Shown here piece after piece: positions 1 through 55,677 of a DNA stretch of 55,677 nucleotides (its first letter is position 1; the number at the start of each line of letters is the position of its first letter). The translations under genes were made by a program, and so were the position numbers. The stretch comes from an uncultured Rhodospirillales bacterium (GTDB taxonomy: Bacteria; Pseudomonadota; Alphaproteobacteria; Acetobacterales; Acetobacteraceae): assembly GCA_903823665.1 (NCBI GenBank), contig CAIJTR010000015.1, positions 1 through 55,677 of the forward strand. Reading direction: 5' to 3'. A model generated the notes under the pieces. It was given only the letters and a program-made list of their open reading frames with translations, had not been told where the DNA came from and searched no databases.

Positions 1-103
1 CATCTGGTCGAAAGTTCGTGCTCTAGAAACATATGACTCTAGAGCAACTTAGCGCCGACCAGATTGCACCGGAACGGTTCAATCTGGTCGGGCGTTGCTC
101 TAG
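1..103. repeat. Composite palindromic element, family A, copy 1
   Basis: This copy is cut by the window edge. Bases 1-26 are the right end of a palindromic module (Y) that is complete at 36354-36406. A short AT-rich spacer follows, then module X at 39-103. X starts and ends with CTAG and has inverted arms around a GGAACGGTTC-like centre. Similar copies lie at 8608, 14236 and 36318. The terminal CTAG of X (100-103) contains the TAG stop codon of the minus-strand 50-residue ORF. It encodes nothing and is probably a small non-autonomous mobile or structural repeat. Confidence 0.75.
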
Positions 104-252
104 GGCTCGGTCACCCAATCCAGCGTCTTATGCTCGATGAAAACCGAGCGGTACTGGGCACTCACTTGTGGCGCAAACAGCCCCAGGCCCACAATCCCCG
201 CCTGCGCCGCCAGCAGGACCAACGCGACCGCCAGGATCACAAAATGGCGCAT
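100..252 (-). CDS. Small single-pass membrane peptide (50 aa) coupled to the PIG-V-like gene
   Basis: This is a 50-residue ORF. Its ATG shares one base with the TGA of the upstream mannosyltransferase-like gene (TGATG), which indicates translational coupling. Residues 4-27 form a strong hydrophobic segment (FVILAVALVLL...) and the rest is polar (AQYRSVFIEHK). Codon use is GC-rich like its neighbours. The TAG stop lies in the terminal CTAG of the adjacent repeat, so the original C-terminus may have been longer. I do not recognise a family. A role as a partner or accessory subunit of the upstream membrane enzyme is inferred only from coupling. Confidence 0.55.
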   Translation of the reverse strand: MRHFVILAVALVLLAAQAGIVGLGLFAPQVSAQYRSVFIEHKTLDWVTEP

Positions 253-1388
253 CAATAGGTCGAGCTCGCGGCGATGAACCAGAACACCAGCACCACGCCG
301 TGCAGCAATCCGGCCCCGCCAAACAACCCCGCCAGCACAAGCGGGCTGCGCACCATCATCAGCAGATCAAACAGCGCGAACAGAAAGAACGGGCTTGTCG
401 CCACAAAGCGCGGCAGGGAGTGCAACCCGGTGGACATCGGCAGCAAAATGCTCGCCGCACACAGCCAAGCCTCGGCAAACCGCCGCCGCCACGCCATCCA
501 AACCGAAGCAGCAAGCCCCAGCAGCGCCCACGCTACGTCATAGCTCTCGCTCGGCAGTCCCTTCGGCATCAGCACATTGTGCCAGTCCCACGCGCCCAAC
601 CCACGAGCCGCCATCGCCCATGGCCCGAGCCATTCGCGATACCACAGCACCTGCACATGATTGAACGCCATCGCGTCACCAATGCTGAGATATTGCGCCA
701 GCATGTAGGCAGACAGCCCCAACGGTGCGATCGCCACCGGCAGCAGCGTCTCGCCCAGCAATGCCACCCAATCCGCCCGCCCGCGACCACGCCACAAATG
801 CCACGCCCGGTCGGCGATGATCAGCACCACCATCAGCACCCCGGTTGGCCGCGTCGCGCACATCAGCGCGCACATAACCGCCGCCCACAGCACCCGCCGC
901 CGCGCCAACATCAACACCGCCGCCACCGTAAGCAGCGCGAACAGCGATTCTGAATAGGGTGCCGAGAAGATGTAGCCAAACGGGAACAGCACCGCCAACA
1001 ACACCCACAGCACCGCGTCCGGCCCCGACACATCCTTTAAAGTCCGCGTTTGCCGCAAATACACCGCACCCAGCAGCACAAAGCCCACAAACAGCAGGTT
1101 AGACAACACAATGCCAAGGAAATACGGCCCAAACGGGGCTACCGACATCATCCCGCGCAGTAAAAGCGGATACAGCGGAAAAAACGCAAAGTTCGGGATC
1201 GAGCCGTAATTGGCAAACAGACTGTCTGAGCCATAGCCGTCCCGCGCCAGACGAACATACCAGTCGCAATCATACTGGCACATCGCAACGGTCAGCCCGC
1301 CGAACGGAATCGCCATAAGCTTGTAAAGCGCCAGCCGCATCAGCAGCGCCACAATGGTCAGCGCTGGCAGATAAACCCGGTTCAACAT
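252..1388 (-). CDS. PIG-V-like membrane mannosyltransferase family protein
   Basis: This is a polytopic inner-membrane protein of 378 residues with about nine hydrophobic segments. It resembles bacterial relatives of the GPI mannosyltransferase PIG-V. The N-terminal loop carries CDWYVRLARDGYG, matching the family's WD..WY..IA..GY region. FFPLYPLLLR and APYSESLFALL follow at the positions expected for the family. Such proteins are thought to use polyprenyl-linked sugar donors and glycosylate lipids or proteins on the periplasmic face; the actual substrate cannot be read here. It is the first gene of a two-gene unit with the 50-residue peptide. The upstream region is shared with the divergent sugar-transport operon. 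Confidence 0.7.
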   Translation of the reverse strand: MLNRVYLPALTIVALLMRLALYKLMAIPFGGLTVAMCQYDCDWYVRLARDGYGSDSLFANYGSIPNFAFFPLYPLLLRGMMSVAPFGPYFLGIVLSNLLFVGFVLLGAVYLRQTRTLKDVSGPDAVLWVLLAVLFPFGYIFSAPYSESLFALLTVAAVLMLARRRVLWAAVMCALMCATRPTGVLMVVLIIADRAWHLWRGRGRADWVALLGETLLPVAIAPLGLSAYMLAQYLSIGDAMAFNHVQVLWYREWLGPWAMAARGLGAWDWHNVLMPKGLPSESYDVAWALLGLAASVWMAWRRRFAEAWLCAASILLPMSTGLHSLPRFVATSPFFLFALFDLLMMVRSPLVLAGLFGGAGLLHGVVLVFWFIAASSTY

Positions 1389-1479
1389 GCCCGCGACCTA
1401 CAAGATGGAGACAGAATAGGCAAACCCGCGTGCCCGCATTGCACGAAAACACTTCCGCCTGCATGAAGACGCTGTCACG

Positions 1480-1488
1480 TTAGCGCTA
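1480..1488. promoter_or_regulatory. Candidate LacI/GalR-type operator
   Basis: TTAGCGCTA contains a perfect 8-bp palindrome with the central CG typical of LacI-family operators. It lies about 100 bp before the first permease gene of a carbohydrate transport and GH31 operon. That is where a sugar-responsive repressor would be expected to bind. No LacI-family gene is in the window, and a single short palindrome can occur by chance. Confidence 0.35.
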
Positions 1489-1543
1489 CCCAATTGCCTA
1501 AAAAGGCGTGAATGGGTTGCCTCGGGGAGGAGGTCGAACAGCG

Positions 1544-1582
1544 ATGCGTGACAGGCAATCCATGACGATGCTTCAGCCATGA
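1544..1582 (+). CDS. 12-codon leader ORF coupled to the permease operon
   Basis: A minimal ORF (MRDRQSMTMLQP) is preceded ten bases upstream by a very strong purine run (GGGGAGGAGG, 1524-1533), the best ribosome-binding site of the region. Its TGA overlaps the permease ATG as ATGA. The permease has no Shine-Dalgarno sequence of its own. The ORF may therefore deliver ribosomes to the permease, act as a leader peptide, or be the remnant start of a lost upstream gene. Protein function is not implied. Confidence 0.35.
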   Translation: MRDRQSMTMLQP

Positions 1583-2550
1583 ACCTGATAACCGCCATCT
1601 TTGGCTTTTTCATGAACTTGCCGGAATTGCCGATGCGCTGGCTGCAGGGCAAGCTCGCCGGTGGCAGATTGGGCTGGGTGTTCGTCGGCCCCAACCTCGC
1701 CGTGTTCGGCCTGTTCACCTTCCTGCCCATTGTGATCGACATCTATTATTCGATCACCGGCGGCACCGAACTGCTCCCGCTGGACCGCCCACTCGTGGGC
1801 CTCGAAAATTTCGGCTCGCTGCTCAGCTGCACCAACCATCTCGACCCCGACAGCTGCACGCGCGACCTGTTCTGGCACGGCATCTACAACACGCTGAAAT
1901 TCGTGGCCTTTCAGGTCGGCCTGATGGTCGTCTTCAGCATGCTCACCGCCATCGTGCTGAACCGTAAAATCGCCGGCCGTGGCTTCTTCCGCGCCGCCTT
2001 CTTCTACCCGGTGCTGCTCTCCCCGGTCGTTGTCGCCCTCATCTGGAAATGGATTTTGCAGCGCGAGGGCGTGCTGAACGCGGGCTTCATGGCCGTGGGC
2101 GCCAACCCGGTGAACTGGCTGCTCGATGCCAACTGGGCATTTTTCTGGAGCGTGTTCGTCTCCATCTGGGCGCATATGGGCTTCTACACCCTCATCCTGC
2201 TCTCCGGCCTGCAGGCCATCCCGTCCGAAATCAACGAAGCCTCGCAGATGGATGCCACGCCCCCCTTGCGCCATTTCCGCCGTATTACGCTGCCGCTGCT
2301 AATGCCGAGCCTGCTCGTCGTCCTCGTGCTCGGCCTCATCCGCGCTGTGCAGATGTTTGACGAGGTCTATGTGCTCACCGGCGGCGGCCCCGGCACCGCC
2401 ACCACCTTCATCGTGCAATACATCTACAAAACCGGCTTTGCCGATCAGGTGCGCCAATACGGCCTCGCCGCCGCCGCCTCGCTCCTGCTGGCCTCCGTCC
2501 TGCTCGTGCTCACCCTACTCCAGCTGAAGGGGATGCGGAAAAATGGTTAA
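1579..2550 (+). CDS. Carbohydrate ABC transporter permease (MalF/UgpA type)
   Basis: This is a 323-residue integral membrane subunit of a CUT1-type sugar importer. Hydrophobic segments begin near residue 38 (VFVGPNLAVFGLF). The EAA loop that docks on the ATPase is seen as EINEASQMDATPPLRHF near residues 218-234, followed by the typical LPLLMPSLL helix. It overlaps the next permease by 8 nt and is followed by the ATPase and a GH31 glycosidase, so the imported substrate is probably an oligosaccharide. No substrate-binding protein gene is adjacent, so it must be encoded elsewhere or have been lost. Confidence 0.88.
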   Translation: MNLITAIFGFFMNLPELPMRWLQGKLAGGRLGWVFVGPNLAVFGLFTFLPIVIDIYYSITGGTELLPLDRPLVGLENFGSLLSCTNHLDPDSCTRDLFWHGIYNTLKFVAFQVGLMVVFSMLTAIVLNRKIAGRGFFRAAFFYPVLLSPVVVALIWKWILQREGVLNAGFMAVGANPVNWLLDANWAFFWSVFVSIWAHMGFYTLILLSGLQAIPSEINEASQMDATPPLRHFRRITLPLLMPSLLVVLVLGLIRAVQMFDEVYVLTGGGPGTATTFIVQYIYKTGFADQVRQYGLAAAASLLLASVLLVLTLLQLKGMRKNG

Positions 2551-3583
2551 GCTCCTCACCGCCACACGCGGCAAAAATGGCTGGGACTGGACCGATTGGG
2601 CCGCCCATATCTACCTCGTGCTCGGCGTCGTCGTCATGTTCGGCCCCGTGCTCTGGCTCGGCATGAGTTCGCTGAAAAGCGAGACCGGCATTCAAACCTT
2701 CCCGCCCACCCTGCTTCCCTACGAGCCCAGCACCATCGCAATCCCCGGTCGCGGCGACCTCAAAGCCTTCACCATCACCGCCGGCGAATTTGCGGGCAAG
2801 GAAATGGGCGAACTGCGCAGGCTTGGCCTACAGGCGCAGATGATCGACCCAGCGACGCCAGACACCGTCCGCCGCATCCCGGTGGGAGACCGCACCCCCA
2901 TCATGCGCGTGCGTGCCGCGTGGGAGAACTTCACCGGCCTGTTCACGCAATTCCCCTTCGCCCGCTATCTCTGGAACAGCGTGTTCATCACCGTCATCGC
3001 CACCATTCTGACGCTGCTGGTGAATTCGATGTCCGCCTTCGCGCTGAGCAAATACAAATTCACCGGCAGGGATACCGCCTTCCTCATCATGCTCGCCACG
3101 CTCATGATCCCGCCCACCATCGTGCTGGTGCCGAACTACCTCATCGCCAGCCAACTCGGCCTCACCAACTCCGCCTGGGGCGTGATCTGGCCCGCCGTCG
3201 CCACCCCCACCGGCGTGTTCATGCTGCGCCAATACATGCTCACCCTGCCAGACGAGCTGATCGAAGCCGCCCGCATGGACAATGCGTCGGAGTGGCGGAT
3301 TTACTGGCGCATTGTGCTGCCACTCTCCTCCCCGGCACTGGCCGTGCTCGCCATCTTCTCGGTGATGTGGCGCTGGAACGAGTTCCTCTGGCCCATGGTC
3401 GTGCTCAGCCGCTCCGAAAGCTTCACGCTCCCCCTCGCGCTGAACTCCTTCCAGGGCGAGCTCACCACGCAATGGAACTACCTGCTGGCGATGACGGTCG
3501 TCACCCTCCTGCCGGTCTCGCTGATCTTCCTTGTTCTGCAAAAACACATCACCCAGGGCATTGCCTCGGCGGGAGTGAAATAG
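2543..3583 (+). CDS. Carbohydrate ABC transporter permease (MalG type)
   Basis: This is the second membrane subunit of the CUT1 sugar importer (346 residues). After the first membrane segment there is an unusually large periplasmic loop of about 80 residues, where most MalG-like permeases have a shorter one. Five further segments follow, with the EAA loop ELIEAARMDNASEWRIYW near residue 235. The start overlaps the upstream permease by 8 nt and the stop TAG directly abuts the ATG of the ATPase, so the three form one translational unit. The substrate is not readable from sequence. Confidence 0.88.
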   Translation: MVKLLTATRGKNGWDWTDWAAHIYLVLGVVVMFGPVLWLGMSSLKSETGIQTFPPTLLPYEPSTIAIPGRGDLKAFTITAGEFAGKEMGELRRLGLQAQMIDPATPDTVRRIPVGDRTPIMRVRAAWENFTGLFTQFPFARYLWNSVFITVIATILTLLVNSMSAFALSKYKFTGRDTAFLIMLATLMIPPTIVLVPNYLIASQLGLTNSAWGVIWPAVATPTGVFMLRQYMLTLPDELIEAARMDNASEWRIYWRIVLPLSSPALAVLAIFSVMWRWNEFLWPMVVLSRSESFTLPLALNSFQGELTTQWNYLLAMTVVTLLPVSLIFLVLQKHITQGIASAGVK

Positions 3584-4666
3584 ATGGGCGGTCTCGCACT
3601 GCGCGGCGTCACCAAAACCTTTGGCGACACCAAAGTCATCCACGGCGTCGATTTTGAAATCAAGGACGGCAGCTTCACCGTCTTCGTCGGCCCCTCCGGC
3701 TGCGGCAAATCCACCCTGCTGCGGATGATCTGCGGGCTGGAAAGTGTCAGCGACGGCACCATCAGCATTGACGATCAAGTGGTGAACGACGTCCCCGCCG
3801 CCCGCCGCGGCCTCGCCATGGTGTTCCAATCCTACGCGCTCTATCCGCATATGTCGGTTTATCAAAACATGGCGTTCGGGCTGGAGAACCTGAACACGCC
3901 GCGCGTCGAGATCGACAACCGCGTGCGCGAAGCCGCCCGCATGCTCAAGCTCGACACCTATCTCAACCGCAAACCAACAGCACTGTCCGGCGGCCAGCGC
4001 CAACGCGTCGCCATCGGCCGCGCCATCGTGCGGGAGCCGAAGGTGTTCCTGTTTGACGAGCCGCTTTCCAACCTCGACGCCGAACTGCGCGTCGGCATGC
4101 GCGCCGAACTCACCGGCCTGCATCGCCGCCTGAAAACCACCATAATCTACGTCACACATGATCAGGTGGAGGCAATGACCATGGCCGACACCATTGTGGT
4201 GCTCCGCGCCGGCAGGGTCGAGCAAGTCGGCCACCCGCTCGAACTCTACAACAACCCCGGCAACGTCTTCGTGGCCGGCTTCATCGGCTCGCCGCGCATG
4301 AACCTGCTGCCAGCCACGATCGCCTCCGTCGATGGCGGCATGGTCACGGTCGCGCTGCCCGGCTTCGGAACCTTCGCCACCACAACCCAGGCTGCCGGAC
4401 ACGCAGCGGGCGAGAGTATTACCATCGGAATCCGCCCCGAACATCTGCACGCGCAGGATGCCGCAGGCCCCGGCACCCTCTCCGGCAAAGTCTCCGGCAT
4501 CGAGCAACTCGGCGGCCTGTCCTACATCCGCGTCGAAGCGCCGGACATCACAGTCCAGCTCAGCGGCCAAACCCGCCTCGCCTTTGGGGAGGCCGTGAAC
4601 ATCCACCTGCCGCCCGCCAACATCCACGTCTTCGATGCCAACGGCATCGCCCTGCCCCGGAGCTAA
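3584..4666 (+). CDS. Sugar ABC transporter ATPase (MalK/UgpC/MsmX family)
   Basis: This is the 360-residue energy-coupling subunit of the importer. Walker A GPSGCGKST is at residues 36-44, signature LSGGQRQR at 134-141, and Walker B VFLFDEP at 154-160, followed by the switch histidine in VTHDQVEAM. The C-terminal ~130 residues form the MalK-type TOBE/OB regulatory domain, with the GIRPEHL motif characteristic of UgpC/MalK proteins. It starts one base after the permease stop. The glycosidase begins 6 nt downstream, so transport and intracellular hydrolysis are co-expressed. Confidence 0.92.
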   Translation: MGGLALRGVTKTFGDTKVIHGVDFEIKDGSFTVFVGPSGCGKSTLLRMICGLESVSDGTISIDDQVVNDVPAARRGLAMVFQSYALYPHMSVYQNMAFGLENLNTPRVEIDNRVREAARMLKLDTYLNRKPTALSGGQRQRVAIGRAIVREPKVFLFDEPLSNLDAELRVGMRAELTGLHRRLKTTIIYVTHDQVEAMTMADTIVVLRAGRVEQVGHPLELYNNPGNVFVAGFIGSPRMNLLPATIASVDGGMVTVALPGFGTFATTTQAAGHAAGESITIGIRPEHLHAQDAAGPGTLSGKVSGIEQLGGLSYIRVEAPDITVQLSGQTRLAFGEAVNIHLPPANIHVFDANGIALPRS

Positions 4667-4672
4667 TTCGCC

Positions 4673-7018
4673 ATGAAGCCGATCAGATCAGCCACCCTGC
4701 GCACCCTCACCGCGCGGGGGGTGACGCTTGATTGCGGTGGTGACATCACCTGCCACGTCTCCCTCCTGCAGCCCGACCTCGCCCGCGTGCTGTTCCTGCA
4801 CGGCGACACGCCCACGCAGAAACACACTTGGTCCGTCCTCGGTCACGGCACCACCGACGTGCCGTGGGAAGGCCGTGACCGTCTCGACGAAAGCAGCTGG
4901 CCCGCCGGCATCCACACGACGCTGCACAGCGAAACGCAGATCACGATTGCCACATCGGCACTTCATCTGACCATCGAACTCAGCCCCCTCGTCTTCACCT
5001 GGGCGCTGCCAAACGGCACCATCTTCGCGCAGGACCGCCCCAGCCACGCCGTCAGCTTCGGCCGCACCGGAATGCGCCACGCCTTCGTCCGCCATGAGGC
5101 CGACCGCTACCACGGCCTCGGCGACAAAACCGGCCCCATCGACCTGCACGGCCGCCGCCTGCGCACCACCATGCTCGACAGCCTGGGCTACGACGCCGAG
5201 CGCGGTGACCCGCTCTACAAGCACTGGCCGTTCCTCATCGTGCAAGACGGCCCAAGCGGCGTCGCCCACGGCGTGTTCTACGACAACCTCGCTGATGCCG
5301 CCTTCGATCTCGGCTGCGAGCACGACAACTATTTCGGCCCCTATCGCAGCTACGAAGCCGCCGGTGGCGACCTCGACTACTACATCTTCCCCGGCCCCTC
5401 AGTCCCCGACGTCACCCGCAAATTCCTGGCCCTCACGGGCAAGCCCGCCCTCCCGCCTCGCTGGACCCTCGGCTTCGCCCAAACCGCCATGGCGATTGCC
5501 GACAGCGCCACCGCGCAGTCCCGCATGGAGCAATTCATCGAGACATGCTCACGCGAGAACATCCCCGTCAGCGCCTTTCATTTCGGCTCCGGCTACACCT
5601 CCATCGGCCCGAAGCGTTACGTCTTCACCTGGAACCGCTCGAAATACCCCGAACCCGAGGCACTGCTCGCCAAGTTTCACGCCGCCAACATCCACCTCGT
5701 CGCCAACCTCAAACCCTGCCTGCTCGATGACCATCCGCGCTACAACGAACCCAAGGGCGCCTTCATCTCAGACGCCAAAGGTGAAGCCGTGCTCAGCCAA
5801 TTCTGGGACGGCGAAGGCGCGTTCCTCGACTTCACCCACCCGCGCGCCATCGCATGGTGGCAGGCGGGCGTGACAACGGACGTTCTCGGCACCGGCTTCG
5901 ATTCCGCCTGGAACGATAACAACGAATACGGTTTCGCGGATGATGACGCGCTGTGCCACGGCTTCGGCGAGGCCATCCCGCTCGACCTCGCCCGCCCCAT
6001 CCAGCCCATGCTGATGACCCGCGCCTCCGTCGAAGCCACCCGCGCCCACGCCCCCGGCCAGCGCCCATTCACCGTGACCCGCGCGGGTATGCCCGGCATT
6101 CAGCGCTACGCCCAGAGCTGGACCGGTGACAACGACACCAGCTGGCACTGCCTCGCCTGGAACATGCGCATGGGCCTGACCATGAGCCTGTCCGGCATCG
6201 CCAACACCGGCCACGACATCGGCGGCTTCTCCGGCCCAGTGCCCGAGCCCGAACTCCTCATCCGCTGGACGCAAGCCGCCTCCATCCACCCCCGCATGAT
6301 CATGAACTCGTGGAAGCCCGGTGAGATCTACACCTCCCCCTGGCTCCACCCATCCGCCATCCCCGCCATCCGCGCCGCCATCCAGCTGCGCTACCGCCTC
6401 ATGCCGCTGATGTATTCGCTCATGCATCGTTCGTCCTCGGACGGCACACCCCCGATGCTGCCCAAATCGGCGATCTTCCCGAACAATCCGGCCAGCTACG
6501 CCGACAGCCCGGACATCATGCTTGGCGACCACCTCCTGGCCGCCCCGGTGGTCGAAGACGGCGCGCGGTCGCGCGAGGTGTACCTGCCCGCTGGCCCGGA
6601 ATGCTGGTTCGATTTCTGGTCCGGCGAGCAACTTTCCGCACACACCACCACCACGCTGGCCGCCCCGCTCGACCGCCTGCCGCTCGCGGTGGCGGCCGGC
6701 GGCATCCTGCCGATGACCGAGAGCCTCGATTTCTCCAAGCTGCATGACGAACCCAGCCGCTGCCTGCGCGTCTATCCAGGCCCGCACACCGGCCACAGCC
6801 GTTTCGAGATGATCGAGGATGACGGCATCACCGAAGCAGGCCCGATGACTCGCGTGACCATCGACCTGCACTGGACGCCTGAGAGCGTGACCGTCACCGC
6901 CTCCGCCGACGGCCATTACAAGCTCCCCTTCGACAGCATCGGCGTCTCGCTGCCAGCAGGCGACACGCGCCCGCTCAACGTCTCCGGCCTCTTACAAGCA
7001 AGGCCCTATACTTCGTAG
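4673..7018 (+). CDS. Glycoside hydrolase family 31 (alpha-glucosidase/alpha-xylosidase type)
   Basis: This is a 781-residue retaining GH31 enzyme. The nucleophile Asp is in FDSAWNDNNE (D415, matching the family WxDxNE block) and the acid/base Asp is in WTGDND (D486). An N-terminal beta-sandwich precedes the barrel, beta-rich C-terminal domains follow it, and GHDIGGFSG lines the active site. There is no signal peptide, so it acts in the cytoplasm on oligosaccharides delivered by the adjacent ABC importer. Whether it prefers alpha-glucosides, alpha-xylosides or sulfoquinovosides cannot be decided here. Its TAG stop lies inside the first bases of the following inverted repeat, so the last few residues may have been altered by that insertion. 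Confidence 0.9.
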   Translation: MKPIRSATLRTLTARGVTLDCGGDITCHVSLLQPDLARVLFLHGDTPTQKHTWSVLGHGTTDVPWEGRDRLDESSWPAGIHTTLHSETQITIATSALHLTIELSPLVFTWALPNGTIFAQDRPSHAVSFGRTGMRHAFVRHEADRYHGLGDKTGPIDLHGRRLRTTMLDSLGYDAERGDPLYKHWPFLIVQDGPSGVAHGVFYDNLADAAFDLGCEHDNYFGPYRSYEAAGGDLDYYIFPGPSVPDVTRKFLALTGKPALPPRWTLGFAQTAMAIADSATAQSRMEQFIETCSRENIPVSAFHFGSGYTSIGPKRYVFTWNRSKYPEPEALLAKFHAANIHLVANLKPCLLDDHPRYNEPKGAFISDAKGEAVLSQFWDGEGAFLDFTHPRAIAWWQAGVTTDVLGTGFDSAWNDNNEYGFADDDALCHGFGEAIPLDLARPIQPMLMTRASVEATRAHAPGQRPFTVTRAGMPGIQRYAQSWTGDNDTSWHCLAWNMRMGLTMSLSGIANTGHDIGGFSGPVPEPELLIRWTQAASIHPRMIMNSWKPGEIYTSPWLHPSAIPAIRAAIQLRYRLMPLMYSLMHRSSSDGTPPMLPKSAIFPNNPASYADSPDIMLGDHLLAAPVVEDGARSREVYLPAGPECWFDFWSGEQLSAHTTTTLAAPLDRLPLAVAAGGILPMTESLDFSKLHDEPSRCLRVYPGPHTGHSRFEMIEDDGITEAGPMTRVTIDLHWTPESVTVTASADGHYKLPFDSIGVSLPAGDTRPLNVSGLLQARPYTS

Positions 7019-7094
7019 GGTGCTGTCGCGCTTGGGCGACGCACCAAACCATGTCGGAAAATAGGTGCGACGCCCAAGCACGACGCCCCCTACG
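7014..7094. repeat. Long inverted-repeat element, family B, copy 1
   Basis: This 81-bp element begins CGTAGGGTGC and ends with the complementary CCCCTACG. Its inner arms, GCGCTTGGGCGACGCACC and GGTGCGACGCCCAAGC, fold into a long hairpin with a few mismatches and a loop of about 19 nt. A second copy lies at 28939-29017. Its left edge supplies the TAG stop of the GH31 gene. A GTG inside the right arm could extend the next ORF by 14 codons but is not a credible start. It resembles a small non-autonomous mobile element or REP-like hairpin. Confidence 0.8.
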
Positions 7095-7106
7095 CAGGCC
7101 CACACC

Positions 7107-7922
7107 ATGTCCGAACCCGACTGGCTCCGCCTCAACCGCGCCAACTGGGATGAGCGCGTTGCCGCACACTTAGCCCCAGAGTCCGACTACAACACCGCCG
7201 GCCTGCACTCCGGGCACTACGAACTGCACGGCATCGAGGAAGCCGAACTCGGGCCGGTGGCACAACTCCGCCTCCTCCACCTGCAATGCCATTTCGGCAT
7301 CGACACCTTAGCCCTCGCCCAACGCGGAGCCAACGTCACCGGGCTCGATTTCTCCGGTGAAGCAATCGCCGCCGCCCGCACACTCGCAGCCGAGACCGGC
7401 ATCAAAGCCGAATTTGTCCAATCCGATGTCTACGCCGGCCGCGAGGTGCTGCAGGGGCATTTCGACCGCATCTACACCACCTGGGGCACCATCGTCTGGC
7501 TGCCGGACATCCCTAGCTGGGCGCAAACCGTCGCAAGCCTGCTGGCCCCAGGCGGCGTGTTCTACTTCGCCGACATGCACCCAGCCGCGATGGTGTTTGA
7601 CGACGAGACTGCAACGAGCGACAAACCCGGCTGGTTCGCGCCCTATTTCGGCAACAAAGCCATCGTGATCGACAACGTCCGCGACTACGCCAACCCAACG
7701 ACGACGCTGAAAAACACGCGCACGCACGAATTCATCCACCCTCTCGCAACCGTCGTGCAGTCCCTGCTCGACGCCGGCCTGCGCCTCGACATGCTCCACG
7801 AACACCCCACCCTCGCCTGGAAGCAATTCGCCCGCATGGTCGAAACCGACGGCCGCCTCTATCGTTTCCCCGACCAACCCTGGCTGCCGCTGTCATATTC
7901 GTTGAAAGCAAGCAAACCATGA
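7107..7922 (+). CDS. Class I SAM-dependent methyltransferase
   Basis: This 271-residue soluble protein has a Rossmann methyltransferase core. The SAM-binding strand appears as LRLLHLQCHFGID (a divergent motif I), followed by the acidic VTGLDFSGEAI. Later FDRIYTTWGTIVWLPDI and LLAPGGVFYFADMHP match motifs IV-VI. I chose the ATG after the inverted repeat because an upstream in-frame GTG falls inside that repeat. The stop overlaps the following SDR start as ATGA. The substrate is unknown; the family includes small-molecule methyltransferases. Its place behind the sugar operon does not reveal a role. Confidence 0.85.
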   Translation: MSEPDWLRLNRANWDERVAAHLAPESDYNTAGLHSGHYELHGIEEAELGPVAQLRLLHLQCHFGIDTLALAQRGANVTGLDFSGEAIAAARTLAAETGIKAEFVQSDVYAGREVLQGHFDRIYTTWGTIVWLPDIPSWAQTVASLLAPGGVFYFADMHPAAMVFDDETATSDKPGWFAPYFGNKAIVIDNVRDYANPTTTLKNTRTHEFIHPLATVVQSLLDAGLRLDMLHEHPTLAWKQFARMVETDGRLYRFPDQPWLPLSYSLKASKP

Positions 7923-8611
7923 CCATTCAATCCGCCCTCATCGTCGGCACCGGCCCCGGCCTCAGCGCGTCGCTCGCCCGCAAGCTCGCTGCCTCTGGCG
8001 CGCGCGTGGCCGTGGCCGCTCGCGACACCGACAAGCTTGCTGCGTTGTGCGCCGAAACCGGGGCACACGCCTTCGCCTGTGACGCGACGGATGCCACAGC
8101 GGTCGCCAAACTGTTCGCCGACACCGAAGCCACCATCGGCAGCCCCGATCTCGTCATCTACAACGCCTCTGCCCGCGTGCCGGGTGCTATCACCGAAATT
8201 GACCATGATGCCGTCGCCCGCGCGCTTGCCATCTCAGCCTTCGCAGGCTTCCTCGTCGGGCAGCAAGCCGCCATCCGCATGATCCCGCGCGGCCATGGCA
8301 CCATCCTGTTCACCGGAGCATCGGCGAGCGTGAAAGGCTACAAACGCTCCGCCGCGTTCGCCATGGGCAAGTTCGCCCTGCGCGGCCTCGCGCAAAGCAT
8401 GGCGCGCGAACTCGCCCCACAAGGCATTCACGTCGCCCATTTCGTCATCGACGGCAGCATCGCCTCCGACCGTCGCCAGATGCCTGCGGACAAGCCCGAC
8501 AGCATGCTCGACCCGGATGCCATCGCCGACACCTACCTGCACGTGGCAGCCCAACCCCGCTCCGCCTGGACCTGGGAAGTCGAACTGCGCCCGTTTGTGG
8601 AGAACTTCTAG
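7919..8611 (+). CDS. SDR-family oxidoreductase-like protein with Phe at the catalytic Tyr position
   Basis: This 230-residue classical-size short-chain dehydrogenase-like protein has an N-terminal Rossmann motif GTGPGLSASLA and VIYNASAR in place of NNAG. The catalytic serine lies in FTGASASVKG. The expected YxxxK reads FAMGK, so the general-base tyrosine is replaced by phenylalanine while the lysine remains. From memory some SDR subfamilies share this substitution, so the protein may have a different reaction or a binding role. It is translationally coupled to the methyltransferase. Its TAG stop is formed by the CTAG end of a family A repeat. Confidence 0.85.
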   Translation: MTIQSALIVGTGPGLSASLARKLAASGARVAVAARDTDKLAALCAETGAHAFACDATDATAVAKLFADTEATIGSPDLVIYNASARVPGAITEIDHDAVARALAISAFAGFLVGQQAAIRMIPRGHGTILFTGASASVKGYKRSAAFAMGKFALRGLAQSMARELAPQGIHVAHFVIDGSIASDRRQMPADKPDSMLDPDAIADTYLHVAAQPRSAWTWEVELRPFVENF

Positions 8612-8733
8612 AGCGACGCCCGATCATATTGAACCGGTTCGGTTCGATATCATCGCGGCTGAGTTGCTCTAAAATCATATATTTCTGGAGCATGAACTTT
8701 CGACCAGATCATTCCATCTGGTCGAAATGTGCT
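8608..8733. repeat. Composite palindromic element, family A, copy 2
   Basis: This is a complete X plus Y arrangement. Module X runs from CTAGAGCGACGCCCGATC through the AACCGGTTCGGTT centre to GTTGCTCT. A short AT-rich spacer (AAATCATATATTTCT) follows, then module Y with inverted arms TTTCGACCAGAT and ATCTGGTCGAAA. The outer CTAG is shared with the stop codon of the SDR gene. Compared with the other copies this one is decayed at its right end (TGCTT instead of TGCTCTAG). Confidence 0.8.
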
Positions 8734-8750
8734 TGCCGCCTCACACGCGC

Positions 8751-8972
8751 TCAGGCGTGGCCGGCAACCGACCCTTGCTGGCCACCCACGCGCACGACGG
8801 CGGCCAGCAAACGCAGCGCGTCCGGCCCGCCGCGGTCACGCAAACTTCCTTGCTCCATCTCATGCGCCAGCATTTCGGCCTGATGCGCAATCGCATCCGC
8901 CGCGCGCAACAGCGCCTCGCGTGAGAGGGCCAGTTGAGCGTCGTCTGATAGAGCAGACCAGTTTTGGAGCAT
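8751..8972 (-). CDS. Small conserved-looking helical protein, unknown function (73 aa)
   Basis: This 73-residue ORF has good coding character. The composition is balanced, alanine- and leucine-rich and amphipathic (LSDDAQLALSREALLRAAD, then AIAHQAEMLAHEMEQG). The other frames are arginine/cysteine-rich and look like shadows. It is predicted mostly alpha-helical, cytoplasmic and without a signal peptide. It stands alone between a repeat and rlmB on the same strand as rlmB, about 100 bp downstream. The ribosome-binding site is weak. I do not recognise a family. Confidence 0.5.
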   Translation of the reverse strand: MLQNWSALSDDAQLALSREALLRAADAIAHQAEMLAHEMEQGSLRDRGGPDALRLLAAVVRVGGQQGSVAGHA

Positions 8973-9068
8973 TGCGCGATCCCGCTAAGGCCATTTTGGC
9001 GGTTCGTGCCGCGCCCATCGCCCGCGTCCACAACGCCGTTCTAGCCGAACTTCCTTAACAATCGGTTG

Positions 9069-10163
9069 TCAGCGACGCGAAAGCTCGTAAAGCGCCACCG
9101 TGGCGGCCGCCGACACGTTGAGGCTGTCAATCGCCGAGCCCGCACCGCCAATCATCGGAATGCCCGCCAACTCGTCACAGGTCTCCCGCGTCAGCCGCCG
9201 CATGCCCTCGCCCTCGCTGCCAAGAACCAGCGCCACACGGCGCGATGCCAGCGCCGGGCCCGACAATGCCGCCCCCGCCGCATCCAGCCCCACAACCCAG
9301 CAGCCCGCCGCCTTCAACGCCACCAGCGTGCGGGCGATGTTGACCGCCCGCAGCAACGGAATTTTCTCCAAGGCACCCGAAGCCGCCTTCGCCAGCGCGC
9401 CGCTTTCATCCGGCGCGTTACGATCCTGCGTGATCACACAGCACGCGCCAAACACCGCAGCCGAGCGCAAAATCGCACCCACATTGCGCGGATCGCTCAC
9501 CTGATCGAGCACCAGCACATACCCAGGCCGCTCCAACGCCTGCACCAGCGACGGCGATCCCAGCGGATCGGCCAGCAAAGCGGCACCCTGATGCACCACG
9601 TTCTGCCCCAGCAGCAAATCCAGCCGCGCACGATCCGTGCTCTCCGACGGAATCGGCCAAGGCTTCGGGAATTCCGCCGCCAGCGCGGTCTCAGCCTCCG
9701 CCGTCAGCAACAGTCGGCGCAACCGGCGCTGTGGATTTTGCAACGCAGCCCCAATGGCGTGAATGCCATAAAGCCAGATCGTCCCCTTCGGCGCGTCAAT
9801 ATCGTGCTTCACAACAGGCGCACGCGGCGTGCTCGAACGCCCCCCCTGATAAGGGCGCTTGCCCTGCGGACGCTCGGACTGACGATCAGACTGACGATCA
9901 GACTGGCGCTCCGGCACCCGAGCCGGGGCCAAGTCTGCCTCAGGCCGCCCAAAGGCACCCTTGGTGGCAATCGTCAGCACCGGGCGATCAGACACGCGTG
10001 CAGGTGCCAGGGCGGCTGAAGGCTCCGGCCTGCGCTCCCGAGGCGGCTGCGCGCTGCGCTCCGACGGCGGGCGTGGCGTGGAAGGGCGCGGGCCACCGGC
10101 ACGGAACGGCTTCTTGCCGCTGCCGCCGCGTCCGCCGGGAGTGTTTGAGCTGGGAGTTTTCAT
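9069..10163 (-). CDS. rlmB: 23S rRNA 2'-O-methyltransferase, TrmH/RlmB family
   Basis: This is a SpoU-class (knotted) RNA methyltransferase that 2'-O-methylates 23S rRNA guanosine. Residues about 128-364 hold the substrate-binding L30e-like domain (IWLYGIHAI) and the SPOUT core with motif 1 DQVSDPRNVGAILRSA, motif 2 VALVLGSEGEGM and motif 3 IDSLNVSAAATVAL. The first ~125 residues form a basic, Pro/Ser/Arg-rich, probably disordered tail containing a 12-bp tandem repeat (RQSD units). I start at the ATG just before MKTPSS. The longer reading frame upstream runs through the tRNA-Tyr gene on the opposite strand and is not real. Confidence 0.9.
   Translation of the reverse strand: MKTPSSNTPGGRGGSGKKPFRAGGPRPSTPRPPSERSAQPPRERRPEPSAALAPARVSDRPVLTIATKGAFGRPEADLAPARVPERQSDRQSDRQSERPQGKRPYQGGRSSTPRAPVVKHDIDAPKGTIWLYGIHAIGAALQNPQRRLRRLLLTAEAETALAAEFPKPWPIPSESTDRARLDLLLGQNVVHQGAALLADPLGSPSLVQALERPGYVLVLDQVSDPRNVGAILRSAAVFGACCVITQDRNAPDESGALAKAASGALEKIPLLRAVNIARTLVALKAAGCWVVGLDAAGAALSGPALASRRVALVLGSEGEGMRRLTRETCDELAGIPMIGGAGSAIDSLNVSAAATVALYELSRR
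9877..9908. repeat. 12-bp tandem repeat in rlmB
   Basis: The unit GACTGACGATCA occurs twice in tandem and is followed by a third degenerate unit (GACTGGCG). It encodes the repeated RQSD residues of the disordered N-terminal tail. Because the unit is four codons long, copy-number change would keep the reading frame. Confidence 0.8.
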
Positions 10164-10269
10164 AGCCAAGCCTATACAAGTGAAGTGCCGCCGCATCAAA
10201 CCGCGCCCTGCTGAGACGACACTGTGCGTTGACACGGTGCCACGGTTCGGGATACCTCCGCGCCTCTGT

Positions 10270-10355
10270 GGACGGGTGCCCGAGTGGCTAAAGGGGGCGG
10301 ACTGTAAATCCGCTGGCTTACGCCTACGTTGGTTCGAATCCAACCCCTTCCACCA
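10270..10355 (+). tRNA. tRNA-Tyr (anticodon GTA), CCA encoded
   Basis: This is a class II tRNA with a long variable arm. The anticodon stem GCGGA/TCCGC encloses loop CTGTAAA with anticodon GTA. The T arm is GTTGG-TTCGAAT-CCAAC, and the 3' end CCCTTCC-A-CCA is encoded. The acceptor stem GGACGGG/CCCTTCC has one C-U mismatch at the fourth pair, which is unusual for an otherwise perfect tRNA. It is transcribed divergently from rlmB. Confidence 0.95.
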
Positions 10356-10387
10356 CTTCCCCGAAAAACGAAGTCGCCGAGACGACA

Positions 10388-10412
10388 AACGGGGCCCGCT
10401 TTCGCAGACCCC
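10388..10412 (-). terminator. Hairpin terminator downstream of the SYLF gene
   Basis: Read on the minus strand, GGGGTCTGC and GCGGGCCCC pair (nine pairs including two G-U) around a GAAA tetraloop, followed by GTTTGTC. It lies about 30 bases past the stop of the SYLF gene and before the oppositely oriented tRNA gene, where transcription should end. The U tract is short. Confidence 0.5.
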
Positions 10413-10441
10413 GCTCATCAGCCCTCACAAAGTGCCGGCCG

Positions 10442-11008
10442 TTACGGCGTGGCGATCCGGCTGATCTTGGTGCCCTCAATACTCACACCGGCCATCAAAC
10501 CCTTCTGGTCAAAGATATAGGCATACGCGTCGTCCTTCAGTGTCGAGCTCGAGAGGTTCTTCGCAATCCCTTCGTTCACGACCACAACCGTGGGGCCCAC
10601 GCCGATTTCCCAGCCATGCGTGTCACGAAGATACTTCACGGCCTTGTCGTTCATGAGGAACACAACATAACCGTAGCTCTGCGCACCCGCTTGCAAGCCC
10701 CATGATCCCGTGAACGAGTTGTAGTAGCTGTCCACCTTGGAGCCTTCCTTTAGCTCGCCCTCGCCATAGCCCGCCCCGAACACAAAACCCGCCTTGACGA
10801 TGTTGGGGAAAATCAGGATCGCACGGGCCGACTTGGCCACCAGTGCAGCAGACGGATTGCTTTGCACCAACTGATTTAACGCGGTGTTGGACAGGCTGTT
10901 CAACTCGGCAGGCGTCTCGGCGCGCGCCACGATCGGGCTCATTGCAACAGTGGCAAGAGCAGTGGCCAGCAAAATTTGACGAATATTCATGATCGAGATC
11001 CAGTTCAT
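10442..11008 (-). CDS. Exported SYLF-domain (Ysc84-like) lipid-binding protein
   Basis: This is a protein of about 188 residues with a Sec signal peptide (ILLATALATVAMSPIVARA, cleavage before ETPAEL) and a SYLF/Ysc84 domain. Visible features of that domain are KSARAILIFPNIVKAGFVFG, GEGELK and SWGLQAGAQSYGYVVFLM. SYLF domains bind phosphoinositides in eukaryotes; bacterial members are envelope proteins of unclear role. I chose the ATG behind AAGGATAGCC; a second ATG 18 nt downstream is possible. It is the last of four minus-strand stress/envelope genes and is followed by a hairpin. Confidence 0.85.
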   Translation of the reverse strand: MNWISIMNIRQILLATALATVAMSPIVARAETPAELNSLSNTALNQLVQSNPSAALVAKSARAILIFPNIVKAGFVFGAGYGEGELKEGSKVDSYYNSFTGSWGLQAGAQSYGYVVFLMNDKAVKYLRDTHGWEIGVGPTVVVVNEGIAKNLSSSTLKDDAYAYIFDQKGLMAGVSIEGTKISRIATP

Positions 11009-11186
11009 CACGGCTATCCTTTTAATGAAATAAACATCACGAGCTCATTCCCGCATTTTTATTCCATCAAGAATAAGCCACATCGGTTCGTTTAGACTTA
11101 TATGAAACACATTGACATATCGATTTCATATTCAGAATATAGACAGTTCCGATTTTCATCCGACTGTCGTGCAATTTAATTTTTAC

Positions 11187-11648
11187 TCATTTTCGAGCGA
11201 GTGCCACATCGATCAGACGGATTGCATCTGCCTGATCACCACGCCCCAATGCCTCGCGCGCGTCGCTGATCTCGCGGACAGCCTCACCGCGATTGGGCTC
11301 ACCAATCCGGTCTGCATCCACCACCCGGTCAAGTGCGCGCGTCTCGGCCATCTCCAGCGCCTGCTGAGCCTGCCCGGTGTGCTTGGCAAGCAACGCCGCA
11401 CGTGCCGCACGCAAATAATCCGAGGGCTTTGCATCATCGCCCAAACCCACATCCGGCAAAGTCGGGGCAATCGCCTGCTTGGTATCCGCGCCATTGATAT
11501 TGCTGGCGTTGCCAGACAGCGGCAGCGAGGTGCCGACGCCCGGTTCATGCCCAGGCCGGGCCACCGGCGGCACCGCGGTCTGCGCGACGGCAATCGATGT
11601 GGTCACACCCAGCAACGCCAAGCTGGCCAGCGTGAGAATGCGCGTCAT
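11187..11648 (-). CDS. Small exported protein of unknown function
   Basis: This 153-residue protein has a Sec signal peptide (ILTLASLALLGVTTSIAVAQ, cleavage near AVA-QT). A flexible Pro/Gly/Asn-rich stretch follows, then a helical C-terminal half (SDYLRAARAALLAKHTGQAQQALEMAETRAL). The ATG overlaps the stop of the upstream Dps-like gene (ATGA) and has a strong AAGGAG site. The helical part resembles one TPR-like hairpin pair but is too short to assign. I do not recognise a family. A periplasmic stress role is suggested only by its neighbours. Confidence 0.75.
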   Translation of the reverse strand: MTRILTLASLALLGVTTSIAVAQTAVPPVARPGHEPGVGTSLPLSGNASNINGADTKQAIAPTLPDVGLGDDAKPSDYLRAARAALLAKHTGQAQQALEMAETRALDRVVDADRIGEPNRGEAVREISDAREALGRGDQADAIRLIDVALARK

Positions 11649-12181
11649 GTCCGCTCTCCTTTTTTGATTGGCATCGGCTCCGCGGTTGCATGCGCCTCGA
11701 TGAACCAAAGCTGATGGTCGATGGCGCGCGACACCTGCGTGAACAAATCAGCCGTATCGGCGTCATTGCCCTTGGTGGCCGTGGTGGCCGCCTCGCGAAC
11801 CGATTGGCCGAATGATGCGAGTGCGCCCGCAACCGCGAAGACATGCTTCTGCACATCGGCAATCATCAGCGGATACGGCACCAAAAACGACTGCGCCGCA
11901 GCCACCTGCACAGTACCGGCAACGGCACCACCTAGGGCAGCACAGCGCTCTGCCATTTCGTCAGCAGCGTCTGCCACAATGGCAGCAACCTTGTCGAACA
12001 GTTCATGCACGGCAATGAAGCCGTGACCGCGCACATTCCAATGCGCCTGTTTCAACTGCCCCTGCAGGTCGATGGCAGCGGCAAGATGGCGGTTCAGCAA
12101 CACAATCGAGCTCTCCCGAATGATTTCGGTCAACGTGTTGTGCGTAAAATAGAGGGGAGCACCTTGAGGCATTTCGGCCAT
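11645..12181 (-). CDS. dps: Dps-family ferritin-like DNA-protection protein
   Basis: This 178-residue four-helix ferritin-like protein is of the Dps type. The signature KQAHWNVRGHGFIAVHELFD holds the intersubunit ferroxidase histidine, aspartate and glutamate ligands. A later helix has DTADLFTQVSRAIDHQLWFIEAH. Dps dodecamers oxidise Fe(II) with peroxide and shield DNA during starvation and oxidative stress. The C-terminal tail is basic (PMPIKKGERT). It is coupled by ATGA overlap to the exported protein downstream and follows a DUF883-type gene about 50 bp upstream. Confidence 0.88.
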   Translation of the reverse strand: MAEMPQGAPLYFTHNTLTEIIRESSIVLLNRHLAAAIDLQGQLKQAHWNVRGHGFIAVHELFDKVAAIVADAADEMAERCAALGGAVAGTVQVAAAQSFLVPYPLMIADVQKHVFAVAGALASFGQSVREAATTATKGNDADTADLFTQVSRAIDHQLWFIEAHATAEPMPIKKGERT

Positions 12182-12229
12182 GGCGTGAGCCTTTCTTCAT
12201 GTGGCGATGCGAAGGCATCACCAGTACAT

Positions 12230-12523
12230 TCAGCGAGTCAGCAGCCGCCCGCTGACAAAACCCAAGCCGAGCATGATTGCCATCGCCAGCAGTGGCTGTG
12301 CTGTGATCTGGTCAGACAACAAATGCGCCGAATGCTCACTTTTGCTGGCAACCTGGCGATAGAGGCGCTGGGCATTGTCATCGATCTTGTCGGCGGCTGT
12401 TTGCGCGCTGTTGCTGGCACCCGCCTTCAGGTGGGACAGCAGGCTCGAAATATCCTGCTTCAACGCGGCCATATCGGCCTGCAAGGCAGCAATGGTCTGG
12501 TCGGCGCTCAAGGTGCTGCTCAT
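12230..12523 (-). CDS. DUF883/ElaB-YqjD-like tail-anchored protein
   Basis: This 97-residue protein has an amphipathic helical N-terminal two-thirds (IAALQADMAALKQDISSLLSHL, then DKIDDNAQRLYRQVASKSEHS). A single C-terminal membrane segment follows (LLAMAIMLGLGFVSGRLLTR) with the GxGFVxGxLL ending typical of the ElaB/YgaM/YqjD family. E. coli members are stress-induced inner-membrane proteins that bind ribosomes in stationary phase. I start at the ATG with TGAGGA upstream. A TTG six codons earlier is possible. It is the probable first gene of the stress cluster. Confidence 0.75.
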   Translation of the reverse strand: MSSTLSADQTIAALQADMAALKQDISSLLSHLKAGASNSAQTAADKIDDNAQRLYRQVASKSEHSAHLLSDQITAQPLLAMAIMLGLGFVSGRLLTR

Positions 12524-13036
12524 GATCGAGATATTCCTCAATACTTGTTTTTTGTACGGAATATCAATGAAGCCGCATGGGCAAAATCATTAAAATCCCG
12601 ATGCACTTTTATAAATATCACCCGTCTCCTGTGTCATCTTAGCGATCGTTAATATGATGGAAATCCAAATTTAGTGCCTTGATATGATGGATATTATGAT
12701 TTCGATGTGAGTATTTGTACCCATCATTGCGCGACAATATCGGATCGCCGCCCGATCATTCATCGTCAACTCATCGCATTTCGATGAGAGTGACACAAAA
12801 TCACACTGATTGAAAATATAATACACAACATCAGAATAACCAAATTGAATACAAATATGAATGTCTCTATAGTCAATTTGCACACAACTTGGTGAGCGCA
12901 TGGCAGAAAAATGGAAATGTCGTTGCGCGACGCATGGCACCATGATTATTTGTTTTTCAGACAGGTTGTCGCAACGGACTGCAGCAACCTTTAGCAACAC
13001 CGGCCGCTCAGCGGCAATACTGGATCGAGAACGCGC
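12524..13036. other. AT-rich divergent intergenic region (513 bp)
   Basis: No credible gene lies here. The DNA is markedly AT-richer than its surroundings and separates the leftward stress cluster from the rightward GH8 gene, so it should hold promoters for both. A TATAAT hexamer is present at 12817-12822, but no convincing -35 box stands at normal spacing. An ORF reading leftward from inside the GH8 gene through this region has no coding character. Confidence 0.5.
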
Positions 13037-14209
13037 ATGAGCCAAAACAGCACCTCTGGCCTTCCGCTGACGGACCGCCGCAATCCGCGTGCGCCGCTGC
13101 CTCGGCCAATCACCAAGCTGCCCCGCCCGGGACGGCGCGCGGTGCTGATGGCTGGCCTGACCGGCATCGGCGTCGCCACAATGGCCGCCACCGGTCAGCA
13201 GGCTCACGCAGCCCCCTTCGTCGCCCGCCCCGTCGCCCCGGATGCAGATGCATGGGGAATGTTCCGTGAGCGCTTCCTGCGTGACGGCCGCATCATCGAT
13301 GACGGCAACGGCTCCATCTCCCACTCGGAAGGCCAAGGCACCGGCATGCTCGCCGCCGCCAGCACCGGGGATCGCGCATCATTCGAAAAAATCCTCACAT
13401 GGACCCGCGGCAATCTCGCCCGCCCGAATGACGCCCTGCACGCCTGGCGCTACAAGCCATTGGCGGCCAACCACGTGGACGACCTCAACAATGCCACCGA
13501 TGGAGATCTGCTGATCACCATGGCGCTGTTCAAGGCCGCTCAACGCTGGGAAGTGCCTGCCTATCACGCAGCTGCAACCCGCATGGCGGGCGACATTGCC
13601 AGCCATCTGGTGCTCGACACACCGGCATCGACGGTTCTGCTGCCCGGCACCAACGGCTTCTCGTTCGGCACCTCGGTGATCGTCAATCCGTCCTATTACA
13701 TCTTCCCCGCCATCCGCGAGATTTCGAAGCACGATCCCAACCCGGCCTGGCAGCAGGTTTGGAATGACGGTCTCAACCTCCTGCGCGCCGCCCGCTTCGG
13801 CCAATGGAAGCTCCCGCCGGACTGGCTCTCGCTTGACCGCGCAGGACGCATCAGCCTGACCGAACGCTGGCCCACTCGCTTCTCGTTCGATGCCGTGCGC
13901 GTCCCGCTTTATCTGGCTTGGGGCGGGTTTGCGGCAGACCCGGTGGTGACCTCAATCCACAAATACTGGTCAAGCCACGACACCTCATTCGTGCCGGCCT
14001 GGGTCGATCTCGCCAAGCTGGATGCCGCACCCTACCGCCAGACCCTCGGCATGACCGCCATCCGCCAATATATCAGCGAATCGCAAACAGGTGCCTTCCG
14101 CCCTGAAGCCTACCCGCAGGTAGAAAAAGCCGCGGATTATTACTCAGCCGCCCTAATTTTGCAGGTGCAATTGGCAATTTCGACGGCTGAAGAGCCGGCC
14201 ATGTCGTAA
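13037..14209 (+). CDS. Tat-exported GH8 endoglucanase (CMCax/BcsZ-like)
   Basis: This 390-residue endo-beta-1,4-glucanase belongs to family 8. A long N-terminal region ends in a Tat-type signal (GRRAVLMAGLTGIGVATMAA, probable cleavage after QQAHA). In the mature enzyme the acid/base Glu is in SHSEGQGTGM and the conserved Asp is in NNATDGDLL, both standard for GH8. Relatives such as Komagataeibacter CMCax accompany cellulose synthase and edit nascent cellulose. No bcs gene is present in this window, so the enzyme is either an orphan helper or degradative. A family A repeat follows 26 bp after the stop. Confidence 0.9.
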   Translation: MSQNSTSGLPLTDRRNPRAPLPRPITKLPRPGRRAVLMAGLTGIGVATMAATGQQAHAAPFVARPVAPDADAWGMFRERFLRDGRIIDDGNGSISHSEGQGTGMLAAASTGDRASFEKILTWTRGNLARPNDALHAWRYKPLAANHVDDLNNATDGDLLITMALFKAAQRWEVPAYHAAATRMAGDIASHLVLDTPASTVLLPGTNGFSFGTSVIVNPSYYIFPAIREISKHDPNPAWQQVWNDGLNLLRAARFGQWKLPPDWLSLDRAGRISLTERWPTRFSFDAVRVPLYLAWGGFAADPVVTSIHKYWSSHDTSFVPAWVDLAKLDAAPYRQTLGMTAIRQYISESQTGAFRPEAYPQVEKAADYYSAALILQVQLAISTAEEPAMS

Positions 14210-14235
14210 TTATACGAGTAACGATTTTCGTTTCT

Positions 14236-14300
14236 CTAGAGCAACTTAGCCTCGATCAGATTGAACCGAACCGGTTCGATCTGATCGGGCGTTGCTCTAG
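14236..14300. repeat. Palindromic element, family A, copy 3 (module X only)
   Basis: This is a complete 65-bp module X bounded by CTAG at both ends. Arms GATCAGAT and ATCTGATC flank a perfect CGAACCGGTTCG core, and the outer arms CTAGAGCAAC and GTTGCTCTAG are complementary. Module Y is absent, which shows that X can occur alone. It sits between the GH8 gene and a convergent lipoprotein gene, where it could also act as a bidirectional transcription barrier. Confidence 0.85.
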
Positions 14301-14379
14301 CTCTCCAAGCAAATTCAGGTGGGTGATGCAAAAGCAACATCCGCCCTTTTTTGCCGTCCGTCATGCCGTTCAACAAAGC

Positions 14380-14829
14380 TCAGCCTGGCACCCAGCCGCC
14401 CGTCCGCCAGATCCAATCGCCGAGATCGTCCTTCTCCCAGTCGCCATACTGCCAGACCATGCCCGGCGGCGGCTGCACCCAGGCCCCTAGCGTCCAGACG
14501 AATTGACGGCCATCCCACTCCCATGTGCTCGGCTGCCATTGCGCCACGAGGAAGCGCGGCTTGCGCGCCACTGGCTCCACCTTCGCAGGCGGCACGGCAG
14601 GCGGCAGCACCACCGGCCTCGGCGTTTCCGCCGGATCACCAAACGTCTTGTTAAACGCCCGCTCGATCACCCCACGCCGATGCTCCTGCTGCAACGGCAC
14701 CATGCCGGGAAGGCCAAACTTTGCGGTGAATTCCTTGTCGGTCTGAATGTCCTCGGCACTGCGCGGCTGCGGCAGACCGCAGGACGCCGACACAAGGCAA
14801 ACCAAAACAAGGGGAAACAGACGCTTCAT
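14380..14829 (-). CDS. YXWGXW-repeat-type lipoprotein
   Basis: This 149-residue protein has a lipoprotein signal peptide (LFPLVLVCLVSASC, lipobox cysteine at residue 17). The C-terminal half is rich in Trp with spaced WxWxGxW/WxxGxW patterns (WQPSTWEWDGRQFVW, WQYGDWEKDD, WIWRTGGWVPG). This is the arrangement of YXWGXW-repeat (BcpO-related) lipoproteins. They are envelope proteins of unknown function. The gene begins 10 bp after the zapE stop and is probably co-transcribed with it. Confidence 0.75.
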   Translation of the reverse strand: MKRLFPLVLVCLVSASCGLPQPRSAEDIQTDKEFTAKFGLPGMVPLQQEHRRGVIERAFNKTFGDPAETPRPVVLPPAVPPAKVEPVARKPRFLVAQWQPSTWEWDGRQFVWTLGAWVQPPPGMVWQYGDWEKDDLGDWIWRTGGWVPG

Positions 14830-14838
14830 GGAACCAGT

Positions 14839-16005
14839 CTACGTCAGGTGCGGCAGGGCCAGATAGTCCTGGCTCTGCATCTCCTCCAGACGAGACGCCG
14901 TGCGCTCAAACGCCTTCGCACCCTCACCCCGCTCATAAAGCTGATCCGGCATCGCCTCGGCAGAGGCCACCAGCTTCACCCGGTGATCATACAGCGCGTC
15001 AATCAACACAATAAACCGCCGCGCCCGGTCGTAATTCTCAGGCGACAGCCGGGGAATGCCGTCCAGCACCAGGGCATGATAATGCGTGGCCAGCGCCAGA
15101 TAATCACCAGCCCCCAGCGCCTCGCCACACAACTGATCAAAATCGAACCGCGCCACACCCTCAGCCGCCTGCGGCACCACCAGCTTGCGCCCAGTGACCA
15201 TCAGCGTCTCCGAGTTCGGCGGTGCCCGCCCGGTGAGGTCCGAGAACGCCACATCCAGCGCCCGCTCCGCCCGCCCTCCAACCGGCACATGCCAAGTGGC
15301 TGAACCACGCAGCCGCGCCCGCCGGAAATCCCGCCCGCCTTCCAACACCAGCACGTCCAGATGCTGCTTTATCAACCCGATGAACGGCAAAAACGCGTCC
15401 CGGCCCGGCTTGCCGCGGAACAAATCATCCGGCGTGGTGTTGGACGTCGTCACCACCACCACCGCGCGATCGAACAGCGCCTGGAACAGCCGCCCAAGGA
15501 TCATCGCGTCCGCAATGTCGTTCACCTGAAATTCGTCAAAGCACAGCAGCGCCGCCTCAGCCGCAATCGTGTCCGCCAGCGGCGGAATCGGGTCCGATTC
15601 GCCCGGATTCGCCTGCCGCCAAGCATGAATTCGCTTGTGGCTTTCCTGCATGAACTGATGAAAATGCAGCCGCCGCTTCCGATTCACATCGGCGGCGGCG
15701 AAAAACAAATCCATCAACATGGATTTGCCGCGCCCAACCTCGCCCACAAGATACAGCCCGTGTGGATAGTCGGCATCGGCCCCCTCGGTCTGCTTGCGCC
15801 GCAGAAAGCGCGACAGCAGCCCAGCCTTGGCAACAGGAGCCAGCGGAGCGGGATCATATCCGCGCAACTTCGTCCAAAGCCCTTGCAGACGCTCAATCGC
15901 CATTGCCTGCGACGGATCAGACGAAAGGTCGCCGCGTGCCACACGTGCGCGATACGCCCCAAGCGGGCCGGCGTTATAATCGTCGGTGGGTGACTGGGTA
16001 TCCAT
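14839..16005 (-). CDS. zapE: Cell division protein ZapE (AFG1-like ATPase)
   Basis: This 388-residue AFG1/ZapE-family AAA-type ATPase has Walker A GEVGRGKSM in LYLVGEVGRGKSMLMDLFF and Walker B LLCFDEFQVNDIADAMIL with the family-typical DEFQV. RFIVLIDALYDHRVKLV follows near the C-terminus. In E. coli ZapE associates with the Z ring during constriction; in mitochondria the homologue helps clear respiratory-chain subunits. In many alphaproteobacteria it lies near TCA-cycle genes, as here about 1.5 kb downstream of sdhB. Confidence 0.92.
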   Translation of the reverse strand: MDTQSPTDDYNAGPLGAYRARVARGDLSSDPSQAMAIERLQGLWTKLRGYDPAPLAPVAKAGLLSRFLRRKQTEGADADYPHGLYLVGEVGRGKSMLMDLFFAAADVNRKRRLHFHQFMQESHKRIHAWRQANPGESDPIPPLADTIAAEAALLCFDEFQVNDIADAMILGRLFQALFDRAVVVVTTSNTTPDDLFRGKPGRDAFLPFIGLIKQHLDVLVLEGGRDFRRARLRGSATWHVPVGGRAERALDVAFSDLTGRAPPNSETLMVTGRKLVVPQAAEGVARFDFDQLCGEALGAGDYLALATHYHALVLDGIPRLSPENYDRARRFIVLIDALYDHRVKLVASAEAMPDQLYERGEGAKAFERTASRLEEMQSQDYLALPHLT

Positions 16006-16055
16006 GCTGCGATGCGGGATAGCGCGAATTCAGCCGTGGGGGAACTGCCGAACCT

Positions 16056-16784
16056 CTACAGAAAATTGTTCGGCCAAATGGCGGTGCGCCACATATGCGC
16101 CGAGGGCGAGCCATCAAACCCCAGCCCCTCCTCCGGCTCACGAAAATGCCGCCCGATGATGTCGGTAAACCGCTCCGGGTCCGGCATCGGCACGTCGTCG
16201 AAGAAATACGTGTCGTAGATCGTGATCAGCCGCGACGTCATATACCATTTGTGATTGCGCGCCATTTCGGCATCCTGCCGAATATAGTCAGGCGGCACAT
16301 AATCAGGTCCAAAGAAGCGATAGTAACTCTCAGGATACTGATACCCCACGCTCTCATCGGCGAAATATCGCAGCGCCTGATGGTAGCGCACCGCCCAGGC
16401 AATCTCCTCACTCACATAGGGTGCGATCATCTGCGCGCCCCAATAGCCGTGATCAGACCGGATCAGACAGCCATTGGAAATATCGTGCAGCAGGCAGCCC
16501 AGCACCACCTTCTCCTCCAACCCCGCATCCAGCGCCCGCGCCGCACTGGTCAGCAAATGGCGCACCGTGATGTCGGTTAGTCGGTGACGAAAGAAATCCA
16601 GCAGCGTCGGGCGCTCCGGCATGCGCGGCAGGGCCGGATTGTCGCCCATCATGAACACCGCACCGCCGACCATCTTCTTGAACAAAGCAGGCTCAGGGTC
16701 TGGCACATCCATGCCACGAAACCCCACCGGCGGCGGCATGATCATCCGCTCACGCCCAGGTTGCGGCCATTCGGGTTCACACAT
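16056..16784 (-). CDS. HD-domain phosphohydrolase-like protein
   Basis: This soluble protein of 242 residues has an HD-type metal-binding core. An early histidine is in RHRLTDITVRHLL, and the tandem His-Asp is in VVLGCLLHDISNG. Further His residues are at RSDHGYWGAQ and VRYHQALRY, giving the H...HD...H...H pattern of small-molecule HD hydrolases. The start at MCEPEW avoids a Cys/Arg-rich upstream extension that looks non-coding. It lies between a tyrosine-phosphatase-like gene and zapE on the same strand. The substrate is unknown. Confidence 0.7.
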   Translation of the reverse strand: MCEPEWPQPGRERMIMPPPVGFRGMDVPDPEPALFKKMVGGAVFMMGDNPALPRMPERPTLLDFFRHRLTDITVRHLLTSAARALDAGLEEKVVLGCLLHDISNGCLIRSDHGYWGAQMIAPYVSEEIAWAVRYHQALRYFADESVGYQYPESYYRFFGPDYVPPDYIRQDAEMARNHKWYMTSRLITIYDTYFFDDVPMPDPERFTDIIGRHFREPEEGLGFDGSPSAHMWRTAIWPNNFL

Positions 16785-16833
16785 GGTGGGCTCCAAACAA
16801 TTCTTCGTTGGCCGCCATGATGCTCCAGCGGCC

Positions 16834-17496
16834 CTACTCGCGCACCAAAATCCGGTCGTTGATGAAACTTGACAATCCATGGGCGCGGAAATTCTGCCGC
16901 AGCGCCACCTCGTCATACTCCGCAGCCACCCACTCCAGGAACGGCATCCGCCCCTCCGCCACGCTGGCGTAATGGATGAAGAATGCGTCCAGAATTCCGG
17001 TTGAGGATCTGCTGATATGGCCGTAGCGCCAGGACAACTGCTTCAGCGCATCCGCCGCCGTGCCGCCCTCGAACAAAATCGCGAGGCCCGACGCAAGCCC
17101 CGCCCGATCCGCCCCGGATTTGCAATGCATCAAAGCGGGCGTTTGCAGCGTCCGGTAGATCTCCGCAAACCGCAGAATACGCTCCCGATGCGGCGCACCC
17201 CGGCTTTCAAACGCCATGTCGAGATGGATCAAACCGAGCTTTGCCGCCGCATCACGCGAAAGCGCATCACTGCCACATTTGCGCTGTCCGCGCAGGTTGA
17301 TCAGCGTCACCAACCCCAGCTTCCGCTTCAACCGCGCCAGCCGTCCCGGCGTTGGATGATTGACGCGGTAAAGCTTGCCCGGGACGACCTCAGCCAGATT
17401 ACCCCAGCCCAGACGCAGTACCGCATGATCGACAAACAAACTGTCGAACCAAGCAGCGGCCCGGCCCCTCGGCGAGGCCAGGTCGCCCTGGAACAT
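16834..17496 (-). CDS. Tyrosine/dual-specificity phosphatase-like protein
   Basis: This is a 220-residue cysteine-dependent phosphatase. The P-loop reads HCKSGADRAG (HCx5R with the Cys nucleophile and Arg), preceded by a strand and followed by a long helix. LYRVNHPTPGRLARLKRKLG and LVTLINLRGQ match the N-terminal part of the DSP/atypical PTP fold, where LxNLR is typical. It starts 4 bp after the sdhB stop and is probably the last gene of the sdh transcript. Its substrate could be a protein, a lipid phosphate or a nucleotide-like molecule. Confidence 0.8.
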   Translation of the reverse strand: MFQGDLASPRGRAAAWFDSLFVDHAVLRLGWGNLAEVVPGKLYRVNHPTPGRLARLKRKLGLVTLINLRGQRKCGSDALSRDAAAKLGLIHLDMAFESRGAPHRERILRFAEIYRTLQTPALMHCKSGADRAGLASGLAILFEGGTAADALKQLSWRYGHISRSSTGILDAFFIHYASVAEGRMPFLEWVAAEYDEVALRQNFRAHGLSSFINDRILVRE

Positions 17497-17500
17497 GACC

Positions 17501-18280
17501 TCAGGCCTGGCGTTCGAGCATCAGCGTTTTGATCTCGCCGATGGCCTTGGCCGGGTTGAGCCCCTTCGGGCAGGTCTGCGTGCAGTTCATGATCGTGTGG
17601 CAGCGATAGAGCTTGAACGGGTCTTGCAGCGCGTCCAGCCGTTCGCCGGTCCGCTCGTCACGGCTGTCGGCGATCCAGCGATAGGCGGCCAGCAGCGTCG
17701 CCGGGCCGAGATAGCGATCGGAGTTCCACCAGTAGCTCGGGCATGAGGTGGTGCAGCAGAAGCACAAAATGCACTCCCACATGCCGTCCATCTTCGAGCG
17801 TTCTTCCTTCGACTGACGGCGCTCGCCATCCGGGGGCGCCGGCGTGTCGGATTGCAGCCATGGCTCGATGGAGCGGTATTGCGCATAGGCGTGGCTGAGA
17901 TCGGGCACCAGATCCTTCATTACCGGCATATGCGGCAACGGGTTGATCTTCACGTCACCCTTCACGTCGGCAATCGGTTTCAGACAGGCCAGCGTGTTCG
18001 TGCCGTCAATGTTCATGGCTCACGAGCCGCAAATGCCCTCGCGGCACGAACGACGGAACGTCAGCGTGGTGTCCACCTCGTTCTTGATCTTGACCAGCGC
18101 GTCGAGGACCATCGGGCCGCATTTGTCGAGATCCAGCTCATAGGTGTCCATGCGCGGGTTCTCACCGTCATCCGGATTCCAGCGGTAGATGCTGAAATTC
18201 TTCGGCTTCGCAGCGCCCGGTGTCTTGTGCGTCTTGCCCACTCCAACCTTGGAGTTCTTCGGCAGGGTGAATTCGGCCAT
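17501..18280 (-). CDS. sdhB: Succinate dehydrogenase iron-sulfur subunit with in-frame UGA at a [2Fe-2S] cysteine codon
   Basis: The full reading frame is 259 codons, the normal length. Codon 87 (18020-18022) is TGA. It interrupts the [2Fe-2S] motif as [24 protein letters not shown]. Relatives have Cys here, and E. coli SdhB is known to use Asp at this third ligand position. The rest is undamaged: [16 protein letters not shown] and [13 protein letters not shown] supply the [4Fe-4S] and [3Fe-4S] ligands. Possible explanations are a base-call error (TGC or TGT to TGA), a true nonsense mutation, or UGA decoded as selenocysteine or cysteine. An ATG two codons after the TGA could allow restart, but the split would destroy the cluster. 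Confidence 0.9.
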
Positions 18281-18293
18281 GACTCAGAATTCC

Positions 18294-20105
18294 TCAGTAA
18301 ACGCGCTTCTTCGGCGGGAACACCGACACTTCATTGGTCAGCGTCTGCATCTTCACCGGGCGATACCCCAGCGTGACTTCGCCCTTCTCATTGCACCATG
18401 ACAGCGTGTGCTTCATCCAGTTCACGTCGTCACGGTCCGGGAAGTCGTCATGCGCCTGCGCACCCCGGCTTTCCTGGCGGGCTTCGGCGGAGACCATCGT
18501 GGTGATCGCGTTGCCCATCAGGTTGTCCAGTTCCAGCGCCTCCACCAGATCGCTGTTCCAGATCAGGCTGCGATCCGAAATCTGCACATCGTCCAGACCG
18601 GCCCACAGCTTGTTCATCTTGTCCACGCCCTGCGTCAGGCTCTCGGAGTTGCGGAACACCGCCGCATGCGCCTGCATCGTGCGCTGTAGGCTGTCACGCA
18701 TTTCGGCAACCTTGGTTCCGCCCTTGGCGTTACGGGTGCGATCAAACCGGTCTAGCGACGCCTCACCAGCGCGAGCGGGCAGCGGGGCCTGCGACGCACC
18801 CGGCTTCAAAATTTCCGACGCACGGTGAGCGGCGGCGCGGCCGAACACCACGAGGTCGAGCAGCGAGTTGGTGCCGAGACGGTTCGCGCCATGCACAGAC
18901 ACGCAGGCCGCCTCACCGACTGCCATCAGGCCGGGCACAATTGCGTCCGGATCAGACGCCGTCGGGCGCAGCACTTCGGTGCGATAGTTCGTGGGAATAC
19001 CGCCCATGTTGTAGTGCACGGTCGGCAGCACCGGGATGGCTTCCTTGGTCACGTCCACACCGGCGAACACCTTGGCCGTCTCCGAAATGCCCGGCAGACG
19101 CTCATGCAGCAGGTCGGCCCCCAGATGCTCCAGATGCAGCAGAATGTGGTCCTTGTTCGGGCCCACACCGCGACCGGCATTGATCTCCAACGTCATCGAA
19201 CGGCTGACGACGTCTCGCGACGCAAGGTCCTTCGCGGTCGGCGCATAACGCTCCATGAACCGCTCGCCTTCGGAGTTGGTCAGATACCCGCCCTCACCGC
19301 GTGCGCCCTCGGTGATCAGGCAGCCCGCCGGGAAGATGCCAGTCGGGTGGAACTGCACGAACTCCATGTCCTGCGTCGGCAGGCCCGCGCGCAACGCCAT
19401 GCCGCCGCCATCGCCGGTGCAGGTGTGCGCCGAGGTGCAGGACAGATAAGCGCGTCCATAACCACCGGTCGCCAGCACCACGCTCTGCGCGCGGAAGCGG
19501 TGCATCGAGCCATCTTCCAGGCACCACGCCATCACGCCGACGCAGGCACCTTCCTCATTCATAATGAGGTCAAGCGCGAAGTATTCGACGAAGAACTCAA
19601 CCTCGTGCTTCAGGCTCTGCTGATACAGCGTGTGCAGAATGGCATGGCCGGTGCGATCCGCAGCAGCACAGGCGCGCATCGCCGGGGTCTTGCCGTAATC
19701 CTGCATATGGCCGCCGAACGGGCGCTGATAGATGCGGCCATCCTCGGTGCGGCTGAACGGCACGCCGAAATGCTCCAGCTCATAGATCGAGGGAGCAGCT
19801 TCGCGGCACATATATTCAATCGCGTCCTGATCGCCGAGCCAGTCTGAACCCTTCACAGTGTCATACATGTGCCAGCGCCAATCATCCTCGCCCATGTTGC
19901 CAAGTGCCGCACCAATGCCGCCCTGGGCCGCCACGGTGTGGCTGCGGGTTGGGAACACCTTGGTGATGCAGGCCGTTTTCAGCCCGGCAGCGCCCATGCC
20001 GAGGGTGGCGCGCAAACCGGCACCACCAGCCCCGACCACAACCACGTCATAGGTGTGATCGATGATGTTGTAGGCACCGAGCGACGGCTTGGTGAAGGCG
20101 TTCAT
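18294..20105 (-). CDS. sdhA: Succinate dehydrogenase flavoprotein subunit
   Basis: This is the 603-residue catalytic subunit of respiratory complex II, which oxidises succinate to fumarate and passes electrons to SdhB. The FAD-binding dinucleotide motif is [12 protein letters not shown]. The histidine that carries covalent FAD lies in [18 protein letters not shown]. Active-site segments [31 protein letters not shown] and REGGYL-like [10 protein letters not shown] are present. The length matches alphaproteobacterial and mitochondrial SdhA. The gene is 13 bp upstream of sdhB and follows sdhC and sdhD. Confidence 0.97.
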
Positions 20106-20130
20106 GGGCGTGATATCCGTGCCAAAGGGT

Positions 20131-20532
20131 TCAACCGGCCAGCGCCAGCTTCAAAATCGCGACAAGCGAGGCGATGGCCAAAAGGCCAGTCGCACCCTTC
20201 ATCGCCAAAATCGAGGCAAGACGTGTACGTTCGTTATGGATGTAGTCCTCAATCACCACCTGCAACCCCAGCGCCATGTGATGAAAGGTGATCAGCACGA
20301 GAGCGATCAGCAGAGTGGCGTTCACCGGGCTCGAAGCCCAGGTGGCGATTGCCGCGCGTGGCACGCCGATCAGTTTGTACATCACCAGAATAAACCAAAG
20401 TGTTAACGGCACGAGTGCGACGGACGTCACGCGCTCCGCCCACCAATGCGCCGTGCCGGATTTCGCGGAGCCAAGACCACGCGCACGGCCCAGGCCGGAA
20501 CGCATGATGGTCTGTGTCTGATGCTCTGCCAT
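20131..20532 (-). CDS. sdhD: Succinate dehydrogenase membrane anchor subunit
   Basis: This 133-residue membrane anchor has three hydrophobic segments ([52 protein letters not shown]). The family signature [17 protein letters not shown] supplies a haem-ligand histidine and the ubiquinone-site region. [16 protein letters not shown] is typical of the alphaproteobacterial SdhD N-terminus. I start at the ATG behind GAGGGG. Only 12 bp separate it from sdhC. Confidence 0.93.
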
Positions 20533-20544
20533 GTTCAATGCCCC

Positions 20545-20976
20545 TCAGACGACCACAAAGCCGATGAGCCAGGTCAGCACCGTCAGCACGCCGGTTGCGA
20601 TCAGCACCAGCTTGCCGGTGGCATGAACCTCAGACAGTTCAAAGCCATAGCCGCTGTCCCAGGCCAGATGGCGAATGCCGGCGCAGAAATGATACCAAAG
20701 GGCCGCGGTCCAGCCGAACAGCACCAAATGGCCGAGCCATGTGTGCACCACCGCCGAAACCGTGGCGAACGCACCATCAGAGGTTGCCGCCGCCACCAGC
20801 CACCACACCAGCAACAGCGTACCCGCCGAAAGCGCACAGCCGGTGATGCGATGGAAAATGGAGAGAGCCGACGTGATCTGCGGCTTATAAATCTGCAAAT
20901 GCGGCGACATCGGGCGCCGGACGGTTCGTCCATCGGTGGTGTGCCCGATGAAAATGGCTTCACGAACGTCGGTCAT
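20545..20976 (-). CDS. sdhC: Succinate dehydrogenase cytochrome b556 subunit
   Basis: This anchor subunit of about 143 residues has the SdhC signature RPMSPHLQIYKPQITSALSI, followed by HRITGCALSAG, and then three membrane helices. A haem-ligand histidine lies in HFCAGIRHLAWD. The start is uncertain. I chose the ATG giving MTDVREAIF; a GTG 16 codons earlier or the ATG before SPHLQ are alternatives because no strong ribosome-binding site is visible. It is the first gene of sdhCDAB, about 96 bp after the SMR gene on the same strand. Confidence 0.9.
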   Translation of the reverse strand: MTDVREAIFIGHTTDGRTVRRPMSPHLQIYKPQITSALSIFHRITGCALSAGTLLLVWWLVAAATSDGAFATVSAVVHTWLGHLVLFGWTAALWYHFCAGIRHLAWDSGYGFELSEVHATGKLVLIATGVLTVLTWLIGFVVV

Positions 20977-21072
20977 GTGATGGCTTGACTCCGCCAGATG
21001 TTGGGCATGTGCATAGACCTGCACTGTGACGTGGTCAACGCAAGTGCAGCATGACTGCCTGCGGAGCGAAGC

Positions 21073-21399
21073 TCACGAACTCAGCTTCAAGCCCGCCACG
21101 CCCGCCAAAATCAGGCACACGCAGAAAATGCGCATCAGCCCAGCGGGCTCGCCTTCCATGGCAATCCCCCACACAAGCCCGCCAGCCGCACCAATCCCGG
21201 TCCACACAGCATAAACCGTGCCCATTGGCAGCACCCGCAACGCCTGGGACATGCACACGAAGCTCACCGCAATCGTCAATACCGTCGCGGCACCTGGCAG
21301 CAGACGAGTGAAGCCGTCGGACATCTTGAGAAACACCACCCAGAACACCTCGGACAGGCCCGCGAGTGCGAGCCATATCCAAGGGTCGAGCCGCGGCAA
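21073..21399 (-). CDS. SMR-family exporter, SugE/Gdx subtype (guanidinium type)
   Basis: This is a 108-residue four-helix small multidrug-resistance protein. The conserved membrane Glu is in LAGLSEVFWVV, and FLKMSDGFTRLLP plus PMGTVYAVWTGIGAAGG match the SugE/Gdx branch rather than EmrE. Members work as antiparallel dimers that exchange protons for guanidinium or, in other branches, quaternary ammonium compounds. It begins 3 bp after the asd stop, so it is expressed with asd, and no guanidine riboswitch stands before it. Confidence 0.85.
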   Translation of the reverse strand: MPRLDPWIWLALAGLSEVFWVVFLKMSDGFTRLLPGAATVLTIAVSFVCMSQALRVLPMGTVYAVWTGIGAAGGLVWGIAMEGEPAGLMRIFCVCLILAGVAGLKLSS

Positions 21400-21402
21400 A
21401 AC

Positions 21403-22431
<1,029 letters not shown>

Positions 22432-22514
22432 ATGCCTGTCTCCCAAAGATTACAACGAACCAGCGCTACCCTGGGAAGCTGCGCCAGGGCAAGCCTTGTC
22501 TTGGAAATGCTGGG

Positions 22515-23453
22515 TCACGCTGAAAGCATCGCCTCGCCCCAAATCGCCGAGCGCGCCACGCCGTCGCTGCCAATCACGCCGCGATACATGCCCGTTGAGT
22601 TGAACGGCAGCGCAAAATTGCCCTTCGCATCCACCGCGATCAGCCCACCATTGCCGCCAATGTCCACCAGCTCGCGCACCACTGTGGCGGACGCCTGCTC
22701 CAGGCTCTCGCCCAGGTAGCGCATCCGGCTGGCGATCTCATGCGCGGCTGCATAGCGGATGAAGCTCTCGCCATGCCCGGTGCAGGACACCGCACAGGTG
22801 GCATTGTCGGCCCAGGTCCCCGCGCCAAAGATCGGGCAATCGCCGATCCGGCCCGGCAACTTCGCCGTCATCCCACCGGTGGAGGTGGCCGCCGCCAGAT
22901 TGCCATCCGCGTCGCACGCCACTGCGCCCACCGTGCCATGCCGGTCCGCATCGCTGCGCAGATCAGCCGCCGCTGCAGCCCGTCGGGCGAGTTCTGTCTG
23001 CAGCGCGTCCCATCGCCGGTCGGTGTGAAAATGCGCAGCGGGGGCGAACTCCACGCCATGATCCCGGCAGAAATCTTCCGCCCCGCGCCCCTGCAGCATC
23101 ACATGCTCAGATTCCAGAACGGCACGAGCGGCGAGAATGGGATGGCGCGGACCGAGAATCCCCGCCACTGCGCCCGCTTCTCGCGCCTGCCCCTCCATAA
23201 TCGCCGCATCCATCTCCTGCCTGCCCGCCGAGGTATAAACAGCGCCGCGTCCCGCGTTGAACAGGGGATCATCCTCCAGCGCCATCACCGCCTGCGTCAC
23301 TGCATCAAGCGCGTTGCCCCCTTTGGCGAGCACCACATGACCGGCATGAAGCGCGCGCCGCAAACCAGCATGATGGGCCGCTTCCATCTCCGCCGTCATC
23401 GTCTCGCGGCCGATGGTACCCGCACCGCCGTGAATTGCCAAAATCGCTGTCAT
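22515..23453 (-). CDS. iaaA: Isoaspartyl peptidase/L-asparaginase (plant-type Ntn hydrolase)
   Basis: This is a 312-residue Ntn hydrolase made as a precursor and cleaved to expose the catalytic Thr in RHGTVGAVACD (Thr of GTVG). The N-terminus has LAIHGGAGTI, FNAGRGAVYTSAG holds the oxyanion-side glycine-rich block, and CTGHGESFIR is near the C-terminal substrate site. It hydrolyses beta-aspartyl peptides and asparagine. The gene lies at the end of the gsi-type operon; in E. coli iaaA heads the gsiABCD operon, so the association is conserved although the order differs. Confidence 0.92.
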   Translation of the reverse strand: MTAILAIHGGAGTIGRETMTAEMEAAHHAGLRRALHAGHVVLAKGGNALDAVTQAVMALEDDPLFNAGRGAVYTSAGRQEMDAAIMEGQAREAGAVAGILGPRHPILAARAVLESEHVMLQGRGAEDFCRDHGVEFAPAAHFHTDRRWDALQTELARRAAAAADLRSDADRHGTVGAVACDADGNLAAATSTGGMTAKLPGRIGDCPIFGAGTWADNATCAVSCTGHGESFIRYAAAHEIASRMRYLGESLEQASATVVRELVDIGGNGGLIAVDAKGNFALPFNSTGMYRGVIGSDGVARSAIWGEAMLSA

Positions 23454-23454
23454 G

Positions 23455-23961
23455 TCATTTTACCACCCGATTGGGCGTACGCTGGCTCTGTCGCAGGACA
23501 AATATCGCCAGCACCATCACCAAAATAAGCCCGCCCAGCACGCCCAACTCGATCATGGTGGCGTGGAAGATATCCACTGAATCCGGCCCCCATTTAGAGG
23601 GTGAGTTCACCTGTGATGATTCGAGCGTGATCGCCAGCATTCGCCGCACCGAGGCAATCAGCCCGACAATCAAAAACGGCTCACACACGAGCGTGCCTTC
23701 GCGGAACGAGACGCGCACGGTGTGCAAAATCTCCACCACCATGAGCACGAACAACAGCCGGTCCACCGTCTCCACGATGGCATTCGCCTCCGCCTGAGCC
23801 AGCAGGGTGTGAACCATTGAAATACCGGCATTGACCACGCCCAAAAACACGGTGCCGCCGAGCAGGCAGCCGAGCAGGATATAGGCGGTCACCTCAATTT
23901 TGAGGAACAGCTTGGCCGCGAGATTGGCAATGCGCGTTGTTTCGACGTCATTTTGTTCCAT
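23455..23961 (-). CDS. PsiE-family membrane protein
   Basis: This 168-residue protein has four predicted membrane helices. EPFLIVGLIASVRRMLAITLE is the hallmark block of phosphate-starvation-inducible PsiE-like proteins, and VDRLLFVLMVVEILHTVRVSF is the helix before it. Its biochemical role is unknown in any organism that I know. The stop is one base before the iaaA start, so the two are co-translated. Confidence 0.8.
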   Translation of the reverse strand: MEQNDVETTRIANLAAKLFLKIEVTAYILLGCLLGGTVFLGVVNAGISMVHTLLAQAEANAIVETVDRLLFVLMVVEILHTVRVSFREGTLVCEPFLIVGLIASVRRMLAITLESSQVNSPSKWGPDSVDIFHATMIELGVLGGLILVMVLAIFVLRQSQRTPNRVVK

Positions 23962-23976
23962 CGATCTCTCAAAGTC

Positions 23977-24237
23977 CTATAAGGGCGAGACCGGCACCAA
24001 CTCAGCCAACCAGCGAATGGCGCTGGCGGCTGCGGCACGGGCTGCGGTTTCCGTGGGAAAGCTCAGCGAGCAAAAATAGGCAACCGGCGTCCATCCCCCG
24101 CGATCTTCAACGTCACGGCGAAACTCCTCAAAGCCAAAACTGCTGTCCGTACGGCGAAACAGATCAACACAGCGGTCGTGCTGGTCGTTTTCGATGCTGT
24201 CGATCACGATCCACGAAGTGTCCAGACGTTTGCTCAT
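23977..24237 (-). CDS. Small uncharacterised protein (86 aa)
   Basis: This short soluble ORF (MSKRLDTSWIVIDSIEND...) has mixed alpha/beta character and an alanine-rich helix near the end (TETAARAAAASAIRWLAELV). It lies 15 bp before the PsiE-like gene and 66 bp after the DppA-like gene on the same strand. The gene packing, moderate GC and balanced composition support it being real. I recognise no family, though the pattern (FxxFRRDVEDRGGWTPVAYF) looks folded. Confidence 0.5.
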   Translation of the reverse strand: MSKRLDTSWIVIDSIENDQHDRCVDLFRRTDSSFGFEEFRRDVEDRGGWTPVAYFCSLSFPTETAARAAAASAIRWLAELVPVSPL

Positions 24238-24303
24238 GCCCATACTTCGCTGCCGATAACCGCAAGAATACACGCGATGACGCCCTCACGTCACCCTATT
24301 CGC

Positions 24304-25122
24304 TCAGCGCAGTGAGGCGGACGCAGCCGAGAGAATGTTGATCCAGCCGAGCGCGTCCGTCATCGACGCGGCGTCGAGCGAAACCGAACGCGGACTGAGC
24401 CGCTTTGCCACCGGGATCAGCGCCGCAAGATCGGCAAGTGCGACCGACGTAAAATCAATCTCCAGCACCATCGGCGACGCAATCACAAACGGATGGCACG
24501 CCGAGAGCCCGCGCAACGCCAACGCCGCCCCGTCCTTGATCGCCTGACAAGCCCGCGCCGGCGACAGCGCCCGCGCTGCCCGCTGGCCGATGGCGTGCTT
24601 CACCACCACGTTCTGCGCACCCGCAAACAGCGGCGAACATTGCGCCATCAGGCAGTCGTCACCGCTCAACAGCGCCACCGGAACGCCGATGCTCCCGGCA
24701 TACGCGCCGTAAAGTGTCGCCTCTGCGCAGTCGATGCCGTTCACCCGGATGCCCGCAAACGCAAAGCCGTTGATGGTGTGAGACAGCACGCCGTGCTGCC
24801 CGGCCCCAGAGTGATAACCGGTGAAAAACACCGCATCGAACCCCGCATCCAACCCGGCACACATGCCCGCGGGCTTCGGGCGTCCCAGCAGCAACTCCGC
24901 CCGAGGGTCCAGCACGTCAGGCAGCAGATTGGTCTGCGGGCCGTGGCTGTCATTGACCAGCACAGAAGTCGCCCCGCCATCAAATGCGCCAGCAATGGCG
25001 GCGTTGACCTCCTCCGTCATCAACCGCCGCGCGCGCTCATATTCGGTGTTGCCGGGCTGGCCCTGCGCTGGGCTGACCACACCCGCCACGCCCTCAATGT
25101 CAGCGGAGATAAAAACCTTCAT
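24304..25122 (-). CDS. dppA: M55-family D-aminopeptidase (DppA-like)
   Basis: This 272-residue zinc peptidase is of the DppA family. The N-terminal metal ligands are in FISADIEGVAG and ARRLMTEEVNAAI, and VNDSHG and FTGYHSGAG supply further histidine ligands. In Bacillus DppA cleaves D-Ala-D-Ala and similar dipeptides in a self-compartmentalised decamer. The gene overlaps the NiCoT gene by 4 nt, inside the gsi-type operon. That implies intracellular cleavage of imported short peptides, possibly with D-residues. Confidence 0.88.
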   Translation of the reverse strand: MKVFISADIEGVAGVVSPAQGQPGNTEYERARRLMTEEVNAAIAGAFDGGATSVLVNDSHGPQTNLLPDVLDPRAELLLGRPKPAGMCAGLDAGFDAVFFTGYHSGAGQHGVLSHTINGFAFAGIRVNGIDCAEATLYGAYAGSIGVPVALLSGDDCLMAQCSPLFAGAQNVVVKHAIGQRAARALSPARACQAIKDGAALALRGLSACHPFVIASPMVLEIDFTSVALADLAALIPVAKRLSPRSVSLDAASMTDALGWINILSAASASLR

Positions 25123-26180
25123 GCCGATGTCTCCACTTCATCCAACCCAGCGTAACGGTAGAACAGCAACGATCCCACCCAGGCCGCGATGAAAATGCCG
25201 ATGATGACGAAGCCCAGGCTGCCGAAATTATCGTTCAGCGCGCCGATGCCGTCCCAGAACCCTCCCGTCAGGCCCAGTTGATCCCCAATCAGCCCCAGCC
25301 CCTCAATGCCGCCAATCAGCACTGCCACCACAACCGACACAGCGGTGATCACCAGATTGTAGTAAAGCTTCCGCATGGGCTTCACGAACGCCCAATTATA
25401 CGCGCCCAACATCAATATGCCGTCCGTCGTATCAATCAGCGACATGCCAGCGGCGAACAATGCCGGAAACACCATGATCGACCAGACCGACACGCCTTGC
25501 CCCGCCTGCGTGGCGGAAATGCCGAGCAACGCCACCTCGGTTGCCGTGTCGAACCCCAGGCCGAACAGAAAGCCCAGCGGCAGCATGTGCCAGCTTCGCG
25601 TAATCAGCTTGAACAAGGGCCGGAACAACCGGGACAATAGGCCACGATCGTTGAGCAACAGATCGAAATCCTGGTCGTTGTAAGCGCCACCCGCCTTCAC
25701 GCGCCGGAATGTCTTCCAGACACTCATCAGAATGACGACGTTCATCGCGGCAATGGCGAACAGGAAAATCGTCGAAACCAGCGTTCCCACCACGCCGCCA
25801 ATCTCTTTCCAGTCCTCGAAATGCCTGGCCAGTTCCGACGTTGTCAGCGCCACCGTCAAGGCCGCCAATACCACCACCGCAGAGTGACCAATCGAGAACC
25901 AAAAGCCCACGGTCAGTGGCCGCCTGCCCTCCTGCATCAGCTTGCGCGTCACATTGTCGATCGCCGCGATGTGGTCAGCATCCACCGCGTGGCGCAGCCC
26001 AAAACTATAGGCGAGCAAAGCCGTGCCGAGCATCACCGTATGGTCCCGAAAAACCAAAAACGCCCAGACCCAAACGGCCAGATTGGCGGCGATCAGCAGC
26101 GCGTAGATGGCGATCATGCGCGGGCGCAGGGCTTGGGCCTGACCGCCAAAACCAGATTTGATCGCAGCCAGCATGCTCAT
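25119..26180 (-). CDS. NiCoT-family nickel/cobalt permease
   Basis: This 353-residue eight-helix transporter has the diagnostic second-helix motif RHAVDADHIAAIDN (Hx4DH). GFWFSIGHSAVVVL and LGFDTATEVALLG are the other conserved blocks of HoxN/NixA proteins. It carries Ni2+ or Co2+ across the inner membrane with high affinity. Overlaps of 4 nt on both sides place it firmly within the peptide operon, between a P1 peptidase and an M55 metallopeptidase. It may supply metal to one of these enzymes, which is inference. Confidence 0.93.
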   Translation of the reverse strand: MSMLAAIKSGFGGQAQALRPRMIAIYALLIAANLAVWVWAFLVFRDHTVMLGTALLAYSFGLRHAVDADHIAAIDNVTRKLMQEGRRPLTVGFWFSIGHSAVVVLAALTVALTTSELARHFEDWKEIGGVVGTLVSTIFLFAIAAMNVVILMSVWKTFRRVKAGGAYNDQDFDLLLNDRGLLSRLFRPLFKLITRSWHMLPLGFLFGLGFDTATEVALLGISATQAGQGVSVWSIMVFPALFAAGMSLIDTTDGILMLGAYNWAFVKPMRKLYYNLVITAVSVVVAVLIGGIEGLGLIGDQLGLTGGFWDGIGALNDNFGSLGFVIIGIFIAAWVGSLLFYRYAGLDEVETSA

Positions 26181-27160
26181 CCCAATCCGCCTCGCTCCAC
26201 CAAAATATCGCGCAGTCCCGGCCGCATATGCCCGGCCCGGCCCGTCGTCGTCTCTCCCGCCATCAGGCAGGACATCACCGCGCCCTCGGTCGCGTCCGCC
26301 ATCGCGTGGAAAAGCGCGTCAATCTTCGGCTCGGCCAGCACGCGCTGTGTGAGAATATCTGTCTTCTCCTCAATTTGCGTGCGGTTGGCCGTGGTAAACC
26401 CGATGCACACATCGCCGCTGCCATGCCCCCACACGCTGCCAAGCCGCGCGAGACCCACGCCCGCGCGGCGGATCACCCGCTGCAGTTGGCGATGATCGAG
26501 CGGAATATCGGTGGCCATCACCACAATCACCGAGCCCTTCTCCGGCGTCGGCATCGCATCCGGCCCAACCCGCCGCCCGTCGGGCAGCCGCAGATCACCG
26601 GCGCGCCCGAAATTGCACAGCGCCAGCACGCCGAGCACGTAATCGGCACCATCCAGCCGAACCGCGCGCGAGGCGGAGCCAATGCCGCCCTTGAAGCCAA
26701 AGCAGCTCATCCCCGCGCCGGCACCGACGCTGCCCACCGCAAAATCCACCCGCGCATCGGCGAGTGCCGCCAGCGCGTCGTCCTCCGTCACCACCATCGC
26801 CTGAATGTCGTTGAGGTATCCGTCATTGCACTCACCCACCACCGGATTGACGGTGGCAAGCCTGCGCCCAATGCCGGGATTGGCGGCCACCGCGTGGCGG
26901 ATCAGCGCGTTCGCACAGGTTCCGACCGAGAGCGTGTTGGTCAGCAAAATCGGCGTCTCCAACTGGCCGAGTTCATCCACCTGCATCAGCCCGACGCTTT
27001 TGCCAAAGCCGTTGATGACATACATCGCGGCCAACGGACGGTCCCGGTAGATTTCACCCTCATGCGGAATGATGGCGGTGACACCGGTGCGGATATCGCC
27101 CTCGATCAGCGTGCGATGGCCAACCCGCACGCCGGGCACGTCGGTGATGCCACCGCTCAT
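26177..27160 (-). CDS. P1-family peptidase (DmpA/BapA-like Ntn hydrolase)
   Basis: This 327-residue self-processing peptidase of the DmpA-like family begins GITDVPGVRVGH, the usual N-terminus. Conserved blocks include GECNDGYLNDI, GSVGAGAGMSCFGFKGGIGSA and HGSGDVCIGFTTAN; the last is where family members are cleaved to free the catalytic N-terminal Ser. DmpA acts as an aminopeptidase with unusual tolerance for D- and beta-amino acids. The chosen ATG overlaps the permease stop (ATGA); the longer upstream frame is a shadow. It probably trims peptides imported by the adjacent transporter. Confidence 0.88.
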   Translation of the reverse strand: MSGGITDVPGVRVGHRTLIEGDIRTGVTAIIPHEGEIYRDRPLAAMYVINGFGKSVGLMQVDELGQLETPILLTNTLSVGTCANALIRHAVAANPGIGRRLATVNPVVGECNDGYLNDIQAMVVTEDDALAALADARVDFAVGSVGAGAGMSCFGFKGGIGSASRAVRLDGADYVLGVLALCNFGRAGDLRLPDGRRVGPDAMPTPEKGSVIVVMATDIPLDHRQLQRVIRRAGVGLARLGSVWGHGSGDVCIGFTTANRTQIEEKTDILTQRVLAEPKIDALFHAMADATEGAVMSCLMAGETTTGRAGHMRPGLRDILVERGGLG

Positions 27161-28011
27161 CGCAGTTTCTGATCCAGCGCGTCCCGCAGCCCATCGCCCA
27201 GCAGATTGAACGCCAGCACCAGTGCGAATATCGCAAGGCCCGGAAACAGCGTGAGATGATCGGCCACGCCCAGATAGCTCCGCCCATCCGCCAGCATCGC
27301 GCCCCATTCAGCGGAGGGCGGTCGCGCGCCAAGGCCAATGAACGACAGCGAGGCAGCGGTCAGGATCGACGTGCCGAGCCGCAAGGACGCGTAGACAATC
27401 ACCCCCGGCATCGCGCCCGGCAGAATATGGCGGAACATCAGCATCGGGGCCTTCACGCCGATGCTCCGCGCCGCTTGCAAATAGAGCGTCTGCTTCAGCT
27501 CCAGCGTCGAGCCACGCACCAGCCGGGCAAACACCGGAACTGAGAACACCGCGATGGCGTAAATCACGTTGTCGATCCCCGGCCCCAGCAGCGCCACCAC
27601 GCCAATCGCCAGAATAATGCCGGGAAACGCCAACAGCACGTCCATCAGCCGCATCAACAGCGCATCGAGCCAGCCGCCGAAAAACCCGCTGACCAGCCCG
27701 ATCATCACGCCGAACACAGCGCCCAGCGCCACCGACAGGAAGCCCACGGTCAACGAAACCCGCCCACCCCAGATAATCCGGCTCAACACGTCGCGCCCAT
27801 ACGCATCCGTGCCGAGCCAATGCACGGCGCTGGGGCCTTCCAAAATGCTGTCATAATCGGGGGCAGCGGGCTCGAACGGTGCTACCAAAGGCGCGAACAA
27901 CGCCGCCAGCACGATCAGCATAATCACCGCCAACGCCACCAACGCCACGCGCTGACGCATAAAACGGCGCATGAACTCGGCGGTGGGCGTGCGAATGGTG
28001 CTTCCGCTCAT
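27157..28011 (-). CDS. gsiD: Peptide/glutathione ABC transporter permease (GsiD-like)
   Basis: This is a 284-residue DppC/GsiD-type permease. It has an N-terminal cytosolic stretch ([18 protein letters not shown]) and the characteristic periplasmic segment [21 protein letters not shown] after helix 1. The EAA-like loop is [38 protein letters not shown] is the conserved loop near the end. It overlaps GsiC and the P1 peptidase by 4 nt each. The heteromeric channel with GsiC is energised by the double ATPase. Confidence 0.9.
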
Positions 28012-28928
28012 TGCAACCGGATCTCAGGGTTGGCCAGCGCGTAAAGCAGATCCACGGCGAGGTTGATCAGCACAAACTCAATGGAGAACAGCATGATTTC
28101 CGCTTGAATGACCGGATAATCGCGAAACGACACACTATCGACCAGCAGCCGCCCCAATCCCGGCCAACTGAACACCGTCTCCACCACAATGGCCCCACCG
28201 AGCAGAAAGCCGAATTGCAGCCCGGTCAGCGTGATCACCGGGATCATGGCGTTGCGCAACGTGTGCTTCCAGGCGACCACGCCGTCCGACAGGCCCTTCA
28301 TCCGCGCCGTGCGGACGAAATCGGCCTGCGCCACCTCCACGAACGCGGAGCGGGTGAAGCGTGCCATCACGGCGGCAACCCCAATGCCCAGCGTAAAGGC
28401 GGGCATCACAAAGCTCTGCCACCCCTCGTAGCCACCCGTCGGCAGCCAGCCGAGGCGGACGGAGAACAGGTCGATCAGCAGCAATCCCAGCCAAAAACTC
28501 GGAAACGACACGCCGGAGATGGCAATCACCATCCCCGCCTTGTCCTGCCATTTGCCGCGTTTGATGCCGGACAGCACGCCAATGGCGATACCCGCGATAG
28601 TCGCCCAAATCATCGAGATCACCGTCAGCCACAAGGTCGGCATGAAGCGCTCACCGATGACGCGGGCCACCGGCTGCCGTGTTTTGGTCGAACGCCCCAG
28701 CTCGCCCTGCAGCGTGTGGCCGAGCCAGCGCGTGTATTGCGACCAGATCGGTCCATCGAGCCCCATATCGACGCGGATCGCCTCGATATCCGCCGGTGTC
28801 GCCTCCGGCCCCGCCTCCAGCCTTGCCGGATCACCCGGCAGCGCATGAACGAAGCCGAACACAAAGATCGACACCGCAACGAGCACGGGAATGGTCCCGC
28901 CCAGCCGCTTGAGGAGGTAGGCGAGCAC
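28008..28928 (-). CDS. gsiC: Peptide/glutathione ABC transporter permease (GsiC-like)
   Basis: This 306-residue DppB/GsiC-type permease starts [21 protein letters not shown], as family members do. [12 protein letters not shown] and the LGLDxP-like [16 protein letters not shown] follow. The loop [25 protein letters not shown] carries the EAA coupling motif, and [17 protein letters not shown] lies near the end. An inverted-repeat element and about 100 bp separate it from the binding-protein gene upstream, the only gap in the otherwise overlapping operon. Confidence 0.9.
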
Positions 28929-28938
28929 TATGTCAGCA

Positions 28939-29017
28939 CGTAGGGTGCGCCGCGCTTGAGCGTCGCACCATCAACACGCGGGATTCGGTGCGACGCCCAA
29001 GCGCGGCGCACCCTACG
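28939..29017. repeat. Long inverted-repeat element, family B, copy 2
   Basis: This 79-bp element has nearly perfect arms: CGTAGGGTGCGCCGCGCTTG is complementary to the right end CAAGCGCGGCGCACCCTACG, and GCGTCGCACC pairs with GGTGCGACGC. The loop is about 17 nt. The left and right 20 bases match with no mismatch. It sits within the operon between gsiB and gsiC, so the transcript contains a very stable hairpin. Such a hairpin can protect upstream mRNA or reduce downstream expression, as REP elements do behind malE. Copy 1 is at 7014. Confidence 0.85.
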
Positions 29018-29030
29018 ATGACGTAAGCCA

Positions 29031-30557
29031 TCAATTCAGCGCAGCTTCTTCAGTTAGTATCTGGCCATCCGGCAGCACATAAATGCCCGACAGCTTCTTC
29101 GACTTGGCTGCGATGTTGTCGTCCGAAACCAGGAAGATCCACGGCGCGTCCTTCCAAATCTGCGCCTGCGCCGCGTCATAGGCCGTCTTGCGCTTGCCAG
29201 CGTCCGCCGTCGTCAACCCCGCCTCGATATCCGCATTGGTGGCAGCATTGCTGTAATACGCCGTGTTGAACAGTGCTGGCGGGAAGGACTTGCCATAGAA
29301 CAACGGACGCAGCCCCCAGTCCGCATCACCGGTGCTGGCCGACCACGCCGTGTAATGCATCATCGTGGTGGCCTCCTCCGGCGTTTTCACGTTCCAGATT
29401 TTCGCCGCCGCCACGCCAGATTCCAGCGGATCCACCGAGACCTTCACGCCCACCGCGGCAAATTGCTGCTGCAGGAACTGCATGCCGCGCTGGCTGATGG
29501 TGGAGTTGCCACCCCACAGCACCGTGTCAAACCCATTCGGATACCCAGCCTCCGCCAGCAGCTCCTTCGCCTTCGCCGGATCGTAACCGTAGCTGGTCGG
29601 CTGCTTGCTGTAGCCGGACAGGTTCGCCGGCAGCGGAGCATCGAGCGGCACACCATAGCCGTTGAACACCACTTTCAGGAACGCCGCCTTGTCCACCGCG
29701 TAGTTCATCGCCTGGCGGACGCGCACATCATCGAACGGCTTGCGCAGCGTGTTCATGGCCACGAAGCGCGCGTAGATCGACTTCGTCGCCACAACCTCCA
29801 GCGCCGGGCTCTTTTCCAGCACCTTCACCATCTCCGGCGGGGCCGGATAGATGAATTGTGCCTCACCGGCCTGAAGCATTGCCAGGCGGCTGCCATTCTC
29901 AGGCGTGCTCTTGATGGTCAGCGTGTCGATATGCGGCAGGCCGGGCTTCCAGTAATGCTCGTTCTTCTTCACCTTCAGCGTGTCCGTCTGCCAGGAGACG
30001 AACTCATACGGGCCGGTGCCGGTCGGGTGGCGATCCAGTTCCTTGCCATACGTCGCAATCGCCTTCGGGCTGGAAATTGCGAATGCCTGATGCGCCAGAT
30101 TGTTGATGAACGCCCCAAACGGTGCATTCAGAGTGATTTTGACGGTGAAGGGATCAACCACATCCACCGTCTTGATCACCGAATACAGGCTCGCGCGCTT
30201 GAGGTGATTGGCCGGGTCACGCGCTCGATCGAACGATGTTTTGACAGCCGCGGCGTCAAACGGAGCACCGTCATGGAACACAACGCCGTGGCGCAGATGC
30301 ACGACGAACTCGGTGGCCTCGGCATTCGCATCGGTGCTCTCGGCCAGCACCGGGATCATCTTCATGTCCTTGTCGAAGCCATACAGCCCCTGGAGCATGG
30401 TGCGAGTGGCGGTCATCGACAAATTGTCGTTGAGGTCGGCGGGGTCGAGGCCGACAACGTTGGCATCCAAGCCGATCACCACGTCACCAGCAGCAAAGGC
30501 CGGCGCGGCGAAAGCCAGCGTCAGCACGCCGGCCAGCAGTCTCATGCGGTTGCTCAT
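29031..30557 (-). CDS. gsiB: Periplasmic glutathione/peptide-binding protein (GsiB-like)
   Basis: This 508-residue solute-binding protein of the family 5 (DppA/OppA/GsiB) group has a Sec signal peptide (RLLAGVLTLAFAAPAFA, cleavage before AGD). Blocks RARDPANHLKRASLY, HPTGTGPYEF, WSASTGDADW and PPALFNTAYYSN resemble E. coli GsiB more closely than DppA or OppA as I remember them, which supports glutathione or a gamma-glutamyl peptide as ligand. AAGGAGAAC supports the chosen ATG. It lies 13 bp after the ATPase gene and is followed by the family B hairpin. Confidence 0.92.
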   Translation of the reverse strand: MSNRMRLLAGVLTLAFAAPAFAAGDVVIGLDANVVGLDPADLNDNLSMTATRTMLQGLYGFDKDMKMIPVLAESTDANAEATEFVVHLRHGVVFHDGAPFDAAAVKTSFDRARDPANHLKRASLYSVIKTVDVVDPFTVKITLNAPFGAFINNLAHQAFAISSPKAIATYGKELDRHPTGTGPYEFVSWQTDTLKVKKNEHYWKPGLPHIDTLTIKSTPENGSRLAMLQAGEAQFIYPAPPEMVKVLEKSPALEVVATKSIYARFVAMNTLRKPFDDVRVRQAMNYAVDKAAFLKVVFNGYGVPLDAPLPANLSGYSKQPTSYGYDPAKAKELLAEAGYPNGFDTVLWGGNSTISQRGMQFLQQQFAAVGVKVSVDPLESGVAAAKIWNVKTPEEATTMMHYTAWSASTGDADWGLRPLFYGKSFPPALFNTAYYSNAATNADIEAGLTTADAGKRKTAYDAAQAQIWKDAPWIFLVSDDNIAAKSKKLSGIYVLPDGQILTEEAALN

Positions 30558-30570
30558 GTTAATGTTCTCC

Positions 30571-32394
30571 TTAGTAACGGCCGCCCACCGAATGGCGGGC
30601 AACGAAGTGATCGGGACCAATCTGCACCAAAGGTGCCACGATGGGCGGGTCGTCGAGAGCGCGCAACGGGCTTGGCACCTCGCTGTCATCAAACGCCATC
30701 GCACGGTTGCGCTGTGCCGGGTCCGGAATCGGCACGGCGGCCAGCAGGCGAGCGGTGTAGGCGTGGCCAGGATTGTTGAACACTGCCTGCCGCGGGCCGA
30801 TCTCGACGATTTGGCCTAGATACATCACCGCCACCCGATGCGACACGCGCTCCACCACCGCCATGTCATGGCTTATGAATATCATCGCCAAACCAAGCCG
30901 CCGTTGCAGTCCCATCAGCAGATTGACCACCTGCGCGCGGATGGACACGTCCAGCGCCGCCACGGCCTCATCGGCGATGATCAGCTTCGGCGAACTCGCC
31001 AGCGCACGTGCAATGCACACACGCTGGCGCTGCCCACCGGACAGCTCATGCGGATAGCGCTGGGCGTGCTCGGGCGTCAGTCCCACCTCGCGCAGCAGCT
31101 CATGCACACGCCGCTCCGCCTCCGCCCCCTTGGCGATGTTGTGAGTCAGCATCGGCTCGGCGATGGAAAACCCAATCGTCAGGCGCGGGTTCAGCGAGGC
31201 AAACGGGTCCTGAAAGACGAACTGCACATCCCGGTGCAGAGTCGCCTCGCTGGTGCGCGTGAGATGGCTGATATCCGCGCCTTCCAGCCGTATCTCGCCG
31301 GAATTGGGCTGTTCCAGCCGGATGATGCTGCGCCCAGTGGTGGATTTGCCGCAGCCACTCTCCCCCACCAGCGACAGCGTCTCGCCGGGCTGCACCGACA
31401 GACTGACGTGTTCGACGGCATGAACCTGCGCCCGCAGCCGGAAATTGCGGCGCACGGGAAAGCGCGTCGTCAGATCGTGGATTTCCAGCACCGGGGCCGC
31501 ATCGGCACGCACCGTGTCCTGCGGGGCGGACACCACGCCCTCAATGTCGAACGCCCGCGGCAAAGTCTCGCCGGAGAGCGCGCCGAGAACGGGAACGGCG
31601 GCGAGCAGCGCCTTCGTGTAAGGATGCTGCGGGCGGGCGAAAATCTCCTCCACCCCGCCTTCCTCGACCTTTTGGCCCAGGCGCATCACCGCCACCCGGT
31701 CCGCCAGTTCGGCCACCACACCCATGTCATGCGTGATGAAAATCATCGCCATGCCACTTTCGGCCTGCAACTGCCGCAGCAATCGCAGCACCTGCGCCTG
31801 CACGGTCACGTCCAGCGCCGTCGTCGGCTCATCGGCGATCAGCAAGCGCGGACGGCAGGACAATGCGAGGGCTATCATCACCCGCTGCCGCATCCCACCG
31901 GACAACTCGAACGGATAGCGTTGCAACTGACGCGGCGCATCGGCGATGCGCACCCGCTCCAGCAACCGCCGCGCCTCCTCCAGCGCCTCCGCCTCACTCA
32001 GGCCCTGATGCAGCATGACGGCCTCGGCAATCTGCTCGCCCACCCGCAGCACTGGATTAAGGCTCGTCATCGGCTCCTGAAAGATCATGGCGATCTCAGG
32101 ACCACGCAGCGTGCGCATCTCATCGGCCGCAATCCGCGCCAGGTCATGCGACGTCCCAGCGCGGTCCACATAGTTCATGCGCCCCTGGGTGATCCGCCCG
32201 CCCGCGTAATCGAGCAGCCTCGTCACCGCGAGCGAGGTGACCGACTTGCCAGACCCACTCTCCCCCACCAGCGCCAGCGTTTCGCCCGCCGACACCGCAA
32301 GATCAAGGTCGTGAATGACCTCCACCGGCCCCGCCTCACCGGGGAAAGCCACGCGCAGACCTGAAATCTCAAGCAGTTTCGGTATTGACGCCAT
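30571..32394 (-). CDS. gsiA: Double-domain peptide/glutathione ABC ATPase (GsiA-like)
   Basis: Two DppD/DppF-type ATPase halves are fused in one chain of about 607 residues, as in GsiA. Each has Walker A (GESGSGKS and GESGCGKST), a signature (LSGGMRQRV and LSGGQRQRV) and Walker B ([12 protein letters not shown] and [12 protein letters not shown]; the second has DEA in place of DEP). C-terminal oligopeptide-type tails follow. The start could equally be an ATG two codons earlier. It is the first gene of the operon and diverges from kynureninase with an 80-bp gap that should contain both promoters. Confidence 0.92.
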
Positions 32395-32473
32395 TGTCAT
32401 ACGGTTGAGCCAAACACGGACGGCACACACACGCAATCGCCCGATCCGCTGCCCTTCTGACCAGGAGCCCTTC

Positions 32474-33712
32474 ATGCCCATCACCCGCGACGAATTGCTG
32501 GCATTGGACGCAGCCGACCCGTTGGCCCCCATGCGCGCGCGCTTCACGCTGCCGGACGGCGTGATCTATCTCGACGGCAACTCCCTCGGTGCCCTCCCCC
32601 GCGCCACCGCCGCCCGCGTGGCCGAGGTGGTGACGCGGCAATGGGGCCAGGGCCTGATCCGCAGCTGGAATGACGCCGACTGGATCGACATGCCCAACCG
32701 CGTTGGCGACAAAATCGCGCGGATCATCGGTGCCGCACCGGCCAGCGTGATGGTAGCCGACAGCACCAGCGTGAACCTGTTCAAGCTGCTTTCAGCCGCC
32801 CTGAAGCTGCGTCCGGGAAGGATGACCATTCTGTCGGAAGCCGGAAACTTTCCAACCGACCTCTATATAGCGGAGGGGCTCCGCGATCTGCTGGAGCAAG
32901 GCCACCGGCTGGAGACCGCCACGCACGACGAAATCATGGCCCGCATCGGCGATGATACCGCAGTCGTGATGCTGACCCATGTGAACTACCACACCGGGCG
33001 GATGTTCGACATGGCAGCGATCACTCGCGCGGCCCACGCCAAGGGCGCGTTGATGCTGTGGGATCTGGCCCATTCCGCCGGTGCCGTGCCGGTTGACTTG
33101 GCGGCCCGTGATGTCGATTTCGCGGTTGGCTGCGGCTACAAATACCTCAACGGTGGCCCTGGTGCGCCCGCATTCCTCTACGTGGCCCCTCGCCTGCAGC
33201 AGAGCGCATGCTTTCCCATCACGGGGTGGCTTGGCCACGCGGCACCTTTTGCCTTCGAGCCCGGCTACCGCCCCGCATCCGGCATTCAGCGTGCCCAGGT
33301 TGGCACGCCACCTGTGATCAGCCTCTCCGCCCTCGACGTGGGTGTTGATCTGGCACTTGAAGCCGATATGGCCGCAATACGCCACAAATCCGTTCAGCAG
33401 ACGACGATCTTCGCCGAACTGGTGGCGCAACAATGCGTGGGCCACGGCCTGCGGCTCGTCTCGCCGACCGAGGCAGCCCAGCGCGGCAGCCAGGTTTGTC
33501 TGGCGCATCCCAACGCCTACGCCATCATGCAGGCGCTGATCGCCCGCGGCGTGATTGGAGACTTCCGAGCGCCGGATGTGCTGCGCTTCGGCATAACGCC
33601 GATGTATTTGCGATATGTCGAGCTTTGGGAAGCTGCTGTCATCTTGCGTGAGGTAATGGAGTCGGAAGTGTGGCGGGACGCCAAATTCATGAACCGACAA
33701 AAAGTCACATAA
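32474..33712 (+). CDS. kynU: Kynureninase
   Basis: This 412-residue PLP enzyme of the aminotransferase V fold cleaves kynurenine to anthranilate and alanine. YLDGNSLGALPR is the family N-terminal motif, VMLTHVNYHTGRMFDM and WDLAHSAGAVPVDL hold the cofactor Asp, and the Schiff-base Lys is in GCGYKYLNGGPGAPAFLYV. CAGGAG stands six bases before the ATG. No kynA or kynB genes are adjacent, so the rest of the tryptophan degradation pathway must be elsewhere. The DNA turns abruptly AT-rich after the stop. Confidence 0.95.
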   Translation: MPITRDELLALDAADPLAPMRARFTLPDGVIYLDGNSLGALPRATAARVAEVVTRQWGQGLIRSWNDADWIDMPNRVGDKIARIIGAAPASVMVADSTSVNLFKLLSAALKLRPGRMTILSEAGNFPTDLYIAEGLRDLLEQGHRLETATHDEIMARIGDDTAVVMLTHVNYHTGRMFDMAAITRAAHAKGALMLWDLAHSAGAVPVDLAARDVDFAVGCGYKYLNGGPGAPAFLYVAPRLQQSACFPITGWLGHAAPFAFEPGYRPASGIQRAQVGTPPVISLSALDVGVDLALEADMAAIRHKSVQQTTIFAELVAQQCVGHGLRLVSPTEAAQRGSQVCLAHPNAYAIMQALIARGVIGDFRAPDVLRFGITPMYLRYVELWEAAVILREVMESEVWRDAKFMNRQKVT

Positions 33713-33858
33713 CTTAAAATTTACATACAGATCTAAAAATTACTCTAACAACTCTCTAAATAAACTTCTCGTGTGCTGGGAGAAAAAACCGCGAAAAAAC
33801 AGTCTATTTGCTGGTAAACTCAAATTATAGATGCTTTTTTTAGAGTTGAGTATGGCTT

Positions 33859-34641
33859 ATGTCGATCTTATCGCACTTGGATGATCCCTTGATGTCAATC
33901 AACCGAAGCCTTCCCAGCGCTATGCCTATGACTGTTATAAGCCCGTTCATGCAGGACCCGACCCGGCTGATGCCGGAGCCGATGAAGCACGGACGGCCGC
34001 ATGAGACGACGCTGGACTGGTTTGCCACCGCGGAACGCGTTGGCCGTACTATCGACCTTGACGCCTCCGCCCATGCTCATGGGGCCATGTTACGCCGTCG
34101 CGGCGTGCCGTCGGCCACCAATCTGTTGTGCCTGGCGTTCCTGTACGGTCCTGCCCGAATGCCGCTCCGCCTGATCGCCGAACGCGCGGCAGCCACCGGC
34201 ATTGCAAAGGTCAGCGAGCCCGCGTTGCTGCGTCGTTTGATGAATGCCACGCCCTGGCTTGAGCATTTGGCCGATACGCTGATCGTTCAGCAACTTGACC
34301 GGATCGGCGGTGCCAACGGACGTGGAGCGGAAGTCGTGAAGTTGCGCAGCAGCATGCCCCTGACCGGTGGCCCGTTCGCCTCAATGCCGCTTTATGACCA
34401 CCGGGTGCGGATGGCCAACGCCGCCAAACGCTTCATCATTGATTTTGAGCCCTGGCCGCTCGACCTGTTCTCCGACGCCCAGGTGCATTGGCTGCTCTGT
34501 GTCCGATGGACCTATGTGGCCTCGTCCCTCAAGGAAGGACCACTGGCGCGCATCGACAGTGATCCGAATCCGGCGACGTTGCTTGAGACGTCACGTCAAA
34601 TGGCACAAATGATCGCGGCTGCTGTCTCCCGCGACAACTGA
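33859..34641 (+). CDS. IS4-type transposase N-terminal-domain protein lacking the catalytic domain
   Basis: The 260-residue product has a stretch from about residue 50 to 150 (DWFATAERVGRTIDLDASA, GAMLRRRGVPSATNLLCLAF, PLRLIAERAAATGIA, PALLRRLMNATPWLEHLADTL). It follows the N-terminal helical domain of IS4-type transposases common in Acetobacteraceae. Those proteins continue into a DDE nuclease domain. Here the frame goes instead into about 100 unrelated residues and stops, with no DDE residues in context. Flanking inverted repeats are not visible. The intact reading frame, own terminator and long AT-rich leader suggest a retained, possibly regulatory, protein rather than debris. The start is uncertain; ATGs lie 11 and more codons downstream. 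Confidence 0.6.
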   Translation: MSILSHLDDPLMSINRSLPSAMPMTVISPFMQDPTRLMPEPMKHGRPHETTLDWFATAERVGRTIDLDASAHAHGAMLRRRGVPSATNLLCLAFLYGPARMPLRLIAERAAATGIAKVSEPALLRRLMNATPWLEHLADTLIVQQLDRIGGANGRGAEVVKLRSSMPLTGGPFASMPLYDHRVRMANAAKRFIIDFEPWPLDLFSDAQVHWLLCVRWTYVASSLKEGPLARIDSDPNPATLLETSRQMAQMIAAAVSRDN

Positions 34642-34665
34642 ATTTCAGCGAGGCTCGACACCTCT

Positions 34666-34700
34666 GCGGCCGGACCGGCAACGGTCCGGCCGCTTCTTAT
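34666..34700 (+). terminator. Rho-independent terminator
   Basis: A perfect 11-bp stem, GCGGCCGGACC and GGTCCGGCCGC, surrounds a six-base loop and is followed by TTCTTATTT. It lies 25 bases past the stop of the transposase-like gene and is the clearest intrinsic terminator in the window. Confidence 0.85.
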
Positions 34701-35014
34701 TTCGGCGGGTAATAACCAAAAAATCGTTATATCCGGCGGCAAAGACGCGTTGACGATGAACGAATGCGCAGGGTTTCTGGACACTCTGTCACGCAAAACC
34801 TGCAACAACTTGCCCCAAAAATCGTCCCAAAAATCCCCTTTGAGGTGAGACGACCAACAATTTAAAGCGCACATATCCGCAGATAACGGCGTCTCATAAT
34901 ATCTGTTTTCTGAATAACCCTCTCTCAAATTGATTTTTTAATTATGATGCAAAATTAATGCTTGCAGCACAAACAGAAATTAATGAAAACTTAAGCCACG
35001 AATAAGGAGTGACG
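34701..35014. other. AT-rich non-coding region before the tail-anchored orphan
   Basis: I see no gene in about 314 bases, which become very AT-rich toward the right end (34900-35000). The stretch should hold the promoter of the following 128-residue gene, which has a good AAGGAG site at 35005-35009. Two near-identical short segments, CCCCAAAAATCGTCC and CCCAAAAATCCCC, lie around 34812-34835. Confidence 0.45.
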
Positions 35015-35398
35015 ATGATGGCCCTGTTGGACTTCACCCTCGACCATGACGATTTGGCGAGCATTGGGAAGCTCACCAACAATCCACTGCAAGCATTGGA
35101 CCGTCTGGTTTCGCGCAAATCCTCGAAACTCTCGCCAGGCCAGCGCCTGCATGACATGACAGACGGAGTCAGGCCAATCTATTCTTTGCTCGACGGCCGC
35201 GACCTTCATGCCACATCAGGATTGCCCACTGTCAGTGTCCAGGACGCGAATTCAACTGACACTCACAACAACGCCTCCGTCCAGTCTGTCACCACTCCCG
35301 ACTATGCCGAGTTTGTTTTGCAGCTACTCGACAAGAACTCTCTGCTCAGTTCGATCATGATACTGGTTGCTTACATCATGATCTTCCGGGCGCTCTGA
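35015..35398 (+). CDS. Orphan tail-anchored protein (127-128 aa)
   Basis: The first ~100 residues are hydrophilic, with helical FTLDHDDLASIGKLTNNPLQ and ALDRLVSRKSSKLSPGQRL segments and a Ser/Thr/Asn-rich linker. A single C-terminal hydrophobic segment follows (SLLSSIMILVAYIMIF). This suggests a cytoplasmic domain anchored to the inner membrane by its tail. AAGGAG at 35005-35009 supports either of two adjacent ATGs. I recognise no family. It lies between the transposase-derived gene and the first inactive-recombinase gene, all on the plus strand. Confidence 0.6.
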   Translation: MMALLDFTLDHDDLASIGKLTNNPLQALDRLVSRKSSKLSPGQRLHDMTDGVRPIYSLLDGRDLHATSGLPTVSVQDANSTDTHNNASVQSVTTPDYAEFVLQLLDKNSLLSSIMILVAYIMIFRAL

Positions 35399-35463
35399 AC
35401 TCGCCTCGCTCGTCCTCTAGAATAGCTTCCTCAGCATCCCTCGCCAGAAGTGAGAACCCAGCT

Positions 35464-36180
35464 ATGATCATCGGTTACGCCCGCCTGCCCGCCACATCCG
35501 ACCTCGCCACCATCGACCAGACGCGCCAGAAGCTGATTGAAGCCGGTGCGGAGCAGGTTTTCATCGACACCGATCCGCGCTGGGGCGCGCCGCCCTTGCC
35601 ACAGCCACATGGGCGTGACGCTGCGATTGGCGCGTGCGCCGCGGGCGACGTGCTGCTGGCACTTTCGGCTGACCAGATCGCCGCATCGGTGCGCGACCTG
35701 ATCACCACTGGCGAGCGCCTGACCGCCAATGGTGCCAGCCTTCGCGTCATGCACGTGCCGGGCCTGCAGGGCCTGGACACCGGCACCCCGCAAGGTGCCA
35801 CCATGCTTGGCACCCTCGCTTTGCTGGCTGCCTTCGAGCAGCCTTCCGGCCATAACGGGCTGTTTGGCCTGCCGATGAACAACACTGTCCATGCACAGTC
35901 CCGCCATACCGGCTTTGCCAGCATGATGAGCAGCGACCAGATGACGGTGCGCCGCCCACGCGGCCGCCCGCCGACCGCAACCACCCAGGCAGACGAAATC
36001 AGCCGCCTGCGCGCATCGGGCATGCGGGCGACGGACATCGCCGAACGCCTCAAGATCTGCCGCGCCTCGGTCTATCGTGTGCTCAACCTGACCACGCCGG
36101 AAACCACCCCCAGCTACGCCCCGGCACCGTCGGTTGACCGTGTGCAGGACCGTCCGCGCGTGAGCGTTGCCGCGGAATGA
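35464..36180 (+). CDS. Serine-resolvase-like DNA-binding protein without active site (paralogue 1)
   Basis: This 238-residue protein is laid out like a Tn3-type resolvase. The N-terminal domain begins IIGYARLPATSD, where active resolvases have GYARVST, so the catalytic Ser is Pro. The DRLGR block reads ADQIAAS, losing both catalytic arginines. A linker leads to a well-kept C-terminal helix-turn-helix (RRPRGRPP, then MRATDIAERLKICRASVYRVL). It should bind DNA but not recombine it, so a regulatory or architectural role is likely. It is convergent with a similar gene at 36425-37126, with a terminator and a palindromic repeat between them. Confidence 0.75.
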   Translation: MIIGYARLPATSDLATIDQTRQKLIEAGAEQVFIDTDPRWGAPPLPQPHGRDAAIGACAAGDVLLALSADQIAASVRDLITTGERLTANGASLRVMHVPGLQGLDTGTPQGATMLGTLALLAAFEQPSGHNGLFGLPMNNTVHAQSRHTGFASMMSSDQMTVRRPRGRPPTATTQADEISRLRASGMRATDIAERLKICRASVYRVLNLTTPETTPSYAPAPSVDRVQDRPRVSVAAE

Positions 36181-36239
36181 CTGCGATCGATTGATGTCGA
36201 TTGGGTGAGCGTTGCCCCTAAAATGGCGGAATGGATAAA

Positions 36240-36278
36240 AAGACGCGACAGGATGAGAACATCCGGTCGCGTCTTGTT
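36240..36278 (+). terminator. Hairpin terminator after resolvase-like paralogue 1
   Basis: Perfect 10-bp arms AAGACGCGAC and GTCGCGTCTT enclose a 16-base loop that itself contains GGAT/ATCC. A-rich sequence lies on the left and TTGTTCCTT on the right, so it can act on both strands. It lies 60 bases past the stop. Confidence 0.75.
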
Positions 36279-36317
36279 CCTTAAAGTAATGTCAATTTTC
36301 TTAAACTAACTTTGTTG

Positions 36318-36406
36318 GACGTCGCGGCCAAGTTGCTCTAGAATCATACATTTCTAGAGCACGAACTTTCGACCAGTTGATTCCATCTGGTCGAAACGTG
36401 CTCTAG
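36318..36406. repeat. Composite palindromic element, family A, copy 4
   Basis: A degenerate half of module X (GTCGCGGCCAAGTTGCTCTAG) and the usual AT-rich spacer are followed by the only complete module Y, 36354-36406. Y is 53 bp bounded by CTAG, with arms CTAGAGCACG...TTTCGACCAG and CTGGTCGAAACGTGCTCTAG. It lies in the middle of the gap between the two convergent resolvase-like genes. Confidence 0.85.
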
Positions 36407-36424
36407 CGCGCCACTCTCAGCAGA

Positions 36425-37126
36425 TCACATTACGCGGGTGGTGGCCGAACAGACGATACGACCCTGGTCCGGCATTTCGGTGCCGGACACCTGATTGAGG
36501 ATGCGATAGACCGAAGCCCGGCCTATTCCCAGATGCGCCGCAATCTCGACGGCACGCAGGCCTTGAGAACGCAGACGGGTCACTTCACGCGCCTGCAGCA
36601 CCGCCGTGGCAGGCCGGCCGCGCGGGCGAGCCGGAAGAAGGTTCGCCATGGCCGGCGGCGGCGAGCCGACCCAGTGCGCCTGCACCGGGTTGTTGGCGAC
36701 AGGGTTGCTCACGGCAGGGCTGGTCACAGCAGGCACAGCCGTCGCAGCAACCGAGGTTACCTGCGGTGGCAGAGCACTCATCACCGCAAGCGCGCCCAGG
36801 ATCGCGCGGCCCTCAGCGGTGGCGGTGTCGAGCGGCATCCCACCTGCTAGCCGCAGCACGCGCAAATGCGCCCCACGGGCCTCCAGCCGCTTATGAATGT
36901 CCAGCAGAGACACGATCGAGCGAGCCATCATGTCGACGCAGGGGCTGACGAGCGTGTCACCGGCATTGATCTCGGCCAGAGCTACGTCAAGCTGAGGCGT
37001 CGCGGCTCCACCCAGGTCAATGTCGACGAACATGCGCTGCACACCGCACGCAATGAGCTCGTTGCTTGGCTCAGACATTCCGCTCGCCACCTGTGTCACG
37101 GCAAGATTGAGATAACCGATCAGCAT
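36425..37126 (-). CDS. Serine-resolvase-like DNA-binding protein without active site (paralogue 2)
   Basis: This 233-residue protein is paralogous to the gene at 35464. Its start, MLIGYLNLAVTQV, has lost the catalytic Ser and the neighbouring Arg of GYARVS. The DRL block reads PCVDMMARS. After an Ala/Val/Pro-rich linker comes the same C-terminal module (ARPRGRPATA, then LRAVEIAAHLGIGRASVYRIL). The most conserved part between the two is GRP plus the helix-turn-helix, so selection appears to act on DNA binding. The ATG follows AAGGGGC; a TTG one codon earlier is less likely. Its upstream region is AT-rich. Confidence 0.75.
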   Translation of the reverse strand: MLIGYLNLAVTQVASGMSEPSNELIACGVQRMFVDIDLGGAATPQLDVALAEINAGDTLVSPCVDMMARSIVSLLDIHKRLEARGAHLRVLRLAGGMPLDTATAEGRAILGALAVMSALPPQVTSVAATAVPAVTSPAVSNPVANNPVQAHWVGSPPPAMANLLPARPRGRPATAVLQAREVTRLRSQGLRAVEIAAHLGIGRASVYRILNQVSGTEMPDQGRIVCSATTRVM

Positions 37127-37585
37127 CAAAGCCCCTTATCTACCGCACCCGCCGCTATCTGGCGGACTTCACGACAGGCAACACCAAGCTGTGGACAAAA
37201 TGTCCAACCACTTGAAAACATAACATGTGATTAACATTACGCAAACGGAGTTGTCACGACAAGGAAAAACAGACAGTGCCTTGCCCGCCCGCGGCCACAT
37301 CAAAAAACCTCTGATAGACGCAACGTTTTACACCCAAGGTGATTTTTAAGACGTTGAAATATATACGTATTTCAACAATCGGAAGTGAATATAGTTGCGC
37401 CATACTACTGCGTAATGAATTATACCTATTTAGAATAGGTAGGTAGCGCCTAATTAACGATCAATTGTTGCTGCTATTAATTAATAGACAGTTAATTAAT
37501 GTCAATGACAATTCTATACCTTCATTTGAAGCATTCTTTCGATGACAATTTCGTTTTCACATGCGAAAATGTATGCATTGAGAAC
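37127..37585. other. AT-rich divergent intergenic region (about 460 bp)
   Basis: No convincing gene lies here. The region separates resolvase-like paralogue 2 (leftward) from the orphan gene at 37586 (rightward). It is strongly AT-rich, with many AATTAAT-type stretches and an imperfect direct repeat TACGTATTTCAAC/TATTTAGAATAGGTAGGTAG region. It should contain promoters and possibly binding sites for the helix-turn-helix proteins. Confidence 0.45.
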
Positions 37586-38194
37586 ATGAGTTTGACCGCC
37601 GGGCCAACACATCTCGACCACAAACGTCCCGGAACGGTTGCAAGCAGGAAGGAATGGCATAGCGTGAACGTAGATGCGGAACGGCCGGCGCTGGAGGATT
37701 TTGCGCACACCGTCAGCGGTGCGGCGCAGTTGCTCGATAGCATGGTGCATTCCACCCGCACCCCGCCAGAGCTTCGTGCGGCGTTGGATCTGCTTTGCAA
37801 TGCCCTGAACACCACCGCCAAAAAAGCCAACGTCCTTATTGACGAGATCGGCATTGATCTGTCGCAGAGCCTGGGTGTGTCCACCACCGATCTGGCTGAA
37901 ATGCATTTCGCCCCGGTCACGCCGACGTTTCATCGCACCCCGTCCACCGCTGAAGCCTGGGGCAGCCGCGCGCAGTCTGAGTTCATGCTGTGGGGTGCCG
38001 TTGAAACCCTGCTGGCTGAGGACGATGCCGGCTTGGAGCGGCGTTTCAATGCCAATCCGGACGAGCATCTGGCCATGGTTGATGCGCTGGAGAAACTGCG
38101 CGAGCGTTGGCTTGGTGAAGTCAAGCTCCTGGAAGCCTCGCTGCTTCGTCTGGCTGTTGTTGTGGCCCGCTGGGAGCAATCAGGCGGACACTGA
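37586..38194 (+). CDS. Orphan cytoplasmic helical protein
   Basis: This protein of about 202 residues is largely alpha-helical (FAHTVSGAAQLLDSMVHS, ALDLLCNALNTTAKKANVLIDE, EHLAMVDALEKLRERW, EASLLRLAVVVARWEQ), with no signal peptide or membrane segment. The start is uncertain. The frame opens at 37499 but that part is AT-rich and unlike coding DNA. A GTG at 37664 preceded by AGGAAGGA is a good alternative, giving 176 residues. I recognise no family. It is followed by a hairpin and the convergent cellulase gene. Confidence 0.5.
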   Translation: MSLTAGPTHLDHKRPGTVASRKEWHSVNVDAERPALEDFAHTVSGAAQLLDSMVHSTRTPPELRAALDLLCNALNTTAKKANVLIDEIGIDLSQSLGVSTTDLAEMHFAPVTPTFHRTPSTAEAWGSRAQSEFMLWGAVETLLAEDDAGLERRFNANPDEHLAMVDALEKLRERWLGEVKLLEASLLRLAVVVARWEQSGGH

Positions 38195-38259
38195 TCAGCG
38201 CAGGCGAAATCAACAGAGGCTATACTTCCTTCACAACATAGACGACCCCAATTGGGCAA

Positions 38260-38300
38260 CCCCGTGTTCATGAGTCCTTTGGAGACTTGCGAACACGGGG
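38260..38300. terminator. Hairpin between convergent genes
   Basis: Arms CCCCGTGTTC and GAACACGGGG form ten perfect pairs around a 21-base loop containing a smaller AGTC/GACT hairpin. It lies between the orphan gene and the cellulase gene, which end toward each other. There is no U tract on either side, so it may be a structural repeat rather than an intrinsic terminator. Confidence 0.5.
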
Positions 38301-38322
38301 GTCAACCTGCTTGGTGCCTTAA

Positions 38323-41151
38323 TTACGACCCGAGCTTGAGCAGGTGAGCCGCAAGCCCCTCGCCCGCCACGACGTGATTGGCCTGGAAGCCGAAGCCAAC
38401 CGAGCCGCCAGCTGCCAAGCCACCGTTATATCCCGCGTCATTGATGAGGTAGGTGCTGCCGACATGGGATACGATGGTGCCGTTCCACAAATTGGTGATC
38501 TGCTCAGTGGTATCCAACTCCACCTCCCAGCCCGACGTGCTCGTTGCACCATTGTTGGTCACCGTGACCGAAGCGACAAGCCCCGTGCCCCAATCGTTGC
38601 CCACACTCGCCACGGCCGCCCCGTTCGGACCGGTTGAGGAGGCCGGGGGTGGTGTCAGAGTTGGCGTGGGCGTGGGCGTGGGTGTTGGAGCCGGGGCCGG
38701 CGTAGGCGTCGGGGCAGGAGCCGGCGTGGGAGCCGGGGTCGGCGTCGGAACAGGCACAGGAGTAGGCGTCGGAGTAGGCGTCGGAGTAGGCGCTATCGAC
38801 GAGGTTGCGCCTGACAGCGTTGCGCTGCCCTCAGACACCGAGATGCTTGCCCCCTGGCTTCCGGCGATTTGCAGGAAGAACACGTCGCTGGCATTGTTGG
38901 TGCTTGGGTGCAGCAGCTCCACTTTGACATCCGCCGTCGTCTGACCAGCGGCAATCACCACTGATTGAGACAGCGCCTGATAGTCAACGCCCGCCTTGGC
39001 CGTGCCATCGACCGTCTGCACCTGCAGCGTCACCGGCGAGGTTGATGCCTGTGACAGCGTGACCGTGAAGTCCGCTTCGGCCGGCCCTGAGCCAGTTGCC
39101 GTAGCACCCTTCCACAAAGCCGGGGCCAGGGCCTCGATCTTGGCCTGGTTCACGGTCGTCCAATCACCCAGCACAATGCCGCCGGTGTCGTTGCTGTCTG
39201 GGTTCCAATCCCAGTAGCCCCAGCTGACAGGTTGCTGCGGCACCGCAGCCGAGCCACTGCCCGCCGTGGCGTTGCCGGCCAGATACTGCACCAGCGTGTT
39301 CATCCAGGTTTGATCGCCCGGATTGGTCAGCGTGGCACCGAACTCACCGACGAAGATCGGCGCGATGTTGTTCTGTTCGATATAGCCCCAATCCTTGGTC
39401 CAGTTCGCCGCGTTCATCGCCGTATTGTCATCGGCAGGGTTGGTGGTGACGCTGGTTGGGTAGACATGCGGCGAGTAGACCAGCTTGTTGGGGTCGGTCA
39501 GCACCACCGGGTTGGTGGCAACGCCGGTAAGGTTACCACCCCAGGCGGTGGAGACGCCGTTGTTGTTCTGCACACCCTCAACCATGATGAGAGCATCAGG
39601 GTTGACCTGTTGGATGGCATCGCCGGTCGCTTGCGCGGCCATCTGCCAGTCGGTCGCAGCATTGCCCGAGCCCCAGGTCGCCTGACCATGCGGCTCATCT
39701 TGCAAGTCGAAGCCAACCACTGTCGAGTTTCCGGCGTAGTGCTGCGCCAGGTTTACCCAAGCATTGGTGAAGTCCTGTGACGAATAGCCATTGTCATACC
39801 ACAAACCATCCGAGTTTGGCCCGCCAATGCCATTGGCGTTGTGGCAGTCGAGAATGACCTTCAGGCCAAGCTTGCCTGCTTCATTGACAATTTTATCGAG
39901 CACCTGCTGCGAGTTCAGGCCCTTGAGATCTGGGTTGAGAGTGTAGTCGATGGCGTCCGGAATGCTGGTTGGGCTCAGAGATTCCAAGCTGAACGGGATA
40001 CGGATGGCGTTGAAACCAAGCGAGACCATCTGCTGCATGGTTGACTGGTAGCTGACCGTGTCGAGACCCTGCGGTGCTGCTTCGCTGGTTTCCATGCCGA
40101 ACCAGTTGATGGCGTTGATGACCACCGACTGGCCCTGGCTGTCCACAATCGTGCCGCCGCTGGTGGAAAGGTAGCCGGAGGGCAGCAGCGTGCCTGGGCC
40201 GGCGGCCGCAAAACCGCTGCCGATCGTTGCATTGCTGATACTGGCACCGGGCAGCGCTGGAGGCGGCGTGGGAGTGGGAGTGGGAGTGGGAGTGGGGGAC
40301 GAGGTCGGGGTTACCGGCGCGGCACCGCTCGTCAAGGCGGAGTCGTTCACGACGATATTCGTCGGTGCAACAATTGGTGAGTTGTTGCTCGACACCCAGC
40401 CAATGGTGGCGGGCGAGCCAGCCGACACTGTCTGGTTATAGCCAACATTGGTCAGAGTGTAGACGTTGCCCACGTGGCTCTGAATGTTGGCGCCCCAGAT
40501 GTCGGTGATGTTGTCCGATGATGTGAAGCTCATCGTCCAGCCGTTCAGCGACCCAGTGCCGGTTTCGGTGATCGCGACGTTCGCCGTGTAGCCGTTGCCC
40601 CAGTCATTCACGTCGGCAAACGAAACACTCAGACCCGAGCCGTTGCTTGCCAACGATGATGGCAGTGTCGTCGCGGTCGAAGTCGGAGTGAGGCTGGGTG
40701 CCGGCGTGGGCGCGGGTGCCGGCGCGGGTGCCGGCGTGGGTGTCGGCGCGGGTGCCGGCGAAGACGTCGGAACGACCACGGGCGCGACGTCGCTGCTCAG
40801 CGTGATGCCGTTCACAATGAACTGCGTGGGTGCAACCACCGGGGCAGTGTCATTCGCCACAAATCCGATCGTGGCGGGGGCACCGGGGGACACCGTCGCA
40901 TTATAGCCCGCATTGCCGATCACGTAGACGTTGCCCACGTGGCTCTCGATCTGGGCACCCCAGATGCTGGTGATGTCGTCCGCCAGGGTGAACGTCATCG
41001 TCCACCCATTCAGCGGCGCTGCACTCCCCGAACCACCGGTTTCGGAGATGGCCAAACTGGCTGTGTAACCATTCCCCCAATCGTTGATGTCCGCAAAGGA
41101 CACTCCGAGCCCGAAAGGGTTGGTCGCAAGCGAGGATGGTAGAGCAGACAT
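38323..41151 (-). CDS. Modular GH5 cellulase with three CBM2-like modules and a Calx-beta domain
   Basis: The 942-residue product has these domains in order. A CBM2-like module (1-125; NGWTMTFTLADDITSIWG), a Pro/Thr/Ala linker, a second CBM2-like module (168-278) and a linker come first. The GH5 catalytic domain (about 325-680) has acid/base E486 in LQDEPHG, nucleophile E603 in VGEFGAT, and H437 and H562. A Calx-beta domain (about 688-785), a long linker and a third CBM2-like module (845-930) follow. It should be an extracellular endo-beta-1,4-glucanase. There is no signal peptide: the protein begins MSALPSSLATNP directly after a good CAGGAG site, so export must use a signal-less route such as type I secretion, which is inference. 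Confidence 0.9.
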   Translation of the reverse strand: MSALPSSLATNPFGLGVSFADINDWGNGYTASLAISETGGSGSAAPLNGWTMTFTLADDITSIWGAQIESHVGNVYVIGNAGYNATVSPGAPATIGFVANDTAPVVAPTQFIVNGITLSSDVAPVVVPTSSPAPAPTPTPAPAPAPAPTPAPSLTPTSTATTLPSSLASNGSGLSVSFADVNDWGNGYTANVAITETGTGSLNGWTMSFTSSDNITDIWGANIQSHVGNVYTLTNVGYNQTVSAGSPATIGWVSSNNSPIVAPTNIVVNDSALTSGAAPVTPTSSPTPTPTPTPTPPPALPGASISNATIGSGFAAAGPGTLLPSGYLSTSGGTIVDSQGQSVVINAINWFGMETSEAAPQGLDTVSYQSTMQQMVSLGFNAIRIPFSLESLSPTSIPDAIDYTLNPDLKGLNSQQVLDKIVNEAGKLGLKVILDCHNANGIGGPNSDGLWYDNGYSSQDFTNAWVNLAQHYAGNSTVVGFDLQDEPHGQATWGSGNAATDWQMAAQATGDAIQQVNPDALIMVEGVQNNNGVSTAWGGNLTGVATNPVVLTDPNKLVYSPHVYPTSVTTNPADDNTAMNAANWTKDWGYIEQNNIAPIFVGEFGATLTNPGDQTWMNTLVQYLAGNATAGSGSAAVPQQPVSWGYWDWNPDSNDTGGIVLGDWTTVNQAKIEALAPALWKGATATGSGPAEADFTVTLSQASTSPVTLQVQTVDGTAKAGVDYQALSQSVVIAAGQTTADVKVELLHPSTNNASDVFFLQIAGSQGASISVSEGSATLSGATSSIAPTPTPTPTPTPVPVPTPTPAPTPAPAPTPTPAPAPTPTPTPTPTLTPPPASSTGPNGAAVASVGNDWGTGLVASVTVTNNGATSTSGWEVELDTTEQITNLWNGTIVSHVGSTYLINDAGYNGGLAAGGSVGFGFQANHVVAGEGLAAHLLKLGS
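38641..38793. repeat. Low-complexity Pro/Thr linker tract in the cellulase gene
   Basis: Imperfect 6-bp repeats (GGCGTA, GGCGTG and GGAGCC types) encode about 50 residues of alternating Pro, Thr and Ala between the Calx-beta domain and the last CBM2-like module. Such tracts can expand or contract in frame by slippage. Confidence 0.85.
40252..40317. repeat. Low-complexity Pro/Thr linker tract between CBM2-like module 2 and GH5
   Basis: The tract has perfect repeats of GGAGTG on the plus strand, five in a row near 40267-40300. They encode Thr-Pro dipeptides of the flexible linker before the catalytic domain. Confidence 0.8.
40672..40779. repeat. Low-complexity Ala/Pro linker tract between the first two CBM2-like modules
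   Basis: GGCGCGGGTGCC-like 12-bp units are repeated and encode Ala-Pro-rich linker residues 125-160. The unit differs from the Thr-Pro tract next to the catalytic domain. Confidence 0.8.
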
Positions 41152-41428
41152 TCAGCGCTCCTGAAATTTAATTTCGACTGACTGTAAAAGGAATAATTCG
41201 ACAACATCGAACACACAACAGGCAATCCTTTAATACACAAAAACTTTATGGTCTACAGTTAAAGATTGTTATTATAACTCTATTTTATCTGATATTTATT
41301 GATTTTTGTAAATTTTGTCTACTAAATTGATAACTTAGAATTGATTTAAAGAAAATTTTTTAGATTTTTGAATTTGAATACTATTGTCCTCTGGGCTCCA
41401 GCGAAGCCGTCAGAGACGAAGCCGGAGG

Positions 41429-42088
41429 TTAGCGGTGACGCAGCCCGGTAAAGGCCATGCGGGCCAGCAACGGCAGGGCGGCAAGCGCCAGAAGGGCCGC
41501 AATCAGGCCCGCAGACAGGATGTCTGCAAGGTTCTGTACCTCATCCAAGCGCCTTCCGGCATCGACGAACACCAGCAGCGTGGGAAGCGTGCCGATCTGG
41601 GTGACGACGTAGAAACGCCAGACCGACATTGTGGTCAGCCCAACGACAAGATTGACCACGGTGTAAGGGGCCACCGGGGCCAGCCGGAGCGCCAGCAGAT
41701 AGAACAACCCATCGCGGGCAAAACCCGCCTCCACCTCGGCCAATCTGCCGCCAAAGCGGGCATGCACCACGTCACGCAGCAAAAACCTGCTGGACAGCAT
41801 GGAAATCGTGGCCCCGATGGCCGATGCAAAGGAGACGACGAGCAAGCCCTCGGCCACCCCGAACAAGGCCCCTGCCGCCAGCGCCAGTGGCACATTGAGC
41901 GGCAGCGTGAGCCCGGCCATTGCGATGTAGGCGGTGAAAAACGCAACCGGTGCCAGAATCGGATTCGCATCGCAAAACACAGCCAGGGCCAGCCGATTCG
42001 CCTGTAGGGCTGCAAGTGTGAATTCGTGCTGCAGGCCGAGTGCGAAAAATCCACCAATCGCTGCGGCCAATACGGCCGCCAGCAGCAA
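41429..42088 (-). CDS. TVP38/TMEM64 (VTT/DedA-like) membrane protein
   Basis: This protein of about 219 residues has five or six hydrophobic segments and a VTT-domain core. MAGLTLPLNVPLALAAGALFG is the re-entrant helix region, SSRFLLRDVVHARFGGRL follows, and LALRLAPVAPYTVVNLVVGLT carries the family's R-x-x-P...N..G pattern. Family members are implicated in lipid scrambling or transport. The start is uncertain. I place a TTG eight bases after the stop of the EamA gene; an ATG 19 codons earlier would overlap that gene. It is co-transcribed with the EamA transporter. Confidence 0.75.
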   Translation of the reverse strand: MLLAAVLAAAIGGFFALGLQHEFTLAALQANRLALAVFCDANPILAPVAFFTAYIAMAGLTLPLNVPLALAAGALFGVAEGLLVVSFASAIGATISMLSSRFLLRDVVHARFGGRLAEVEAGFARDGLFYLLALRLAPVAPYTVVNLVVGLTTMSVWRFYVVTQIGTLPTLLVFVDAGRRLDEVQNLADILSAGLIAALLALAALPLLARMAFTGLRHR

Positions 42089-42093
42089 TCGGT

Positions 42094-42954
42094 TCAGGAC
42101 ACAGCCTGTTTGGCGACCGGCTGGCCCGAGCGCGCCGCCAGCCATCCACTGATGGCGATGATCACTCCGCCCACCAAGGTCCAAAGATCGGGCAGCGCTG
42201 AAAATGCCAGCCATCCACCGATGATGGCCCACAGCAACTGCAAATAGCTGAACGGTGCCAGCAGGGAGGCCGGGGCATGCCTGAATGCCATCACCATCAG
42301 CCATTGCCCACTGGAGGCGACGATGCCCAGCAGGATGGTCTGGCCGAGGTCAACCATGCTGACCGGCACGAACACGAAGGGCAGCAGCGACAGCAGCACC
42401 ACCAGCCCTGTCACCGATGACCATAGCAGCATTGACGCCGCTGGCACCGGATGGAGCTTGCGGGTGAGAATGGTCGCCACCGCCCAGCTGGCGGCAGACG
42501 CCACCCCCCATAGTGCGGCCGGCTGAAACGCCGCACCGCCCGGGCGCATCACGACCAGCACGCCGAGCATGCCGACGAACAAGGCCAGCCACCGCTTTGG
42601 GCCGATCACCTCGCCCAGGAATGGCACGGCGAATATGGTGATCAGCAGCGGCGAGATAAAGCCGATCGTGGCAGCCTCCGCCAGTGGCAGCGAGCGCAAG
42701 GACTGCATGAAGCACACCGCCGAACCAACCAGCCCCAGGCCGCGCAGAATGTGCAGCCAGGGCGAGCGGACGATCGCCGATTGCCGGTTGCGCCGCAGCA
42801 GGGCTGTGGCCATCACCACGAACACCACATAGCGGATGGCGGCGATCTCAACGGCCGGCATATGCGCACTCAACACCTTGGCCATCAAATCTGAGGTGGA
42901 GAACAGCATCGTGGCACCGATGATCAGCAATATGCCACGCAGCGGATTGTCCAT
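42094..42954 (-). CDS. EamA/DMT-family transporter
   Basis: This 286-residue protein has ten predicted membrane helices in two EamA repeats. GILLIIGATMLFSTSDLMAKVL begins the first and LWGVASAASWAVATILTRKL the second. SLRSLPLAEAATIGFISPLL and FRHAPASLLAPFSYLQLLWA are the conserved ends of the third helices of each repeat. Relatives export amino acids or nucleotide-like metabolites; the substrate cannot be predicted. It is the first gene of a pair with the VTT protein and diverges from kup. Confidence 0.85.
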   Translation of the reverse strand: MDNPLRGILLIIGATMLFSTSDLMAKVLSAHMPAVEIAAIRYVVFVVMATALLRRNRQSAIVRSPWLHILRGLGLVGSAVCFMQSLRSLPLAEAATIGFISPLLITIFAVPFLGEVIGPKRWLALFVGMLGVLVVMRPGGAAFQPAALWGVASAASWAVATILTRKLHPVPAASMLLWSSVTGLVVLLSLLPFVFVPVSMVDLGQTILLGIVASSGQWLMVMAFRHAPASLLAPFSYLQLLWAIIGGWLAFSALPDLWTLVGGVIIAISGWLAARSGQPVAKQAVS

Positions 42955-43106
42955 TCGGGAGATTCTCTTTCAATGCCGCTTTCTATCGCGACGCGATAAG
43001 GCAAATTGCAGGCGCGCGGAAGCATCCGCCTAGCAACGCTGGCACGCTTGCGATCAACCCGCCAAACCGCCATCAAGGCTGTGTACACTTGAGGGATATT
43101 AGACCG

Positions 43107-44990
43107 ATGAGTGAAGCCCCATCACCCGCCATCGCGTCCGATCACAAGCCCGCCTTTGCAGCGCTTTCATTGGCAGCCCTTGGCGTGGTCTACGGCGATC
43201 TGGGCACCAGCCCGCTCTACACGCTGAAAACCGTCCTCGACCTCGCCGGCACCACCACGCCCGAGACGATATTGGGCCTGTTGTCGTTGCTGATCTGGAC
43301 GCTGGTGATCATCACCTCGGTGAAATACGTGGCCTTCGTCATGCGCGTGGACAACGATGGCGAGGGTGGCATTCTCGCCCTCATGTCACTGCTCGGCGTG
43401 CAAAAGCAAAAGCGCCCGATGATCGTGCTCGTCGGTCTGTTCGGGGCAGCACTTATATATGGTGACGGCATCATCACCCCGGCCATCTCGGTGCTCTCAG
43501 CCCTTGAGGGCCTGACAATGGCAACCAATGCGATGACGCCGTTTGTGCTGCCGGCAGCCGTTGTCATCCTCGCCGCCCTGTTTGTCGTCCAGCCATTCGG
43601 AACCGACAAAATTGGCAAGGTGTTCGGGCCAGTGATGTTCCTTTGGTTCGTCGTGATCGGTGCTCTTGGCGCCTGGGGCATTATTCAGCACCCATCCGTG
43701 CTTTTCGCCCTCAACCCGTTGATCGGGCTGAAATATGTGTTCAACGGCGGATGGACTGCTTTCCTCACGTTGGGCGGTGTGTTTCTCTGCGTGACCGGTG
43801 CTGAAGCGCTTTATGCCGATATGGGCCATTTCGGTGCCAGGCCCATCCGGTTTGCCTGGTACAGCATTGTGCTCCCTGCCCTCGTGCTGAGCTACGCAGG
43901 CCAAGCCGGTATTTTGCTTGAAGGTGCTTCATCCGAGGGCAACATCTTCTTCCTGCTCTGCCCAGCGCCGCTTCTCATCCCAATGGTCGCCCTGGCCACG
44001 GTCGCCACCATCATCGCCAGCCAGGCGATCATCACCGGTGCGTTCTCCATGACGCGTCAGGCGATCCAGCTTGGCTGGTTCCCGCGCATGCACATCACCC
44101 AAACCTCGCAGGAAGGCTATGGCCAGATTTACGTGGGGGCGGTGAATTGGATCATGATGATCCTCACCATCGCGCTGGCCCTGGCATTCAAGAAATCAGA
44201 CAACCTTGCCGCCGCCTATGGCATCGCGGTGTCGCTGACCATGCTGCTGACCACGTGCCTGCTGTTCGTCGCCATGCGCGAGATCTGGCGCTGGGGATTG
44301 GCCGCTGCCGGGGCCGTGGCCGGTGTCTTCTTCGTCATCGACGCCACATTCGTCGTTGCCAACTCGTTGAAAATCTTGGAAGGCGGCTGGATTCCGCTCG
44401 CACTCGCCGCCATCGTGTTCTTCGTCATGGCCACCTGGCATGAAGGGGTGACGGCAGTGACCATGGCGCTGCGGATGCGAGCGGTGCCGGTGGACGAATT
44501 CCTGGCGGACCTCAAAACCCGCAACATCCCCAGGGTTCCCGGCACGGCGGTGTTCCTCACCCGCACGCTCGATGCCACGCCGCCGGTGCTGCTGTGGCAT
44601 GTGCGGAACAATCGCGCTTTGCATGAAACCGTGGTGGCGCTGAATGTGCAGATCAAGCCGATCCCCTGGGTGGACCCGGCGGTGCGCGTGGCCATTGAGC
44701 AGGTCGGCGAGAATTTCTGGCGTATGACGGCCATCTACGGCTTCATGGAAAAGCCCGACATTCCTGCCCTGATCGCCACCGGCCACAGCCGCGGCTGCGC
44801 CATCGAGCTGGACGATGTGACCTATTATCTCGGTCACGAAACCGTGCTGCACCGCACCGACGGCAAAGGTGTGCCGTGGTGGCGCGAGGCGATCTTCGCC
44901 TTCATGCTCCGCAACGCCACCCAATCCGCCGGTTTCTTCAACCTGCCGCGTGAGGGCGTGGTGGAGATTGGGCGGCAGGTGGAGATTTAG
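43107..44990 (+). CDS. kup: Low-affinity potassium transporter Kup
   Basis: This 627-residue K+/H+ symporter has about twelve membrane helices followed by a cytosolic C-terminal domain. The first helix has GVVYGDLGTSPLYTLKTV, the family hallmark, and GDGIITPAISVLSALEGL, TGAEALYADMGHFG and QAIITGAFSMTRQAIQLGWFPR are other signature blocks. Length and order agree with E. coli Kup. The ATG giving MSEAPS follows GAGGGA; a TTG six codons earlier is unlikely. Confidence 0.96.
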   Translation: MSEAPSPAIASDHKPAFAALSLAALGVVYGDLGTSPLYTLKTVLDLAGTTTPETILGLLSLLIWTLVIITSVKYVAFVMRVDNDGEGGILALMSLLGVQKQKRPMIVLVGLFGAALIYGDGIITPAISVLSALEGLTMATNAMTPFVLPAAVVILAALFVVQPFGTDKIGKVFGPVMFLWFVVIGALGAWGIIQHPSVLFALNPLIGLKYVFNGGWTAFLTLGGVFLCVTGAEALYADMGHFGARPIRFAWYSIVLPALVLSYAGQAGILLEGASSEGNIFFLLCPAPLLIPMVALATVATIIASQAIITGAFSMTRQAIQLGWFPRMHITQTSQEGYGQIYVGAVNWIMMILTIALALAFKKSDNLAAAYGIAVSLTMLLTTCLLFVAMREIWRWGLAAAGAVAGVFFVIDATFVVANSLKILEGGWIPLALAAIVFFVMATWHEGVTAVTMALRMRAVPVDEFLADLKTRNIPRVPGTAVFLTRTLDATPPVLLWHVRNNRALHETVVALNVQIKPIPWVDPAVRVAIEQVGENFWRMTAIYGFMEKPDIPALIATGHSRGCAIELDDVTYYLGHETVLHRTDGKGVPWWREAIFAFMLRNATQSAGFFNLPREGVVEIGRQVEI

Positions 44991-44996
44991 CGCGGG

Positions 44997-45947
44997 CTAA
45001 TAGCCGCGGGCAGTGTCGAACACGTTCGGCATCGGCTTCCCCGCCTGCCACGCCGCGAGGTTCTCGAAGAACAGCACCACGGAATCACGCGCGTAGGTTT
45101 TCGGATCATCGGCTGCCACATGGGGGGTGATGACGAGGTTGCGCGTCGTCCAAAGCCGGTGGCCGGGCGGGATGGGCTCGGGCACGAACACGTCCAGCAC
45201 CGCACCACCAAGATGGCCCGTGTCAAGCAGATCGCACAGCGCGTCCTGATCGAGCAGCGCGCCACGGCCGACGTTGATGACGAATGCGCCCTTCGGCAGC
45301 AACTCCATGCGAGCGCGGGTGAGCATGGCCTCGGTTTCAGCCGTCAGCGGGGCGGCGAGCAGTAGGAACTCGGCGGTGGGCAGCACGGCGTCCAAATGCG
45401 CCACCGTCACCGTTGCGTCGAAATCCGGATGAGGTTCAGCGCTTTTGCGGATGCCGGTGGTGCGCATGGCGAACAGGCGCGCGGCCTTCGCACTCGCAGC
45501 CCCCAGATCGCCGGTGCCGATCACAGCGAGGTGCCGGCCGGCGAGGACGGAGGCGTAATGCTTCTCCCAGCGTTGGGCGTGCTGGGCTGCGATCATCTGC
45601 GGCATTTTGCCCGCCAGCATCAGCAGCGCCATGGCGGCGTATTCCGCCACGCGCGGGCCGTGCACGCCGCTGTTGTTGAGCAGCATCACGCCGTTCGGCA
45701 GCCAATCATACGGGGCCAGTTTCTCCAGCCCGGCGGAGGTGCAGAAGATCAGCTTCAGCTTCGGGCCGAGCAGACGACAATACAGGCGCAGCGCGTTGGA
45801 GGTGGTGATGAGCGCCTCCGCCTCCGCCACGCCAGCTATGAATCCTGCCTCGTCATCGGCGAAGCTGAGCGTGTGACCGGGCGGAAACATCGCCTCGGTG
45901 ACCGCGAAATCCGGGTCATTCGGCGCATTTTGGATATGAATTCGCAT
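44997..45947 (-). CDS. D-isomer-specific 2-hydroxyacid dehydrogenase
   Basis: This 316-residue NAD(P)-dependent enzyme is of the glyoxylate/hydroxypyruvate reductase type. The NAD motif is LAVIGTGDLGAASAKAA. The catalytic Arg is in INVGRGALLDQDAL, the Glu in LDVFVPEPIPP and the His in VITPHVAADDPKTYA. The N-terminal part is a flavodoxin-like substrate domain. The ATG shares one base with the stop of the upstream RNA methyltransferase gene. The substrate is unknown; the sequence is not close to SerA or D-lactate dehydrogenase. Confidence 0.88.
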   Translation of the reverse strand: MRIHIQNAPNDPDFAVTEAMFPPGHTLSFADDEAGFIAGVAEAEALITTSNALRLYCRLLGPKLKLIFCTSAGLEKLAPYDWLPNGVMLLNNSGVHGPRVAEYAAMALLMLAGKMPQMIAAQHAQRWEKHYASVLAGRHLAVIGTGDLGAASAKAARLFAMRTTGIRKSAEPHPDFDATVTVAHLDAVLPTAEFLLLAAPLTAETEAMLTRARMELLPKGAFVINVGRGALLDQDALCDLLDTGHLGGAVLDVFVPEPIPPGHRLWTTRNLVITPHVAADDPKTYARDSVVLFFENLAAWQAGKPMPNVFDTARGY

Positions 45948-46666
45948 CACAAACTCCCTGCAAGTCCTGCCAGCATCACCGCTGCCGCCTGCGCCACGTT
46001 GAGGCTTTGCAGCCGTCCTGACCCTGCAATGCGAATGTGACGGCGGCAAGCGGCGAGCACGTCCGGCGAGATGCCGTTCTCCTCGCTGCCGAGCACGAGG
46101 GCGATGGAGCGGTCTCGCGGCAGGTCTGACAGCGGCATGGCATCGCGGCTGAGCGAGCTGGCCACCGTGCGGTAATGCGCATCGAGCGATTGCAACACGT
46201 TGGGAAGATTGCGGGATTTGTAGAGGTCGAGCATCTCAAGCCCACCTTCCGCCGTCCGATACGCGGCGTCTGACGGCATGGCGTGGCCGGGGCCTTCCCC
46301 GATCAGGATGGCCCCCACGCCGAAAAACGCGGCGGAGCGGGCGATGGCGCCCAGATTGTGCGGGTTGCCGATGCCGTCGAGGATCAACAGCAGCTTGTGC
46401 TTCGGCGGGTCGAGCAACGGGAAGACCGGCACGGCGCGGGCGCGGGCGACGGCGGCGATCCCGCCATGATGCGGGGTTCCCGTCACTTTCTCCAGTTCCT
46501 CCGCCTCCACCATCCGGTACGGCTTGCGGGCGGCGGCGAGCACAGCGCAATGCGGGCCGGCGACGGCTTTCATCTCGGGCAGGTAGAACAAGCGCTCCAC
46601 CTGCTCGGGCCTGCGGCGAAACAGCGCGTCGATCGGCTTCAGGCCACAGATTGTGTCGGTTTTCAT
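45947..46666 (-). CDS. SpoU-class (TrmH family) RNA 2'-O-methyltransferase
   Basis: This 239-residue knotted methyltransferase has an N-terminal L30e-like domain (ICGLKPIDALFRRRPEQVERLFYL) and a SPOUT core. Motif 1 is LDGIGNPHNLGAIARSAAFFG, motif 2 is ALVLGSEENGIS and motif 3 is LQSLNVAQAAAVML. It is the second such enzyme in the window but lacks the long tail of the RlmB-like one, and its precise RNA target is not known. It is divergent from a pseudouridine synthase gene 45 bp away, so two RNA-modification genes share a promoter region. Confidence 0.88.
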   Translation of the reverse strand: MKTDTICGLKPIDALFRRRPEQVERLFYLPEMKAVAGPHCAVLAAARKPYRMVEAEELEKVTGTPHHGGIAAVARARAVPVFPLLDPPKHKLLLILDGIGNPHNLGAIARSAAFFGVGAILIGEGPGHAMPSDAAYRTAEGGLEMLDLYKSRNLPNVLQSLDAHYRTVASSLSRDAMPLSDLPRDRSIALVLGSEENGISPDVLAACRRHIRIAGSGRLQSLNVAQAAAVMLAGLAGSL

Positions 46667-46711
46667 GCGCGTGGCTTCCGCCGGATGCGCCAAGCTGTCA
46701 ACACTTCACGC

Positions 46712-47353
46712 ATGATGACCCTGCCGATCCTCCTCGCCACACCACATTTCGTTGTGCTCAACAAGCCCGCGGGCCTCGCCGTGCATCCCGGGCCGGCGGA
46801 TGGGCCGAGCGTGGAGGATTTTTTCCCAGAGCTTTCGCGCCGGAAAGATGGACCATGGCTGGCGCACCGGCTGGACGCGGACACTTCCGGCTGCCTGCTG
46901 GTGGCACTGCGCAAAGCCCCACTTCTGGCAGCACAGGCAGCGTTTGCCGAGGGACGGGTGGTGAAGACCTACTGGGCGGTTGTGGTCGGTGGGCCTGAGG
47001 CCGATGCCGGAGAAATCCGCGCGCCCATCGTGAAGCGCAGCACCGCGCAGGGATGGCGGATGGAGACGGACGCCAGTGGCCAGCCCGCGCACACGAGTTG
47101 GCGCGTGCTTGGGCGGGGTGATGGGCTGGCGTGGCTGGAACTCACCCCGCACACCGGCCGCACCCATCAGATCCGTGTTCATGCCGCGCATGAAGGATGG
47201 CCGATCTTGGGCGACCCGCTTTATGGCCGGCCGGGCGAGGGCCTGCATTTGCTGGCGCGCAGTCTGCAGGTTCCAGTCGAACCGCCGATTTCCGCCACTG
47301 CCCCACCGCCTCAGGCGATGCGGGCGGCGCTATCGAAGTGCGGGTGGTCGTAA
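46712..47353 (+). CDS. RluA-family pseudouridine synthase
   Basis: This 213-residue enzyme converts uridine in rRNA or tRNA to pseudouridine. VVLNKPAGLAVHPGP is motif I. The catalytic Asp is in LAHRLDADTSGCLLVAL. TYWAVVVGG and the C-terminal LTPHTGRTHQIRVHAAHEGWPILGDPLYG complete the family pattern. There is no S4 domain, so it resembles the shorter RluA/TruC-like members. The true start is one of two adjacent ATGs; the frame is open far upstream on the strand opposite the SpoU gene, but that part is shadow. Confidence 0.9.
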   Translation: MMTLPILLATPHFVVLNKPAGLAVHPGPADGPSVEDFFPELSRRKDGPWLAHRLDADTSGCLLVALRKAPLLAAQAAFAEGRVVKTYWAVVVGGPEADAGEIRAPIVKRSTAQGWRMETDASGQPAHTSWRVLGRGDGLAWLELTPHTGRTHQIRVHAAHEGWPILGDPLYGRPGEGLHLLARSLQVPVEPPISATAPPPQAMRAALSKCGWS

Positions 47354-47363
47354 AGCCTCGCGG

Positions 47364-48251
47364 TTAAACCGGCTTGGCGAAAATCTGCTCAAGCGTGTGC
47401 GCCAAGCTTTCCTGCCACTGCGGCAGAGCAAGGCCAAACACGTGGTTCAGCTTCGAGCCATCAAGCCGCGAGTTCGCCGGGCGTTTTGCGGGTGTCGGCC
47501 AGTCGGCGGTGGCGATCGCGTCCACGTCCGGCACCGCGTTCCCTTGCGCTGCGGAAATCCGGAAAATCTCGCTCGCCAGACCGTGCCAGCTTGTCGAACC
47601 GGTGCCGCTGGCATGGAACACGCCGCGATACTCGTCCCGCCAGCCACCGGCGTCGATCTTGGCGACAATCGCCAGCATCGCGCGGGCGAGGTCGTCGGCC
47701 AGCGTCGGGTTGCCGACCTGATCGCCCACCACGCGCAGCTTCGGCATCTTTTTTGCGGCGTTGAGCATGGTCAGCACGAAATTCTTGCCCTCAGCGGCGT
47801 AGACCCAGGCGGTTCGCAGCACGATGGTCTGCGGATTGGCGGCCAGCACCGCGTGCTCCCCGGCCAGCTTCGTCGTACCATACACGCCGGTCGGGCCGGT
47901 CGGGTCAGTCTCGACATAGGGCTCGGTCTTGGAGCCATCGAACACGTAATCGGTCGAAATATGGATCAGCGGGATGTGCTTGCGGGCGCAATACTCTGCA
48001 AGCAACTTCGGGCCGACATGATTGGCGCGATCCGCCGCTTCATTTTCTGATTCTGCTTTATCAACAGCGGTATAGGCCGCGGCGTTGAGAATCATGCGAG
48101 GAGAGGCTGCCTCCAGTATCGCGGGCAATGCCGCCAGATTGTCAAAGTCGAAATCAGGCCGCCCAACCCGCAGCACTGCCAGCCCGTCTGCGTGCGCTTC
48201 GAGCGCGCGGGCCACCTGACCGGTGCCGCCAGTGATCAGAATGGGGCCCAT
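47364..48251 (-). CDS. rfbD: dTDP-4-dehydrorhamnose reductase
   Basis: This 295-residue extended SDR performs the last step of dTDP-L-rhamnose synthesis. The NADPH motif is ILITGGTGQVARAL. The catalytic YxxxK is in GVYGTTKLAGEHAV, and HISTDYVFDGSK carries the conserved Thr. The ATG begins 2 bp after the rfbC stop. It is the last gene of rfbBACD, and the product supplies L-rhamnose for the surface polysaccharide encoded by the neighbouring genes. Confidence 0.95.
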   Translation of the reverse strand: MGPILITGGTGQVARALEAHADGLAVLRVGRPDFDFDNLAALPAILEAASPRMILNAAAYTAVDKAESENEAADRANHVGPKLLAEYCARKHIPLIHISTDYVFDGSKTEPYVETDPTGPTGVYGTTKLAGEHAVLAANPQTIVLRTAWVYAAEGKNFVLTMLNAAKKMPKLRVVGDQVGNPTLADDLARAMLAIVAKIDAGGWRDEYRGVFHASGTGSTSWHGLASEIFRISAAQGNAVPDVDAIATADWPTPAKRPANSRLDGSKLNHVFGLALPQWQESLAHTLEQIFAKPV

Positions 48252-48253
48252 CG

Positions 48254-48808
48254 TCAAGCCGCGAACCAACCGGCGGCCGCTTCCAGCCCCGGCAATTCCT
48301 GGTCCTTGTCGGACACAATGGCCGAGCCGCGCTCAAGCGGCCAGGGCAGCGCCAGCTTCGGGTCGTTCCACATGATGCCGCGCTCAGCCGCGCGATCATA
48401 GGCACCATCGACCTTGTACATCACATCGGTATCGGCTTCCAAAGCACAAAAACCATGGAGGAAACCCTTTGGAATCCAAAGCTGCGCGCCGTTCTCGGCA
48501 CTCAGCGTGGCCCCCACGTGCTGGCCGTAGGTCGGTGAGTCGGTGCGGATGTCGATGGCGACATCCCAGATTGAGCCTTTCAGCACACGCACGAGTTTGC
48601 CCTGCGCGTTCGGCCCGATTTGGCAGTGCAAACCGCGCACCACGCCCTTGTGCGAGCGGCTTTGATTGTCCTGGATGAAATGGGCCCCGAGGCCGATCTC
48701 GGTGAACTTGCCCACGCTGTAGGTTTCGGAGAAGAACCCACGGCTGTCAGCAAAGCGCGGCGGGGTGATGAGCATCACACCGTCGATGTGAAAGCGTTGC
48801 ACATTCAT
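48254..48808 (-). CDS. rfbC: dTDP-4-dehydrorhamnose 3,5-epimerase
   Basis: This 184-residue cupin epimerase has FADSRGFFSETY, the active-site His in VVRGLHCQIGP, and GSIWDVAIDIRTDSPTYG and WIPKGFLHGFCAL as the conserved blocks. It acts third in the rhamnose pathway. It overlaps the rfbA stop by one base. Confidence 0.96.
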   Translation of the reverse strand: MNVQRFHIDGVMLITPPRFADSRGFFSETYSVGKFTEIGLGAHFIQDNQSRSHKGVVRGLHCQIGPNAQGKLVRVLKGSIWDVAIDIRTDSPTYGQHVGATLSAENGAQLWIPKGFLHGFCALEADTDVMYKVDGAYDRAAERGIMWNDPKLALPWPLERGSAIVSDKDQELPGLEAAAGWFAA

Positions 48809-49680
48809 CAGCGGTGCCCCTCAGCGATCGCCATCATTACACGGCCCAGATCGGTCTTGCCCAGCGCGCGGGCGTGATCGCGCAGCGTGGCAGCGTCGAT
48901 CCACCCCATGCGAAACGCCACCTCCTCTGGGCAGCCGACGAGCATACCCTGGCGCTGCTGGATGGTCTGCACGAAGGTTCCGGCCTGCATCAGACTGTCT
49001 GGGGTTCCAGCATCGAGCCACGCACAACCACGGCCAAGCTTTTGAACATGCAGCTTTCCAGCTTCCATGTACATCCGGTTGAGATCGGTGATCTCAAGCT
49101 CCCCACGCGCCGAGGGCTTCACGGCGGCGGCCATTTCGGTGACGTCCTTGTCGTAGAAATACAGCCCGATCACCGCCCAGTTTGAGGCCGGGTTGGCTGG
49201 CTTTTCGACGATATCCAAAGCGCGCCCGTGCGGGTCCATCGTCACGACGCCGTAGCGTTCCGGATCGGCCACCTGATAGGCGAACACCGACGCGCCGTCG
49301 TCGCGCTTGGCCGCTTCCTGCAACTGGAGGGACAGGTGATCACCGAAGATCATATTGTCGCCGAGTGCCAGCGCACAGGCCTCACCGGCCAGCCAATCGC
49401 GGGCAATGTGGAAGGCCTGCGCCAAGCCCTCGGGCTTTGGCTGCACGGCATAGGTGAAGTTCACGCCCAGCCGCGCGCCGTCGCCCATCAGGCGGCTGAA
49501 CTGCGGAAGGTCTGCTGGGGTGGAAATGACCATGATGTCGCGGATGCCGGCGAGCATCAGCACGGATAGCGGGTAATAGATCATCGGCTTGTCATAGACC
49601 GGCAACAGCTGCTTGCTGGTCGCCTGTGTCATTGGGTGGAGGCGGGTGCCGGAACCTCCGGCGAGGATGATGCCTTTCAT
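48808..49680 (-). CDS. rfbA: Glucose-1-phosphate thymidylyltransferase
   Basis: This 290-residue nucleotidyltransferase makes dTDP-glucose. The nucleotide-binding loop is [14 protein letters not shown], followed by [28 protein letters not shown] holds the metal-binding Asp, and [13 protein letters not shown] and [18 protein letters not shown] are typical of RmlA. The ATG overlaps the rfbB stop as ATGA. It is the first enzyme of the dTDP-rhamnose pathway. Confidence 0.96.
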
Positions 49681-50756
49681 GCCGCGGCACCCTTCGTGTC
49701 CGCCGCGGCTCCCCCCAAGCGCTGGCCAGAATACTTGGCGGCGCGAATGCCTTCCCACCACGGGCGGTTGGCCAGATACCAGTCAATCGTCTTGCCCAGG
49801 CCCGCCTCGAAATCATGCGGGGCCTTCCAGGACAATGCCGCCTCGGTGGCCGAGGGGTCGATCTCGTAGCGGAAATCATGACCAGGGCGATCGGTCACGA
49901 AGCGGATCAGGCGGGAGCGCGGGCCTGCCGGGTCCGGCACGCGGGCATCAAGGGCGGCGCAGATGGCGTTCACCACTTGCAAATTGGTGCGCGGCTGGCG
50001 GGCGGAGATGGCATACGTGGCCCCGATCTGGCCGCTCTCGATCACCTTGGTGAGTGCGACCGCGTGATCATCCACAAACAGCCAATCGCGCATCTGCGAG
50101 CCATCGCCATAGACGGGCAGAGTCTTGCCCTCCAGCGCGTTCAGCGTCACCAACGGGATCAGCTTCTCCGGGAACTGCCACAGGCCGTAATTGTTGGCCG
50201 TGTTGCTGACGATGGTGGGCAGGCCGTAGGTGTGATGCCATGCGCGCACCAGATGGTCTGACGCCGCCTTGCTCGCCGAATACGGGCTGCGTGGGTCATA
50301 CGGCGTATTCTCGGTGAACGGCGGGTCGTTCGGGCCAAGCGCTCCAAACACCTCGTCGGTCGAGACGTGATGGAACCGGAACGCGGCCTTGCGGTCCGCA
50401 GGCAGTGCCGCCCAATACTCCCGCGCCGCATCGAGCAGCGTGTAGGTGCCGACGACATTGCTCTGAATGAACGGACCTGGCCCGTCGATGGAGCGATCGA
50501 CATGTGTCTCAGCCGCAAGATGCATCACCGCATCCGGCTGGTGGGTGGCAAAGGCGGCGCGCATGGCTTCGGGATCGGCGATATCGGCACGGATCAGCAC
50601 ATGGCGATTGTGATGCGCCGCCTCCTCCAAGGCATCCTCAGAGGCGGCGTAGGTCATCTTGTCGATGTTGACGACCTCATGGCTGCTATTTCGGATCATA
50701 TGGCGGATCACCGCCGACCCGATGAAACCGCAGCCGCCGGTCACGATAATCCGCAT
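49677..50756 (-). CDS. rfbB: dTDP-glucose 4,6-dehydratase
   Basis: This 359-residue extended SDR has the NAD motif [29 protein letters not shown] and [11 protein letters not shown] hold the active-site Thr-Asp-Glu, and [22 protein letters not shown] carries the catalytic Tyr and Lys. It converts dTDP-glucose to the 4-keto-6-deoxy sugar. It is the first gene of the rfbBACD unit, with AGAGGG before the ATG. The promoter should lie in the ~170 bp shared with the divergent acyltransferase gene. Confidence 0.96.
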
Positions 50757-50924
50757 CAAACCCTCTTTGAAATCAACATTCGGCCGCAACCTGCCAGCAC
50801 TCGCGCCGCACTGCAACGCAACCATGGGAAATGGCTGCCGATGTCATTTTAAATTGCAATTTGGTGACGGCCTCTGGCGCGACGCCTCCGTCCTCTCCTA
50901 TACGATGGCAAAGGAGATCAGACA

Positions 50925-51728
50925 ATGATTCCATGCCTCGGCAATGTTACGGCCGAACATCTTGAGCACATTATCGACGGCCATATCAGTCAGCTTACCA
51001 GTGACGAGCTTGTCAATATGCCGCTGACGCTGCTGGACGGCGACGACCCGATCACCATCGCACTCGGCATTGAGGCCAGCGGCAGCCCCGATCTGACCGT
51101 CATTGTCACCGATCCCGACCGGCCAATTGGCAAGCTGCGCGTCCACGCCGCCGCCCATGGCTGCGTGATCATATTCGACAATCGTGACGCGGCGGGGACG
51201 CTATACGGCAATATCCGCCTCGCCGGCCACGGTTCGGCAGTGATCTTTGCGGGCCTCGGCGATGCCTATGTGGCAATGCACGATGTGCTGCTGCGCTCGC
51301 CGGAGCAGCTACTCTTCTGGGGCCGCGGGGCGACGGCGGTTGGCTGCAGTATCGAATTGGAGGGAGAGGGCAAGGCGGTTGCGATTGGCGATGACGCATT
51401 GCTGTCTGCCGGCATCTGGATCCGCAATCACGACATGCATTCCGTCCACGATCTGGCCACCGGCACCCGCATCAATCGCCCACCGGTGGACGTGTTCATC
51501 GAACCGCATGTCTGGATTGGGCAGAACGCCATGTTGCTCGGTTGCCCGCGGATTGGGGCGGGCTCAATCGTGGGTGCGCAGGCGCTGGTCAAATCCACCA
51601 TTGCCCGCAAAGTGGCCGTGGGCGGCGTGCCTGCGCGGGTCATTCGCAGCAATGTCAGTTGGGGCCGCGACATCAACGGCATGACCGACGCCGAGTGCCG
51701 CTTGCTCGACGCCCTCCCATCGGCATAA
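50925..51728 (+). CDS. Left-handed beta-helix (hexapeptide) acyltransferase
   Basis: This 267-residue protein has a C-terminal parallel beta-helix with hexapeptide repeats (VFIEPHVWIGQNAMLLGCPRI, GAGSIVGAQALVKSTI). It ends VGGVPARVIR, as in maltose/serine/virginiamycin-type acetyltransferases. IRNHDMHSVHD holds the likely catalytic His. The N-terminal ~100 residues are less typical. AGGAG stands eight bases before the ATG. It probably O-acetylates a sugar of the surface polysaccharide made with the adjacent rhamnose genes. Confidence 0.85.
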   Translation: MIPCLGNVTAEHLEHIIDGHISQLTSDELVNMPLTLLDGDDPITIALGIEASGSPDLTVIVTDPDRPIGKLRVHAAAHGCVIIFDNRDAAGTLYGNIRLAGHGSAVIFAGLGDAYVAMHDVLLRSPEQLLFWGRGATAVGCSIELEGEGKAVAIGDDALLSAGIWIRNHDMHSVHDLATGTRINRPPVDVFIEPHVWIGQNAMLLGCPRIGAGSIVGAQALVKSTIARKVAVGGVPARVIRSNVSWGRDINGMTDAECRLLDALPSA

Positions 51729-51774
51729 GAGAAAGGCGTAGCTTAGCACTGAGTTTTACCGTGGAGCTCTTTTT

Positions 51775-52275
51775 ATGCCCGATGACGCCACACGGTCCCG
51801 GCAAACGTTCCTGCCCCATATCGACCAACTGCTGAAATCGTTGCGCATCACGCGCGAACGACTGTCGAGCCGCTCCAAAATTGCGGTCGACACCCGTCTG
51901 CTTCGTGCCTTGCTGCAATCGCTGGCGGCACAGGCACCGTTCGATCAGGAATTCTACCTGAAGGCGAACCCGGATATCGCAGCGGCATTCCGCGCCGGCC
52001 AGATCCCTGATCTGCACGTGCATTACATCGAAAACGGCTACTTTGAAGGCCGCGCCTGCGCCCTCCCGCTTGTGGACGAGGTTTTCTACGCCAAATCCTA
52101 CCCGGATATTGGGGTCGCCATCAGCCGCGGTGAGATCAGTTCCGCCACTGAGCATTATGCCCAATCCGGTGCCGCCGAGGGCCGCATTCCAAGCGAGGCC
52201 ATGCGGGCGGAAATCGACCGTTGGGCCGCGGCCTTGGCGGACGATCAAACCGGCCGCGCGCCGGGTGCTGCTTGA
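51775..52275 (+). CDS. Repeat-containing protein of the polysaccharide cluster
   Basis: This 166-residue protein has two copies of a ~38-residue unit: FDQEFYLKANPDIAAAF...HYIENGYFEGR and VDEVFYAKSYPDIGVAI...HYAQSGAAEGR. This unit is often found beside or fused to glycosyltransferases. No catalytic residues are visible. Its TGA overlaps a TTG that opens the next, much larger frame, which continues with further copies of the same unit. The two may be coupled genes, or one gene split by a frameshift. Confidence 0.65.
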   Translation: MPDDATRSRQTFLPHIDQLLKSLRITRERLSSRSKIAVDTRLLRALLQSLAAQAPFDQEFYLKANPDIAAAFRAGQIPDLHVHYIENGYFEGRACALPLVDEVFYAKSYPDIGVAISRGEISSATEHYAQSGAAEGRIPSEAMRAEIDRWAAALADDQTGRAPGAA

Positions 52276-55031
52276 TCGGCGAACTGCAGCGCGCCCACCG
52301 GCTGCTCTGCTCACGCTTCGTTGACGAGGACCGGTTTCGCGCAGCGTTTGGTGCCTCTCGCGCCGACATGAACGCAATCCTGGGATATCTCCGGCTGCCG
52401 GTGGGCAACAGGCCGCTGGTATCGGCGTTCTTTGACGCTGCATACTACAGCGCCCTGAATGCGGATGTACTTGCAAACGGTGATGATCCGCTCTTGCACT
52501 TCATCGAAACGGGCATCAGCGAACTGCGCTCCCCGCATCCACTGATCGATCTGCGATACATTCATTCGACCGACCCGCTGGTTCTGGGTGATACGCCGGA
52601 TGTTGATGCGCTGATGGACGTGCTCGAATACGACCTGACCAGCCCCAGCCCGTATTTCGACCTCGATTATTACGGCGCGCAATTCGCAGCCGTGGGCGGC
52701 GAGCCCGCACCGCAAGGTGGGATGCTGCGGCACTTCCTGCAAAAAGGTGCTTCCAGCGGGCACAAGCCGAACGCGTGGCTTGATCCGGATTATTACGCGA
52801 ACGCCTATGACGACGTGCCGTCGGATAAACTGGGTGCCACGCTGCATTTCATCATTCTCGGCGACGCTGAGATCCGCAATCCCGGCTTGGATTTCAATGC
52901 TGATCTGTATTGCCGCCGTTATACCGATATCGCCGATAGCGGCATCCCGCCGTTGCTGCATTACATTCTCTTTGGCCGCGCCGAGGGACGCCAGGCGACA
53001 GCGGAAAAGCCGGTGCCGCAAGGCCGCGCCGTGGCTGGGCACGCATTGCCGGTGGGTCGCCCCCTGCCCGCCGATGCCGCAACCCTGGTCGCCGCCGACA
53101 CCGACATGCGTGCCCGCGTCGCTGCGGCCCGGCAAATCCGCAAGGATGGCGTGCGGGCGACGCCACCCGAACTTGTGCTGCTGCCAGACCTATCGGAAAT
53201 GCGCTTCTCCGACACGCCAACGCCGCATGTTTCGGTGCTGATCCCGGTCTATAACGAACTCGACGTCACAATCTCCTGTCTCGCCTCACTTGACGCCGCC
53301 AATTTGGGCGATCTGTGTGAGGTGATCGTGGCGGATGACTGCTCGACTGACCCCGACATCGCCGATCTGGCGAGGGTTTCGAACCTCAAAGTCATACGCC
53401 ACGCCGAGAACCTCGGCTTTCTGCGCTCGTGCAACGCCGCGTTCGCGCAGTGCCGGGGCGAATATGTGCTGCTGCTGAACAACGACACCGAGGTTCTGCC
53501 CGGTGCCATCGAGGCGATGGTGGCCGCATTGGATGCGGACGCAACACTCGGTGCCGTGGGCCCCATGCTGCTCTACCCGAATGGGCGGCTGCAGGAAGCC
53601 GGTTGCTTCGTGAAGCCGAACGGTGAGACCGGGATGGTCGGCCTGTTCGATGACCCCGATCAGCCCGCTTACAACCGGGATCGCGATGTCGCGTATTGCT
53701 CCGGGGCCGCGCTGCTGCTGCGCCGCAAGCTGATTGACGGCGCGCTGTTCGACGAAATCTATCGACCGGCCTATTGCGAGGATGTCGATCTTTGCCTGCG
53801 CCTGCGCTCGCAGGGCCACCGCATCGGCTATGTCCACTCGGCTCGCGTGGTGCATCACCTCAGCGTATCGTCGAACGCTGCCGGTATTGGGCGCAAGCTG
53901 CGTGGCATCGCGAAGAATCAGCAGACGCTGATGGCGCGCTGGGGCGACATGATCCGCAAACTCGATGAGGTGCGGGTGCTTGCGTTCTATCTGCCGCAAT
54001 TTCACCCCACGCCGGAGAACGATCTGTGGTGGGGCGTGGGCTTCACCGAATGGCGCAACGTAACCAAGGCCCAGCCGAGCTATGTGGGGCATTATCAGCC
54101 ACATTTGCCCACCGATCTGGGCTTTTATGACCTGCGGCAGAAAGACACGCTGATGGCACAGGCCGCCCTTGCCGCCCGCTACGGCGTCGAGGGCATGGTG
54201 TTCTACCACTACAATTTTGGCCAACGCCGCTTGCTGCATCGCCCGTTGCAGGTGCTGCTGGAAAACCCCGATATCGCCATGCGCTTCTGCCTGTGCTGGG
54301 CCAATGAGAACTGGACCAAGCATTGGGACGGCGGCACGCGCGAAATGCTGGCTGAACAGCTCTACGACACCGCCACGCTGGGCTCGGTGATTGCAGACTT
54401 CGTTGATGCCGCCTCAGACCCACGCGCTATCACCGTGGACGGCAAGCCAATGTTTCTGATCTATCGCCCGCTGAAGATTCCGGACCCGAAAGGCTTCACC
54501 GTTATGTGCCGCGAAGCCTTCGCAAAAGCTGGGTTTGAGGGCGTGCATCTGGTCTATGTGGAAAGCATGGAGGCGGTGGACGCCAAAATCCGCCCAGCCG
54601 ACATTGGGTTCGATGCCGCTGTTGAATTCCCACCGCATGGCAGAGCAGTGCCGTGTGAGGACAGCCCCGACGTGATCAAGGAAAAATGGGCGGGCTATCG
54701 CTACGATTATCCGCAAACCGTGCTCGGCTTCACCGCGCGCGACGGCGTGGATTACGCGCGCTACCCGGCGGTGTTCCCAAGCTGGGACAACACAGCGCGA
54801 CAGCCGGAATATGGCAGCAGTTTCGACCGCGCCTCCCCCGAGGCATTCCGTGTCTACGTTGAGGAAAAAATCGAGGAAATCCGGGCATTCCATGACGGCG
54901 ATCACCGGCTGCTGTTCGTGAACGCATGGAACGAATGGGCCGAGGGCGCGCATCTTGAGCCGGACACCGGCTATGGCCATCGCTGGCTCGAAGCGTTGCG
55001 CTCGGCCGTTGAAGCAAAGCGTGTGGCATGA
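52272..55031 (+). CDS. Repeat-GT2-GH99-like (WbsX) fusion protein
   Basis: This multidomain protein has about 919 residues. The first ~270 residues contain about four degenerate ~38-residue units (FDAAYYSALNADV...HFIETG, LDPDYYANAYDDV, FNADLYCRRYTDI...HYILFGRAEGR). A GT2 domain follows (VSVLIPVYNELDVTISCLASL, DDCSTD, LLLNNDTEV, YCEDVDLCLR). The C-terminal ~380 residues are a WbsX/GH99-like domain (VLAFYLPQFHPTPENDLWWGVGFTEW, FVNAWNEWAEGAHLEPD). It likely builds a polysaccharide on the cytoplasmic side. No clear ribosome-binding site or ATG is seen; I take the TTG overlapping the previous stop (TTGA). A frameshift relative to the preceding gene is possible. Confidence 0.8.
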   Translation: MIGELQRAHRLLCSRFVDEDRFRAAFGASRADMNAILGYLRLPVGNRPLVSAFFDAAYYSALNADVLANGDDPLLHFIETGISELRSPHPLIDLRYIHSTDPLVLGDTPDVDALMDVLEYDLTSPSPYFDLDYYGAQFAAVGGEPAPQGGMLRHFLQKGASSGHKPNAWLDPDYYANAYDDVPSDKLGATLHFIILGDAEIRNPGLDFNADLYCRRYTDIADSGIPPLLHYILFGRAEGRQATAEKPVPQGRAVAGHALPVGRPLPADAATLVAADTDMRARVAAARQIRKDGVRATPPELVLLPDLSEMRFSDTPTPHVSVLIPVYNELDVTISCLASLDAANLGDLCEVIVADDCSTDPDIADLARVSNLKVIRHAENLGFLRSCNAAFAQCRGEYVLLLNNDTEVLPGAIEAMVAALDADATLGAVGPMLLYPNGRLQEAGCFVKPNGETGMVGLFDDPDQPAYNRDRDVAYCSGAALLLRRKLIDGALFDEIYRPAYCEDVDLCLRLRSQGHRIGYVHSARVVHHLSVSSNAAGIGRKLRGIAKNQQTLMARWGDMIRKLDEVRVLAFYLPQFHPTPENDLWWGVGFTEWRNVTKAQPSYVGHYQPHLPTDLGFYDLRQKDTLMAQAALAARYGVEGMVFYHYNFGQRRLLHRPLQVLLENPDIAMRFCLCWANENWTKHWDGGTREMLAEQLYDTATLGSVIADFVDAASDPRAITVDGKPMFLIYRPLKIPDPKGFTVMCREAFAKAGFEGVHLVYVESMEAVDAKIRPADIGFDAAVEFPPHGRAVPCEDSPDVIKEKWAGYRYDYPQTVLGFTARDGVDYARYPAVFPSWDNTARQPEYGSSFDRASPEAFRVYVEEKIEEIRAFHDGDHRLLFVNAWNEWAEGAHLEPDTGYGHRWLEALRSAVEAKRVA

Positions 55032-55053
55032 GCATCGCAGCGAAGCGCGTCCA

Positions 55054-55677
55054 ATGAACATCGACACCACACCTATCACGCTGATTGGCCATCCCTGGGC
55101 ACCCATCGGCATGGGCGAGCAGTTGCGCAGCCACATTGCCGCCCTCTCCGCGCTGCACATGCATCACCGCGTGTTCGACATTTACCGCTATGCCCAACGC
55201 ACCGACACCGCGCACGATGCCATCATCGGCGACCGTGAGATTCGCGATCTCCCCGGCGGTATCAGGATTTTTCACATCAACGGCGATGAAGTGGGGCCGG
55301 TGCTCGCGGCCTTTGCCGCACGCGGTGGCGTGTTCGAGGACGGCCGTAACATCATCATCCCTGCCTGGGAACTGCCGGAATATCCTGCCGTGTGGGCCGA
55401 CGACCTCAAGCGCTTCGACGAGGTCTGGGCGATGTCCACGTTTGTTCAGAGCAGTCTGCGCGCTGCCGGGATTGAGAGCCGTCTGATTGGCCAATCAGTG
55501 CAACCTTTGCCCGGCCCGACGCTGCCGCGCCGTCACTTCGGCATTCGTGAGAGTGCCTTTGTGCTGCTCAACTTCTTCGATCTGTCGAGCTACGCCAGCC
55601 GCAAGAACCCAGAGGCCGTGCTGGCGCTGTTCGAGCGTATTCGCCGCGATGATCCGTACGCCGATGTCCAACTCGTA
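55054..55677 (+). CDS. Glycosyltransferase, GT4-like, truncated by the window end
   Basis: An open frame of 208 codons runs off the right edge. It begins MNIDTTPITLIGHPWAPIGMGEQ, a GT4-type N-terminal strand and glycine-rich loop. Later IIIPAWELPEYP and FDEVWAMSTFVQSSLRAAG are typical of O-antigen and capsule mannosyl/galactosyltransferases, and LNFFDLSSYASRKNPEAVLAL begins the donor-binding domain. It starts 22 bp after the stop of the fusion protein and belongs to the same polysaccharide transcription unit. Confidence 0.75.
   Translation, partial: MNIDTTPITLIGHPWAPIGMGEQLRSHIAALSALHMHHRVFDIYRYAQRTDTAHDAIIGDREIRDLPGGIRIFHINGDEVGPVLAAFAARGGVFEDGRNIIIPAWELPEYPAVWADDLKRFDEVWAMSTFVQSSLRAAGIESRLIGQSVQPLPGPTLPRRHFGIRESAFVLLNFFDLSSYASRKNPEAVLALFERIRRDDPYADVQLV

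Follow-up and report, generated by a model that had tools for sequence, protein, structure and literature searches.

A cysteine-based phosphatase gene behind sdhB in Acetobacteraceae with a possible role in lipopolysaccharide biogenesis

The window, by which we mean the whole 55,677-nt stretch of DNA analysed here, carries the succinate dehydrogenase genes on its minus strand in the order sdhC-sdhD-sdhA-sdhB, followed on the same strand by a phosphatase gene (called PHOS here), an HD-domain gene and zapE, as assigned with Pfam and NCBIfam models. The features are as follows:

20545..21024, minus strand: sdhC, cytochrome b subunit (Pfam)
20131..20538, minus strand: sdhD, membrane anchor (Pfam)
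18294..20105, minus strand: sdhA, flavoprotein subunit (Pfam)
17501..18280, minus strand: sdhB, succinate dehydrogenase iron-sulfur subunit, with an in-frame TGA inside (ORFs, Pfam, NCBIfam)
16834..17496, minus strand: PHOS, DSP/PTP-type phosphatase gene, 220 aa, ATG start (ORF, Pfam, AlphaFold2 model, Foldseek)
16056..16784, minus strand: HD-domain gene (PF01966, 22.2 bits against a cut-off of 22); its start was set at 16784, while the listed ORF extends to 16916
14839..16005, minus strand: zapE, AFG1-like ATPase (Pfam; NF040713, 421 bits)

The preliminary description of this DNA had reported a tyrosine-phosphatase-like gene that starts 4 bp after sdhB and is followed on the same strand by an HD-type hydrolase gene and zapE, and all of these assignments were borne out. 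The sdhB stop codon occupies 17501-17503, leaving a 4-bp gap (17497-17500) ahead of PHOS. This TGA stop contributes to a GAGG sequence that precedes the PHOS ATG, and the arrangement makes translational coupling of sdhB and PHOS plausible. No terminator-like sites were found in the 4-bp gap by pattern scan; the scan did place such sites inside the PHOS gene, and its total for the region is 5 where chance alone would give 3.7. The size of the gap suggests that PHOS is co-transcribed with sdhB. At the other end of the operon, a single small ORF (21073-21399, minus strand) separates sdhC from asd, the next gene upstream; the 108-aa product of this ORF by eye resembles an SMR-type membrane transporter. 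No lipopolysaccharide (LPS) gene was identified beside PHOS in the window.

The PHOS protein carries the P-loop HCKSGADR at residues 124-131, which has the HCX5R form of the Cys-based PTP/DSP superfamily. Among Pfam models, Y_phosphatase3 passes its cut-off of 22.2 with a score of 25 bits and three more DSP-PTPase models stay under their cut-offs, while the NCBIfam scan assigned no family. The pattern HC..G..R is present in 221 of 222 homologue-bearing loci and the full HCKSGADR in 202, these loci overlapping in part and representing 178 different sequences. The P-loop residue D130 is invariant over an alignment of 179 rows; D93, a candidate for the general-acid Asp of the loop before the P-loop, is near-invariant in 36 proteins of the family and falls outside the columns with at least 90% conservation over the 179 rows. 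The AlphaFold2 model of PHOS has a pLDDT of 86.1 and a pTM of 0.83, with the last 15 residues modelled poorly. A Foldseek search with this model matched 90 PDB entries at E <= 0.001, of which the 50 listed are all PTP/DSP-fold proteins by title and include Siw14, DUSP26, Cdc14, a plant PFA-DSP, TpbA and PTPMT1, with TM-scores (query) of 0.43-0.54. By its P-loop and predicted fold PHOS is a Cys-based phosphatase, a fold that leaves the substrate unnamed.

Bacterial DSPs such as TpbA of Pseudomonas aeruginosa share this fold, and a profile comparison puts them closest among proteins of solved structure (2m3v, E 4e-6; TpbA, 4r0s, E 5e-6). The P-loop of 2m3v has NNR where the PHOS family mostly has ADR, and the PHOS family adds further invariant residues including D23, R28 and R44. 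TpbA is a periplasmic protein. No signal or membrane segment is evident by eye in PHOS, so that a cytoplasmic location is likely. A PAP2 domain gave no match in PHOS, the matching Pfam models being all of the PTP type. In the database records examined, relatives of PHOS go under the names 'tyrosine-protein phosphatase', 'dual specificity protein phosphatase family protein' or 'sulfur transferase domain-containing protein'. Viral contigs held no relative; 51 plasmid records held a match, with a coverage of 80% or more in 13. Four plasmid neighbourhoods were examined, two of them with gene annotation: in Jannaschia the PHOS relative sits between the genes for mannose-1-phosphate guanylyltransferase and phosphomannomutase, and on the Azospirillum lipoferum plasmid no LPS-synthesis gene is named beside it.

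In a sample of 150 Acetobacteraceae genomes, PHOS was found in 145 and sdhB in 133. PHOS lies directly downstream of sdhB, on the same strand and within 400 nt, in 61 of the 126 genomes in which sdhB was placed, out of 137 with a listed PHOS place. The adjacency that the preliminary description had noted is thus not limited to the window's genome, which is one of the 61; it is also seen in Gluconacetobacter liquefaciens, Komagataeibacter diospyri and Acidisoma sp. L85, among others, with 5 to 307 nt between the match ends. The remaining 65 genomes comprise 44 with the two genes on different contigs, which may in part hide an adjacency, and 21 with PHOS elsewhere on the same contig, in 3 cases 720 to 2548 nt downstream of sdhB. 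At the Gluconobacter PHOS loci no sdh gene was found within the flank examined. When adjacency to sdh was mapped as a label on the PHOS tree, it was clustered (11 changes, against 47 in shuffles). The HD gene was found beside PHOS at none of the other 109 loci, and zapE near it at four (L004, L032, L088 and L090), many of these loci having only about 1.5 kb of flank; the idea that these two genes belong to a conserved unit with PHOS is therefore unsupported.

Both the co-directional adjacency behind sdhB and its clustering on the tree favour a role for PHOS in regulating or servicing complex II or a TCA metabolite, by dephosphorylating an Sdh subunit or a damaged metabolite; a regulatory or metabolite-repair link to complex II had indeed been raised in the preliminary description. 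We nonetheless consider such a role very unlikely, and the suggested link found no support. An accessory factor of sdh would be present only with sdh genes, but PHOS is retained in 13 of the 17 family genomes that lack sdhB, and all 13 are at least 98% complete; the four that lack both genes (G007, G052, G074 and G114) are 86-97% complete. Furthermore, the two genes are non-adjacent in the 65 genomes described above, some of which may hide an adjacency, and outside the Acetobacteraceae none of 44 homologue places is near sdh. In one genome with no sdhB match (G013), PHOS lies about 140 bp behind asd with no sdh gene between them; compared with the window, where asd is upstream of sdhC, this looks like a case in which sdh was lost and PHOS was left. 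The tight and conserved position behind sdhB would thus mislead about function, as PHOS outlives the operon.

The homologues outside the family keep different company. We searched 289 genomes of the class and found PHOS in 54, a share which argues that it is no core step of LPS synthesis; 44 homologue places in 40 genomes outside the family (E <= 2.1e-29) were used for neighbour counts, and 12 weaker places were left out. An ABC exporter-type gene (at least 35% identity over at least 1500 bp) lies within 1 kb at 23 of these 44 places, or at 27 by a looser count, and waaA, lpxK or DUF374 was matched in the stretch around the homologue at 11 of 44, with one of them (L193) having a WaaA-like match alone. 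The neighbour query proteins were taken from L168, which is itself one of the 44, and from L174; in L168, Pfam confirmed LpxK, the Kdo transferase N-domain, DUF374 and ABC_membrane/ABC_tran. There is no strong ABC neighbour at 21 of the 44 places and no waaA, lpxK or DUF374 at 33, some of the contigs being short, and 20 neighbours at the exporter-less places belong to mixed Pfam families (SBF, GT2, COQ7, HisG, MutL, Usp and others). These counts rest on tblastn; a codon-position ORF filter lost PHOS itself in 5 of 40 loci. The tree labels were not used for LPS linkage: nine rows are labelled ABC or waaA-lpxK, and many class rows from short loci are labelled 'other'. At the level of whole genomes, each of the 52 genomes of the class that match PHOS at E < 1e-10 also carries lpxK, versus 191 of the 237 others (Fisher p 8e-5, uncorrected for kinship); of the two genomes with a weaker match, G310 has lpxK and G187 lacks it. 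As a separate observation, by the TIGR01670 model for KdsC most of the sampled alphaproteobacteria are without an assigned Kdo-8-phosphate phosphatase despite having lpxK.

Within the family, a second kind of LPS linkage involves the Kdo hydroxylase gene kdoO (PF11004), found in 19 of the 150 genomes. In 13 of these 19, kdoO lies directly downstream of a PHOS copy, on the same strand and at a distance of 62-157 nt. The kdoO-linked copy is mostly a PHOS paralogue, and in six of the 13 genomes (G014, G051, G058, G094, G129 and G134) it is the only PHOS match. In the other six kdoO genomes, the two genes are 5.6 kb apart (G092) or on different contigs (G010, G034 and G091), or the genome has no listed PHOS place (G093) or no PHOS match (G052). 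More than one PHOS match was found in 21 family genomes, and both places are listed for 13 of them; 12 of the 13 second copies group with L076 in one clade (SH-aLRT 99), and kdoO is directly behind seven of the 13. The ten kdoO-linked rows of the tree all belong to a single set of 21 (support 93), so the link to kdoO may have a single origin. This branch keeps company with an LPS gene, and extending that association to the sdh-linked copies means crossing between paralogues. A further 33 loci of the family, taken for their second or non-sdh copies (L200-L232), all lack both a strong ABC neighbour within 1 kb and a match to waaA, lpxK or DUF374. The search found no kdoO in the window's genome, in 130 other family genomes or in the 14 control genomes. 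One example of the PHOS-kdoO gene pair is located at L204:6951-8585. A gene for a CNNM/CorC-type membrane protein precedes the pair in L202, L204, L205, L210 and L212, and L211 has a CNNM/CorC-type gene without kdoO.

The lipid A of Acetobacter pasteurianus is described, in the text available of PMC7956469, as having no phosphate, its positions 1 and 4' being occupied by glucuronic acid and mannose. According to the available parts of a study on Granulibacter, its lipid A has the same sugars and no detected phosphate, which in the view of the authors might be masked; the lipid A of Acetobacteraceae is called highly heterogeneous there, and a single LpxE-like phosphatase is named, with its role unproven, and compared with RL4708 and RL1570 (PMC8036547). 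Elsewhere RL1570 is given as the lpxF reference (PMC7663294, in the portion available), so the LpxE-like protein of Granulibacter may serve one or both positions. For Caulobacter crescentus, the same portion of that source reports an LpxE-like protein, CC_3019, and no LpxF-like one (PMC7663294). The tag CCNA_03113 corresponds to CC_3019, a membrane-associated phospholipid phosphatase. In C. crescentus, where mature lipid A is unphosphorylated, CtpA is hypothesised to remove the lipid A phosphates (PMC10331486, available text), and a title cited by PMC3981807, itself available in part, terms CtpA a tyrosine phosphatase homolog. CtpA may be a counterpart of PHOS, the likeness being one of description: both proteins are alphaproteobacterial, and CtpA is called a tyrosine phosphatase homologue. 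With LpxE and LpxF, PHOS would share the proposed reaction, the removal of lipid A phosphate; these enzymes are, however, PAP2-type phosphatases (PMC7663294, in part), whereas PHOS has the Cys-based fold and is therefore not a member of either family. A search of the literature by title, mostly outside subscription journals, turned up nothing on an sdhB-adjacent phosphatase in Acetobacteraceae or on a DSP-type lipid A phosphatase in this family.

The steps of Kdo transferase, LpxK and Kdo hydroxylase precede export and take place on the cytoplasmic side of the inner membrane. The company of PHOS homologues with lpxK, waaA and kdoO, together with the lack of an evident signal or membrane segment in PHOS, fits a soluble phosphatase acting there on lipid A or a Kdo intermediate. 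Judging from gene neighbourhoods and protein sequence, we regard it as about an even call that PHOS is a phosphatase of LPS biogenesis, likely acting on lipid A, Kdo-lipid A or a precursor, which rides in the sdh transcript. A soluble HCX5R enzyme of an uncharacterised alphaproteobacterial subfamily would then work at the inner membrane, on its cytoplasmic face, and most likely remove a phosphate from lipid A, Kdo-lipid A or a precursor of these before export. It would be made from the tail of the sdhCDAB transcript, a position that would provide steady expression, with a substrate other than complex II. Both the substrate and the chemistry are what we infer from this company, and we put lipid A or Kdo-lipid A first among the candidate substrates. 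A more specific form of this proposal, possible if doubtful, is that the enzymes of this subfamily, Cys-based DSPs located in the cytoplasm, serve Acetobacteraceae and other alphaproteobacteria as lipid A (4'-)phosphatases that act on Kdo-lipid A prior to export, beside the PAP2-type LpxE and LpxF, and that they are one reason for the phosphate-free lipid A of acetic acid bacteria.

PHOS could instead be a Kdo-8-phosphate phosphatase that replaces KdsC, that is, a soluble sugar-phosphatase feeding CMP-Kdo synthesis. No match to KdsC (TIGR01670) exceeds the cut-off in the 100 family genomes searched, 48 of which give weak partial matches, the text available on Granulibacter reports no obvious KdsC homologue (PMC8036547), and the PHOS homologues are linked to waaA and kdoO, both of which encode Kdo enzymes. 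In the class, however, KdsC is over its cut-off in only 6 of 289 genomes while lpxK is present in 243 and PHOS in 54, so that by these models most LPS makers have neither KdsC nor PHOS and something else must serve there; PHOS thus cannot be a general replacement of KdsC, and we think this role quite improbable. It is unlikely, too, that PHOS serves general signalling as a phosphatase of proteins or inositol phosphates, with neighbours that are only a matter of operon convenience. The profile and fold relatives (TpbA, Siw14, DUSP26, Cdc14, PFA-DSP and PTPMT1) single out no lipid substrate, and the neighbours of the homologues do vary, yet the LPS-gene linkage is frequent and recurs in two settings, at the class places and in the kdoO pair of the family. 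PTPMT1, which shares the fold class and is among the weak matches, brings to mind a phosphatidylglycerophosphate phosphatase of its kind; since a PgpA is already encoded in the genome (131 bits, cut-off 28), we give this reading very little credence.

If PHOS does act as a phosphatase of LPS biogenesis, a generically labelled phosphatase gene would gain a role in making the kind of lipid A without phosphate that has been described for two Acetobacteraceae, with the responsible phosphatases unproven in the available text of PMC8036547. Were lipid A itself the substrate, a Cys-based DSP would be a further chemical solution for lipid A dephosphorylation besides the PAP2-type LpxE and LpxF.

A further feature of the locus is the interruption of sdhB by an in-frame TGA at 18020-18022 on the minus strand (codon 87, counted from the ATG at 18280), which yields two ORFs, 18020-18280 and 17501-18016. 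The TGA stands at a conserved Cys of the 2Fe-2S domain, encoded as Cys in all 72 other loci that cover the site, and the interrupted gene is the sole sdhB match in its genome. Selenocysteine at this codon was considered and rejected: along with the Cys at all 72 other loci, selA gave no match in the window's genome, and the three best matches of the tRNA-Sec model are tRNA-Ser by ARAGORN (there are 11 weaker matches besides). The TGA is either a real nonsense mutation, which would cost the bacterium its complex II, or a fault of the assembly, which is in 211 contigs. Internal stops were also observed in two other sdhB matches, one with a TGA and two overlapping pieces (G102:C1:3544869-3545647) and one with a single TAG (G085:C1:398126-398905).

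Follow-up and report, generated by a model that had tools for sequence, protein, structure and literature searches.

An in-frame TGA at a conserved cluster cysteine codon of sdhB in an uncultured Rhodospirillales bacterium: most likely a sequencing error or an inactivating mutation of very recent origin

The closest described counterpart of the locus considered here is mitochondrial-type SdhB, the iron–sulfur subunit of succinate dehydrogenase (NCBIfam PRK05950 / TIGR00384 dhsB; PDB 1yq3_B and relatives). A preliminary description of this DNA stated that the third ligand of the [2Fe-2S] cluster is Cys in mitochondrial-type proteins and Asp in E. coli. This is right: the five solved mitochondrial SdhB chains with printed alignments, out of 25 chain sequences matched, have Cys here, and the corresponding residue of E. 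coli K-12 SdhB is Asp63 (GAC). Bacterial selenoproteins in which UGA replaces a Cys codon offer a second comparison, and they include [2Fe-2S]-binding members of the CopZ family, which are tabulated in the available part of PMC9312934. Judged by titles and abstract openings, none of the papers listed in a literature search reports a selenocysteine-containing succinate dehydrogenase. A term search likewise found ‘succinate dehydrogenase’ absent from the main text, as far as available, of the selenoprotein reviews PMC13188914 and PMC9312934. Selenolate ligation of the cluster would have been a first for complex II. Finally, there are the point pseudogenes and consensus errors of draft genomes, with which the locus shares a single isolated stop, a conserved gene, restriction to one assembly among those read, and no decay.

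The locus lies in a window of 55,677 nucleotides (the whole stretch of DNA analysed), and its features are the following.

17501..18280, minus strand: sdhB, succinate dehydrogenase iron–sulfur subunit, interrupted by one TGA; both pieces match NCBIfam PRK05950, dhsB and Pfam Fer2_3
18020..18022, minus strand: the in-frame TGA, third [2Fe-2S] ligand codon (Cys in relatives, Asp63 in E. coli)
18020..18280, minus strand: N-terminal open reading frame of 86 aa, ending at the TGA (ORF reading)
17501..18016, minus strand: C-terminal open reading frame of 171 aa, opening at an internal ATG 3 nt past the TGA (ORF reading)
18294..20105, minus strand: sdhA, intact, 603 aa (ORF, Pfam and congener comparison)
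20131..20538, minus strand: sdhD-like membrane subunit gene, intact (Pfam and congener comparison)
20545..21024, minus strand: sdhC-like membrane subunit gene, intact (Pfam and congener comparison)

Reading of the minus strand from 18280 to 17504 bears out the previously described sdhB of 259 codons, intact but for a single in-frame TGA at 18020-18022, and the normal terminator is a further TGA at 17501-17503. The interrupting triplet is codon 87. Both halves of the protein match the mitochondrial-type family, and the gene clusters with those for SdhC, SdhD and SdhA, which lie just upstream. The expected domains, Fer2_3 and a C-terminal 4Fe-4S dicluster, are also present. For SdhB one uninterrupted reading frame would be expected, whereas here Fer2_3 is divided by a TGA at the very codon that specifies Cys in the relatives read. 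The source genome (4.54 Mb in 211 contigs, 97.69% complete, 0.15% contaminated) contains one sdhB match. A search for a second copy had been proposed earlier; at E <= 1e-3 the paralogue search found neither a second sdhB nor a fumarate reductase subunit in this genome.

Alignment of close relatives at codon 87, another check proposed at the outset, gives TGC or TGT in every sequence read. All 30 relatives examined as whole genomes have a Cys codon (TGC in 27, TGT in 3), among them the seven congeners, which uniformly carry TGC. The same holds for 80 of 80 loci on named contigs (67 TGC, 13 TGT), a set that comprises the best 80 of more than 580 candidates and overlaps in part with the whole-genome set. 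UGA at this site is thus shared by none of the relatives in either set. Within the genus, sdhB was found in 8/8 genomes (the G007 copy is partial), and only the source genome has the stop. A family-wide search matched sdhB in 353 of 397 genomes; among the 150 matches listed, 149 are free of stops and the source genome alone has one TGA. The remaining 44 of the 397 gave no match, so some members of the family tolerate the loss of sdhB. Such genomes without a match number 38 among the 331 with completeness of 90% or more and contamination of 5% or less. Of the 20 unmatched genomes listed, several are about 2 Mb in size and 98–100% complete.

Selection on the codons after the TGA was estimated as dN/dS, with the TGA site left out. 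For the source genome, comparison with its two most similar congeners (G002 and G004) gives 0.020 and 0.028, and comparison with two further congeners (G006 and G001) gives 0.061 and 0.068; seven congener pairs without the source genome range from 0.036 to 0.103. The source-genome values therefore fall within or below the range of the other pairs, and relaxed selection is not seen. Relative to six congeners, one residue downstream of the TGA and two upstream of it are private to the source genome. The low dN/dS indicates that selection preserved the frame up to the very recent past, which rules out an old pseudogene and means that any real stop would be young. Such conservation is compatible with an error, with a nonsense allele of recent origin and with recoding. 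The position of the stop is itself unremarkable: leaving the site aside, 88 single-base changes would create a stop in sdhB, 12 of them at Cys codons (about 1 in 7), and a random stop at a Cys codon of this gene is consequently not rare.

Rather than a new kind of protein, the in-frame TGA most likely reflects faulty sequencing or a mutation that inactivated the gene very recently. Both were among the explanations proposed in the preliminary description and both stay in play, whereas the selenocysteine reading offered beside them is contradicted. Together, base-call or assembly error and nonsense mutation hold nearly all of the probability. An isolated difference of one base turns a conserved Cys codon of sdhB into TGA, and this TGA is not a signal for recoding. 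Among single causes, an error in the assembled consensus is the likeliest, either a miscalled base or the base of a minor strain. We infer error rather than a real allele with a probability of about 0.5. This reading is favoured because the stop is limited to the source genome among the 150 matches listed, because sdhB is present once and shows no decay, because all eight genus genomes have the gene, because sdhA, sdhC and sdhD are intact, and because no other neighbouring pair of scanned window ORFs looks like one divided gene; no difference was found between the locus and the point pseudogenes and consensus errors known from draft genomes.

Two points weaken the case for error: the tolerated loss of sdhB in the family, and the fact that no other interrupted gene was noticed in the window, so that errors are not widespread in the assembly. 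Coding frames of sdhA, sdhC, sdhD and the neighbours recognised in congeners are free of stops. Of 55 window ORFs picked by a script, 40 (or near equivalents) were scanned in Pfam, and among neighbouring pairs of these only the sdhB pieces match complementary parts of one family. Some of the ORFs picked may lie on the wrong strand, for example 32795-33700, whose congener match is on the opposite strand.

Should the base be correct, translation would end at codon 87, leaving a fragment of 86 aa and no functional complex II. A real and very recent nonsense allele of this kind, carried by the strain or population with complex II lost or very low, is a serious candidate to which we give somewhat less than an even chance. 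The sdhB frame is otherwise clean, and the family genomes that gave no sdhB match are in keeping with loss of the gene. Mutations of sdhB also recur in long-term stationary E. coli cultures, where they became fixed in subpopulations and were interpreted as the result of positive selection; the fixed sdhB allele tabulated in the available part of that study is, however, a missense change, M107I (PMC7858067). Against a nonsense allele stand the unrelaxed selection after the TGA, the lack of any detected paralogue to take over, the retention of the gene in all eight genus genomes and the intact remainder of the operon; such an allele would have to be very young. If it were real, the strain would be living without a normal complex II.

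Translation past or beyond the stop is a far weaker proposition. A suppressor or near-cognate tRNA might insert Cys, Trp or another residue at the UGA, or translation might reinitiate, giving a working SdhB in two pieces; we consider this very unlikely. Slightly less credible still is the related view that a real TGA does not prevent synthesis of the downstream half, which would arise through readthrough or through reinitiation at the ATG, and that complex II operates with a [2Fe-2S] domain broken or altered at the third ligand. Split SdhB proteins do exist in Euglenozoa. The ATG 3 nt after the TGA, the conservation of the codons that follow and the Asp found at this site in E. coli also count in favour. 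However, the ATG encodes a Met that is conserved inside the SdhB of congeners and is therefore not an adaptation, and the break falls within the [2Fe-2S] ligand loop, with loss of a ligand.

The decoding apparatus also argues against readthrough. Anticodons were read for all 46 tRNA genes found in the source genome, and none is the UGA-reading UCA; the earlier suggestion that UGA is read as Cys is thus left without a UGA-decoding tRNA among the 46, and no suppressor tRNA is found there. The tRNAs Ile-gat and Ala-tgc, which would be expected, are absent from this set, so the assembly is incomplete. One tRNA-Val was given the anticodon AAC by ARAGORN (C123, 123-194, minus strand), which seems unusual for a bacterium and could be degenerate or miscalled. 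Release factor 2 is present: the prfB match is over cut-off (C102, about 33560-34597) and has, just downstream of an AGGAGG, the customary site for programmed frameshifting, CTT TGA C, a sequence arrangement that speaks for ordinary termination at UGA. The in-frame TGA flagged in prfB lies 12 bases before the GAC of that stretch, in the other frame and upstream of the shift, and therefore does not support recoding. The preliminary description was also correct that UGA serves as an ordinary stop here, and with TGA ending 6 of the 8 genes checked and prfB present, global recoding is ruled out.

UGA as selenocysteine, providing a selenolate ligand to the [2Fe-2S] cluster, has a negligible probability. 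The likeness to true selenoproteins is real, in that an in-frame UGA stands at a conserved cluster Cys with a strongly constrained frame beyond it, and the CopZ-family proteins provide a [2Fe-2S] precedent. The differences are that no selA match was found, that selB and selD stay below cut-off, that no tRNA-Sec is confirmed, that no discriminating bSECIS element is present and that UGA occurs in none of the relatives read.

The preliminary description had pointed to a hairpin at the UGA, TCGTG..CC with GG-CACGA and a 12-nt loop. When a 61-nt piece is folded, the minimum-energy structure does contain this hairpin. The piece is nevertheless no more stable than shuffled sequence (z = 0.03; 93 of 200 shuffles are as stable or more so), and the hairpin encloses the UGA instead of following it. 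The 63 nt from the UGA onward have a minimum-energy fold of -14.7 kcal/mol (z = -1.26; matched by 25 of 200 shuffles). The 7-nt loop of this fold begins 37 nt after the UGA, at the edge of the bSECIS constraints published in PMC13188914, as given in the available part of that review. The bSECIS search suggested earlier was run with our own implementation of these constraints, in a loose form that allows an interrupted stem and a strict form that demands a contiguous 4-bp upper stem. The site passes the former and fails the latter. Background codons often pass both (944/1517 loose, 534/1517 strict), so the test does not discriminate; compared in register, three of six congener sites, all Cys codons, pass the loose form and none the strict. 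The RNA fold after the UGA is no evidence for or against selenocysteine. Rfam gave nothing at E <= 10 over 301 bases around the site.

The search for selA, selB, selC and selD, likewise proposed earlier, is what contradicts the selenocysteine reading, in a genome 97.69% complete. At E <= 1e-3, selA was found in 0/8 genus genomes, the source genome included. No genus genome has selB over cut-off, although sub-threshold matches occur in 8/8; the source genome has seven, of which the best is CysN/CysC and the other six are unnamed. For selD, again 0/8 are over cut-off, with matches in 7/8; the source genome has two sub-threshold ones, the better being ThiL and the other unnamed. The tRNA-Sec model exceeds its cut-off in 7/8 genus genomes, which by itself favours selenocysteine, but these matches were named in the source genome only, where ARAGORN identifies both as tRNA-Ser (cga and tga). 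The remaining 12 matches there are sub-threshold and sit on tRNAs with read anticodons, 150 of 726 first-look candidates having been scored. With this scope, and with some tRNAs missing from the assembly, the lack of a tRNA-Sec is strongly indicated but not absolute. In some Rhodospirillales, tRNA-Sec genes are nested within selB, according to the available part of PMC8124441; a nested gene is unlikely to have escaped here because no selB was found. The formate dehydrogenase alpha model gave seven matches, none over cut-off and none with internal stops.

An isolated stop at a Cys codon can therefore imitate a selenoprotein, and the useful discriminating test is the selenocysteine machinery. 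The selA search is able to detect selenocysteine users, since it exceeds its cut-off in 97 of 394 family genomes; the distribution is patchy across the family, as opposed to 0/8 in the genus. Four of these selA-bearing relatives (G047, G169, G211 and G243) carry TGC at the sdhB site, which is further evidence against selenocysteine there.

Elsewhere in the window, 30 of the 40 scanned ORFs match a Pfam family and 10 match none. Two resolvase-type recombinase genes on opposite strands, with about 250 bases between them, occupy 35464-37129 and suggest a mobile segment. A 942-aa protein encoded at 38326-41151 has matches to a GH5 cellulase domain, a Calx-beta domain and CBM2. A 936-aa protein at 52221-55028 combines a family-2 glycosyltransferase with a WbsX domain; rhamnose-type sugar genes lie within a few kb of it.
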